From Pseudomonadota bacterium (GTDB taxonomy: Bacteria; Desulfobacterota; Binatia; UBA12015), in assembly GCA_005777805.1 (NCBI GenBank), contig SXLG01000154.1, positions 1 to 38,572 on the forward strand: 38,572 bases of DNA, given 5' to 3'. Below the pieces are notes generated by a model. That model saw nothing but the letters and a program-made list of their open reading frames with translations. It searched no databases and had not been told where the DNA came from. Position numbers and translations under genes: made by a program. Positions 1 through 38,572 of this stretch are shown piece after piece. Numbering within the stretch: the stretch's first letter is position 1; each line of letters opens with the position of its first letter.

Positions 1-393
1 AACGAGATCGACATGGCCGGACTGGCGAAGGTGCCGGGCATCCGCCGCAACAACATCAAGCCTCAGTTCGACGAGTGGGTCTTCCCCGACGGCCACGCGG
101 TGCTGATCCTGGCCGAGGGCCGGCTGCTCAATCTCGGCTGCGCCACAGGTCACCCGTCGTTCGTGATGAGCGCCTCGTTCACCAACCAGGTGCTGGCCCA
201 GCTCGAACTCTGGCAGAACAAGGGGAACTACCAGAAGGCGGTCTACATGCTGCCCAAGAAGCTCGACGAGGAGGTCGCCCGGCTGCACCTCGGCAAGCTC
301 GGTGTACGGCTCACGACACTCTCGCAGACGCAGGCCGACTACATCGGCGTCCCGGTCGAAGGCCCGTACAAGCCCGACCACTACCGCTACTGA
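1..393 (+). CDS. ahcY: S-adenosylhomocysteine hydrolase, C-terminal part (partial at window edge)
   Basis: This is the last 130 codons of adenosylhomocysteinase, the NAD-dependent cytosolic enzyme that splits S-adenosylhomocysteine into adenosine and homocysteine and keeps methyl-transfer reactions running. The frame is open from base 1, so the gene starts upstream of the window; the ATG at 13 is internal. Recognisable family segments are the stretch around [20 protein letters not shown], the [13 protein letters not shown] helix, and the invariant C-terminal tail [10 protein letters not shown], whose Lys and Tyr belong to the tail that reaches the neighbouring subunit's NAD site in this family. 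The tail is intact, so nothing suggests truncation. It is followed by a 13-bp perfect hairpin, a likely transcription end. Confidence 0.97.
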
Positions 394-395
394 CC

Positions 396-437
396 GCGGT
401 CGGGGGGACGCGCGAGCCAGCGCCTCCCCCCGACCGC
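396..437 (+). terminator. Hairpin after ahcY
   Basis: A perfect 13-bp inverted repeat (GCGGTCGGGGGGA / TCCCCCCGACCGC) encloses a 16-nt loop, starting three bases after the ahcY stop. There is no T-run, so it may act as a U-tract-less terminator or as an RNA 3'-end protector. It lies 28 nt before the next start codon and would separate ahcY from the phosphatase-fold gene. Confidence 0.6.
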
Positions 438-464
438 TCGCCCCAGCGGAGAACATCTGTCTTG

Positions 465-2837
465 ATGGTCGATTCGCGGCATCCGGGAAACGCGCCCGGA
501 GCGCACCTGAGCAGCGCTCGCGCGGGCCGTGCGGCTTCGGGGCTCGTCGCGGCGACCTTCGTTCTGCTCGCTGCGGCGTGCGGGCCGGGGGGAGCGCCCG
601 AGCTGCCGACGCTACGCGGCCGCCCGGCCTGGCACGGCTTCGCCCGGCACCGCAACGCCACGGTCACCGAAATCAGCGTTGGACAGGAAACGCGACTCGG
701 GCTCGACCTCCGCGGCAAACCCTGGTCGATCGAGTTCGATTGGCCCGATCGCGGTCGCCTCGAAATCGGGCTGGCCCGCCTCGATCAGCGGGGCGGTCCG
801 GCCGGGGTGACCGTGAGCCTCGCACGGGACGGCGCCGAGACTCAGCCCGTATCTTGCGGGCGACACTTCGATGGCGCGCCGTCGCGCTCCTGGCAAACCT
901 GCGTGCTCGAGCTGCCACCGGGCGGCGGATCGGTCCGCCTCGTGGTCGGCGCCGTGGCGCCCGCCGGAGCGCGCCTGGTCATGTCCGAGCCGATCGTCGA
1001 GGCTGCCGATCCCGCCGATCGCCTGCCGGCGGTGGTCCTGATCGTCTCCGACACCACACGCGCCGACGCCCTCGGCGCGTACCCGCCCGCCATCGCTGGA
1101 GCGATGCTGCGCAAGCTCGCGCCCGAGAGCGTGGTGTTCGATCAGGCACGGACCGTCTCGTCGTGGACCCGCCCCGCGGTGGCGAGCCTGCTCACCGGAC
1201 TGCGCCCCGGCACGCATAAGGTTCTTGACGAACTCGACCACCTGCCGAGCGAGATCGACACGTTGGCGACGCGGCTCAAAGAGGCGGGCTGGATCACGCT
1301 CGGCGTCAGCACCAACCCCCATATCCTGCCGACCTGGGGATTTGGCCGTGGCTTCGATTTTTTTCTCGACGTCGGCGCCGAAGAGTGGGCCACTCGCAAG
1401 GCCGACGGCCGCGCGGTCGCTGGCGCCATCGAGCGCGCGCTCGGCCCGACGGGCGCCGCGGGGCGCTTCGTCTACCTCCACCTGATGGACGCGCACGGCC
1501 CCTACCTGCCCGCGCAGCCCCATCTCGCGTTGCTCGATCGCCGGACGGGCGGTGTGCCCCGCCTCCCTGCGGCAAGCCTCGCCGCTGGCGGCTTGTCCGC
1601 GAACACGCGCGCAACAGTGGCAGCGCAGTGGCGGCGCTACCTCGCGGAAGTAGTCGACGCCGATCTGACCATCGGCCGGATCGTCCAGGGGCTGCGCCGC
1701 ACGGGCCAACTCGATCGGGCACTGGTCGTCGTGACGGCCGACCATGGCGAGGAGTTCCTCGATCACGGCGGCCAGCGTCATGGCCATACGCTCTACGAGG
1801 AACTGCTGCGGATCCCGCTCTTGCTCAAGCTGCCGGGCAATCGCTTCGGCGGCACCCGCGTGGCCGCAGCGGTCGGACTGGCCGATGTCGCGCCAACCCT
1901 CCTCGACGCGCTTGGACTCGCACCGACAGGCCCGGTCGACGGGCGCGACCTGCTGCCCCTGGCCGAGGCGACTGCGCGCGAAGCCGCCACAAACGTCCGG
2001 GACGAAGGCCCCGCTTCCGCCCCTCTCCCGGCGGCAGCAGAGGGGGAAGGGAGCGCTCTCGTCCGGCTCAAGTACCAGCACCGAAATCAGGCAGCTCTCA
2101 TCGAGGGCCACTGGAAGCTCATCACCAACGTGGCGACGGGACGCAACGAGCTCTACGACCTCGAAGCCGACCCGCACGAGACCAGGGATCTCTCGGACCA
2201 CGACGGCGAGCGGGTTCATGCGATGCGGGCTCGCCTCGACGCCGCCCTGGCGCACGACGAGCACGGCTGGCACCTCCTCGCCTGCGGCGGCACGAGCGGC
2301 GCGGCGCTCGAACTCATCGTCGAAGATCCCCCCGCCGAGGCACAGACGATCCTCAACCTCGAAGACAGCGACCGGGCGCGCCGCCACGCGGGCAGCGGAG
2401 TCCACCGACTCGAACTTTTGCTGGATCTGTCCCCCGCCGACGTATTGCGCGCCATCGGACCCGAGGGCGCCTCACGGATCGTCCCGCTGCCCCTCCCCGA
2501 CCGAGACGAGGTCATCCTCGCGACAACCATACCAACCAAGAACCGACCGCCCGTGACGAGTCGCATCCGAGCGGCGGTTGGGTCGCTGCGCTTCGCGGTC
2601 GGCACCAGCGATAAAATCACGAACGCCCCCGCCGTGGATCTCGGCGAACTCGGGTCCGAGGCCACCCTGCCGCCCGGAGCCGCGCCAACATGCCTGCTGG
2701 GGGTGGGCCTGGCGTCTCGGCACCCGGCCCAGCCCTATCTGCGGATCTACCGGATCGAACCTGGCCAGAAGAGTACCGCTCCCCTCGACCCCGCCCTGCG
2801 GACCCGCCTCGAAGCTTTGGGCTACCTCGAACCGTGA
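465..2837 (+). CDS. Exported sulfatase/alkaline-phosphatase-superfamily lipoprotein
   Basis: A 790-aa predicted lipoprotein. The chosen ATG at 465 gives a signal peptide ending in the lipobox LAAAC (lipid Cys about residue 39); the longer ORF-track start at 75 overlaps ahcY and is rejected. Residues about 60-185 form a beta-rich N-terminal domain. The catalytic domain starts near 190 with VVLIVSDTTRADALG (metal-binding Asp) and continues through WTRPAVASLLTG (about 233-244), MDAHGPYLP and TADHGEEF (about 424-431). The nucleophile position of the sulfatase signature (C/S-x-P-x-R) is Thr here, and the Arg two residues after Pro is Val, so formylglycine sulfatase chemistry is unlikely. Thr nucleophiles occur in phosphoester-active members of the superfamily. 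Residues about 600-790 form an uncharacterised C-terminal domain ending RLEALGYLEP. Substrate unknown; it overlaps the convergent GT39 gene by 16 bp. Confidence 0.9.
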   Translation: MVDSRHPGNAPGAHLSSARAGRAASGLVAATFVLLAAACGPGGAPELPTLRGRPAWHGFARHRNATVTEISVGQETRLGLDLRGKPWSIEFDWPDRGRLEIGLARLDQRGGPAGVTVSLARDGAETQPVSCGRHFDGAPSRSWQTCVLELPPGGGSVRLVVGAVAPAGARLVMSEPIVEAADPADRLPAVVLIVSDTTRADALGAYPPAIAGAMLRKLAPESVVFDQARTVSSWTRPAVASLLTGLRPGTHKVLDELDHLPSEIDTLATRLKEAGWITLGVSTNPHILPTWGFGRGFDFFLDVGAEEWATRKADGRAVAGAIERALGPTGAAGRFVYLHLMDAHGPYLPAQPHLALLDRRTGGVPRLPAASLAAGGLSANTRATVAAQWRRYLAEVVDADLTIGRIVQGLRRTGQLDRALVVVTADHGEEFLDHGGQRHGHTLYEELLRIPLLLKLPGNRFGGTRVAAAVGLADVAPTLLDALGLAPTGPVDGRDLLPLAEATAREAATNVRDEGPASAPLPAAAEGEGSALVRLKYQHRNQAALIEGHWKLITNVATGRNELYDLEADPHETRDLSDHDGERVHAMRARLDAALAHDEHGWHLLACGGTSGAALELIVEDPPAEAQTILNLEDSDRARRHAGSGVHRLELLLDLSPADVLRAIGPEGASRIVPLPLPDRDEVILATTIPTKNRPPVTSRIRAAVGSLRFAVGTSDKITNAPAVDLGELGSEATLPPGAAPTCLLGVGLASRHPAQPYLRIYRIEPGQKSTAPLDPALRTRLEALGYLEP

Positions 2838-4594
2838 GGGATCTTTGCTCGCGGCCGCGCCGTGGCCGGCTCGCCGCCCGCTGCGCGGGCCATCCCCAGC
2901 GCGAAACCAACGCCCTGCTGGATGCGCCAGTGCCGCGCATCTATCCCAGATAAACCAGACGTCCACGCGAGCAGGGCGAGCGCGGGCACAGGACAGATGG
3001 CACTCTCGGGCCTTGGCGGGAAGCCGAGCAAGCGCCGGAATTCGGGGAAAAGACCGACCGCAGGGCGCATGTAGAGTGCCGGCGGCAACGTCGGTCCGCG
3101 CTCGAGTCGCCGGGACAGCTCCGGCGCTGCGAGCGTCGACGAGCGCAGCAACACGCGCCCGTCGAGTCCCCACCAGCGTAGATGCAGGGCAAGGACGGCA
3201 TTGGCCGGAGAATCGCGGTCGGCGACCAGCACGAGGCAGGCGTCGGGTGCCAGAGCGGCCACGGCCTGCGCGAGCGGAGCGTGCAACCCCTCGAGTTGGC
3301 GCAGGGGCTTGGTCCGCGCGAGGAATGGTGCCGGCTCGGCCACGAAGGCACGTGCCGCCGGCAGCCCGACTGTAGCGACGACGGCGAGCGCGAGCGGGAG
3401 AGCGAGTCCCCGGCGCGGGCGCTGACTCCAGGCCGCGCCAGCGCCAAGCGGCGCCGCGGCGCTGCGGACGAACCTTGCCGCCACATCGGCCGCTGCATCG
3501 GCCGCCGCGCCGACCATGGCCGCAGCGACCGGAAGCAGGAAAAGCGCATGGCGGGGATGAAAGTAATATCCCTTGACACGGATCAAGGCGGCCAGCACCG
3601 GCAACAGGAGGAGTGACGCCAGCAGAGTCACGGCGAGGGCGCGCGCCGCGCCGTCACCACGCCACGCGCGATGAACGACGACGGCCAAACCGCCGAGCAA
3701 CAGCACCATCGCCCCCAGCTCCCGTCCCGTGAAGAAATCGAACGTCTCCCCGACCACCGCGCCAACCGTAATGGCCTGCGCCTGCGGCCGTCCGTAGGAC
3801 CACCACGGATCGATCTCGCGCAACCAGAGCCACGCCAGAGCGGCCAGTCCCAGACCGGCGCCGGCACTCCACGCCAACGGCCGGCCCCGCCGGAAGCGGC
3901 GCGCGTAAGGGAGGGCGGCGAACGCCACCAGGACTGCGAATTCAGTCGCCGCCAGCAGGAGACCGGTAGCGGCCGTGGCCGCCAGCAGGAGTGCTGCGAC
4001 GATCCAACCGAGCCACGCCCGGCCGTCCTCGGGAACGGCACTGGCACGGGCGGCAGCGCCGAGCGACCACGTCGAGGTGAAAATCAGAAGGCCATAGAAG
4101 CGCACTTCCGCCGCGTAGAGCGCCCCCGGTACGCTGAGCGCGAGCGCCAGGGCTGCGGCCAGGGCGGCGCCATCGCCGAACCCGCGTCGCAATGCCCACC
4201 ACATGACCGGGACGGCCAGCGTGCTCCAAAAGAAAGCGGGCAGGCGGACCCACGCGACCAGGTCAACCGGCGCCGGGTCGGGTGCCAGCGCCAGCCATGC
4301 GTGCAACACAACGTAGTCGAGGGGCATCGCCCCGGCACTGCCCGCGCCAGGCGGTATTCCCTCCCGGACGTGCCGCAGCAACTCGCCCAGCGGCAAGCGC
4401 GCGGTCTGCAGATGCACGACCTCATCCCACCACAGACTGGCCCAGCCGAGGTGGCGGGCGCGCAACCAGGCACCGACGAGAGTGATCGCGCTCAGGGCGA
4501 GCACGACCTGCCACCCCGGTGCCTGCATCCTCGGCGCGGAATCGCTGCGGCGCACGCTCCGCCCGTCTCGTCCCTTGGCGACGTCCGTCCTCAC
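2822..4594 (-). CDS. GT39-like (ArnT/PMT family) membrane glycosyltransferase
   Basis: A 590-aa polytopic inner-membrane protein. It resembles family 39/83 glycosyltransferases, which move sugars from polyprenyl-phosphate donors to lipid or protein acceptors on the outer face of the inner membrane. Evidence: a first hydrophobic helix (about 29-44) followed by the periplasmic loop SLWWDEVVH (about 54-61) with the Asp-Glu pair expected of the catalytic loop, then roughly ten hydrophobic segments rich in Ala/Leu, and a soluble C-terminal domain of about 150 aa. The region KGYYFHPRHALFLLPV resembles the conserved arginine/histidine re-entrant segment of the family. The start at 4594 follows the ORF track; Met23 (MQAPGWQVV) is an alternative. 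It is convergent with the upstream phosphatase-fold gene and divergent from the GST-like gene. Acceptor and donor cannot be deduced. Confidence 0.85.
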   Translation of the reverse strand: MRTDVAKGRDGRSVRRSDSAPRMQAPGWQVVLALSAITLVGAWLRARHLGWASLWWDEVVHLQTARLPLGELLRHVREGIPPGAGSAGAMPLDYVVLHAWLALAPDPAPVDLVAWVRLPAFFWSTLAVPVMWWALRRGFGDGAALAAALALALSVPGALYAAEVRFYGLLIFTSTWSLGAAARASAVPEDGRAWLGWIVAALLLAATAATGLLLAATEFAVLVAFAALPYARRFRRGRPLAWSAGAGLGLAALAWLWLREIDPWWSYGRPQAQAITVGAVVGETFDFFTGRELGAMVLLLGGLAVVVHRAWRGDGAARALAVTLLASLLLLPVLAALIRVKGYYFHPRHALFLLPVAAAMVGAAADAAADVAARFVRSAAAPLGAGAAWSQRPRRGLALPLALAVVATVGLPAARAFVAEPAPFLARTKPLRQLEGLHAPLAQAVAALAPDACLVLVADRDSPANAVLALHLRWWGLDGRVLLRSSTLAAPELSRRLERGPTLPPALYMRPAVGLFPEFRRLLGFPPRPESAICPVPALALLAWTSGLSGIDARHWRIQQGVGFALGMARAAGGEPATARPRAKIPHGSR

Positions 4595-4929
4595 GGTGTC
4601 GCTCTCTATCCGAGGCCAGCGCGCGCCCGAAGCAGGACCTCGGAGACACGGCCGGTTCCACCATTCCCAAGCCCGCCACCACGGACACGTCCGCCGCCCA
4701 CGATCACGCGGCGAGAGCGAGTGTGGTCGTCATCCTCGCCGCCCCGACACCACGGGCAACCCCCATCGGCGAGTCGCCGACCACTCAGACATCCGCGCAC
4801 GCGCAAGCATCCGCGTCGCCATCACGGACACGAGCAGCCGCCGCGGCCGCCGCCGCACGGTTGGTTTCGCATCATGCGGGTGCCAAGGTCGGCGAACCGA
4901 GCCCGAGCAACCCGCGAGAGGGAACGATC
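4595..4929. other. Divergent intergenic region between GT39 and GST-like genes
   Basis: About 335 bp with no convincing gene; the overlapping ORF-track entries are low-complexity reading frames of GC-rich DNA. It must hold the promoters of both divergent genes. A 7-bp inverted repeat (TCCGAGG at 4609, CCTCGGA at 4638, 22-nt spacer) lies just upstream of the GT39 start and could be an operator, but no clear -35/-10 pair was found. Confidence 0.5.
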
Positions 4930-5943
4930 ATGAGAGCACAAGACGGCGTCTATCAAATTTTTGGCGCAGAACTCTCGCCCTACTCCGTCAAGGTACGCTC
5001 CGCCTTCCGCTACAAGCAGTTGCCGCACGAGTGGTTGGTGCGGAGTTCGCGCAATGAAGAGGAGTTTCGTCGCCACGCGAAGCTCCCCCTGGTGCCGCTC
5101 GTCCTCTGCCCCGACGGCACGGTGTTGCAGGATTCGACGCCGATCATCGAGGCGATCGAGCAACGCTTCCCCGAGCCCTCGATCCATCCCGTGGAGCCGG
5201 TCGCACGGTTCGTGTCGGAGCTGCTCGAGGAGTTCGGCGACGAGTGGGGCACCAAATGGATGGTCCACTACCGCTGGGCGCGCGAGGCGGACCAGCTCTC
5301 GGCCGCAAGCAGGCTCGCCGCGGCGATGATGCCCGATGTCGATGCCCCAGTGCGCGAGCAGATCGCCACCGGCATTCGCGAGCGCATGGTCGGCCGGGTC
5401 TGGTTCGTCGGTTCGAGTCCGCAGACCGCGCCGCGGATCGAGCAATCGTTCAGCGACGCACTGACCCTGCTCGAAGCCCATCTCGCGACCCGCCCCTACC
5501 TCTTCGGCGGCCGCCCGGCGTTCGCCGACTTCGGCCTGTGGGGCCAGATCTACAATGCCTGGACCGATCCAACCCCGCACAGCATCATTGAGCGGGCAGC
5601 GCCCCACACCATCGCCTGGATCGAACGCATGCTCGAGCCGACCCCGAGCGGCCCCTTCGAGCCATGGGCGCAGCTCGAGCCGACGCTGCTCGCCTTGCTC
5701 ACCGAGCAGGTCGGAGGGCTCTTCCTGCCCTGGTCCGATGCCAATGCCCGCGCCGTGGCCGCCGGTCACGAGGAGTTCACGGTCGAACTCGCGGGCCGCA
5801 ACTGGACCCAAAAGCCCCAGAAATATCACGCCCGCTCGCTGGCGAACCTCCGCAGTCGGTTCGAGGCCGTGCACACCGATCCCGTGCTCCACCACCTGCT
5901 CGAGACCACGGGATGCTTGCGCTGGCTGCACGCAGCGCGGTGA
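4930..5943 (+). CDS. Glutathione S-transferase-family protein
   Basis: A 337-aa cytosolic protein with a thioredoxin-fold N-terminal domain (residues about 8-85) and an all-helical C-terminal domain. The N-terminal strand YQIFGAELSPYSVKVR carries SPYS where GST and glutaredoxin-like enzymes have the CPxC/SPxS active site, and VLQDSTPIIEAIEQRFP supplies the Asp-Ser pair that normally holds the gamma-glutamyl group. Residues about 195-215 (PYLFGGRPAFADFGLWGQI) match the N-capping box of the GST C-domain. It is longer than standard GSTs (about 200-230 aa), with an extra 100-residue C-terminal extension containing a short W/R/Y-rich patch. The start is set by GAGAGGGA seven or so bases upstream; the longer ORF-track start at 4519 runs through intergenic sequence. 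Substrate unknown. Confidence 0.9.
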   Translation: MRAQDGVYQIFGAELSPYSVKVRSAFRYKQLPHEWLVRSSRNEEEFRRHAKLPLVPLVLCPDGTVLQDSTPIIEAIEQRFPEPSIHPVEPVARFVSELLEEFGDEWGTKWMVHYRWAREADQLSAASRLAAAMMPDVDAPVREQIATGIRERMVGRVWFVGSSPQTAPRIEQSFSDALTLLEAHLATRPYLFGGRPAFADFGLWGQIYNAWTDPTPHSIIERAAPHTIAWIERMLEPTPSGPFEPWAQLEPTLLALLTEQVGGLFLPWSDANARAVAAGHEEFTVELAGRNWTQKPQKYHARSLANLRSRFEAVHTDPVLHHLLETTGCLRWLHAAR

Positions 5944-5948
5944 CCGCC

Positions 5949-6167
5949 GGCGCTCCCCGGCAGGCCTTGCGGAGCACGGCGACGGCGCTCCCCCGCAAGT
6001 CCTTTGCAGAGCACGGTGTGCGGCGATCCCCAGCAGGGCCTTTGCACAGCACGACGTACAGCGCTCCCCAGCAGGCGTAACCTTGATTTGCGGGGTACGG
6101 CGATCCCCGCAAGGCATTTTCGGGGCACGGCGTGCGGCGCTCCCCGGCGGCCGCAGCCTTGACTAAC
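5949..6167. repeat. Degenerate tandem array, six units of 35-39 bp
   Basis: Directly after the GST-like stop codon, six imperfect units begin at 5949, 5984, 6022, 6060, 6099 and 6136. Each opens with (G)GCG(C/A)TCCCC followed by G-C-A-rich sequence; most close with a GCACGGCG-like motif. The start-to-start periods are 35, 38, 38, 39 and 37 bp, with the last unit partial. GCTCC and GGAGC elements inside some units could pair into small hairpins. There is no conserved-repeat/variable-spacer pattern, so it is not a CRISPR array. It ends about 36 bp before the Kazal gene start and may influence its expression or the GST 3' end. Confidence 0.75.
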
Positions 6168-6203
6168 GGGCCTCTCGGGGGAGATGCTCCGAGGCGGAGC
6201 AAC

Positions 6204-7736
6204 ATGATGAGCGCGCGACGCCTTGAGCCGGCGGGTCGAGCCGGCCCCGATGCGATTTCCTGGCTGACGTGCGCCCTGCTCGCGACCCTGGCTCTCGCGA
6301 CCGGAGCGAGGGCGGCGAGTGACCCTCCACTCTGCGCCGGGACCTTCGTCGTCGAGGGCGCACCTCTCGTCCCCGGCGGTGGGTCCGGTGCCGACGCCAT
6401 CGTCATCGTGGACGGCCGCGTCGCCATCGCCAGCGGCTGTGCCGCCGTACCCGCGCTACTGCGACGGCACGGCGGTGGCTTCTCCGCCACCGCCGTGTGG
6501 CGGCGAGGCTGCGGCGATGACGTGCCCGGCCTCGCTTTCCTGCGCGCTCGGGCCGACGATTCCTGCCGCGTGCTCGGCGGCGTTTTCCACGCCCGCGCGT
6601 CGGGCCTGCGACGGGCCTTCCGCGCCACGCGACAACCCGAGTGCGGCGATGGCTTGCTCGACCCGAACGAACAATGCGACGACGCCGACCGGGCGTGTTG
6701 CAGCGCCACCTGCACCTCGACCGGTGCCCAAGGCTGCGCGGCCCCCCAGGCCTGCACGGGTGCTGCGCCGTGCGCGCGCGGTGAATTCTGCGCGCTCGAA
6801 AGCGGCGCCTGCGCAGGTGCCGACGCGGCCGGCACCTGCGAGGTGCGCCCGCGGATCTGCACTCGCCAGCTCGATCCGGTCTGCGGTTGCGACGGCCGCA
6901 CCTGGCCCAACGACTGCGTGCGCCAGAGCCGCGGCATCGCACTCGACCACGCGGGCCCCTGCGCGTGCCCGCCGCTCGCCTGTCCACGGCCCGCGCACCC
7001 CGAGGACCTCGACCACGACGGCTGCGCCGAAACCTGCGTGCCCTGTCCGATCGTCGACTGCCTGCCGGGCGGAATCCCCAGCGATACCGACGGCGACGGC
7101 TGCCAGGAGAGCTGCGCACCGAGCAGCTGCGGCCCGAACCGTGCCTGCTCCGACATGACCTTCTGCGAGCGTCCCGACGGCGCCTGCGACGAACCGGGCT
7201 TCTGCCGCTGGAACGGCTTCGACGTCACCTGCACCGCGGTCTACGACCCGGTTTGTGGCTGTGACGGGAAGACCTGGAGCAATCGCTGCGCGGCCAACGC
7301 GGCGGGCACGAGTGTCGCCTCCCTCGGCGAATGCACGAGCCGGACCTGCGGCGGCATCGCCGGCTTCCCTTGTGCTGCGGGCGAGCTCTGCGATCCGCCG
7401 GCGGGCACTTGCGGCTCGGCCGACCTCTTCGGCACCTGCACGCCGCAGCCCCAGGCCTGTCCCGACGTCTGGCTGCCGGTGTGCGGCTGCGATGGCCAGA
7501 CCTATGGCAACGACTGCGATCGGCAGATGGCGGGAGCTGCCCTCGATCACGACGGCCCCTGCGCGCGCGCCTGCACCGAGGCCTGCGATTGCTACGTGCC
7601 GCCAATCACCTGGGACAACGAGCCCTGCGCGATGATGTGCCCGATGTGTGGCGACTACTTCCAGTGCGAGGCCGGCCGCTGCATCGAGCATTGCGGGCCG
7701 ATGCCCATCGAAGTCGCAACCTGCCCCGCATCTTGA
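6204..7736 (+). CDS. Secreted multi-Kazal (three-domain) cysteine-rich protein
   Basis: A 510-aa secreted protein. ATG 6204 is preceded by GAGGCGGAG and gives a signal peptide (hydrophobic run TCALLATLALATGARAA). Residues about 35-140 are an unrecognised N-terminal domain. Around 150 comes CGDGLLDPNEQCDD, a Cys-rich motif common in secreted proteins of myxobacteria and relatives. Three similar modules of roughly 70 aa follow, each with a (P)C..G.FC/LC lead and a Kazal-type inhibitor core: PVCGCDGRTWPNDC (about 222), PVCGCDGKTWSNRC (about 347) and PVCGCDGQTYGNDC (about 425). Between modules 1 and 2 lie two Asp-rich calcium-repeat-like loops, DLDHDGC and SDTDGDGC. Kazal domains usually inhibit serine proteases by a surface loop, so defence against foreign or host proteases is a reasonable inference. 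The final 50 residues are Cys/Met-rich and unassigned. Confidence 0.88.
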   Translation: MMSARRLEPAGRAGPDAISWLTCALLATLALATGARAASDPPLCAGTFVVEGAPLVPGGGSGADAIVIVDGRVAIASGCAAVPALLRRHGGGFSATAVWRRGCGDDVPGLAFLRARADDSCRVLGGVFHARASGLRRAFRATRQPECGDGLLDPNEQCDDADRACCSATCTSTGAQGCAAPQACTGAAPCARGEFCALESGACAGADAAGTCEVRPRICTRQLDPVCGCDGRTWPNDCVRQSRGIALDHAGPCACPPLACPRPAHPEDLDHDGCAETCVPCPIVDCLPGGIPSDTDGDGCQESCAPSSCGPNRACSDMTFCERPDGACDEPGFCRWNGFDVTCTAVYDPVCGCDGKTWSNRCAANAAGTSVASLGECTSRTCGGIAGFPCAAGELCDPPAGTCGSADLFGTCTPQPQACPDVWLPVCGCDGQTYGNDCDRQMAGAALDHDGPCARACTEACDCYVPPITWDNEPCAMMCPMCGDYFQCEAGRCIEHCGPMPIEVATCPAS

Positions 7737-7949
7737 CGCAGCATCCTGCCCTCGCCCGGGACCGCTGCGCCGTGCACCTCGCGCCGGCGCCTTGGCACAG
7801 CACCTTGCCCTCGTCCGGGCCGCTACGCCGTGCACCTCGCGACTTGCCTCGCGCCGACGCCTTGACGCGGCACCTTGCCCTCGTCCGGGCCGCTGCGCCG
7901 TTCACCTCACGATCTGCACCGCGCCGGTGCATTGACGCAGCCGTGCGCA
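7732..7949. repeat. Tandem array with 59/70-bp units behind the Kazal gene
   Basis: Three long units and a partial fourth begin at 7732, 7791, 7861 and 7931, each opening with (C/A)TTG(A/G)C(G/A)C(A/G)G. Units two and three are both exactly 70 bp and nearly identical over the core CACCTTGCCCTCGTCCGGGC and the following CGCTxCGCCGTxCACCTC. The first is 59 bp and lacks an 11-bp stretch near its end. The first unit overlaps the end of the Kazal gene by five bases. The remainder of the gap to 8055 shows only a weak hairpin (CGACGG/CCGTCG, 7978-8000). Confidence 0.8.
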
Positions 7950-8042
7950 GCTCCGCCACGGGAGGGCACGCCAGCCTCGACGGCGCGGGCACGACCGTCG
8001 CTGCAACCCGGACGAATGCACGGCCCCACCGGCAGGACACGA

Positions 8043-8056
8043 AGGGCCTCGGCCCT
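8043..8056 (-). terminator. Short hairpin at the end of the ProA-like gene
   Basis: AGGGCC-TC-GGCCCT is a near-perfect short inverted repeat that begins in the stop codon of the minus-strand ProA-like gene. It lacks a T-run, so a terminator role is only possible, not shown. Confidence 0.3.
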
Positions 8057-9660
8057 CAGCGCCGCAGGCCGGGATCCCGTTGGGTGACGCGGGCGCGCAC
8101 CGTGTAGACGCCGTCACCCGAAAGAATCCCGCCGCGAGCGAAGAGCCGGCCACCTTGCCAATTCGAGAGTCCGAGTTCGGGCTCATCAAGCGCATACTGC
8201 CCATCGACCCAGCGGGTAAAGCCGTTGCCCACGAACGGAGCGTTGATGGTCGCAAAGAAACGGGCGTGCTCCGCGGGATCGGTGCTCGCAAGACTCGCGA
8301 CGAACTGCGGGCTGTATCGGTTGAAGAGATCGACGGCGTGGGCGACATCATCGACCACGACGAACGTGCACTCGGGGGTCTCCTCCCATTCCCATTCACT
8401 GCCGAGTTCATCGGCCCCGAGCAGGGTCGCTTGTGGCTCGCGCACGTAGCCTGAGGCCCGGCGCACCCCGACCTCGCGCTGGAAGAGTTCCCCCGGCAAC
8501 GCCGCTTCGCTGCCCGGGACCACGTGCAGGCGGAAGGCCTGACCGCGGCGCTCACCCGCCCTGCCCACCGCCGCCAGAAAAACCGGCACCAGATCCGCGG
8601 TCCGGCTGCGGACGATGGCGCAAACGTTGAGCGTGTTGCACACCTTGCGATCGAGCGAGTTCTCTACCGCCGCCCCGAATATCTCGGCCTCGGCCCTCTC
8701 CCCCGCGACCAGCCAGGCTCCGCCCGTGCCGTGCAGGCTCGCCGGAACTCCGGCCTGACGCGCGAGTGCGCCGAGCGTTGCGACGGCCGGACCCGAGCCG
8801 CGGGCCACGGCGAGCGCCAGTCTCGAATCGCAGAAAAGGGCCTGGCCAGCCGCGTGCGTGGGACTGTCGATCAGCGAAACCGCGCCCGCCGGCAGTCCCG
8901 ACTCGGCGCGCGCAGGCTCGAGTGCCAGCGCCATGAGGGCGCGCGCCGTGCCCAGCGCGTCGCTGCCGATCCGGAAGACGACAGCGTTGCCACTGCGCAG
9001 GACACCGGTCGCGTCAGCCACTACATTAGGACGCCCCTCGAAAACAAAGCCGACGACACCGAGTGCTGCACCCACCAACTCGACCGTCCAGCCCGGATGC
9101 TCGACCGTCCGCAGGATCGCCCCGCGCCGACTCGGAGCGTCGATCCAGCCGCGCAGACCTGACACCATCGCGTCGCGCAACGCACCGTCGGCCAAAAGGC
9201 GCGTCGTCGATCGGCCGCGCACCCGCGCCGATTCCATATCTTCTTCATTGACGCGACGGATCTCCGTCCAGATCCGCTCGTCCTCGAGGCGGGCCGCGAA
9301 GCCCCCGAAGAAAGCCGCGATCGCCGCCTCGGACACGCTCCCCATACCCTGGAACGCACCCAGCGCCCGGTCGACAGCCCCCCGCGCCACACTCCGCTCC
9401 GCGGCAGGGAGGTGGAGCAGCTCGGCTGTGGCCCCGCCGGCCGCAACGGCCACGACGGCATCGCCTGGCCGGAAAGCCCGGGCGAGTTCGGGCGAGACCT
9501 CGACCCAACGATCGCCGCCGAGAAGCAGGCGCTCCCCAGCGCGGAGACTTTCGAGAACGTGCATCATGGCCGCAGGCCAGCATCGGTCCGCCAACGCCCG
9601 GCCGCAAGCCAACCACGGCTCGGCGCCACCACAAACGTCACACGCGCTCCCGCTGCGCAT
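8056..9660 (-). CDS. ProA-like (glutamate-5-semialdehyde dehydrogenase-related) aldehyde dehydrogenase
   Basis: A 534-aa NAD(P)-dependent aldehyde dehydrogenase-superfamily protein closest in pattern to ProA, which reduces gamma-glutamyl phosphate. Supporting segments: GFVFEGRPNVVADATGVLRS (about 204-223; ProA has IYESRPNVT..A), KVCNTLN with the presumed catalytic Cys341, and the C-terminal ASLASTDPAEHARFF then LGLSN..GGRLFARGGI, like ProA's ALHARGPMGL. ProA is normally about 415-420 aa; this protein is over 100 aa longer at its N-terminus, including four cysteines in the first 27 residues (CDVC...C...C). The ATG at 9660 is supported by GAGGGA five bases upstream; ATG-ATG at 9570 would drop the Cys segment. 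It may be a carboxyl-phosphate or acyl reductase of another pathway; no proB neighbour is present. Confidence 0.75.
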   Translation of the reverse strand: MRSGSACDVCGGAEPWLACGRALADRCWPAAMMHVLESLRAGERLLLGGDRWVEVSPELARAFRPGDAVVAVAAGGATAELLHLPAAERSVARGAVDRALGAFQGMGSVSEAAIAAFFGGFAARLEDERIWTEIRRVNEEDMESARVRGRSTTRLLADGALRDAMVSGLRGWIDAPSRRGAILRTVEHPGWTVELVGAALGVVGFVFEGRPNVVADATGVLRSGNAVVFRIGSDALGTARALMALALEPARAESGLPAGAVSLIDSPTHAAGQALFCDSRLALAVARGSGPAVATLGALARQAGVPASLHGTGGAWLVAGERAEAEIFGAAVENSLDRKVCNTLNVCAIVRSRTADLVPVFLAAVGRAGERRGQAFRLHVVPGSEAALPGELFQREVGVRRASGYVREPQATLLGADELGSEWEWEETPECTFVVVDDVAHAVDLFNRYSPQFVASLASTDPAEHARFFATINAPFVGNGFTRWVDGQYALDEPELGLSNWQGGRLFARGGILSGDGVYTVRARVTQRDPGLRR

Positions 9661-9772
9661 GCCGTCCCTCGCGGAGCCCCTTGCCGCGAGCGGCTGGGCG
9701 CGTGACGCTCGTGGCCGCGTGGAGCCCTCGTCGCGCCCGCGCTCGGATCCTCCCGGTGCGGTCCGCCCCGCC

Positions 9773-9795
9773 GGGCCGGCACACCGTGCCGGCCC
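9773..9795 (-). terminator. Strong hairpin between the SDR and ProA-like genes
   Basis: A perfect 10-bp inverted repeat, GGGCCGGCAC-ACC-GTGCCGGCCC, sits about 90 nt downstream of the SDR stop and about 110 nt upstream of the ProA-like start, both on the minus strand. It probably ends or attenuates SDR transcription. No T-run follows. The motif CACCGTGCCGGCC recurs at about 9839. Confidence 0.5.
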
Positions 9796-9885
9796 CCCAC
9801 CCGCACCCGCGCAGACGACTCAGACGAGTCCGTCCCGCCCACCGTGCCGGCCACCGGTCGCGCCGCACCGGGCCGTGTGCGCCGA

Positions 9886-10638
9886 TCAGAGAGCGCGGGC
9901 CATGCCGCCGTCGATCACGACCACCTCGCCGGTGACAAGGTCGTTGCGCAGGAGGTCCAGCACCAGGCGCGCAACGTCCTCGGGCTGGCAGATCCGGTGC
10001 AGGAGCGCGCGTTTCTCGGCGAACTCCCGGACCAGCGCGTACTCGGGCCGCTCCTGCCACCAGCGGGTGTCGATGAAACCCGGCGCGACGGTGTTGATCC
10101 GGACCTCGGGCGCCAGGACGCGGGCGAGAGTCACTGTCAAATTATTGAGCGCCGCCTTGGAGGCACAGTATGGCAGCGAGCTGCCGATGCCGTGCACGCC
10201 GGCAATGCTGCCGATGTTGACCACGGCCCCGCGGGCCTGGCGCAGATATGGCGCTGCGGCACGAATAACGTTGAAGGGGCCCTTGAGATTGACGCCCAGA
10301 ACCCGATCCCAGGCGGCGTCGTCAAGGCCATCGAGATCGGCGTGCGGCACCTGCACCGTGATTCCGGCGCTGTTCACCACCATATCGAGACCGCCGAGGT
10401 CGGCCACGACCCGCTCGACCATGGCGCGCACCGCACCCGCGTCGGCGACGTCGGCCGCGACCGCGAGCGCACGCACGCCGAGCTGGCGCGCCTCGTCCGC
10501 CGTCGCTCGCGCCGCGTGTTCGGAGCGCGAGTAATTGACCGCGACCGCCGCGCCAGCCCGTGCCAGATCGAGCACGACCGCGCGCCCCACCCCCGTGCCG
10601 CCGCCGGTGACCAGCGCACACCTTCCGGCGAGATCCAT
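9886..10638 (-). CDS. Short-chain dehydrogenase/reductase (FabG-like SDR)
   Basis: A 250-aa classical SDR, cytosolic and NAD(P)H-dependent, with all key elements: the cofactor motif TGGGTGVG (11-18), ADV near 62-64, NSAG (89-92) in place of NNAG, catalytic Ser144 and Y157-CAS-K161, and the C-terminal VTGEVVVIDGGMARAL typical of FabG-like enzymes. NYSRS after the second beta strand suggests NADP preference, as in FabG. The ATG at 10638 gives the normal family start (MDLAGRCALVTGG); the ORF-track start at 10830 adds 64 residues of Arg-rich, non-homologous sequence. It lies in the same direction as the ProA-like gene but is separated from it by 225 bp with a strong hairpin. Substrate cannot be deduced. 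Confidence 0.92.
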   Translation of the reverse strand: MDLAGRCALVTGGGTGVGRAVVLDLARAGAAVAVNYSRSEHAARATADEARQLGVRALAVAADVADAGAVRAMVERVVADLGGLDMVVNSAGITVQVPHADLDGLDDAAWDRVLGVNLKGPFNVIRAAAPYLRQARGAVVNIGSIAGVHGIGSSLPYCASKAALNNLTVTLARVLAPEVRINTVAPGFIDTRWWQERPEYALVREFAEKRALLHRICQPEDVARLVLDLLRNDLVTGEVVVIDGGMARAL

Positions 10639-10836
10639 GCCGGGCGCATAGCGGCCGAGCCCGAACGCACCAAGCGCCAGCTTGCCACCACGCCGTCGCT
10701 GCCGTCGCCGTTGCCCCGAGCATGGGCGCCCCAGCCGCCGGCTTGCCGCCAGAGACAGGAGAGGCTGATCCGCCCACATTCTGGGACGATCTAAGTCTTC
10801 CTCCGGGAAAATACCTAGGACGACCAACATTCCCCG

Positions 10837-10866
10837 TTGACCAAGGTCTGAACAGCCTGCTCTGAT
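10837..10866 (+). promoter_or_regulatory. Candidate sigma-70 promoter for the solenoid gene
   Basis: TTGACC (10837) and TCTGAT (10861) are separated by 18 bp in a locally AT-richer part of the SDR/solenoid divergent region (10639-10935). The expected transcript start near 10873 lies after the ORF-track GTG at 10867 and 60 bp before GTG 10936, which favours the latter as translation start. The region also holds a low-GC stretch (about 10790-10835) that I could not assign. Confidence 0.35.
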
Positions 10867-10935
10867 GTGGGTCTGTCAGCCCGACGGAGGCAGAGGATCG
10901 TGCGACGGACGTCCGGCGCACACTGGGGGGGCGCG

Positions 10936-12960
10936 GTGAAAGCATTTCAGAACTCGAGAGGTGGATCCCGAGCAGCGCAGGCGTCGTGGCGACTGGTCTG
11001 GCTCTGCCTTCCCCTCGGTCTCGTCCCGGCCGCCGCTGGCGCGACTACGGTCGCCGACTTCGCCGCCTTCGGTTCGGCCTCGTGCCTCATCGGCTACCAG
11101 GCCGAAGTGACGGACAGTGCGGCGCCCGGCGATATCGCGTCGCTCCTCGTCGGCGGGATGGGCAACGTGGACGTGCGGCTCGGTGCGATCGTCGGCGGGG
11201 TGCGGGCGGGCAATAGCCTCCACCTCGGCAAGGGCGCAGGCGCGGGATTCGCCCTCATCCGCGGCGATACGATCGGCAACGCCGACATCGAGATCGTGCA
11301 GGGGGCCACGGTTCAGGGGGACGTCGACGGCGGCTCGACGGTCCTGGTGGGCCAGAACGGCCACGTGACAGGTGACGTCACTGCGGGCGCCGGAATCACC
11401 GTCGATCCGACGGCCGTCGTCGGGGGCACGCTCGCTCCCTTCTCGACCCCGGCCAGCGTCCCCAACATCGCACTGCCGGCCGTCAGCACCATCACCCCCG
11501 GCGTCACGGCGGTGGGCAACGGCACTTCCGGGCAAACGGTCGCGCCGGTTCCGGGAGCCTGGAGTACGCTCCACGTCGGCGCGTCGAGCCAGGTTTCGCT
11601 CTCGGCCGGCGAATACCATTTCTCGAGCATTGACATCGGCCAGAACTCCACGCTCGTGCTCAACGTCGGCGCGGGCCAGGAGATCGCGATCCTCGTGGCG
11701 GGCGACGTCGACATCGGCAACGCGCTCTCGATCCGCATCGGCGACGGCACCGGCGACCAGGACGCGCGGCGCAAGGAGACCGCGCCGCGGGTCTACCTCG
11801 AGACGCACGGGCGCTTCCTCTTGCAGCAAAACGGCCAGTGGGTCGGGACCGCCGTCGCGCCCTTCGACGAGGTCGTCTTTGGCACCTCGACGCACGTCTG
11901 GGGTGCCGGGTACGGCGTGCAAGTCGAGCTCCGACAGGGCGCGCTGCTCGATTACGACGCAGCCGACCGCTTCTCGGGGCCGGACGCCGTCTTCCCGCGC
12001 ATCGACCTGGCTTTGTATGCCGAGGACGATGTCGTCGTGGGTCGCGACGTCGTGGTCGATTTCGCAGCTCCGGTCGGGGCCAATCACGACATCAAGGTCA
12101 AACGGGGCGGACAAACCGGCTCGGTACGCGCCGGCGGCAAGCTCTTCACCGGGCTCGACGCCGAGATCCATGGCTCACAGATCGGCAACCGAAGAGTCTA
12201 CGTCCGGCGGGGTTCGCACGTGCTGGGCTCGGTCGATGGCGGCACGACCCACGGCCGCATCGTTCTCGGTCCCGAGAGTTCCATCGAGGGCGTCGTGAAC
12301 TCGGCAGGCGACGTTCTACAGCAGGCCGGGGCCACGGTGACCTGCGGCACGCCGCCCTGCATCTTCGAGAACTCGGCGGAAACGGCTTTCCATTCCTCGC
12401 TCGACCTCGAGGCGGTGATCGGACCAGCGACCGACGTGGCCGGCGCGCTGGCCGCAGTACCCGGTCGTCCCGATATCGATCGGTCGCGCGGCATCTCGAC
12501 CACGCTGGCCCCGGGCGTCTACGGGACGCTCTCCCTCGGTGCGCGCAACGGTCTCAGCCTGTCGTCGGGCGAGTACTTCTTCGAATCGATCCAGGCCGGC
12601 GAAGGGCTCGCTCTGGAACTCGATCTGAGCGGGGGCGAGATCGCGATTTTCGTGCTCGGCAACGCCATCTTCGGACATGACCTGACGGTCGAGGTGACTG
12701 GCGACGACGCCACCGGCATCTTCCTCGAGGTACAGGGCCCGCGCGTGCTCTTCGGGAGTGGTGGCCAGTGGATCGGCACCATCTGGGCGACCGGCGGCGA
12801 TGTCATCTTCGGCCAGGGGACCACGCTCACCGGGGCAATCTTCGCCGGGCGCGACATCGTGCTCAAACGCGACAACAGCGTCGTGTTCGCGCTCGCCGAC
12901 CGTCTCCTCATCTCGGGATCGCCCAGTGGCGCCTTCCTCGAGGGCGAGATCGTCTACTGA
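10936..12960 (+). CDS. Secreted beta-solenoid (bactofilin-like) protein with duplicated halves
   Basis: A 674-aa exported protein of unknown function. GTG 10936 leads into a signal peptide (basic start, then RLVWLCLPLGLVPAAAGA). The rest is glycine/valine-rich with short repeating strands (for example VLVGQNGHVTGDVTAGAGI) typical of right-handed beta-helix or bactofilin-like folds. Two homologous halves are visible. Each has a solenoid part (..SVDGG.. / ..DVDGG..) followed by a second domain: N-half LHVGASSQVSLSAGEYHFSS, with EIAILVAGDVDIGN and GQWVGTAVAP; C-half LSLGARNGLSLSSGEYFFES, with EIAIFVLGNAIFGH and GQWIGTIWAT. The C-terminus has no recognised sorting signal. Such proteins are often surface or appendage-associated in related bacteria, but the role here is open. 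A short hairpin follows the stop. Confidence 0.8.
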   Translation: MKAFQNSRGGSRAAQASWRLVWLCLPLGLVPAAAGATTVADFAAFGSASCLIGYQAEVTDSAAPGDIASLLVGGMGNVDVRLGAIVGGVRAGNSLHLGKGAGAGFALIRGDTIGNADIEIVQGATVQGDVDGGSTVLVGQNGHVTGDVTAGAGITVDPTAVVGGTLAPFSTPASVPNIALPAVSTITPGVTAVGNGTSGQTVAPVPGAWSTLHVGASSQVSLSAGEYHFSSIDIGQNSTLVLNVGAGQEIAILVAGDVDIGNALSIRIGDGTGDQDARRKETAPRVYLETHGRFLLQQNGQWVGTAVAPFDEVVFGTSTHVWGAGYGVQVELRQGALLDYDAADRFSGPDAVFPRIDLALYAEDDVVVGRDVVVDFAAPVGANHDIKVKRGGQTGSVRAGGKLFTGLDAEIHGSQIGNRRVYVRRGSHVLGSVDGGTTHGRIVLGPESSIEGVVNSAGDVLQQAGATVTCGTPPCIFENSAETAFHSSLDLEAVIGPATDVAGALAAVPGRPDIDRSRGISTTLAPGVYGTLSLGARNGLSLSSGEYFFESIQAGEGLALELDLSGGEIAIFVLGNAIFGHDLTVEVTGDDATGIFLEVQGPRVLFGSGGQWIGTIWATGGDVIFGQGTTLTGAIFAGRDIVLKRDNSVVFALADRLLISGSPSGAFLEGEIVY

Positions 12961-12989
12961 CCCGCACACGAATCCGTTCCGAGTGCGGG
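12961..12989 (+). terminator. Hairpin after the solenoid gene
   Basis: CCCGCAC and GTGCGGG form a perfect 7-bp stem with a 15-nt loop, beginning immediately after the TGA stop. There is no T-run. It lies 24 nt before the next gene and may be a weak terminator. Confidence 0.4.
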
Positions 12990-13012
12990 CTGCGATCCGC
13001 TATGAGGGGGCC

Positions 13013-13999
13013 ATGGCCTCTGTCCAGACCGTCACCGGAACCTGCGCGCTGGAGGATCTCGGCCGGACGCTCGTGCACGAGCACCTGCTGGTGGGATACC
13101 CGGGCTGGCAGATGGATGCGCTCGCGCCCCGCTTCGACCGGCGCGAGGCTTACCGTCGCGCCGTCGACATGCTGGTCCAGGTACGGGAGCAGCACGGTCT
13201 CCGTACCCTGCTCGACCCCTGCCCGATGGATCTTGGCCGCGACGTTGAGTTCATGGCCGAGGTCTCACAGGCTTCCGGGCTGCAGATCATCTGCACCACC
13301 GGCGCCTATTTCGAGGAACAGGGTCTCACCTATACCTTTCGCAATTTGCCCCTCGACGACATCGCCGCGATCTACGAAAAGGAGATCACCACCGGCGTGG
13401 GTGAAACGGAGATCCGGGCCGGGGCCATCAAGGTCGCGACCGGCTCGCATCGCGTGAGCGACTACGAGCGCAAGCTGCTTACCGCAGCGGCCCGGGCCTC
13501 GGTGCGCTGCAGCGTGCCGATCATCACCCACACGCAGGAGGGCACCTGCGGGCTCGAACAGATCGCGATCCTCACGGCGGCGGGCGTGCCGGCCGGCAGG
13601 ATTCTGGTCGGACACTCCGACGGCATCGACGATCCCGCCTACCACCGGCGCATCGTGGCCGCCGGAGCTTTCATCGGTTTCGATCGCCTCGGAATCGAGG
13701 TCATCCTGCCCGACGAGATCCGTCTCAGGAACATCGCGAGCCTGGTCAGCGACGGCCACGGCGACCGCATCTGCCTCTCGCACGACGCCTGTATCGGCGC
13801 CTGGCTTGGCCGCCCGATCTTCGCGCCCGAGACGCCGATCGACCCGTCGCAGATCGCGCTCTTGCTACCGAACTGGAGCCCGCTGCACCTCTTCACGCGC
13901 GTGATCCCGCGCCTGCGCGAACTCGGCGTCTCCGCCGCGGCGATCATCAAGATGACCGACGAGAACCCGGCCCGCTGGTTCGGCGCAGCACGCGGGTAG
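13013..13999 (+). CDS. Phosphotriesterase-family metal-dependent hydrolase
   Basis: A 328-aa TIM-barrel amidohydrolase of the phosphotriesterase/lactonase family, which uses a binuclear metal centre to open lactones or hydrolyse phosphoesters. All metal ligands are visible: H22-E-H24 in VHEHLL, carbamylated Lys140 in AIKVATG, His173 in ITHTQEG, His201 in VGHSDG and Asp258 in LSHDAC. Length matches the family (about 320-350 aa). ATG 13013 gives MASVQTVTGTCALEDLGRTLVHEH, the usual distance to the HxH motif; the ORF-track start at 12758 overlaps the solenoid gene. It ends in TAG, which shows that TAG is a true stop in this genome. The native substrate is probably a lactone or similar ester (family inference). 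Confidence 0.9.
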   Translation: MASVQTVTGTCALEDLGRTLVHEHLLVGYPGWQMDALAPRFDRREAYRRAVDMLVQVREQHGLRTLLDPCPMDLGRDVEFMAEVSQASGLQIICTTGAYFEEQGLTYTFRNLPLDDIAAIYEKEITTGVGETEIRAGAIKVATGSHRVSDYERKLLTAAARASVRCSVPIITHTQEGTCGLEQIAILTAAGVPAGRILVGHSDGIDDPAYHRRIVAAGAFIGFDRLGIEVILPDEIRLRNIASLVSDGHGDRICLSHDACIGAWLGRPIFAPETPIDPSQIALLLPNWSPLHLFTRVIPRLRELGVSAAAIIKMTDENPARWFGAARG

Positions 14000-14023
14000 C
14001 GCCGGGCGTTTTGTCCGCCCCTG

Positions 14024-15979
14024 GTGGCGGTATACGACGGCGCCGTGTCCGCACCCCTCTCACCCGAGGCGCACGCGCAAGGCAGAACCGGGAGAACACC
14101 GACCGAGCCCAGCGCGCCGGGAGCGAGCGCGCTGACGCTGGGCGCTCTCGGGGTGGTCTTCGGCGACATCGGGACCTCCCCCCTCTACGCCTTCCGCGCG
14201 TGCATCCGCCTCACCACCGACGGCACGCCGACGCCGGCGGAGGTGCTGGGCATCCTCTCGCTGATCGTCTGGGCACTCGTGCTCGTGGTCTCCGTCAAGT
14301 ACCTCGCCCTGGTCGTGCGTGCCGACAATCAGGGGGAAGGGGGCGTGCTCGCGCTGGCGGCTCTCGCCCTCGGCGGGCACGGCCAGCGCGTAGGAGGACC
14401 CCGGCGCGGCCTGCTGCTCGCGCTGGGAATGACCGGCGCTGCGCTGCTCTATGGCGACGGCGCAATCACGCCTGCAATTTCAGTGCTGTCTGCGGTCGAG
14501 GGCCTCGGCATCGTGACCGACCGCCTCGATCCGTGGGTCCTGCCCATCACGGTTCTCCTGCTGGCCGGCCTCTTCGGCCTCCAGAGCCGAGGCACGGGCC
14601 GGATTTCGCGTCTCTTCGGACCCGCGATGGCCCTCTGGTTCATCGTGATCGGCGCGCTCGGGGCAGCCACCATCGTCCGGGAGCCGGGCGTGCTCGCCGC
14701 ACTCGACCCGCGCTGGGCCGTCCGCTTCATGGCCGAGCATGCCAGTGGTGCTCTGACCACGCTCACCGGCGTGGTGCTCGCGGTGACGGGCGCCGAGGCT
14801 CTTTACGCCGATCTGGGCCACTTCGGGCGCCGTCCCATCCAGCGTGGCTGGTATGCTGTCGTGCTGCCCGGCCTGCTCCTCAACTATCTCGGTCAAGGCG
14901 CATTGTTGCTGCAAGCGCAGACCCCCGGCGATCACCCTTTCTACGACCTGGCCCCCTCCGTCCTCCGGCTGCCGCTGGTGGTGCTGGCGACGCTCGCCAC
15001 GGTGATCGCGTCGCAGGCCCTCATCACCGGCGCATTCTCGCTCACTCAGCAAGCCGTCCATCTCCGCCTGCTACCGCGCCTCGGGGTGATCCACACTTCG
15101 CGCTTCACGCGCGGGCGCATCTACCTGCCGGCCGTCAACTGGACTCTCGCTGCGCTCTCGATCGGGATCGTCATCGGCTTTCGCACCTCGAATGCGCTCG
15201 CCGCGGCCTACGGCATCGCCGTCACCGGCACGATGGTCGTCACCAGCCTGCTCTTCGCGCATGCCGCTCGCGCACGCTTCGGTTGGCCACGTATGATCGT
15301 GGGACTCGTCACCTCGCTGCTGCTGGCGATCGACCTCCCCTTCTTTGTCGCCAACCTCGACAAGCTCGATTCCGGAGGCTGGGTACCGCTCGGGATCGCA
15401 ACGACGATCTTCGTCACCATGGACACCTGGCAGCGCGGCTGGCGCGCACTCGAGCGCCGCTTGAGCACGCTGCATCCCAGCCTCGATGCCGTGCTCGACG
15501 GGCTTGAGAGGCACCCCGCCATCCGGCTGCCGGGTACGGCCGTGTACCTCACGAGCAATCTGCGCACGCCGCCGCTCGCCCTGCTGAGCGATCTGCTCGT
15601 CCGGGGGGCGCTGCATGAGCGCGTCGTGTTGCTCTCGATGGCCACAGTCGATCGACCCCGAGTGAGCGCGGACGAGCGGGTGGAGGTCGAAGCGCTGCGC
15701 TGCGGCTTCGTGCGCGGCGCGGTGCATGTCGGATTCACCGAGAATCTCCGACTTGACGACCTGGTCGCGGCTTGCGCGATGCGCGGGCTGCCGCTCCGGC
15801 CCGACGAGAGCTGGTACCTCGTCTCGCGTCTTGCCGTGCTCCCCGGAGCGGACCGCGCGCTGCCGCGCTGGCGGACGCGCTTCTTCGGGGTGCTGCTGCG
15901 CAACGCCAGCTCACTCGTGGACAGCCTCCAGATTCCCGACGGCCGCTTCGTCGAGCTGCGCATCCGCGTCGATCTCTGA
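14024..15979 (+). CDS. kup: Kup-type potassium uptake protein
   Basis: A 651-aa inner-membrane K+/H+ symporter of the KUP/HAK/KT family. The N-terminal signature TLGALGVVFGDIGTSPLYAF (about residues 38-57) is diagnostic. About twelve hydrophobic segments follow, including the motif LYGDGAITPAISVLSAVEGL, and then a soluble C-terminal domain of about 150 residues (VYLTSNLRTPPLALLSDLL, and a later VHVGFTENLRLDDL). Length agrees with bacterial Kup proteins (about 620-650 aa). The start is uncertain: GTG 14024 follows the ORF track, and GTG 14045 would shorten it by seven residues; neither has a strong Shine-Dalgarno. It is 24 bp after the phosphotriesterase-family gene, so cotranscription is likely. 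A strong hairpin lies 190 bp downstream. Confidence 0.95.
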   Translation: MAVYDGAVSAPLSPEAHAQGRTGRTPTEPSAPGASALTLGALGVVFGDIGTSPLYAFRACIRLTTDGTPTPAEVLGILSLIVWALVLVVSVKYLALVVRADNQGEGGVLALAALALGGHGQRVGGPRRGLLLALGMTGAALLYGDGAITPAISVLSAVEGLGIVTDRLDPWVLPITVLLLAGLFGLQSRGTGRISRLFGPAMALWFIVIGALGAATIVREPGVLAALDPRWAVRFMAEHASGALTTLTGVVLAVTGAEALYADLGHFGRRPIQRGWYAVVLPGLLLNYLGQGALLLQAQTPGDHPFYDLAPSVLRLPLVVLATLATVIASQALITGAFSLTQQAVHLRLLPRLGVIHTSRFTRGRIYLPAVNWTLAALSIGIVIGFRTSNALAAAYGIAVTGTMVVTSLLFAHAARARFGWPRMIVGLVTSLLLAIDLPFFVANLDKLDSGGWVPLGIATTIFVTMDTWQRGWRALERRLSTLHPSLDAVLDGLERHPAIRLPGTAVYLTSNLRTPPLALLSDLLVRGALHERVVLLSMATVDRPRVSADERVEVEALRCGFVRGAVHVGFTENLRLDDLVAACAMRGLPLRPDESWYLVSRLAVLPGADRALPRWRTRFFGVLLRNASSLVDSLQIPDGRFVELRIRVDL

Positions 15980-16169
15980 ATCGCGGTCGGCGGTGGCGCG
16001 GGCGGCCGACCCCGGTCGCGCTTCGGTCGGGTCGATCGACGCACTACGGCGACATCGGCCCGGTTCACGCTGGTCACGCGCCGCCAAACACGAGCGCCCC
16101 GGTAGCAACGAGCGAATTCGCGCGTCGACCGAACCGGGGCGCTGCTCTCCCTCCTCCCGGAGAGAGGCC

Positions 16170-16201
16170 GGCGGCGCGAGCCCGTCCAGGCTCGCACCGC
16201 C
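16170..16201. terminator. Bidirectional hairpin between kup and the Cys-rich gene
   Basis: Two 13-nt arms (GGCGGCGCGAGCC / GGCTCGCACCGCC) pair with a single C-A mismatch around a 6-nt loop. The hairpin lies between two convergent genes, 12 bp before the end of the minus-strand Cys-rich gene, so it can serve both. A smaller CTCTCC/GGAGAG hairpin lies just upstream (about 16145-16164). Confidence 0.65.
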
Positions 16202-16213
16202 TTCTACGGAAAC

Positions 16214-17194
16214 TCAGTCCAGAAGGCTCTTGACACCTTGCAGGAAGGCACGGCGAGCGGAGCCGTAGCTGCCCCCGTGGTCGTCGTCCGCGTCGTCATC
16301 GCTGTCGTCATCGCCGTCGTCGTCCCCGTGGTCGTCACCCGAGTCGTCGTCGCCGTCGTCGTCCCCGTGGTCGTCACCCGAGTCGTCGTCACTGTCGTCG
16401 TCCCCGTGGTCGTCACCCGAGTCGTCGTCGCCGTCATCGTCCCCGTGGTCGTCACCCGAGTCGTCGTCGCCGTCGTCGTCCCCGTGGTCGTCACCCGAGT
16501 CGTCGTCACTGTCGTCGTCTGCATCGGGCAGATCGACCGGCGAGCCGCACGATTCGCGGCAGACGTGCAGCACCTCGCGGCAGCCCTCACCCGCCGCGTG
16601 CCAGAGGTCGGCGCAATCCCCCAGACAATGGCCGGCTTCGCCGGCGATCGCCGCAAGGCAGCGCCCCGGCCGATCGGTCTCGAGGCACTCGAGGCCGGCC
16701 GCGCGCTGTCCGTCGAGACAAGCCCCGACACACTCGCGACCAAGAGCCACGACTTCCTCGACACAGCTCTTGATCTCGTCGCGGCAGCCCGCAACGCAGG
16801 TGCCGGGATCGGCAGGAGCGTCGCCCGGCAAAGCCTCCTCGCCGGGAGCGGGCGGGTCGCCCGGCAGAGGTTCGGCACCGGACAGGGCCGCGGGATCGAC
16901 CGGGGCACCGCACACCTGCCGGCATTCCTCGCGGGCCGCGTCGCACGCATCTTTCGCCGTCTCGAAGGTATCCGAGCAAACACGCCGGCACTCACGCCGT
17001 GAATCGCTCTCGCGGCAGACCTGCTTGCAGCCCGTATAGGCAGCGCGCACCGCCATCTCGCAGCCGCGACGGGCCTCACCGCAGGTATCGCCGCAGCCTT
17101 CGTCCGCGGCGAAGCCCAAGCTGACGCCCGCTCCGAGGAGCGCCCACCCAACAACGAGAGCTGCCAGCCCTCTCCGCAACGATTTCTCGACCAT
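16214..17194 (-). CDS. Secreted Cys-rich protein with mirror-symmetric cysteine modules and Asp/His repeat tail
   Basis: A 326-aa predicted secreted protein of unknown family. ATG 17194 is preceded by GGAGG and yields a signal peptide (LRRGLAALVVGWALLGAGVSLGFA). Module 1 (about residues 30-95) has ten Cys with spacings 3-6-10-3-8-3-10-6-3. A Pro/Ala/Glu linker leads to module 2, with twelve Cys spaced 3-6-10-3-10-8-10-3-10-6-3. Both series read the same forwards and backwards, as expected for two antiparallel amphipathic helices clamped by disulfide rungs around an 8-residue turn. The remaining third is five 13-aa DDDSGDDHGDD(D/S)x repeats, a very acidic His-containing tail likely to bind cations, ending in a basic/hydrophobic GSARRAFLQGVKSLLD. 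I do not recognise a homologous family of known function. All function statements are inference. Confidence 0.85.
   Translation of the reverse strand: MVEKSLRRGLAALVVGWALLGAGVSLGFAADEGCGDTCGEARRGCEMAVRAAYTGCKQVCRESDSRRECRRVCSDTFETAKDACDAAREECRQVCGAPVDPAALSGAEPLPGDPPAPGEEALPGDAPADPGTCVAGCRDEIKSCVEEVVALGRECVGACLDGQRAAGLECLETDRPGRCLAAIAGEAGHCLGDCADLWHAAGEGCREVLHVCRESCGSPVDLPDADDDSDDDSGDDHGDDDGDDDSGDDHGDDDGDDDSGDDHGDDDSDDDSGDDHGDDDGDDDSGDDHGDDDGDDDSDDDADDDHGGSYGSARRAFLQGVKSLLD
16307..16501. repeat. 39-bp tandem repeat x5 (codes the Asp/His tail)
   Basis: Five head-to-tail 39-bp units start at 16307, 16346, 16385, 16424 and 16463. They are almost identical, sharing TCCCCGTGGTCGTCACCCGA and differing mainly at one or two codons (GCC/ACT, GTC/ATC). 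In the minus-strand gene each codes 13 residues of the DDDSGDDHGDDDG type. Such near-identity at synonymous sites suggests recent expansion by slippage or unequal recombination, so copy number may vary between strains. Confidence 0.93.
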
Positions 17195-17509
17195 CTCCGA
17201 CCTCCACGCCTGCCGCCGATGCAGCGGCCGCTCTCCACCACTCCACGGACAGACTCGACGGTCCGTGGCCGCAGCTTGAGGTCTGCCGGAAGCGGCGCGG
17301 GCGTTGGCGTTTGCGCCGACGGCCTCCAGCACCTGTGGCCACAGCTTGAGGCCCCGCCCGGGACGGATCGGGCGCGCCCCGAGGAATGGCCCGAGCGCAC
17401 AGCCCCACGCCGCGGCGCGAACCCTCGCTGGCCGAGAGTGGATGGTCGAAGTCGCGCTCCCGGAGTGGCTCGCCCGAAGTCTCGCGGGCGAGAGCGGAAG
17501 GGCCCCGGC
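17195..17509. other. Intergenic region with inverted and direct repeats upstream of the Cys-rich gene
   Basis: 315 bp without a gene. It contains a perfect 8-bp inverted repeat with a 10-bp spacer (CCACGGAC at 17243, GTCCGTGG at 17261) about 50 bp upstream of the Cys-rich start. A 17-bp direct repeat GTGGCC(G/A)CAGCTTGAGG occurs at 17265 and 17335, exactly 70 bp apart; the second copy includes the palindrome TGTGGCCACA. These positions suit regulator binding sites for the minus-strand Cys-rich gene, although the inverted repeat could also end transcription from the acyl-CoA ligase gene upstream. Confidence 0.45.
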
Positions 17510-19318
17510 TCAGCGGTCGAGCAGGTCGAGCTTCTCGGCCGCCGCGTAGCGCTCGCGCAGCGCCTGCCACGCCCCCTCGTCCAGCGGGGCGTAGGCTCGA
17601 TCGCCGCGCTGGCGGAAGAGGACCGGGTCCGAACCGGTGCGACGCGGGTCGAAATGAACCTTCTTCAGATTGCGGACGAGGATCTTCTCGGTCTGCGTGT
17701 ACTCGAACTCCGGCACGATCCGCACGAAGTCAGGGAACCATTTGCGGTCCATGCCCGCCCCGTTCACCTGATTCTCGCACCAGCCGAAGAACGCCGCCGG
17801 GTCGAAGCTTGCCCCCGCGCGCAGCTTGAGCGCCACCATCACCAACTCGTCCGAAACCGCACACGGCACGCCATAGGCCGCCGCCAGCACGATGTCGGGA
17901 TGCTCCTGGATGACGCGCGCCACCTGCAAGGCCGAGAAGTTCTCGCCGTCCTTGCGGATCCAGTCGTCGGTACGGCCGTCAAAAAATAGAAAGCGCTTGC
18001 CGTCACGGTCGAGGATGTGCCCGAGATCGCCCGAGTGATAGACGCCGTCGCGATACTTCTCGGTGTTGGCCTTCTGGTTCTCGAAGTAGCCCTGGAAGAG
18101 GCTCGTGTCGGGAGCCACGCGGCAGATCTCACCAACCGCCTCGGCGTAGTTGGCAATCTTGCCCTCGGCGTCGAGCCGGGCGGACGGGCACTCGGCGCCG
18201 CGCTCGCTGATGATCTTGACCGCCAGATCGGTGATCTCGCCGACCGAGCCACGCGGATCGGTCTTGCGCCGAAACGTCGAGATCGCGGCCTCGGTCGAGC
18301 CATAGAGTTCGAACATATCGTCGAGCCCGAGCCAGTCGATGAAGCGCTCGATGTCCGGCGGCGCAGCACCATTGCCGAGCGCAAAGCGCATCCGGTTGCG
18401 CGGATGGGTCGTCACCTCGGCGCGGAGCCGTTCGGTCGACCCGAACTCCTTCTCCAGCGCGCCGAGCACGTAGTGCACCGGCTCACCCACGTAATTCCAG
18501 TAGGTGACGCCGTGGTGGAGAACGTCGGGCACGAAGCGCGAGGCCGAGAAGCGCTCGCGCAGGGCGAGGCTGCCACCCACCGTGAAGGTCGGCATGAAAC
18601 CGAGGAAGATGGCGTTGGAGTGAAAGAGCGGCATGCAGGCATAGCCGACATCCTCGGGCGTGAGTTCCATGTTGCCCGAGACCGCCATGCCGATGAGGAG
18701 CAGCTTGGCGTGGTTGTTGAGGATGCCCTTGGGCAGCCCGGTCGTACCCGAGGTGTAGATCACCATGAGCGGCTGCTCGGGCGCGACCGCACCCTCGGGG
18801 CGCTCCAGCGCCACGCCCGACGCGCCGATCTCGGCGGTCACGGCAGCACCGAGTTCGGGCCCGATCAACTCGCCCCCGGCCCCGCTGGTGCGCACGACCA
18901 GCACGTTTTCGGGGGCGATGTGGTCGAGCTGATCACGCACCCGCTCGACCTGCTCTTGCAGGCGCTCGTCCACCACCAGCACCGTCGCGCGGCTCTGATT
19001 GATGACGCCCGAGAGGGTCTCCCCGCGAAGTCCGGTATTGATGCCGAAGAGAGTCGAGCCGTTGTAGCCGCAGGCGCCAAGGAGCGTCAGCAGCTCGGCG
19101 TGGTTCTCGAGCAGCATCGCGACGTGGCCGCCCGGACCGCCGAGCCGCCGGCGCAGAAAATGCGCGAGGCGCACGCACTCGTCGCGATACTCGCCATAGG
19201 TCCAGATGCGGTCGTCGGTCCGAAGCAGGGGCCAACCCGCCACCTCGGGGTGCCGGCCGCGCGCCTCGATCTGGGAACCGAGATCGAAGGCGGCCTGAAT
19301 CTGGGGCTTCTCTCGCAT
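17510..19318 (-). CDS. AMP-dependent acyl-CoA synthetase/ligase (FadD-like)
   Basis: A 602-aa cytosolic adenylate-forming enzyme that activates a carboxylic acid, probably a fatty or other lipophilic acid, to its CoA thioester via an acyl-AMP. Core motifs: A3 YTSGTTGLPKG (188-198), A5 ELYGSTEA (337-344), A7 YHSGDLG, A8 FDGRTDDWIRKDGENFS and the C-terminal A10 lysine in YTQTEKILVRNLKK. The overall pattern (FGINTGLRGE, NYVGEP, REMRKDG-like A8) is that of the very-long-chain/FATP-like FadD group. The start is clear: AAGGAG lies eight bases before ATG 19318, whereas the ORF-track frame extends 189 codons into the MBL gene. A perfect 11-bp hairpin sits just upstream of the RBS. The MBL hydrolase gene precedes it on the same strand, 176 bp away. 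Confidence 0.93.
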   Translation of the reverse strand: MREKPQIQAAFDLGSQIEARGRHPEVAGWPLLRTDDRIWTYGEYRDECVRLAHFLRRRLGGPGGHVAMLLENHAELLTLLGACGYNGSTLFGINTGLRGETLSGVINQSRATVLVVDERLQEQVERVRDQLDHIAPENVLVVRTSGAGGELIGPELGAAVTAEIGASGVALERPEGAVAPEQPLMVIYTSGTTGLPKGILNNHAKLLLIGMAVSGNMELTPEDVGYACMPLFHSNAIFLGFMPTFTVGGSLALRERFSASRFVPDVLHHGVTYWNYVGEPVHYVLGALEKEFGSTERLRAEVTTHPRNRMRFALGNGAAPPDIERFIDWLGLDDMFELYGSTEAAISTFRRKTDPRGSVGEITDLAVKIISERGAECPSARLDAEGKIANYAEAVGEICRVAPDTSLFQGYFENQKANTEKYRDGVYHSGDLGHILDRDGKRFLFFDGRTDDWIRKDGENFSALQVARVIQEHPDIVLAAAYGVPCAVSDELVMVALKLRAGASFDPAAFFGWCENQVNGAGMDRKWFPDFVRIVPEFEYTQTEKILVRNLKKVHFDPRRTGSDPVLFRQRGDRAYAPLDEGAWQALRERYAAAEKLDLLDR

Positions 19319-19338
19319 CGCGACGACTCCTTGCTGAA

Positions 19339-19371
19339 CTCCGGAACCGCGGGCACGGGCCGGTTCCGGAG
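19339..19371 (-). promoter_or_regulatory. Perfect palindrome just upstream of the acyl-CoA ligase RBS
   Basis: CTCCGGAACCG and CGGTTCCGGAG form a perfect 11-bp inverted repeat around an 11-nt spacer, ending about seven bases before the AAGGAG ribosome-binding site. It could be an operator for a dimeric repressor (such genes are often TetR/FadR-controlled) or an RNA hairpin in the leader. A second smaller hairpin (GGGGCC/GGCCCC, 19393-19411) lies upstream. Confidence 0.5.
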
Positions 19372-19428
19372 GCGCTTCCTTAAGGGAAGACAGGGGCCGG
19401 GAGTAGGCCCCCGTCGGCGGCCGCGACT

Positions 19429-19468
19429 CTGCTGCCCAGAGGCCCGTGCGAGCAGCTTCTGGGCGCAG
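19429..19468 (-). terminator. Hairpin downstream of the MBL hydrolase gene
   Basis: CTGCTGCCCAGA pairs with TCTGGGCGCAG, an 11-bp stem with one bulged base and a 17-nt loop, beginning 27 bp after the MBL stop on the minus strand. It has no T-run. It may separate the MBL and acyl-CoA ligase transcripts. Confidence 0.45.
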
Positions 19469-19494
19469 CCTGAGTTCTGGCCGACGGTTCTCTC

Positions 19495-20442
19495 CTAGGC
19501 GTGGCCCGGATGAGCCGTGCGACGGCGGCCGAGTTCGACCATCGCGGCAAAGAGCGGCCCGATCGCGATCGGCGCATCGAAGGGCTCGCCGCGCAGCTCG
19601 CGGTACACACGCGCGACGTTGAAGACAATGCGCTCGGGCTCGGTCCAGCCGGCGTAGGGGCCGGGATCGATCCGGCGCGCCGCCGTTGTTTCGTCGACGC
19701 CCTGCGCGAAGAAGCTCCGCGCCTCGCGCTCCACGTATTCGAGGTAGGCACGAAGCTCGCGTGGTCCCTCGAGGCCGCAGAGCGGGCCATGGCCGGGCAC
19801 GATCACCTGCGGATCGAGCGCAACAAGGGTGTCGAGCGCGGCCAGCCAGGCGGCGGTCGTGCCCTCCCAGCCGATCGGCGTACACAGACGAAAGAGCACG
19901 TCGCCCGCAAAAACAATCCGCTGCGCGGGCAGGTGGACCAGCAGATCGCCGGCGGTATGCGCCGGACCGACATGGATCAGGTGCACCGCCAAGCCATCAA
20001 GATCGAGTTCGAGACGGTCCTCGACCAGCCGCGTCGGGGGCAGTGGAACGATGCCGCGAAAATCGAAACGCGCGAGCCGGCGCGACATCTCCCGGGCGGT
20101 GGGATCGGGCGAATCGCCGCCTTCGCACAGCATCTGCATCGCCTCGGGCCGCTCGAGACCGAAGAGTTCGGCGCAGGTTCGGTGCGCGATGATCTCGGCC
20201 CCCGGAAAAAGCTGGTTGCCCCAGCAGTGGTCGCCGTTGCGATGCGTATTGACCACGCGCTGCACAGGGCCGCGCGCCACGCCAGCATAAAGTTCCTGCA
20301 TGCGCCGGGTGTGCGCCAGATCCCAGAAGGTGTCGATCACAGCGCCGCCGCCGGCACGCACGAAGCCCGAATTGCTGCAGCCGAGGCCCAGGTCGGGTTG
20401 CAGGCACGCGAAGACATCGGGGGTGAGTTCGGTGAGATCCAC
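19495..20442 (-). CDS. MBL-fold metallo-hydrolase with HxNxDH metal motif
   Basis: A 315-aa metallo-beta-lactamase-superfamily hydrolase, predicted cytosolic (no signal peptide). The central motif is NTHRNGDHCWGN (residues 65-76), so the second His of HxHxDH is Asn, a variant also seen in other MBL subfamilies as HxNGDH. Further ligands: His in HVGPAHTAGD, Asp in VFAGDVLF and His in VIVPGHGPL, so at least one metal site is complete. The C-terminal 80 residues (YLEYVEREA..YAGWTEPERIVFNVARVYREL) form a helical extension found in cyclase/SoxH-like MBL proteins. ATG 20442 starts MDLTELTPDVFACLQPD. It precedes the acyl-CoA ligase on the same strand, which suggests a role in acyl-ester or thioester metabolism, by context only. 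Confidence 0.88.
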   Translation of the reverse strand: MDLTELTPDVFACLQPDLGLGCSNSGFVRAGGGAVIDTFWDLAHTRRMQELYAGVARGPVQRVVNTHRNGDHCWGNQLFPGAEIIAHRTCAELFGLERPEAMQMLCEGGDSPDPTAREMSRRLARFDFRGIVPLPPTRLVEDRLELDLDGLAVHLIHVGPAHTAGDLLVHLPAQRIVFAGDVLFRLCTPIGWEGTTAAWLAALDTLVALDPQVIVPGHGPLCGLEGPRELRAYLEYVEREARSFFAQGVDETTAARRIDPGPYAGWTEPERIVFNVARVYRELRGEPFDAPIAIGPLFAAMVELGRRRTAHPGHA

Positions 20443-21107
20443 GGCTCACCGTCGCAGGACGGGAGCCATCCGGTCAAGCAGCTGGCCGCACGCCCCCGAC
20501 GGAGCGTCCACGCCGGCGCGCCGGAGTTCCCACCCGCGGTCGGGCGTCCGGTCCTTGGGGCGACGCCAAGTCCTGTCGCCACCCCGGCGGGTTCTGACGA
20601 CACGTTGCGCAGCGCGACACACGAATCCGCTGCTCTGTTGCCGCCGGCCGGAAGCCTGGCGGGAGCAAGACGCGGACGCAGCCGGCCCGAAATCATTCGT
20701 CCCCCGGGCCGGAGAGCCGTCGCCGTAGTCGGCTCCCCGGACGCCAGGAGGAGGAAACTAGAGAGGGACTCCGCCGCGGGGGAGAGACCGCGCGAACGTC
20801 CCTGTTTGGGAGACTCCCCGCCGTCGCCAGCCCGGACGGGCTCGGCGAGAATGGAACGGCGTGAATGCGGCGGGAGATTGGGTCACGCCCTCTTGATCGG
20901 CCCGTGACGGGCAGTGGATTAGCGGCCGAGCGCCGCACGAGAACTTTTTCGTCCGCAGGTCTCCTCCTACGGCCGCGGGGCGATTCAGACGACCACCGGT
21001 GCGGCGCGGACGGGGCTCCTCCGTCGGCGGGCCGTGAACCCGGCGACCGCTGCCGAGTCCGCGTCCGCATGGACGGCGATCGGGCGTTGCGGTACCCGGC
21101 CCCCACC
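20443..21107. other. 665-bp divergent intergenic region
   Basis: Between the minus-strand MBL gene and the plus-strand crotonase operon I see no convincing gene; ORFs here are frameshifted GC-rich frames without family features. It must contain both promoters. A compact hairpin (AGCCC-GGAC-GGGCT, flanked by CGCC/GGCG, about 20823-20847) is visible. No clear -35/-10 pair was found. Confidence 0.5.
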
Positions 21108-21890
21108 ATGGCAGAGGAACCCGTGCTGCAGCTCGAACGGGTGGGCGCGATCGCCACCTTGACCCTGAACCGACCGCGCAGTCTCAACGCCCTCTCGCGC
21201 GAACTCAGAGCCCGCCTGGCCGAGGCTTTCGTCGAACTGGCAAGCGACGACGCGACGCGCGTCGTGATCCTGACCGGCGCGGGCCGTGCCTTCACCGCCG
21301 GCCTCGATCTCAAGGAACTCGGCACGGGTGGCGCTACGGCAGAAGATGCGGTGGAGACCGAGGATCCCGTGCGCGCGCTCGCCCGCCTGCCGCAACCCGT
21401 GATCGGCGCCATCAACGGATTCGCGATCACCGGCGGCTTCGAGCTCGCGCTGGCCTGCGACATCCTGATCGCATCGACGGAGGCCAGGTTCGCCGACACC
21501 CATGCGCGCATCGGCATCATGCCGGGCTGGGGACTCAGCCAGCGGCTGTCGCGCGCCATCGGCATCTATCGCGCCAAGGAACTCTCCCTCACCGGCAACT
21601 ATCTGGACGCGACACGCGCGCTGGAATGGGGTCTCGTCAGTCGAGTGGTGGCACCCGAGCAGCTTCTGCCCGAGGCGCGCGCGATCGCGGCCGACATGTT
21701 GTCGTGCGATCCGGTGCTGCTGCGCAACTACAAGAGAATCATCGACGACGGCTTCGCCTTGCCCCTCGGCGAGGGCCAGCGGCTCGAGCGCCGGCGCAGT
21801 GCGGAATTCGCCCGCGGCGTCACCGCCGCGTCGATCGAGGCTCGCCGGAGCGAGGTTCAGGCGCGCGGCCGCACCCAGACTAATGATTGA
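21108..21890 (+). CDS. Enoyl-CoA hydratase/isomerase-family protein (crotonase) with atypical active site
   Basis: A 260-aa crotonase-fold protein acting on acyl-CoA thioesters in the cytosol. The two oxyanion-hole segments are present: GAGRAFTAGLDLKEL (57-71) and NGFAITGGFELALACD (103-118). The glutamate equivalent to rat Glu144 is kept (Glu112), but the position 20 residues later, equivalent to Glu164, is His132 (FADTHARIGIMPGWG). Canonical syn-hydration uses both, so this may be an isomerase, a hydrolase or another crotonase reaction. The FADTHAR variant is familiar from EchA-type proteins of mycobacteria. The start is ATG 21108 (MAEEPVLQLE); ATG 21069 in frame is possible, and neither has a clear RBS. 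The stop overlaps the next start by eight bases. Confidence 0.9.
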   Translation: MAEEPVLQLERVGAIATLTLNRPRSLNALSRELRARLAEAFVELASDDATRVVILTGAGRAFTAGLDLKELGTGGATAEDAVETEDPVRALARLPQPVIGAINGFAITGGFELALACDILIASTEARFADTHARIGIMPGWGLSQRLSRAIGIYRAKELSLTGNYLDATRALEWGLVSRVVAPEQLLPEARAIAADMLSCDPVLLRNYKRIIDDGFALPLGEGQRLERRRSAEFARGVTAASIEARRSEVQARGRTQTND

Positions 21891-23100
21891 TGACGGCCGT
21901 GGGACAAGGCCGCAGGCGATGACCCGCCGGCGGCGTCACCCCCAGGCGGGATCGATCAGCACCGCAGCACTCGTCGCGAGCCTGATGCTCGGCGGGATTG
22001 CCCGCGCCGGGTTGGACAGCGGGGCCGCGAGTCACCCCGTCCCGCACGCCACAACACCCGCGGACACCCGTAACGGCTCCCCCTTCTCGCAACCACGCGA
22101 CACCGAGGGCCGCTTTCTGAACCTTGAGCCTGATGCTGAACGTGCCGGGCTCGGCGTGACCCTGCCCTTCTTCCTGCGGCGGCTTGCGAGCTCGGCCACC
22201 GGCCGTGCGGCCTGGGCCTCCCCGGTCACGCCCGATCGCACCCGTCTCGCGGCAGCGCCCGGCCCCGGCACGCTGCGCATCACGTGGATCGGCCACTCCA
22301 CTTTCCTCGTGCAGCTGCCGGCCGGCAACGTGCTCACCGATCCGATCTGGGCCGAGCGCGCGAGCCCTTTCTCCGCCGTGGGCCCGCGCCGGAGGCAGGC
22401 GCCCGGCGTCCCGCTCGCCGATCTGCCAGCGATCGACGCCGTGATCGTGTCGCACAACCATTACGACCACCTCGATGAGGCGACCCTCGGGGCCATCGCC
22501 CGGCGCAACCCGCAGGCCATCTTCGCCGTGCCGCTGGGCAACGCGCCGCTGCTGGTCCGGGCCGGTGTCGCTCCGGATCGCATCCGCGAACTCGGCTGGG
22601 GCGACCGGACGATCCATCACGGGCTCACCCTGACCGCACTCCCGGTCCAGCACTGGAGCCAGCGCTGGACCGGGGACCGCAACGAGGATCTGTGGGCCTC
22701 ATGGGCCGTGAGCGACGGGGACCGCAATTTTTATTTTGGTGGCGACACCGGCACGACGGGCGTCTTCCGGGCGATCGGGACGCACTACGGCCCCTTCGAT
22801 CTGGCCGCACTGCCGATCGGCGCCTACTCGCCGCGGGCGATGATGCGGGCTTTCCACATGAACCCGGAAGAAGCCGCACACGCAGGGCGTTTACTGGCGG
22901 CTCGGCGCATGGTCGGGATGCATTTCGCCACCTTTGATCTGAGCGACGAACCGCCCGCCGAGCCGCCCGAGCGCTTCGTCGCCGCCGCCCGCAAGGAAGG
23001 TTTCTCACCCGACGACGCCTTCGTGCTGCGCATCGGCGAGACGCGGGACCTCGTTGGCCCGCGCGCCGGCGGGGTGACGAGCGGACGGAGAGCCGGATGA
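21883..23100 (+). CDS. Exported NAPE-PLD-like MBL-fold hydrolase
   Basis: A 405-aa metallo-beta-lactamase-fold protein of the type related to N-acyl-phosphatidylethanolamine phospholipase D and UlaG (Lactamase_B_2). Evidence: ITWIGHSTFLVQ (133-144), TDPIWAERASPF (152-163), the full metal motif SHNHYDHLD (190-198), HWSQRWTGDRNEDLW, FYFGGDTG and the late AFHMNPEEAAHA and GMHFATFDLSDEP. This matches the NAPE-PLD layout almost throughout. The N-terminus has a basic stretch and a hydrophobic run (STAALVASLMLGGIARA) indicating export, which is unusual for this family and points to a periplasmic role on lipids or amides. ATG 21883 overlaps the crotonase stop (ATGATTGA); ATG 21919 is an alternative. 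Its stop overlaps the permease start as ATGA. Confidence 0.9.
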   Translation: MIDDGRGTRPQAMTRRRRHPQAGSISTAALVASLMLGGIARAGLDSGAASHPVPHATTPADTRNGSPFSQPRDTEGRFLNLEPDAERAGLGVTLPFFLRRLASSATGRAAWASPVTPDRTRLAAAPGPGTLRITWIGHSTFLVQLPAGNVLTDPIWAERASPFSAVGPRRRQAPGVPLADLPAIDAVIVSHNHYDHLDEATLGAIARRNPQAIFAVPLGNAPLLVRAGVAPDRIRELGWGDRTIHHGLTLTALPVQHWSQRWTGDRNEDLWASWAVSDGDRNFYFGGDTGTTGVFRAIGTHYGPFDLAALPIGAYSPRAMMRAFHMNPEEAAHAGRLLAARRMVGMHFATFDLSDEPPAEPPERFVAAARKEGFSPDDAFVLRIGETRDLVGPRAGGVTSGRRAG

Positions 23101-24548
23101 GCGCGCCCGGCTCGGCCTCCCGGCCGCCGCCGCCGCCCGCAGGCGGTGCAACGCGCAGCGGCGCGCCCGCGACCACGGTGGATACGGCCGAGCCACCACC
23201 GCCAACCTCTCTTTCCGACCCGCGCGACCACCTCGAACGCACGCTCGGCCTTGGCGACACGATCATGCTCGCCGTCTCCAGCGTGATCGGCGTCGGCATA
23301 TTCTTGACGCCAGGCGCGGTGGCCACACTGGTGCCGGAACCGCGCCTCTTCCTGCTCGCCTGGGTCGTAGGCGGCGGCCTCTCGCTGGCCGGCGCGCTCG
23401 CCAACGCCGAGATGGGAGCAATCTTCCCGCGCGCCGGCGGCGACTACGTCTGGCTGCGCGTCGCCTTCCACCCGCTGGCGGGCTTTCTCGTCGGTTGGCT
23501 CACATTTTTCGTGATCTACGCGGGCACGGTCGCAACCCTCGCCGCCGGCTTCGCCGAGAGCCTGGGCCACTTCATCCCGCTCGCAGCACCGGCCCAACTC
23601 GGCGTGGCGGTTGCGGCGATCATCGGCGCGACGCTGCTCAACGTGCGCGGCGTCCGGCTTGCCGCTCGTCTCAACGACCTGACCGGTTGGGTCAAGGTCG
23701 GAGCACTGGCGACGCTGGCCCTGGCTGGATGGCTGGTCACGCCCGAAGCGCTGCCCGTCGCGGCAGCATTGCCCGCGGTCGCGCCGGCCACGGTCTCGGG
23801 CTTCGCGCTGGGGCTCTCGCCGATCCTCTTCAGCTACCTCGGTTGGAACGCCCCGGTCTATGTCGCGAGCGAAATTCGCGCGCCCGACCGCATTCTGCCG
23901 CGCGCTCTCTTCATCGGCCTGGGCCTCTGTACCGCGCTCTATCTGCTGCTCAATGCGCTCTACCTGCACGCTCTGCCCGGAGGCCAGCTCGCGGGCGTGC
24001 CGGCGGCCGGCAGTGCTGCCGCGACCGTCCTCTTCGGCCCGCTCGGCGGCCGGCTGATCAGTGGCTTGATCCTGGTCTCGGTCGCAGGCTGCCTCAGTGC
24101 CACGGTCCTGGTCGGTCCGCGGATCGCCTATGCCATGGCGCTCGACGGCCACTTCATCGCGGGTGTCGAGCGCATACATCCCAAATATCGAACGCCGCAT
24201 GTCGCGCTCTGGTTGCAGGCCGGTGTCTCGATCTCGTTGCTCCTCCTGCTGCAACGCTTCCCGAGCGTGCTCGACTACACCACCTTCGCCATCGTGCTCG
24301 CGACCACGGCCGACACCGCAGCACTCTACGTCCTGCGCTGGCGCCAGCCCGACCTCGAGCGGCCCTACCGCGCCTGGGGCTACCCGTGGGTACCGGCACT
24401 CTACCTGCTGGCAAATGCCGGAATCGCGCTCGGGATGCTCGCCGGGCGGCCCCTCGAATGCCTGATCGCGCTCGCCGTCACCGCAACAGCCCTGCCCTTC
24501 TGGTGGCTGCTCGATCGGCGCCGACCGGTACGAGGAGAGATAGCCTAG
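23097..24548 (+). CDS. APC-family amino acid permease
   Basis: A 483-aa inner-membrane transporter of the amino acid-polyamine-organocation superfamily. A Pro-rich cytoplasmic N-terminus (about 45 aa) precedes TM1, which has the unwound substrate-binding motif SSVIGVGIFLTPG. TM2 starts LLAWVVGGGLSLAGALANAEMGAIFPRAGGDYVWLR, as in LAT-type APC members, and TM6 contains FSYLGWNAPVYVASEIRAPDRILPRA. About twelve hydrophobic segments are visible and the length is normal for the family. The start overlaps the preceding stop (ATGA), so it is translationally coupled to the exported MBL hydrolase. Together the operon could release an amino acid or amine outside the cytoplasm and import it; that link is inference. 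Confidence 0.92.
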   Translation: MSAPGSASRPPPPPAGGATRSGAPATTVDTAEPPPPTSLSDPRDHLERTLGLGDTIMLAVSSVIGVGIFLTPGAVATLVPEPRLFLLAWVVGGGLSLAGALANAEMGAIFPRAGGDYVWLRVAFHPLAGFLVGWLTFFVIYAGTVATLAAGFAESLGHFIPLAAPAQLGVAVAAIIGATLLNVRGVRLAARLNDLTGWVKVGALATLALAGWLVTPEALPVAAALPAVAPATVSGFALGLSPILFSYLGWNAPVYVASEIRAPDRILPRALFIGLGLCTALYLLLNALYLHALPGGQLAGVPAAGSAAATVLFGPLGGRLISGLILVSVAGCLSATVLVGPRIAYAMALDGHFIAGVERIHPKYRTPHVALWLQAGVSISLLLLLQRFPSVLDYTTFAIVLATTADTAALYVLRWRQPDLERPYRAWGYPWVPALYLLANAGIALGMLAGRPLECLIALAVTATALPFWWLLDRRRPVRGEIA

Positions 24549-24765
24549 TCCGGCGCGGCCCGGAGCCGTCTTCTGTTGGCTGCTCGATGCGGGCCGACCT
24601 GCACAGGCTCCGGCGGAGACTCGGCCCTCTACGCGGCGCTCGACCGAGACGACTGCCTGACCACGGCCCGGGATCTGACTCGATCAGAAACTCGGCCCTC
24701 TACCGGTTCGGGCTCTGCCACCGGCTCCGATCCCAACCCCGGATCCCGCCCGCCGTGGCGTCCGG

Positions 24766-26922
24766 TCAGTAGAGCGTCGCGATCAGGCCCGCGCGTGGGC
24801 GGATGCCGGGCGCGGGTAGGCCGACCGCCTGCTGGGCCCGCGAATCGGTCAGGTTGTCGATCGCAAGATAGACCTCGAGCCACTCGAGCGCCTGCCAGGA
24901 GAGTGCCAGGTCGAGCTGCTCGTAGCCGGCGAGCCGCACCGGTTCGTCGCCGGTCGGGATCGAAGCGTCGAGCGTGGTCGACACGACGAGCGCCTGGAGG
25001 CGAGCCGTCACGGCCGGCAGCGGCTGCCAGCTTGCGGCCACGCCACCGACCCAGGCCGGGCGATTGAGGAGCGGCACCGACGAATCGACGTTCTCGACGT
25101 GGTTCCAGGTGGTGAAGGCCGCGAGTTCGAGTGCGGCGATCGGGCGGCCGCGCGCGCCCAGCTCGACGCCACGCGACTCCACCTGGCGGAGGTTTTCGAG
25201 CCGGAAGGTGGCGAGATTGAAGTCGATCAGATCGCGCACATCGAGATCAAAATACGTTGCCGAGAGTTCGGCTCGCCCAGCGGCGAGACTCCACTCCAGA
25301 CCGGCGTCCCAGCCCCTGCCGTGCTCCGGCACCAGCTCGCGGTTGCCGACGAGCGGGTTGGCGAGCGCGTAGAAGCTCGGCAACTTGAAGCCCTCGCCCC
25401 AGCTCGCCGTGAAGCTGAGGCCAGTACTTGACGCCTGCCAACTGCCGACAAAGCGCGGCGTCACCTCGGTGGGGAAGCCCTCGGGCACATCGGCCCGCAC
25501 GCCCCCCTGTAGCGTGACGCCGGCGCCCGGCCGCCAGAGGCCCTCGAGAAAGGGCCCGCCGACGATGCGATCGAGCTGGTAATCCGCAGCGCCGGGGATG
25601 GTCACGCCGCCGAAGACGAGGTCGCCGGCACTGGTGCCGCGTTCGTAGTCGGCATCGACCCCGCCGGTCACGTCAATCACATTCCACGGCCGCGCCGTGG
25701 TCTGTCCCGAGAGGGTGTAGCTCTGGTAGCGATCGAAGGTGCCCGGCTCGGCGGGCACGGTGGGCGGCACGCCGGGCGAGGAGCGATCCTCCCAGCGCTG
25801 GGTCGAGGTCAGCCACACGGCACCATCGAGCGCATCGGCGATCTCTCCCTCCCCGGCGAAACCCAGGTCGAGTTCCTCGATCTCTCGCTTCTCGAACTGG
25901 CCGTTGAGGGTCGCATAGCGTGGCCCGCCACTGAATTCTGGATAGGCTGCGCTGTGCGTGCCGGCAAAGCGCAGCGTGCCACGCAACTCGGGCGCGTCCG
26001 CACCTCTGCCCAGCGGCATCTGTCCGGTGGTGAAGATCTCGCCACCGCGGTAGCTGCCGAGGTCCGACGGGACGCCATCGTCGAGCCAGGATCCGACGAC
26101 CGAGACACCGCCCGGACCCACCGGACCGCTCGCCTCGCCGCTGACCTGGGCGTAACCCCAGCGTCCGCCGGCGATGCCGACCTTCGAGCGCGGCGTGTCG
26201 CCGGCCCGCCGCGTGACGAAGTTGATTGCGCCGGCCAGCGCGTCGGAGCCATGCACAGCCGAGAGCGGGCCGCGCACGACCTCGATGCGTTCGATGCCGT
26301 CGGTGCCGAGCGTCGAGAGATCGAACGAGCCACCGCGGGCGTTGGTCGGATCGTTGACCGCAATGCCGTCGATCATCACCAGCGTGTGATTCGGGTCGAG
26401 CCCGCGCATGAAGATGTCGGCGCGACTGCCGCGAGCCGCGGGCTGCTCGACGTAGATCCCCTCGAGGTGACGCAAAGCCTCGACGACGCCGTCGAAGTGC
26501 TGCGCCGCCAGCGTCGCGCGGTCGATCACGTCGACCGCTCCGGGTACGTCCAGCAGCGCTACGGGCGACCGGCTCGCGATGACCGAGAGCCGCTCCGCCT
26601 CTTGCGGCTTGCTGCCCCGGTCCGCAGCCGTGTCGGCCTGCATGTCGGTCTTCGTCTCGACGGGTTTCGCCCGTCGCGGTGCGCCACCTCGGTCCGCGCT
26701 GGGGACACTCTCTGGCGCGGCGATCGGCAGCGCATCCACGGCGCCATCGCCAGCAACAACGCCCAGCGAGACAGGCTCCTCCGCGGGCGCGGGAGACACC
26801 GCCGGGGAGTCGGCCGCCGCCAGCCGCGCGACGCAGAGGCAGAGTCCTGCGGTAATCAGGGCCGCGCCGCGCGCTCTGGCGAGACCTCTTCTCCTCCTGC
26901 TTCGAGCATCCGTCGTTTGCAC
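24766..26922 (-). CDS. TonB-dependent outer-membrane receptor (BtuB-like)
   Basis: A 718-aa outer-membrane transporter powered by TonB. After a signal peptide (RGAALITAGLCLCVARLAAA) and a roughly 75-aa linker, a TonB-box-like segment ERLSVIASR leads into the plug domain: VPGAVDVIDR, GIYVEQPAARGSRADIFMRG, TLVMIDGIAVNDP and GIERIEVVRGPLSAVHGSDALAGAINFVTRR. The beta-barrel follows (about 450 aa), with the late motif SFTASWGEGFKLPSFYAL and ending LEVYLAIDNLTDSRAQQ...AGLIATLY, the terminal aromatic being typical of barrel proteins. The family imports vitamin B12, siderophores or sugars; the substrate is not clear and no cobalamin riboswitch was recognised upstream. GTG 26922 is chosen as the last start before the signal peptide; ATG 27081 would add 53 odd residues and overlap an antitoxin remnant. 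Confidence 0.92.
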   Translation of the reverse strand: MQTTDARSRRRRGLARARGAALITAGLCLCVARLAAADSPAVSPAPAEEPVSLGVVAGDGAVDALPIAAPESVPSADRGGAPRRAKPVETKTDMQADTAADRGSKPQEAERLSVIASRSPVALLDVPGAVDVIDRATLAAQHFDGVVEALRHLEGIYVEQPAARGSRADIFMRGLDPNHTLVMIDGIAVNDPTNARGGSFDLSTLGTDGIERIEVVRGPLSAVHGSDALAGAINFVTRRAGDTPRSKVGIAGGRWGYAQVSGEASGPVGPGGVSVVGSWLDDGVPSDLGSYRGGEIFTTGQMPLGRGADAPELRGTLRFAGTHSAAYPEFSGGPRYATLNGQFEKREIEELDLGFAGEGEIADALDGAVWLTSTQRWEDRSSPGVPPTVPAEPGTFDRYQSYTLSGQTTARPWNVIDVTGGVDADYERGTSAGDLVFGGVTIPGAADYQLDRIVGGPFLEGLWRPGAGVTLQGGVRADVPEGFPTEVTPRFVGSWQASSTGLSFTASWGEGFKLPSFYALANPLVGNRELVPEHGRGWDAGLEWSLAAGRAELSATYFDLDVRDLIDFNLATFRLENLRQVESRGVELGARGRPIAALELAAFTTWNHVENVDSSVPLLNRPAWVGGVAASWQPLPAVTARLQALVVSTTLDASIPTGDEPVRLAGYEQLDLALSWQALEWLEVYLAIDNLTDSRAQQAVGLPAPGIRPRAGLIATLY

Positions 26923-27016
26923 TCCGAGCGCAGCACAGCAGGACCGTACGGCGCGGGCAAATCGGCCCGCGCCGCACCCGGAAGCTCGCGGACCAAGCCT
27001 GGAGGGTACGGCGGGC

Positions 27017-27220
27017 CTACCCCATCGTCTCGATGAGTCGCAGACCCGGCATCCGCAGGAATGTCGAGACGGTCCTCCCACCCGGCATTACCGGAACCCG
27101 CTTTGGCAGCGGCTTGCCCCGCTTGGTGATGGCGATCTCATGATGGGTCTCGGCCACTTCGTCGATCAGGCGCAAGCAGCCCTACTCGAGGACACTGCCC
27201 GGAACGGTCTTCTCGGTCAT
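27017..27220 (-). pseudogene. Phd/YefM-type antitoxin remnant 1 (in-frame amber)
   Basis: The minus strand from ATG 27220 reads MTEKTVPGSVLE, then TAG (27182-27184), then GCLRLIDEVAETHHEIAITK and RGKPLPKRVPVMPGG before a TAG at 27017. The EVAETHHEIAITKRGKPLPKRV segment is the Phd/YefM antitoxin DNA-binding core. The stop sits where the second copy at 27676-27918 has Gln (KQGCLRL), one base change away (CAG to TAG). After VMPGG the sequence no longer resembles the second copy, suggesting a frameshift or recombination. No toxin gene follows; the TonB receptor lies downstream. It is not in the ORF track. Confidence 0.8.
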
Positions 27221-27267
27221 GGGCTTGCCGCCATCGCCCGACTTCCCAGGGGCTGGAATCTACTTGA

Positions 27268-27534
27268 CACGGCGGTGCGCAGTGGCAGCGCAAGACTGGA
27301 ATCTCCGGCGTGACCAAGGTCAAGCTCGCGGGGGACGATGCCAGCGGCCAGGGCAGCTTCGACCTCAAGGGCAAGAACCTGTCGCTGGCGGTCGAGGCAG
27401 AGGACCTCCCCTTGCAGGCCGAGGTGCGGCTCGATCCCTCGGCTCTGGCCGGCCGCTCCAGCACGGCGGACTGGGCGGCACTCGACAGCGAATGCGCCTT
27501 CAACAGCTCGGCCTCGACCCTCACCTGCGAGTAA
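27268..27534 (+). pseudogene. Orphan 3' fragment of a secreted-protein gene
   Basis: After a TGA at 27265 the plus frame is open to a TAA at 27532 and codes about 88 residues. The text (GISGVTKVKLAGDDASGQGS.., LDSECAFNSSASTLTCE) has the composition of the C-terminal end of a secreted or cell-surface protein: alternating beta-strands and two Cys. The ORF track starts it at GTG 27310, without a Shine-Dalgarno. It has no plausible start or signal peptide and lies inside the pseudogene cluster between the two antitoxin remnants. I read it as the surviving 3' end of a gene whose 5' part was replaced. Family not recognised. Confidence 0.5.
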
Positions 27535-27652
27535 CTAAGCCCGCGGCTGCGGAGGAGAGGCCGCGCGTGTTCGGTGGCGGCCGCGTCCTTGCGGCCACGC
27601 GCCGGTGCTCACCGACCCACCAGAGGCGCACATACGTGTCGAGTACAAGCAT
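27521..27652 (-). pseudogene. vapC (PIN-domain toxin) 5' stub
   Basis: From ATG 27652 the minus strand reads MLVLDTYVRLWWVGEH, the typical N-terminus of VapC/PIN RNase toxins with the first catalytic Asp (D5). After about codon 16 (near 27605) the resemblance ends, and the frame runs on through unrelated Arg/Pro-rich sequence to a stop at 27521, overlapping the end of the orphan fragment. It begins 23 bp after the stop of antitoxin remnant 2, the normal spacing and order for an antitoxin-vapC operon. The remaining 115 or so residues of the toxin are missing. Confidence 0.75.
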
Positions 27653-27675
27653 CGTCAATGATTGCCGTCGAGATC

Positions 27676-27918
27676 TCAGCCTGCGGCCCAGGTCAGCGGC
27701 TGCAAGAATTCCCGCTCGGCAACGAGCATCTTCGAGCGGCCGCGGATACCCGCGATGATTTCGGCCTCGTGCTCGGGCATCATCGAGACAAGTTTCGCCG
27801 ACGGTTTGCCCAGCTTGGTGATGACGATCTAACGACGGGTCTCGGCCACCTCGTCGATCAGACGCAAGCAGCCCTGCTTGAAGACACTGGCCGAAACGAT
27901 GTTCTTGGTCATGGACAT
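27676..27918 (-). pseudogene. Phd/YefM-type antitoxin remnant 2 (in-frame amber)
   Basis: From ATG 27918 (or 27912) the minus strand reads MSMTKNIVSASVFKQGCLRL, IDEVAETRR, TAG (27829-27831), IVITKLGKPSAKLVSMMPEH, EAEIIAGIRGRSKMLVAERE and so on to TGA 27676. Apart from the amber at codon 30 it is a full-length 80-residue Phd/YefM antitoxin: an N-terminal DNA-binding core and a C-terminal toxin-binding tail (..IRGRSKMLV.., typical of antitoxins paired with VapC). At the amber position copy 1 has Glu (GAG). Upstream, both copies share GCACCGCCGTGTC(A/G)AG(T/C)AG, so they are true duplicates including promoter DNA. The ORF track shows only the shortened 27829 fragment. Confidence 0.82.
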
Positions 27919-28228
27919 GTCGCTCAGAGGAGACGACCTGCTCGACACGGCGGTGCCCGCAACGGCGAGATGGCCCCGTGAGCATCCGACCTCATGGTTC
28001 CCCCCCGGGGTGGCGCGCAGACGCTGTCCGGTGGCATCGCAAGCAGCCCGCCCGTGGCCCAGGCGCTCTCCCGGGATCGCCCGCATGGCGACTGGGCGAA
28101 CCTCATGGCGTTCGTGTCACGCGGATTGGAACCCCGCGCGTCCGCCGCGTGTCGACTCGCGGGCACAGCTGCTTCCGACGGCTCGAGTAACGGGCGCCAC
28201 AAGGGTGCCATCCGAGCCACGCCCCCGC
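27919..28228. other. Intergenic region without recognisable gene
   Basis: About 310 bp between antitoxin remnant 2 and the end of the minus-strand lipoprotein gene. It holds the shared antitoxin upstream element (about 27938-27960). Otherwise only GC-rich shadow frames are present; no RNA gene or repeat was recognised. Confidence 0.45.
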
Positions 28229-28236
28229 TCAGGGGG
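28222..28236 (-). terminator. Hairpin spanning the lipoprotein stop codon
   Basis: CCCCC-GCTCA-GGGGG is a perfect 5-bp, all-GC stem whose loop contains the minus-strand stop codon. No T-run follows, so terminator activity is uncertain. Confidence 0.3.
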
Positions 28237-29656
28237 AGGAGAGCGAGGGCGGTGTCCCCGGCGTACCGCCGACGCTCGCGAGCTGCGAAGTGTGCCAAGT
28301 CTCCTCGGCATATGCGTACTTGTACGCAGCGTCGCCTGCCGTCAACTGCTGGCAGTAGTTCAACACCCGGGGACCACAGCGGTAGATCTGTGCGTCTTGC
28401 GAATCTCCGGGCAGGTGGAGAGGCACGTAGATGAAGAACTGCTCGCCGTCACTGGCGAGATTGGAGCCCGTGTTGTTCATCCCGACCCGTCCTGCGGCAG
28501 CCGCAATGACTTCCCGCGGCGAGCCTTCAGGAAACATGTAAAGCGTCCCCTCCGCCTGACCGAGGATCGGCGGGTCGCTGATCTTGAGCTTGCCGTATGA
28601 AGTCGCGGTCACACCGACGGTCACGCCCCAGACCGGATCGGTCATGGTCTCGACGTTGAAGGCGACCGGGCCCGTGCTCGCCGGCAGGCCGGGAACAAAG
28701 AGATCGCGGCACCAGACTCCGCCCGCCTCGCCACGCGCCGCGTTGCAGCTCACAACGCGGCCGGCGCGGGTGACGGCGAGTGCGTTGCCTGCGGGCGAGA
28801 GGGCGATGTCGGTCACGGGCGCGCCGGTGTCGGCGACCGTCCGGCAGGAGTCCCGCTGGACCCAGTTCAAGACGGGGCAGTAAACGATACTGCCGTCCTT
28901 CAGGCCTCCCCAGAGCTCACCCGTGTGGGTGTCATACGCGAGCGCGTAGACGTCGCCACCCGTGGCGTAGATCGGCATGTTGTCGCAGTTGCGGTCGATG
29001 TTGCACATGTCGATGTGACCGCTTGAGAGGCCGACGTAGAAGTCGCCGTTGCCGTCGGGGGCCGTCACCGCATTGACGTCGCTCTGGAAACCGTCAATTA
29101 TACGCCCCGCTGCGGCTCCCGGGCCGCGCACGGCGACCTGTCCCGAATTCTTGCTGAGGGCGAAGCCACCCAGGATCGCGCCGGCCTGATTGCCGGCGAG
29201 CGAGCTGACCGCCCAGGCCTCCGTCTCGTGCTCCGGATCCAGGATGTCGCCGAGCCAGCAGCCGAAAGTGTCGTCGCCATCGAATGTGTTGGGCCAACAG
29301 TTCGGGCCATGGTCCCCTGCAAAGCCATCGCCGGGGGCGCAGCCACCGTCGAGGCCAGCCTGACACCACTCGCCGTGGCCTTCCTGAAAACGCGCGTCGT
29401 TGGAGAGGTCCGTCCCCTCCCGGAACCAGCCGAAGAGGAATCCGCCCGGTTTCGGCGGATAGGCCCAGTCGCTACCGCCCCGCGGGCGGCCGCCGAGCGC
29501 ATCTTCGGCGACGTTGGAACACGCGGCACCGGCGAGCGCGAGCGCCACCGCTGCCGTCACGAGTTCGATGCGGGCGGGGCGACACAAGAGCCGGGATACG
29601 AGGCGTAACGAGTGCCCCGCCGCAGCGCGCAAGTTCGACAGCCCTCCGAAGTGCAT
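28229..29656 (-). CDS. Lipoprotein with propeller-like repeats, function unknown
   Basis: A 475-aa predicted lipoprotein. Its long basic n-region is followed by the hydrophobic run ELVTAAVALALAGAAC, with the lipobox Cys near residue 46. The mature part has repeated short strand motifs with Gly-Asp turns (DVNAVTAPDGNGDFYVGLSS, GGDVYALAYDTHTGELWGGL, VTDIALSPAGNALAVTRAGR), suggesting a WD40-like or similar beta-propeller. Several Cys (about ten) could form disulfides outside the cytoplasm. I do not recognise a named family. ATG 29656 lies so close to a good -10 box that the transcript is probably leaderless. It is divergent from the LLM oxidoreductase gene across 400 bp. The C-terminus GGTPGTPPSLSSP is low-complexity. 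Confidence 0.8.
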   Translation of the reverse strand: MHFGGLSNLRAAAGHSLRLVSRLLCRPARIELVTAAVALALAGAACSNVAEDALGGRPRGGSDWAYPPKPGGFLFGWFREGTDLSNDARFQEGHGEWCQAGLDGGCAPGDGFAGDHGPNCWPNTFDGDDTFGCWLGDILDPEHETEAWAVSSLAGNQAGAILGGFALSKNSGQVAVRGPGAAAGRIIDGFQSDVNAVTAPDGNGDFYVGLSSGHIDMCNIDRNCDNMPIYATGGDVYALAYDTHTGELWGGLKDGSIVYCPVLNWVQRDSCRTVADTGAPVTDIALSPAGNALAVTRAGRVVSCNAARGEAGGVWCRDLFVPGLPASTGPVAFNVETMTDPVWGVTVGVTATSYGKLKISDPPILGQAEGTLYMFPEGSPREVIAAAAGRVGMNNTGSNLASDGEQFFIYVPLHLPGDSQDAQIYRCGPRVLNYCQQLTAGDAAYKYAYAEETWHTSQLASVGGTPGTPPSLSSP

Positions 29657-29662
29657 GCTCTA

Positions 29663-29691
29663 AAAATACCCACCGACTGCGCGCCGGTCAA
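29663..29691 (-). promoter_or_regulatory. Sigma-70-like promoter giving a leaderless lipoprotein mRNA
   Basis: On the minus strand TTGACC (29691-29686) and TATTTT (29668-29663) are separated by exactly 17 bp, and only six bases separate the -10 box from ATG 29656. Transcription would start at or within a base or two of the A of the ATG, leaving no room for a Shine-Dalgarno. The rest of this 400-bp divergent region (to 30055) shows no gene; an open frame near 29765-29900 was not assignable. Confidence 0.6.
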
Positions 29692-30055
29692 CGGCACCGT
29701 CCTCACCGCGGACCCGCGCCATTACCCCCGAGCATGACCCAGGGCGCCGGGCCGAGCGATTGATCGCACGGAGCTGGGGTTGGCAGTCAATGCGTTCTTT
29801 GGGTTTCGTCGCGAGAGCGGTGATCGGGTGGGGGCTGAAGTGGACCCCGATTTTCGAACCAGGGGATACGGTGGATCCCGCTCAACGAGAGGCGCGGGAA
29901 CATGCGGCTGAAGAGGCCCCCCCGCCCGTGCTCCACATGCATGACGCGATGCGCGCGTAACGCCGTGCGGGCTGGATCTCGCGGTGCGCCCCGGGTAGAG
30001 AGCGCGACCGAGCGAGGCCTCCCGCCTTGCTCCGACCTGCCCGGAGGATACCCGC

Positions 30056-31156
30056 ATGAAGTTCGCTCTCTTCTACGAACTGCCCGTGCCACGGCCCTGG
30101 ACCGAGCGCAGCGAGCTCGACGCCTACCACCAGACCATCGAGCAGGCCGTACTCGGCGACCAGGTCGGTTTCGACAGCTTCTGGACTGTCGAGCACCATT
30201 TTCTCGAGGAGTTCTCGCACTGCTCGAACCCCGAGGTGCTCTACGGCGCGATCGCGGCAAAGACCGAGCGCATCCGTCTCGGCTATGGCGTGCGGCTCCT
30301 GCCCAAGCCCTACAACCACCCCATCCGCACGGCGGAGTCGGTGGCGGTGCTCGATCTGATCTCGAACGGACGGGTCGAGTTCGGCACCGGTCGCTCGGCC
30401 ACCCGCGCCGAACTCGAAGGCTTTGGCGTCGATCCGCACGAGACGCGCGAACAGTGGAGCGAAGCTCTCGAGCACATCGTCGGAGCCTGGACCGAGGACC
30501 TCTACCAAGCCAAAGGCAAGCACTGGCAAATGGGCGGCCCGCGCCGCGTCTTGCCCAAGCCGATCCAGAAACCGCACCCGCCCCTCTGGGGAGCGACCAG
30601 CAGCACCGAGGGCCACTACGAGATCGGCCGGCGCGGCCTCGGCCTCTGCTCGTTCACGGTCGGTGTGCCCCCCGAGGATCTGGCGCCCCGCCTCGAAATG
30701 TACCGCAAGGGTCTCGACGAGTGCGTGCAGCCGGTGGGCAAGTTCCGCAACAGCCGCGCCGCAACCTTCACCATGGTCCATTGCGCCGAGACCGACGACG
30801 CGGCCTTCGCCGACGCGAACGTGGCTTTCCCCTGGTACCTGCGAACGGCGGTCGCCCACATCGCGAGCCTGAACGACTGGATGGGCGGCAAGAACCTCGG
30901 CTCGTACGCCTACGCCGCCGAGCTCGACCAGGTGATCAAGAGCGGCGCCATGGACCATCTGAGCCTCGACTTCCTGCGCGAGACCGGTTCGGCCGTGGTC
31001 GGCTCGCCGACGCGCTGCGTCGAGCTGGCGCGGCGCTACGAGAAGGCGGGCTGCGATCTGTTGCTCTGTCTGGTCAACCCCTACAACCTGCCGCACGACA
31101 AGGTGATGAAGTCGATCGAGTTGCTCGGGCGCGAGGTGCTGCCCGAGTTTTCGTGA
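30056..31156 (+). CDS. LLM-class flavin-dependent oxidoreductase (luciferase-like monooxygenase)
   Basis: A 366-aa cytosolic TIM-barrel enzyme of the bacterial luciferase-like family, which uses reduced FMN or F420 to oxygenate or reduce organic substrates. Typical features: MKFALFYELPVPRPW at the start, GFDSFWTVEHHFLEEFSHCS (about 38-57), TERIRLGYGVRLLPKPYNHPIRTAESVAVLDLISNGRVEFGTGRS (about 70-114) and a later PPLWGATSSTEGHYEIGRRGLGL. Length agrees with the group. The start is fixed by GGAGG eight bases before ATG 30056. It is followed, after 122 bp with its own promoter-like sequence, by the DsbA-like lipoprotein. Substrate and cofactor cannot be decided from sequence alone. Confidence 0.93.
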   Translation: MKFALFYELPVPRPWTERSELDAYHQTIEQAVLGDQVGFDSFWTVEHHFLEEFSHCSNPEVLYGAIAAKTERIRLGYGVRLLPKPYNHPIRTAESVAVLDLISNGRVEFGTGRSATRAELEGFGVDPHETREQWSEALEHIVGAWTEDLYQAKGKHWQMGGPRRVLPKPIQKPHPPLWGATSSTEGHYEIGRRGLGLCSFTVGVPPEDLAPRLEMYRKGLDECVQPVGKFRNSRAATFTMVHCAETDDAAFADANVAFPWYLRTAVAHIASLNDWMGGKNLGSYAYAAELDQVIKSGAMDHLSLDFLRETGSAVVGSPTRCVELARRYEKAGCDLLLCLVNPYNLPHDKVMKSIELLGREVLPEFS

Positions 31157-31175
31157 GCCGGAAACCTCGGGCGGC

Positions 31176-31205
31176 TTGACAGCTAAAGGGCCGGTCGAGA
31201 AAGTT
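31176..31205 (+). promoter_or_regulatory. Possible promoter upstream of the DsbA-like gene
   Basis: A perfect -35 hexamer TTGACA at 31176 is followed by 17-18 bp and then AAAGTT, a poor -10 match. It lies 100 bp upstream of the DsbA-like start in the 122-bp gap after the LLM gene. Weak support. Confidence 0.3.
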
Positions 31206-31278
31206 CGAGAATCATGAACAGCGTCTGGGCCGGAGCCCATTCGAATAGTTCCATGTTCCACAGAGGAGGTTTGCTGAC

Positions 31279-32025
31279 ATGAGAATCAAGACAATCACGC
31301 CGGTATTGTTGGCCGGCTTCTGCGTCGCGCTCGCCAGCGGCTGCGCGGACGTGGGGCGACTCGAAGCCAAGGTCGAGCAGCTCGCCGACCAGCAGAAGGA
31401 CGTCCTCTCGAAGCTCGAGGACCTCGGCAAGGGCCAGAAGGAGATCCTCGCCAAGGCCGCCGCACCGGCGCGTCCGGCTGCACCAGCCGCCGAAGACCCG
31501 AACAAGGTCTACGACATCCCCGTCGGCAACTCGGCCACCCGGGGACCGGCCGATGCCAAGGTGACGATCATCGAGTTCTCCGACTTCCAGTGCCCCTTCT
31601 GCGCCCGCTCGGTCGAGCTGATCGACCAGATCACTGCGGCGTACCCCAAGGACGTCCGCTTCGTCTATAAAAACTTCCCGCTCTCGTTCCACCCGAACGC
31701 GATGCCGGCGGCCAAGGCTGCGGTCGCGGCCGGCAAGCAGAACAAGTTCTGGCCGATGCACGACGAGATCTTCAAGAATTCGAGCAAGCTGACGCCGGAA
31801 TCGTACGCCATCTTCGCCAAGACGATCGGTCTCGATGTCGCGCAGTTCAACAAGGACATGGAGTCGCCCGAGGTCCAGGCCCAGATTGCCGAGGAGATGA
31901 AGGAAGCCGCCGCCGCCGCCGTGCGCGGGACGCCGACCTTCTACATCAACGGCAAGAAGCCCACGGGCCGGAGCCTCGAACTCTACAAATCGATCATCGA
32001 CGAGGAGATCAAGAAGAAGTCCTGA
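31279..32025 (+). CDS. DsbA-like thiol-disulfide oxidoreductase lipoprotein
   Basis: A 248-aa periplasmic, membrane-anchored thioredoxin-fold protein. The signal peptide ends with lipobox ALASGC (Cys22). Residues about 24-58 are a heptad-patterned coiled coil (LEAKVEQLADQQKDVLSKLE), then an Ala/Pro linker (59-72) leads to the DsbA domain. This carries the active site FSDFQCPFC (Cys105, Cys108), the DsbA-like helical insert and the cis-proline segment RGTPTFYING. It probably forms or isomerises disulfides in exported proteins; the window encodes several Cys-rich secreted proteins that could be clients (inference). AGGAGG eleven bases before ATG 31279 is a strong ribosome-binding site. A textbook terminator follows, so the gene is the last of its transcript. 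Confidence 0.93.
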   Translation: MRIKTITPVLLAGFCVALASGCADVGRLEAKVEQLADQQKDVLSKLEDLGKGQKEILAKAAAPARPAAPAAEDPNKVYDIPVGNSATRGPADAKVTIIEFSDFQCPFCARSVELIDQITAAYPKDVRFVYKNFPLSFHPNAMPAAKAAVAAGKQNKFWPMHDEIFKNSSKLTPESYAIFAKTIGLDVAQFNKDMESPEVQAQIAEEMKEAAAAAVRGTPTFYINGKKPTGRSLELYKSIIDEEIKKKS

Positions 32026-32050
32026 TCCCCCAACAGGTGACACGGATCTC

Positions 32051-32086
32051 GAAGGGGGCGGTCATCTCGACCGCCCCCTTCTTTTT
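32051..32086 (+). terminator. Intrinsic terminator after the DsbA-like gene
   Basis: GAAGGGGGCGGT and ACCGCCCCCTTC form a perfect 12-bp stem with a 7-nt loop, followed at once by TTTTT. This is the clearest Rho-independent terminator of the window. Confidence 0.92.
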
Positions 32087-32184
32087 GGGCGCAGGAAGCG
32101 TGCGGGTCGCCGCGAGACCACCGGTCACGGCGGGGCGCGGGACTCGCCGCCGCCGGACGTGGCACCGCCGGGCACGCGGGCCTC

Positions 32185-32335
32185 GACGGAACCTGCGCGC
32201 GGGGCTTCGACCCGCCGCCGTTGCACCGGGTGCGCCCCCGCCGGGTGCGCGGCTGCCGACGGGACCTGTCCGCGGGGCTTCGACCCGCCGCCGTTGCACC
32301 GGGTGCGCCCCCGCCGGGCGCGCGGCTGCCGACAC
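32185..32335. repeat. 73-bp direct tandem repeat behind the DsbA-like gene
   Basis: Two adjacent 73-bp copies (32185-32257 and 32258-32330) are almost identical: GACGG(A/G)ACCTG(C/T)... followed by GGGGCTTCGACCCGCCGCCG, TTGCACCGGGTGCGCCCCCG and CCGGG(T/C)GCGCGGCTGCCGAC. A degenerate partial copy precedes them (about 32140-32184). The copies contain nested GC-rich palindromes such as GCACCGGGTGC. They lie between the terminator and the AsmA-like gene start and code nothing recognisable. Confidence 0.85.
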
Positions 32336-32384
32336 GTAGCGGGCGCGCTTGCAACCGCGGCCCGCTCTGCGAGAGGGATCGGCC

Positions 32385-35300
32385 GTGCGGCGCGCCTGGT
32401 TCGTTGCGGCCCTGGTCGTCGCTATCGCGGCGCTCTTTGCGGGCCTCTTGCAGACCAGCATCGGCTTCACGTGGCTTGTTGCGCCCTCGTTCGAGGTGCT
32501 GGGCTTGGGCCAGCTCACGGCCACGGACGCGCACATCTCCTTGATTGGCGGCAGGTTCGAGGCCCGCGACCTGCGCTACCGTTCTCCCGATCGGAGTCTC
32601 GACATCCGGGCGGCGCAGATCCAGGCGGGCTTTGCCGGACGCGCGCTCTTCGAAACGCCCATCCGGCTCGACTCTCTGCGCGCAGAGGGCGTGCGGATCG
32701 AGACCGCAGCGCCAGCGGCGGCAATCGCGGCAGATGAGTCGGCGCTCGCGGCGGGGGCCGCTCCTGCCGCGAAGGACGGCACGCCGGGCGAAGCCGAGGG
32801 CGTGCTGCAAGAAATCGCGGCGCGAGCCCTGGGTGTGCTCGCTCTCGACACCGCGCTACCCGTGGCGGCCGACGTAATTTCGCTCCGTGACGCCACCCTT
32901 GTCGTGCGCGAGACCGGCGGCGCGATCAGCCAGCTCGGCCCTCTGATCCTCGACGCGAACGGCTTCGTTCCCGGAACGAGCGGCAACTTTTCCCTGGCCG
33001 GCCGCTGGCAGACCACCATGGCTCGGCTCCCCGGCGAAACCGGTGACGCTGCCACCACGACCCAGCAGGGTGGCGTGCGCGCCACCGCCACTCTCGCCAT
33101 CGATCGCACGGCGGTGCTCAATTCCTGGAAGCTCGACCTCAACGCCACTGCCGAGCAACCCGCAAAGCCGCTGGTGACGCTGACCGGGGGGCTCGAGACC
33201 ACTCGAACCTCACCGGATGAGCTCACCGCTCGCGGCTCTCTCACCGCCACGCGCACGGGCACGACACCCGGTCAGCTCGCGGGCCAGGTCGTACTCGGTG
33301 GCCTCGCGCGTTCCCGCAAGCTCGACGAACTCGGCGCGCACGGACAACTCAACGTCATGGACCTCGACCTGGGACAGCTCGCCAGGTTCGCCCCACCCAG
33401 CGCGTGGCTCGCCTTCGAACAGGGCCTGCTTCAAGGCAAGCTGCGCTTCGACCGCGAGCCGGGCGCGCCGCTCCACGCAGATGCCGAGCTTTCGCTGCGC
33501 GCAGCCACGCTCGCCGTCCCGGCAGCACCGGTGTTCGGTGGTGCCCTCGACCTCGAGGCCACGTTCGATCCCGCGCTCGAGACCCTCGCGGTGCAAACGC
33601 TCGCGCTCAACGTCGAGCTCGCGGGCAAGCCTCGAATATCGCTCGGCCTCGACGAACCCCTGACGCTCGATCTCCGGGCGGACGACGGGCCTGCCGCTAC
33701 CGCAGCAACGGGCACGACCGCTCCGGCAGCCGCAAAGCCGGTCCGGCTCACACTCACTCTGGCCGAGCTGCCGCTCGGATCTCTGGCCCCCTTGCTGGCC
33801 GAGTCCCCGCTCGCAGCCCTGTGCCGTGGCCGCGTCAGTGCAACCCTGGCCATGACGGTGCGCGACCGGGGCGACACCATCGACCTGAGCGGCACGGCGC
33901 GCACCGCGGCCCTCTCGATCCTCGAGGACGGCCGCGCGATCACGCTGCCCGATCTCGCCAGCGAACTCGAGGTCACCCTTCACGATTGGAGTCGCCTCAC
34001 CGTTGCACGGGCGCGCCTGAGCCAGGCCCGCGGAGTCGCAACACTGCGGGGTACGGTCGATACCTCCACGGCCGCAGGGCCCAGCTTCGATCTCCAGGCG
34101 GACACCGCGGACTTCATCTTGCGGCCCTGGCTCGACGCCTTCCTCTTCGATCCGGGCAGCAACGCCGGCGCTCTGCCGCTCGACGGCACGCTCACGGTTC
34201 GTGGCGACAGCGAGCGCACGCTCACCCTGAGCGGCCGGCCTACGCTCACCCTCGGCCTGCCGGGCGGTGGCGTGCGTCCGATCATGCTCTCGTTCGACGC
34301 GCGACTCCCGGCTGCTGGTGAGCAGGTCGTCCAGGCCAGCCTGGAATCGCCCAAGGAGCCCGGCCGACTCGACTTGGCCCTGCGGATCCAGCCGACACTT
34401 GGTCGCCTGAGCAGGCCCCTTTCGCTCCACGCCCGCGCCAGCGGCGTTCTGCTCCTGCCCTGGCTCACCCTGGCGGGAATCGAGATCGAGCCGTGGGCTG
34501 GCCCGCTGCCCGTGAACGGCGATGCAAATATCGAATCTTTTGCCGACGGACGGGTCGAGATGCAGGCCACCGAGCGCGTCACTTTCGCGCTCCCGGACAA
34601 GCAAACTCCCGAGATGCTGACCCTCGAGTTCGCCGGGCGGCGCACCAGTGCTGGTCCGCTCAGTCTCGACCTGCACGCGTGGCGAAGCTCCGGCGCCATG
34701 CCCGCAAAGGAAAGCGAACTGTCGGCCGGGGTCGCATGGACACCGGCCGCAGGCACCACGCGCGGGCGGCTCGCCTTGCAGGCAACGCTCGATCGGGTGG
34801 ACTTGACGCCCTGGGTGCGCCCCTTCATCGATCCACACCGCGCGACCGGGTCCGCGTCTCCCGGAGCCACGCCGCTGCGTGCCGCCGCGGGCGCCAGCGC
34901 GACGCCGTCGGCCGTGACGCGGCCGGCGGACCCGCTCGCGCCCGACCTGGACCTCTCGCTTCAGGTCCGTTCCACGCGCTACCGTCAGGTCGAAATCGGC
35001 GCCCTCACGGGACACCTCGACCGACACTCCGGCGTGATGGCGGGCCGCGTCGACAGCGCGGCGTTCGCCGAGGGGAAACTCGCTGCCGAACTGCGCCTCG
35101 GCGCGGGCGAAGACGACGCGATGCACTTCACGGCGAAGGGCTCGAAGATCCGGCTCGAGCCTTTGATGGACGCCTTTGCCGGCTCGCGCCGCATCGATGG
35201 CCGGCTCGATCTCGACGTCACGGGTGCGTCGGAGTCCTCGCGCGGCCCCGACCTGTTCGATCGCCTCGACGGCCGCGTCACCTTCGACGTCAGCGATGGT

Positions 35301-35834
35301 CGACTCGAGGGTTTCGCCGTGCTCGGAGCGCTGGCTCGGGCAACGGGCGTCGATGCGTTCACGCGGCTCGCCTTCTCGTCCTTCGGCGGCGAGGCCCTGG
35401 TGCGCGACGGCCGACTCGATATCCGCCACGCCGACGCCGGGGGCGATCTCACCAACGTCAAGGCCAAAGGTACGGTCGATCTGCGCGGCGCCGGCGCATG
35501 GGACGTGGTGCTGACCCCACACGTCGGCCCAAGCCTCGCTCGCCGCCTGGGCCGGCCCACGCTCATCGGCGACGTTCTCGAGGGCGCCGAGGGCATGCTC
35601 GCGCTGCCGGTGGTGGTGCAAATCGAGGGCCCGCTGGCCGAACCGCGCTTCGTCACCCGCACACAGAGCGTGCGCGATCTGATCGGCGACCACGGCGGTA
35701 ACGCCGTCGGTGGTGCGCTCGATGCGGTCACGGGTGGCCGCGCCGGCCGGGCGTTTGATGCCTTGACCGGGGGCCTCTTCCGCGATTCCAGGGCCCGTGC
35801 CAAGCCGGCGCCTACCCGCAGAGCTACGCCATGA
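32385..35834 (+). CDS. AsmA-family / DUF748-like large envelope protein
   Basis: A 1149-aa protein with one N-terminal membrane helix (WFVAALVVAIAALFAGLLQT, about residues 5-24) and a very long periplasmic beta-strand-rich domain. It begins with the typical segment FEVLGLGQLTATDAHISLIGGRFEARDLRYRSPDRSLDIRAAQIQA and ends with the AsmA-type C-terminal region (FDVSDGRLEGFAVLGALARATGVDAFTRLAFSSFGGEALVRDGRLDI, then LRGAGAWDVVLTPHVGPSLARRLGRP). AsmA/TamB-like proteins form beta-groove bridges thought to carry phospholipids between inner and outer membranes. The GTG start at 32385 is preceded by GAGAGG; the ORF-track start at 32349 is a TTG without an RBS. The PlsC-like acyltransferase follows 70 bp later in the same direction, so a shared role in membrane lipid supply is plausible. 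Confidence 0.85.
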   Translation: MRRAWFVAALVVAIAALFAGLLQTSIGFTWLVAPSFEVLGLGQLTATDAHISLIGGRFEARDLRYRSPDRSLDIRAAQIQAGFAGRALFETPIRLDSLRAEGVRIETAAPAAAIAADESALAAGAAPAAKDGTPGEAEGVLQEIAARALGVLALDTALPVAADVISLRDATLVVRETGGAISQLGPLILDANGFVPGTSGNFSLAGRWQTTMARLPGETGDAATTTQQGGVRATATLAIDRTAVLNSWKLDLNATAEQPAKPLVTLTGGLETTRTSPDELTARGSLTATRTGTTPGQLAGQVVLGGLARSRKLDELGAHGQLNVMDLDLGQLARFAPPSAWLAFEQGLLQGKLRFDREPGAPLHADAELSLRAATLAVPAAPVFGGALDLEATFDPALETLAVQTLALNVELAGKPRISLGLDEPLTLDLRADDGPAATAATGTTAPAAAKPVRLTLTLAELPLGSLAPLLAESPLAALCRGRVSATLAMTVRDRGDTIDLSGTARTAALSILEDGRAITLPDLASELEVTLHDWSRLTVARARLSQARGVATLRGTVDTSTAAGPSFDLQADTADFILRPWLDAFLFDPGSNAGALPLDGTLTVRGDSERTLTLSGRPTLTLGLPGGGVRPIMLSFDARLPAAGEQVVQASLESPKEPGRLDLALRIQPTLGRLSRPLSLHARASGVLLLPWLTLAGIEIEPWAGPLPVNGDANIESFADGRVEMQATERVTFALPDKQTPEMLTLEFAGRRTSAGPLSLDLHAWRSSGAMPAKESELSAGVAWTPAAGTTRGRLALQATLDRVDLTPWVRPFIDPHRATGSASPGATPLRAAAGASATPSAVTRPADPLAPDLDLSLQVRSTRYRQVEIGALTGHLDRHSGVMAGRVDSAAFAEGKLAAELRLGAGEDDAMHFTAKGSKIRLEPLMDAFAGSRRIDGRLDLDVTGASESSRGPDLFDRLDGRVTFDVSDGRLEGFAVLGALARATGVDAFTRLAFSSFGGEALVRDGRLDIRHADAGGDLTNVKAKGTVDLRGAGAWDVVLTPHVGPSLARRLGRPTLIGDVLEGAEGMLALPVVVQIEGPLAEPRFVTRTQSVRDLIGDHGGNAVGGALDAVTGGRAGRAFDALTGGLFRDSRARAKPAPTRRATP

Positions 35835-35904
35835 GCCCGTGCTCGCGCCGGCCCGATCGCCCGGTCACAGCCGGACGCCGCGAGATCTGTGCCGGGGGCG
35901 TTCC

Positions 35905-36636
35905 GTGAACCCGGCCGGTGCGCGCCGTCCCCGAGCCGGTGATCTGCTGCGAACGCTGCTCGCTCTGGCCGCCATCCTCCCCGGCCTCGCGGCCGGAATC
36001 GGCGTGCTCGTCAGGACCGGCAACCGCCGCCGTGCGATCAACCGTGCCCTTGACCTGTGGGGTCGGCAGGGCCTCGCGGCGGCCGGGGTGAAGCTCGCGG
36101 TCGAAGGTGCGGAGCATCTCGACCAGCCCCGCCCGGCAGTCTTCATCCTGAACCACCAGAGCGGCATCGATCCGATCCTGGTTTGTGCGCTGCTGCGCCG
36201 CGACATCGTCCCGCTCGCCAAGCAGGAAATCCGCCGCAACCCCATCCTCGGACCCGCGTTTGCCTTCGCGGGCGTGGTCTTCGTCGACCGCGGCGACCGG
36301 GCACGCGCCGCCAAGGCTCTGGCCCCCGTGGTCGAGCGCCTACGTCAAGGCTGGTCGGTCGCGATGGCGCCCGAGAGCACGCGCAGCCCCTCAGCCGAGC
36401 CCGGGCGCTTCCACCTCGGCGCTTTCCGGCTCGCCGTGGCCGCGGGCGTACCGATTGTACCCATCGTGATCCACGACGCGGGCCTCGTCCTGCCGCGTCG
36501 GGGCCTGGTGATGCGCGCGGGCACGGTCCACGTCGTGGTCCATCCGCCCATCGCCACCCGCGGTTGGGATCCCGACGACCTCACGCACCATGCCGAGGAG
36601 ATGCGCGAACTCTACCGCCGCACGCTGGCGGGATGA
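35905..36636 (+). CDS. 1-acyl-sn-glycerol-3-phosphate acyltransferase-like (PlsC family)
   Basis: A 243-aa membrane-associated acyltransferase that probably transfers a fatty acyl chain to lysophosphatidate or a related lysolipid. Block I is NHQSGIDP (83-90, catalytic His-x4-Asp), block II FVDRGDR (126-132), block III PESTRSPS (156-163) and block IV GVPIVPIVI (about 176-184). Block III normally reads PEGTRS; Gly is Ser here, which may alter glycerol-phosphate binding. A hydrophobic helix (LLRTLLALAAILPGLAAGIGVLV) anchors the N-terminus. GTG 35905 follows GGGGGCG and removes 36 non-homologous residues overlapping the AsmA-like gene in the ORF track. The downstream hairpin CTCCGG/CCGGAG (36709-36726) may end the transcript. 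Confidence 0.88.
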   Translation: MNPAGARRPRAGDLLRTLLALAAILPGLAAGIGVLVRTGNRRRAINRALDLWGRQGLAAAGVKLAVEGAEHLDQPRPAVFILNHQSGIDPILVCALLRRDIVPLAKQEIRRNPILGPAFAFAGVVFVDRGDRARAAKALAPVVERLRQGWSVAMAPESTRSPSAEPGRFHLGAFRLAVAAGVPIVPIVIHDAGLVLPRRGLVMRAGTVHVVVHPPIATRGWDPDDLTHHAEEMRELYRRTLAG

Positions 36637-36708
36637 GGGCCGCCGCGCGACCATCTTTGCTCTTCGCCCACGAGAATCAGGCGACAGATCACGCGCACTC
36701 CCGGCGCC

Positions 36709-36726
36709 TCCGGCCTCCTCCGGAGA
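36709..36726. terminator. Weak hairpin between PlsC-like and esterase genes
   Basis: CTCCGG-CCTCCT-CCGGAG, a 6-bp stem and 6-nt loop, lies in the 141-bp gap between two convergent genes. It has no T-run. Confidence 0.35.
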
Positions 36727-36777
36727 GGTCTCGGAAGCGCCCCCGAAGGAGCCGTATACGGCACCGCTAGCGTCAGT

Positions 36778-38244
36778 CTATTCGGAGGCGCTGCAGTAGG
36801 ATGGGTAGCCGGACGGCAGACCGCCTACGTACGGCGAGCGATACCTGCCAAAGGGATGATCAAGCATGAAATCTACCGCCAGACCGTCCGCAAAAACCTC
36901 CGGCACGGCGTGCCCGCCGTTGTGGTTGCACAGGATCGCAAAGTGCCCCGCGGCGACGATCTCGTCGTAGTACGCCACGGAGAGCGGTTCGAAATTTATG
37001 ATATAGACATCTGTCGCGCCACCGTGCACGACCAGTGCCGGGAACCTGTTGTCGGGGTTCTGGAACGGTGCGCGGAAGCCACCCGAGTACGCCACGACGC
37101 TGGCGATGTAGTTGGATCGCGCCTGGCTCAGCTTCGTGGTCTGCAATCCCCCAGCGCTGAACCCGATCGAGTGAATGCGCCGCGTGTCGATCGCAAACTG
37201 TTCCAGTGCGCAGCCAAGCAGTTCATCGGATGCCGGGAGATAATTGGCGAACTCCACAATGGTTCCGTCGCCTTCGAACGCGGCGACCACACCTCCCATG
37301 TCGAGGATCCGCTGGAGCTGGGCGCCCGGCAAGAGGTGGTCCACCGCAAACTCCGGGGTCCTGAGCCGCCCATGCCACACAAACACGAACGGCCCGCTTT
37401 GCGTCGTCGCCGTCGGGCCGACCCAGAGCTTGACCACCTTGTCGAGTATGGCATTGGAGCCATTCGCCAAGGTCGGGCAGGCCCGTGTCGGAGAGGGCAG
37501 AATGGGCCGGCTGATGCCGAGTGCAAGATCGGAACAATCGGCGAGCGGTTCACTGGTGCTGCCCTTGGCCAGGAAGCGACCGGGCTTGTCCGTGCGAACG
37601 GCACTGCTCTCGAAGCGCGCACAATAGCGCACGCTGCCCAGGCTCACGCGCACCACCGTTGCACCCGTCCCGCCAGCGAGCGCGAATGGCGCGGTATAGG
37701 CGACCAGGCGTAGCTTGACGCCACTGCGCAGATCCAAACGACGCACAGTGCTGGGTGCGGCCGGCGCGTCAACGTGCGTGAAGACGTAGTCATTCGGCTT
37801 GGGCGACTTCCACTGCGCCGGCACGGCGGATACTGCGGGCGGCACCAGGATCGGCGCCGTGAGTCCGTCGCGCTCGGAAAATACCTCTATCGTCGCTCCC
37901 ACCAATGAGGGATCGTCTGCACCGCCACTGGCTGGCCCGATCAAACCAGTGTCCTTGGACTCGAACACCATCTGCTCGAGGAGGCCCGTTCCGGTGGGCG
38001 TGCGACTGACGCTCAGCTTGAAGCCGGTGATCGGACGGTCCTCGGCGTGCGCGGGCAGCACGGCGAGGGTCAACATACAGAACAGGAGCCCGTTCAGGCG
38101 TGCGCGCATGGGCCGAACCATCCGGCGGCAACGCTGCTGCGGTTGGGCTCTCGCCACGACGATCGTCGCGACCAGCGCCCCGAACCAACGACCGATCATG
38201 GCTCCGCGAATGGTGTCCGTCTCGGTTCTTCTGGTTCCAGTCAT
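36778..38244 (-). CDS. Secreted PHB-depolymerase-like alpha/beta hydrolase (esterase)
   Basis: A 488-aa exported protein. ATG 38244 has AAGGAG seven bases upstream and overlaps the stop of a 42-aa ORF (ATGA), so it is favoured over GTG 38409. It leaves two hydrophobic stretches before the mature part (FGALVATIVVA and LNGLLFCMLTLAVLPAHA); Met at 38109 would give one ordinary signal peptide. The N-terminal domain (about 75-270) is beta-rich and of unknown role. The hydrolase domain has PFVFVWHGRL near its first strand, the nucleophile elbow GFSAGG, an Asp in VVHGGATDVY and a His in NHNGGHAVP, in the order Ser-Asp-His. This resembles PHB depolymerase/feruloyl-esterase-like (LpqC) proteins. It probably cleaves an extracellular ester; the polymer is unknown. 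Confidence 0.85.
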   Translation of the reverse strand: MTGTRRTETDTIRGAMIGRWFGALVATIVVARAQPQQRCRRMVRPMRARLNGLLFCMLTLAVLPAHAEDRPITGFKLSVSRTPTGTGLLEQMVFESKDTGLIGPASGGADDPSLVGATIEVFSERDGLTAPILVPPAVSAVPAQWKSPKPNDYVFTHVDAPAAPSTVRRLDLRSGVKLRLVAYTAPFALAGGTGATVVRVSLGSVRYCARFESSAVRTDKPGRFLAKGSTSEPLADCSDLALGISRPILPSPTRACPTLANGSNAILDKVVKLWVGPTATTQSGPFVFVWHGRLRTPEFAVDHLLPGAQLQRILDMGGVVAAFEGDGTIVEFANYLPASDELLGCALEQFAIDTRRIHSIGFSAGGLQTTKLSQARSNYIASVVAYSGGFRAPFQNPDNRFPALVVHGGATDVYIINFEPLSVAYYDEIVAAGHFAILCNHNGGHAVPEVFADGLAVDFMLDHPFGRYRSPYVGGLPSGYPSYCSASE

Positions 38245-38369
38245 GGTCTCGCTCCTTGCGCCCGGCCGCGTGGCCAAGGGCGCAAATCTCGGTTGTCGGG
38301 GTGCCGAATCATGGGTCTCGCCAGGGAGGCGCCACGAACACCCGTGGCATTGCCATTTCCTGGCGCCAT
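38241..38369 (-). CDS. Small 42-aa ORF translationally coupled to the esterase
   Basis: From ATG 38369 the minus strand codes MAPGNGNATGVRGASLARPM and on to ..RAQGARP, ending TGA at 38241. It has the best Shine-Dalgarno in the area (AAAAGGAG, six-base spacing), and its stop overlaps the esterase start as ATGA, the usual sign of translational coupling. It is in a different frame from the esterase and absent from the ORF track. The product is basic, Gly/Arg/Pro-rich and has no recognised domain; it may be a leader peptide. Chance is not excluded. Confidence 0.45.
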   Translation of the reverse strand: MAPGNGNATGVRGASLARPMIRHPDNRDLRPWPRGRAQGARP

Positions 38370-38459
38370 TAGAACTCCTTTTCTCGGAACGCGTGATGAT
38401 TCTTTCCACCTCCCTGTCGTTCTTTAAGGGTTAGACTGGATGCAAATAGGGGCTTACCC

Positions 38460-38475
38460 GTGGGGGCGCCCCCAC
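38460..38475. other. 16-bp perfect palindrome upstream of the esterase operon
   Basis: GTGGGGGCGCCCCCAC is a perfect 16-bp palindrome about 90 bp upstream of the 42-aa ORF, with an AT-richer stretch between (TTAAAG, TATTTG). It could be an operator or part of a terminator for an upstream gene. No gene was recognised from 38370 to the window end. Confidence 0.4.
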
Positions 38476-38540
38476 CCCGCTCGTACCCATGGTGATCCGC
38501 GACGTGGTGCTGGCCCGGTCACTCCGACGGAAATTGTGAA

Positions 38541-38565
38541 ATCTGGCTCGGCGGCGAGCCCAGAT
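38541..38565. terminator. Hairpin at the right window edge
   Basis: ATCTGGCTCG and CGAGCCCAGAT pair as a 10-bp stem with one bulged C and a GCGG loop. It may end transcription of a gene outside the window. No T-run is visible. Confidence 0.4.
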
Positions 38566-38572
38566 CCGGCAA

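Follow-up and report, generated by a model that had tools for sequence, protein, structure and literature searches.

A protein of 326 residues encoded in the window (the whole 38,572-nucleotide stretch of contig SXLG01000154.1, from a bacterium of the class Binatia, that we analyzed) is probably exported by a Sec-type route and, in our reading, contains two α-helical hairpins that are zipped by disulfides into ladders of five and six rungs, connected by flexible linkers. We place the probability of this reading at roughly 0.8; that the protein acts as a spacer in the envelope or outside the cell is a much more tentative part of it. The gene is on the minus strand, its frame running from an ATG at 17194 to a stop at 16214, as bounded by the initial annotation, and a Shine-Dalgarno sequence, GGAGGT, lies 5 nt upstream of the ATG (GGAGGT-CGGAG-ATG). 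The features of the gene are collected in Table 1. Opposite the gene, a Val-rich open frame of 254 residues on the plus strand (16238-17002) is apparently a shadow of the Asp repeat and not a gene.

Table 1. Features of the gene for the exported protein in the window, with the evidence for each.
Feature	Position	Strand	Basis
Whole gene, exported protein with two mirror-symmetric cysteine modules (326 aa)	16214..17194	-	Open reading frame, cysteine count and homologues
Signal-peptide-like N-terminus, residues 1-29	17108..17194	-	Hydrophobic sequence; similar N-termini in homologues
Module 1, 10 Cys, 3-6-10-3-8-3-10-6-3, residues 34-95	16910..17095	-	Cysteine count; AlphaFold2 helices
Pro/Gly/Ala-rich inter-module linker, residues 96-132	16799..16909	-	Homologue alignment; low pLDDT
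Module 2, 12 Cys, 3-6-10-3-10-8-10-3-10-6-3, residues 133-216	16547..16798	-	Cysteine count; AlphaFold2 helices
Asp/His-rich linker with 39-bp tandem repeat	16265..16546	-	Homologue alignment; found in this protein only
Conserved C-terminal motif region GSARRAFLQGVKSLLD	16217..16264	-	Homologue alignment; genome pattern search

Two exactly mirror-symmetric cysteine modules had been described in the initial annotation, and direct counting of the 22 cysteines (10 in module 1 and 12 in module 2) gave both of the palindromic spacing series listed in Table 1, with a spacing of 37 between them. Among the reorderings of the same spacings only 12 of 3780 are palindromic for module 1 and 30 of 34650 for module 2, so that random reordering would make both modules palindromic with joint odds of 2.7e-6. 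All 22 cysteines are invariant in each of 14 aligned two-module homologues, which have 26-38% identity to the window protein. The genome itself was found to carry four genes of the family, among them a paralog with 28% identity that keeps every intra-module spacing (9 + 11 spacings), a protein with a near-mirror first module, 3-6-10-4-10-8-9-3-10-6-3 (L061), and a protein with one long-ladder module and one 10-Cys module (L112, contig 41). The earlier description of module 2 as module 1 lengthened by one rung on each arm fits these data and extends to the wider family, as relatives across the class have from 8 to 20 cysteines per module.

Spacing is conserved among homologues and, where it changes, it mostly does so on both arms, which leaves the mirror-symmetric description standing. 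Cysteine numbers are equal on the two arms in all 20 distinct architectures that we compiled, where random re-pairing of arms expects 5.3, and ten of the 20 are exact mirrors against an expectation of 1.1 (P ≤ 5e-6 by random re-pairing, a value that is generous, as segmentation was done manually, aided by a palindrome finder, and the sequences were sampled by homology). Eight of the 20 deviate from the mirror at one step. The innermost pair of cysteines is absent in L010 and L014 (3-6-10-[20 or 17]-10-6-3), and the third cysteine is absent on both arms in L012, L022, L045, and L046 (3-17-3-8-3-17-3). In a second branch the exact palindromes have arms of 6 (L059), 7 (L013/L054), 9 (L057), and 10 cysteines (L024 and L077), and a step from 6 to 2 is found on neither arm in L077, on one arm in L071, L112, L253, and L263, and on both arms in L113. 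The proteins of a sister branch (L112, L077, L024, L057, L059, L071, and L113) have a long ladder module of 12-20 cysteines, for example 3-6-14-6-3-6-3-6-3-8-3-6-3-6-3-6-14-6-3, followed by a 10-Cys module. Others have an 8-Cys module followed by three to five 12-Cys modules, with 44-68 cysteines in total (L012, L022, L045, and L046). That modules occur in tandem, with six in L012, five in L022, and three in L014, identifies the hairpin as the unit of the family. Module 2 of L009 and L018 has, on a single arm, a Gly/Asp-rich insertion of 18-21 residues immediately ahead of the turn, its outer rungs remaining mirrored, and four distant relatives (L021, L023, L068, and L079) gave no clean segmentation. 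As duplication of an arm would give a direct repeat, which for these arms is mostly non-palindromic, the palindrome rule points to contact between antiparallel arms as the probable cause.

AlphaFold2, run on the two modules of the window protein with an alignment of 14 sequences, predicted both of the antiparallel helical hairpins that had been suggested from the spacing, with model helices 3-32 and 37-67 (residues 32-61 and 66-96) in module 1, model helices 101-141 and 147-187 in module 2 (pLDDT >90 over most), and low confidence in the linker between the modules. In each module the turn is flanked by the two central cysteines and so coincides with the mirror center; the structural proposal accordingly survived this check. 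The 20-Cys module of L077 was likewise predicted as a single hairpin (helix 3-66, turn 67-71, helix 72-139; mean pLDDT 91.6) with helices of 64 to 68 residues and a turn at the mirror center, between C66 and C75. At 97.5-98.75 degrees per residue the cysteines line up along a single stripe of the helix, with R = 0.95-0.97 (null mean 0.43-0.63), and spacings of 3, 6, 10, and 14 all map to such a stripe. In a rigid antiparallel two-helix model, the axis distance of which was at its lower bound of 8 Å in most fits, mirrored pairs jointly reached a Cβ distance of 3.9 Å in 6/6 rungs of the 12-Cys and 10/10 rungs of the 20-Cys module; the direct-repeat order used as a control gave 0/6 and 0/10, and random arms that were mirrored gave 0/6 in 12 trials. 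For the 10-Cys module the direct order also satisfied 5/5 rungs, so that geometry does not discriminate there, and in the 18-Cys form one of the nine rungs lay outside the distance window. In 12-Cys modules, mostly hydrophobic residues occupy positions +1, +4, and +8 of two of the 10-residue spacers, the first and the third, and the cysteine-free layers therefore look like ordinary core. That the spacings share one stripe is also what one would expect if the cysteines followed an 11-residue coiled-coil repeat for packing only, with the palindrome as a by-product of lattice spacing. We consider this very improbable, since a lattice leaves the filling of sites on each arm free, while the equal filling in 20 architectures is far beyond that given by re-pairing, and the direct-repeat order fails geometrically for the longer modules.

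We infer from the mirrored spacing that disulfides connect Cys i to Cys n+1-i, the predicted rung contacts resting on the model geometry and on precedent. In the mechanism we propose, each module would be a long antiparallel α-helical hairpin whose cysteines occupy one hendecad stripe (~3.67 residues per turn) per helix, such that Cys i would face Cys n+1-i. Oxidation in the envelope would zip these pairs into ladders of five rungs in module 1 and six in module 2, with hydrophobic layers between, and would produce from each module a short rod that we expect to be very stable. One flexible linker would join the two rods, and another, Asp/His-rich in this protein, would present the C-terminal motif. 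The oxidation would probably be carried out by a protein encoded in the same genome (L104, contig 88, near 20913), in which a VKOR domain is fused to a DsbA/thioredoxin domain (Pfam VKOR 9e-18, Thioredoxin_4 2e-19, and DSBA 9e-13). VKOR-DsbA-type fusions make disulfides in the cell envelope, and by its domain content L104 is likely an envelope disulfide oxidase.

There is precedent for nested disulfides over a helical hairpin. The α-hairpinins have a helix-turn-helix fold with nested disulfides and the motif C-X3-C-Xn-C-X3-C (PMC7191063, PMC11591084); the pairs in VhTI are C7-C29 and C11-C25 (PMC7191063), and the 6-Cys form, Nigellin-1.1, has the motif C-X3-C-X3-C-X8-C-X3-C-X3-C (PMC11591084). 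Like these peptides (VhTI, BWI-2c, EcAMP1, and Nigellin-1.1), the family described here has mirrored spacing and, in the AlphaFold2 predictions, the helix-turn-helix; it shares an 8-residue center with the 6-Cys form, and its spacing and modeled geometry agree with the nested C1-C4 and C2-C3 pairing. However, α-hairpinins are short plant peptides with two or three rungs, whereas the family is bacterial, its hairpins mostly having five to ten rungs, with tandem modules and hendecad spacing, and in place of the 4-Cys or 6-Cys core motif it has 8-20 cysteines per module with spacings of 3-6-10-3(-10) or 3-6-14-6-3 and onward. Homology to the plant precursors or vicilins was not detected, the best indication being a single match among 14 members, to Vicilin_N, below the cut-off (E = 0.13). 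Twin CX9C and twin CX3C proteins (CHCH, p8MTCP1, and the small Tims) also have an antiparallel α-hairpin with nested disulfides and symmetric spacing, as in p8MTCP1 with C-9-C-10-C-9-C and disulfides C7-C38 and C17-C28 (PMC4596865), but they are eukaryotic, with two nested rungs and other spacing. The CHCH and Tim10 Pfam profiles gave no match at E ≤ 1 in 14 members and none at 0.1 in six long-ladder members. The absence of a profile match, the many more rungs, and the different spacing place the family outside both groups; it would work like α-hairpinins and p8MTCP1 but be a member of neither.

More general searches gave no significant profile or fold match to the family in Pfam, NCBIfam, or the PDB. 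The best PDB sequence match was to 5cwc, a designed helical repeat (E = 0.0012, and 0.028 for the best stretch), and was judged compositional. Foldseek searches returned generic coiled coils only, with no match at E ≤ 0.001. For the 20-Cys model these included colicin E3 (probability up to 0.97, E = 0.19), and the overall long antiparallel hairpin shape that this model has in common with colicin receptor-binding domains and chemoreceptors is a generic coiled-coil similarity; we know of no disulfide ladder in either. In the open-licence papers that we searched, we found no description of hendecad or palindromic disulfide ladders, or of ladders in bacteria that mostly have five to ten rungs.

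It is feasible that the cysteines are instead reduced and that the two hairpins form a four-helix bundle storing Cu(I) or another soft metal. Csp proteins (DUF326, PF03860), some of which are exported, have CXXXC motifs along helices that point into the bundle (PMC5171941), and the window protein has 22 cysteines in four predicted helices. We nevertheless regard such a thiolate store as unlikely. The Csp cysteines are reduced thiols in a four-helix bundle, whereas the pattern here is mirrored hairpin by hairpin, with equal cysteine numbers per arm in every architecture, and a single four-helix bundle would not accommodate the module numbers of L014 (three), L022 (five), and L012 (six), or partners as unequal in length as the 20-Cys and 10-Cys modules of L077. 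Linkers between modules range from 3 to 59 residues in relatives, the DUF326/Csp profile had no match in 14 members or in this genome (a Bacillus subtilis control was positive), and the genome has a disulfide-forming VKOR-DsbA fusion. Moreover, the homologues lack a conserved twin arginine, while the signals of Csp1 and Csp2 are of the Tat type (PMC5171941).

A metal-binding role had also been raised on account of the Asp/His-rich tail. The tail itself exists, encoded by 5.5 tandem copies of a 39-bp unit (16304-16519), but it is not a conserved part of the protein: at this position there is poly-Gly or a short linker in the paralog and other relatives, making the repeat a local expansion of the linker. 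We rejected metal binding by the tail for this reason, and the suggestion of a metal-binding factor found no support. Beyond the modules, conservation is found in approximately the 16 C-terminal residues, YGSAxxAFLxxxxxLhD (peptide GGSYGSARRAFLQGVKSLLD), with G311, S312, A316, and F317 invariant in aligned homologues; in another taxonomic family the stretch is shortened to SGAFLD-like ends. The pattern occurs at six places in this genome and is at a protein C-terminus in two of them, both family members. A general sorting signal was rejected as an explanation, since the motif ends only these two proteins, and we suggest that it is a docking or anchoring peptide.

As to function, a rigid and durable structural spacer or scaffold in the periplasm or outside the cell is the role we think most likely, although only tentatively. 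A somewhat doubtful alternative retains the ladder as a real frame and has it carry a secreted inhibitor or antimicrobial used in attack, defense, or inhibition. The α-hairpinins, which share the principle of the frame, inhibit trypsin or fungi (PMC7191063, PMC11591084), and both the export signal and the rapid divergence outside the cysteines (the 26-38% identity noted above) would suit such an activity. Against it, the modules are larger (62-84 residues, up to 140) and are arranged in tandem arrays, the conserved C-terminal motif suggests docking, and no immunity, toxin, or secretion genes were recognized among the six nearest genes scanned. The neighbors encode a KUP potassium transporter, an AMP-binding enzyme of the acyl-CoA ligase type, metallo-beta-lactamase-fold hydrolases, a phosphotriesterase-family protein, and an enoyl-CoA hydratase. 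Nothing is common to the neighborhoods of the homologues beyond one genus, in which a peroxiredoxin-like gene follows the family gene, and the neighborhoods revealed no functional partner.

Members were found mainly in one class. Of 148 genomes sampled there, 36 have members by profile search and 22 match the exact 10-Cys codon pattern, which was searched for without alignment; the class matches that we inspected were open, non-repetitive modules, except for L257, which has internal stops. In a draw of 395 genomes from the phylum, the hits outside the class were one divergent sequence by profile (L079) and, for the 10-Cys pattern, two genomes, both in low-complexity sequence. A narrow scan of contigs that reached other phyla gave two relatives, one of them titled a Deltaproteobacteria MAG, and a search of plasmids gave no match. 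Spread by phage or plasmid was considered and rejected: the exact 10-Cys DNA pattern occurs in at least 120 viral stretches, and all 148 of the matches listed are low-complexity TGC/TGT runs. The genomes with family members also encode other cysteine-rich proteins (L015 and L041 on the minus strand; the C-termini of L050, L069, and L074), among them one with the spacing 3-10-6-10-3 and a small C-terminal cysteine module (7-3-6-x-1) after linkers.

We think it reasonably probable that these proteins form a family of disulfide-ladder rods of tunable length, which has radiated in one class to supply rigid parts of the envelope or the extracellular space, and in which palindromic spacing is obligatory and rungs are gained and lost in pairs, up to ten disulfides per hairpin. 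Neither Pfam nor NCBIfam has a model for the family described here. Should the ladder prove real, both the pairing (i with n+1-i) and the length of the rod could be read from cysteine spacing, and the proteins would offer a direct test of the oxidative folding of five to ten nested disulfides, here probably by VKOR-DsbA. They would also be a natural case of a helical core in which Cys-Cys layers and hydrophobic layers are exchanged for one another, and would provide a scaffold for rods of great stability.
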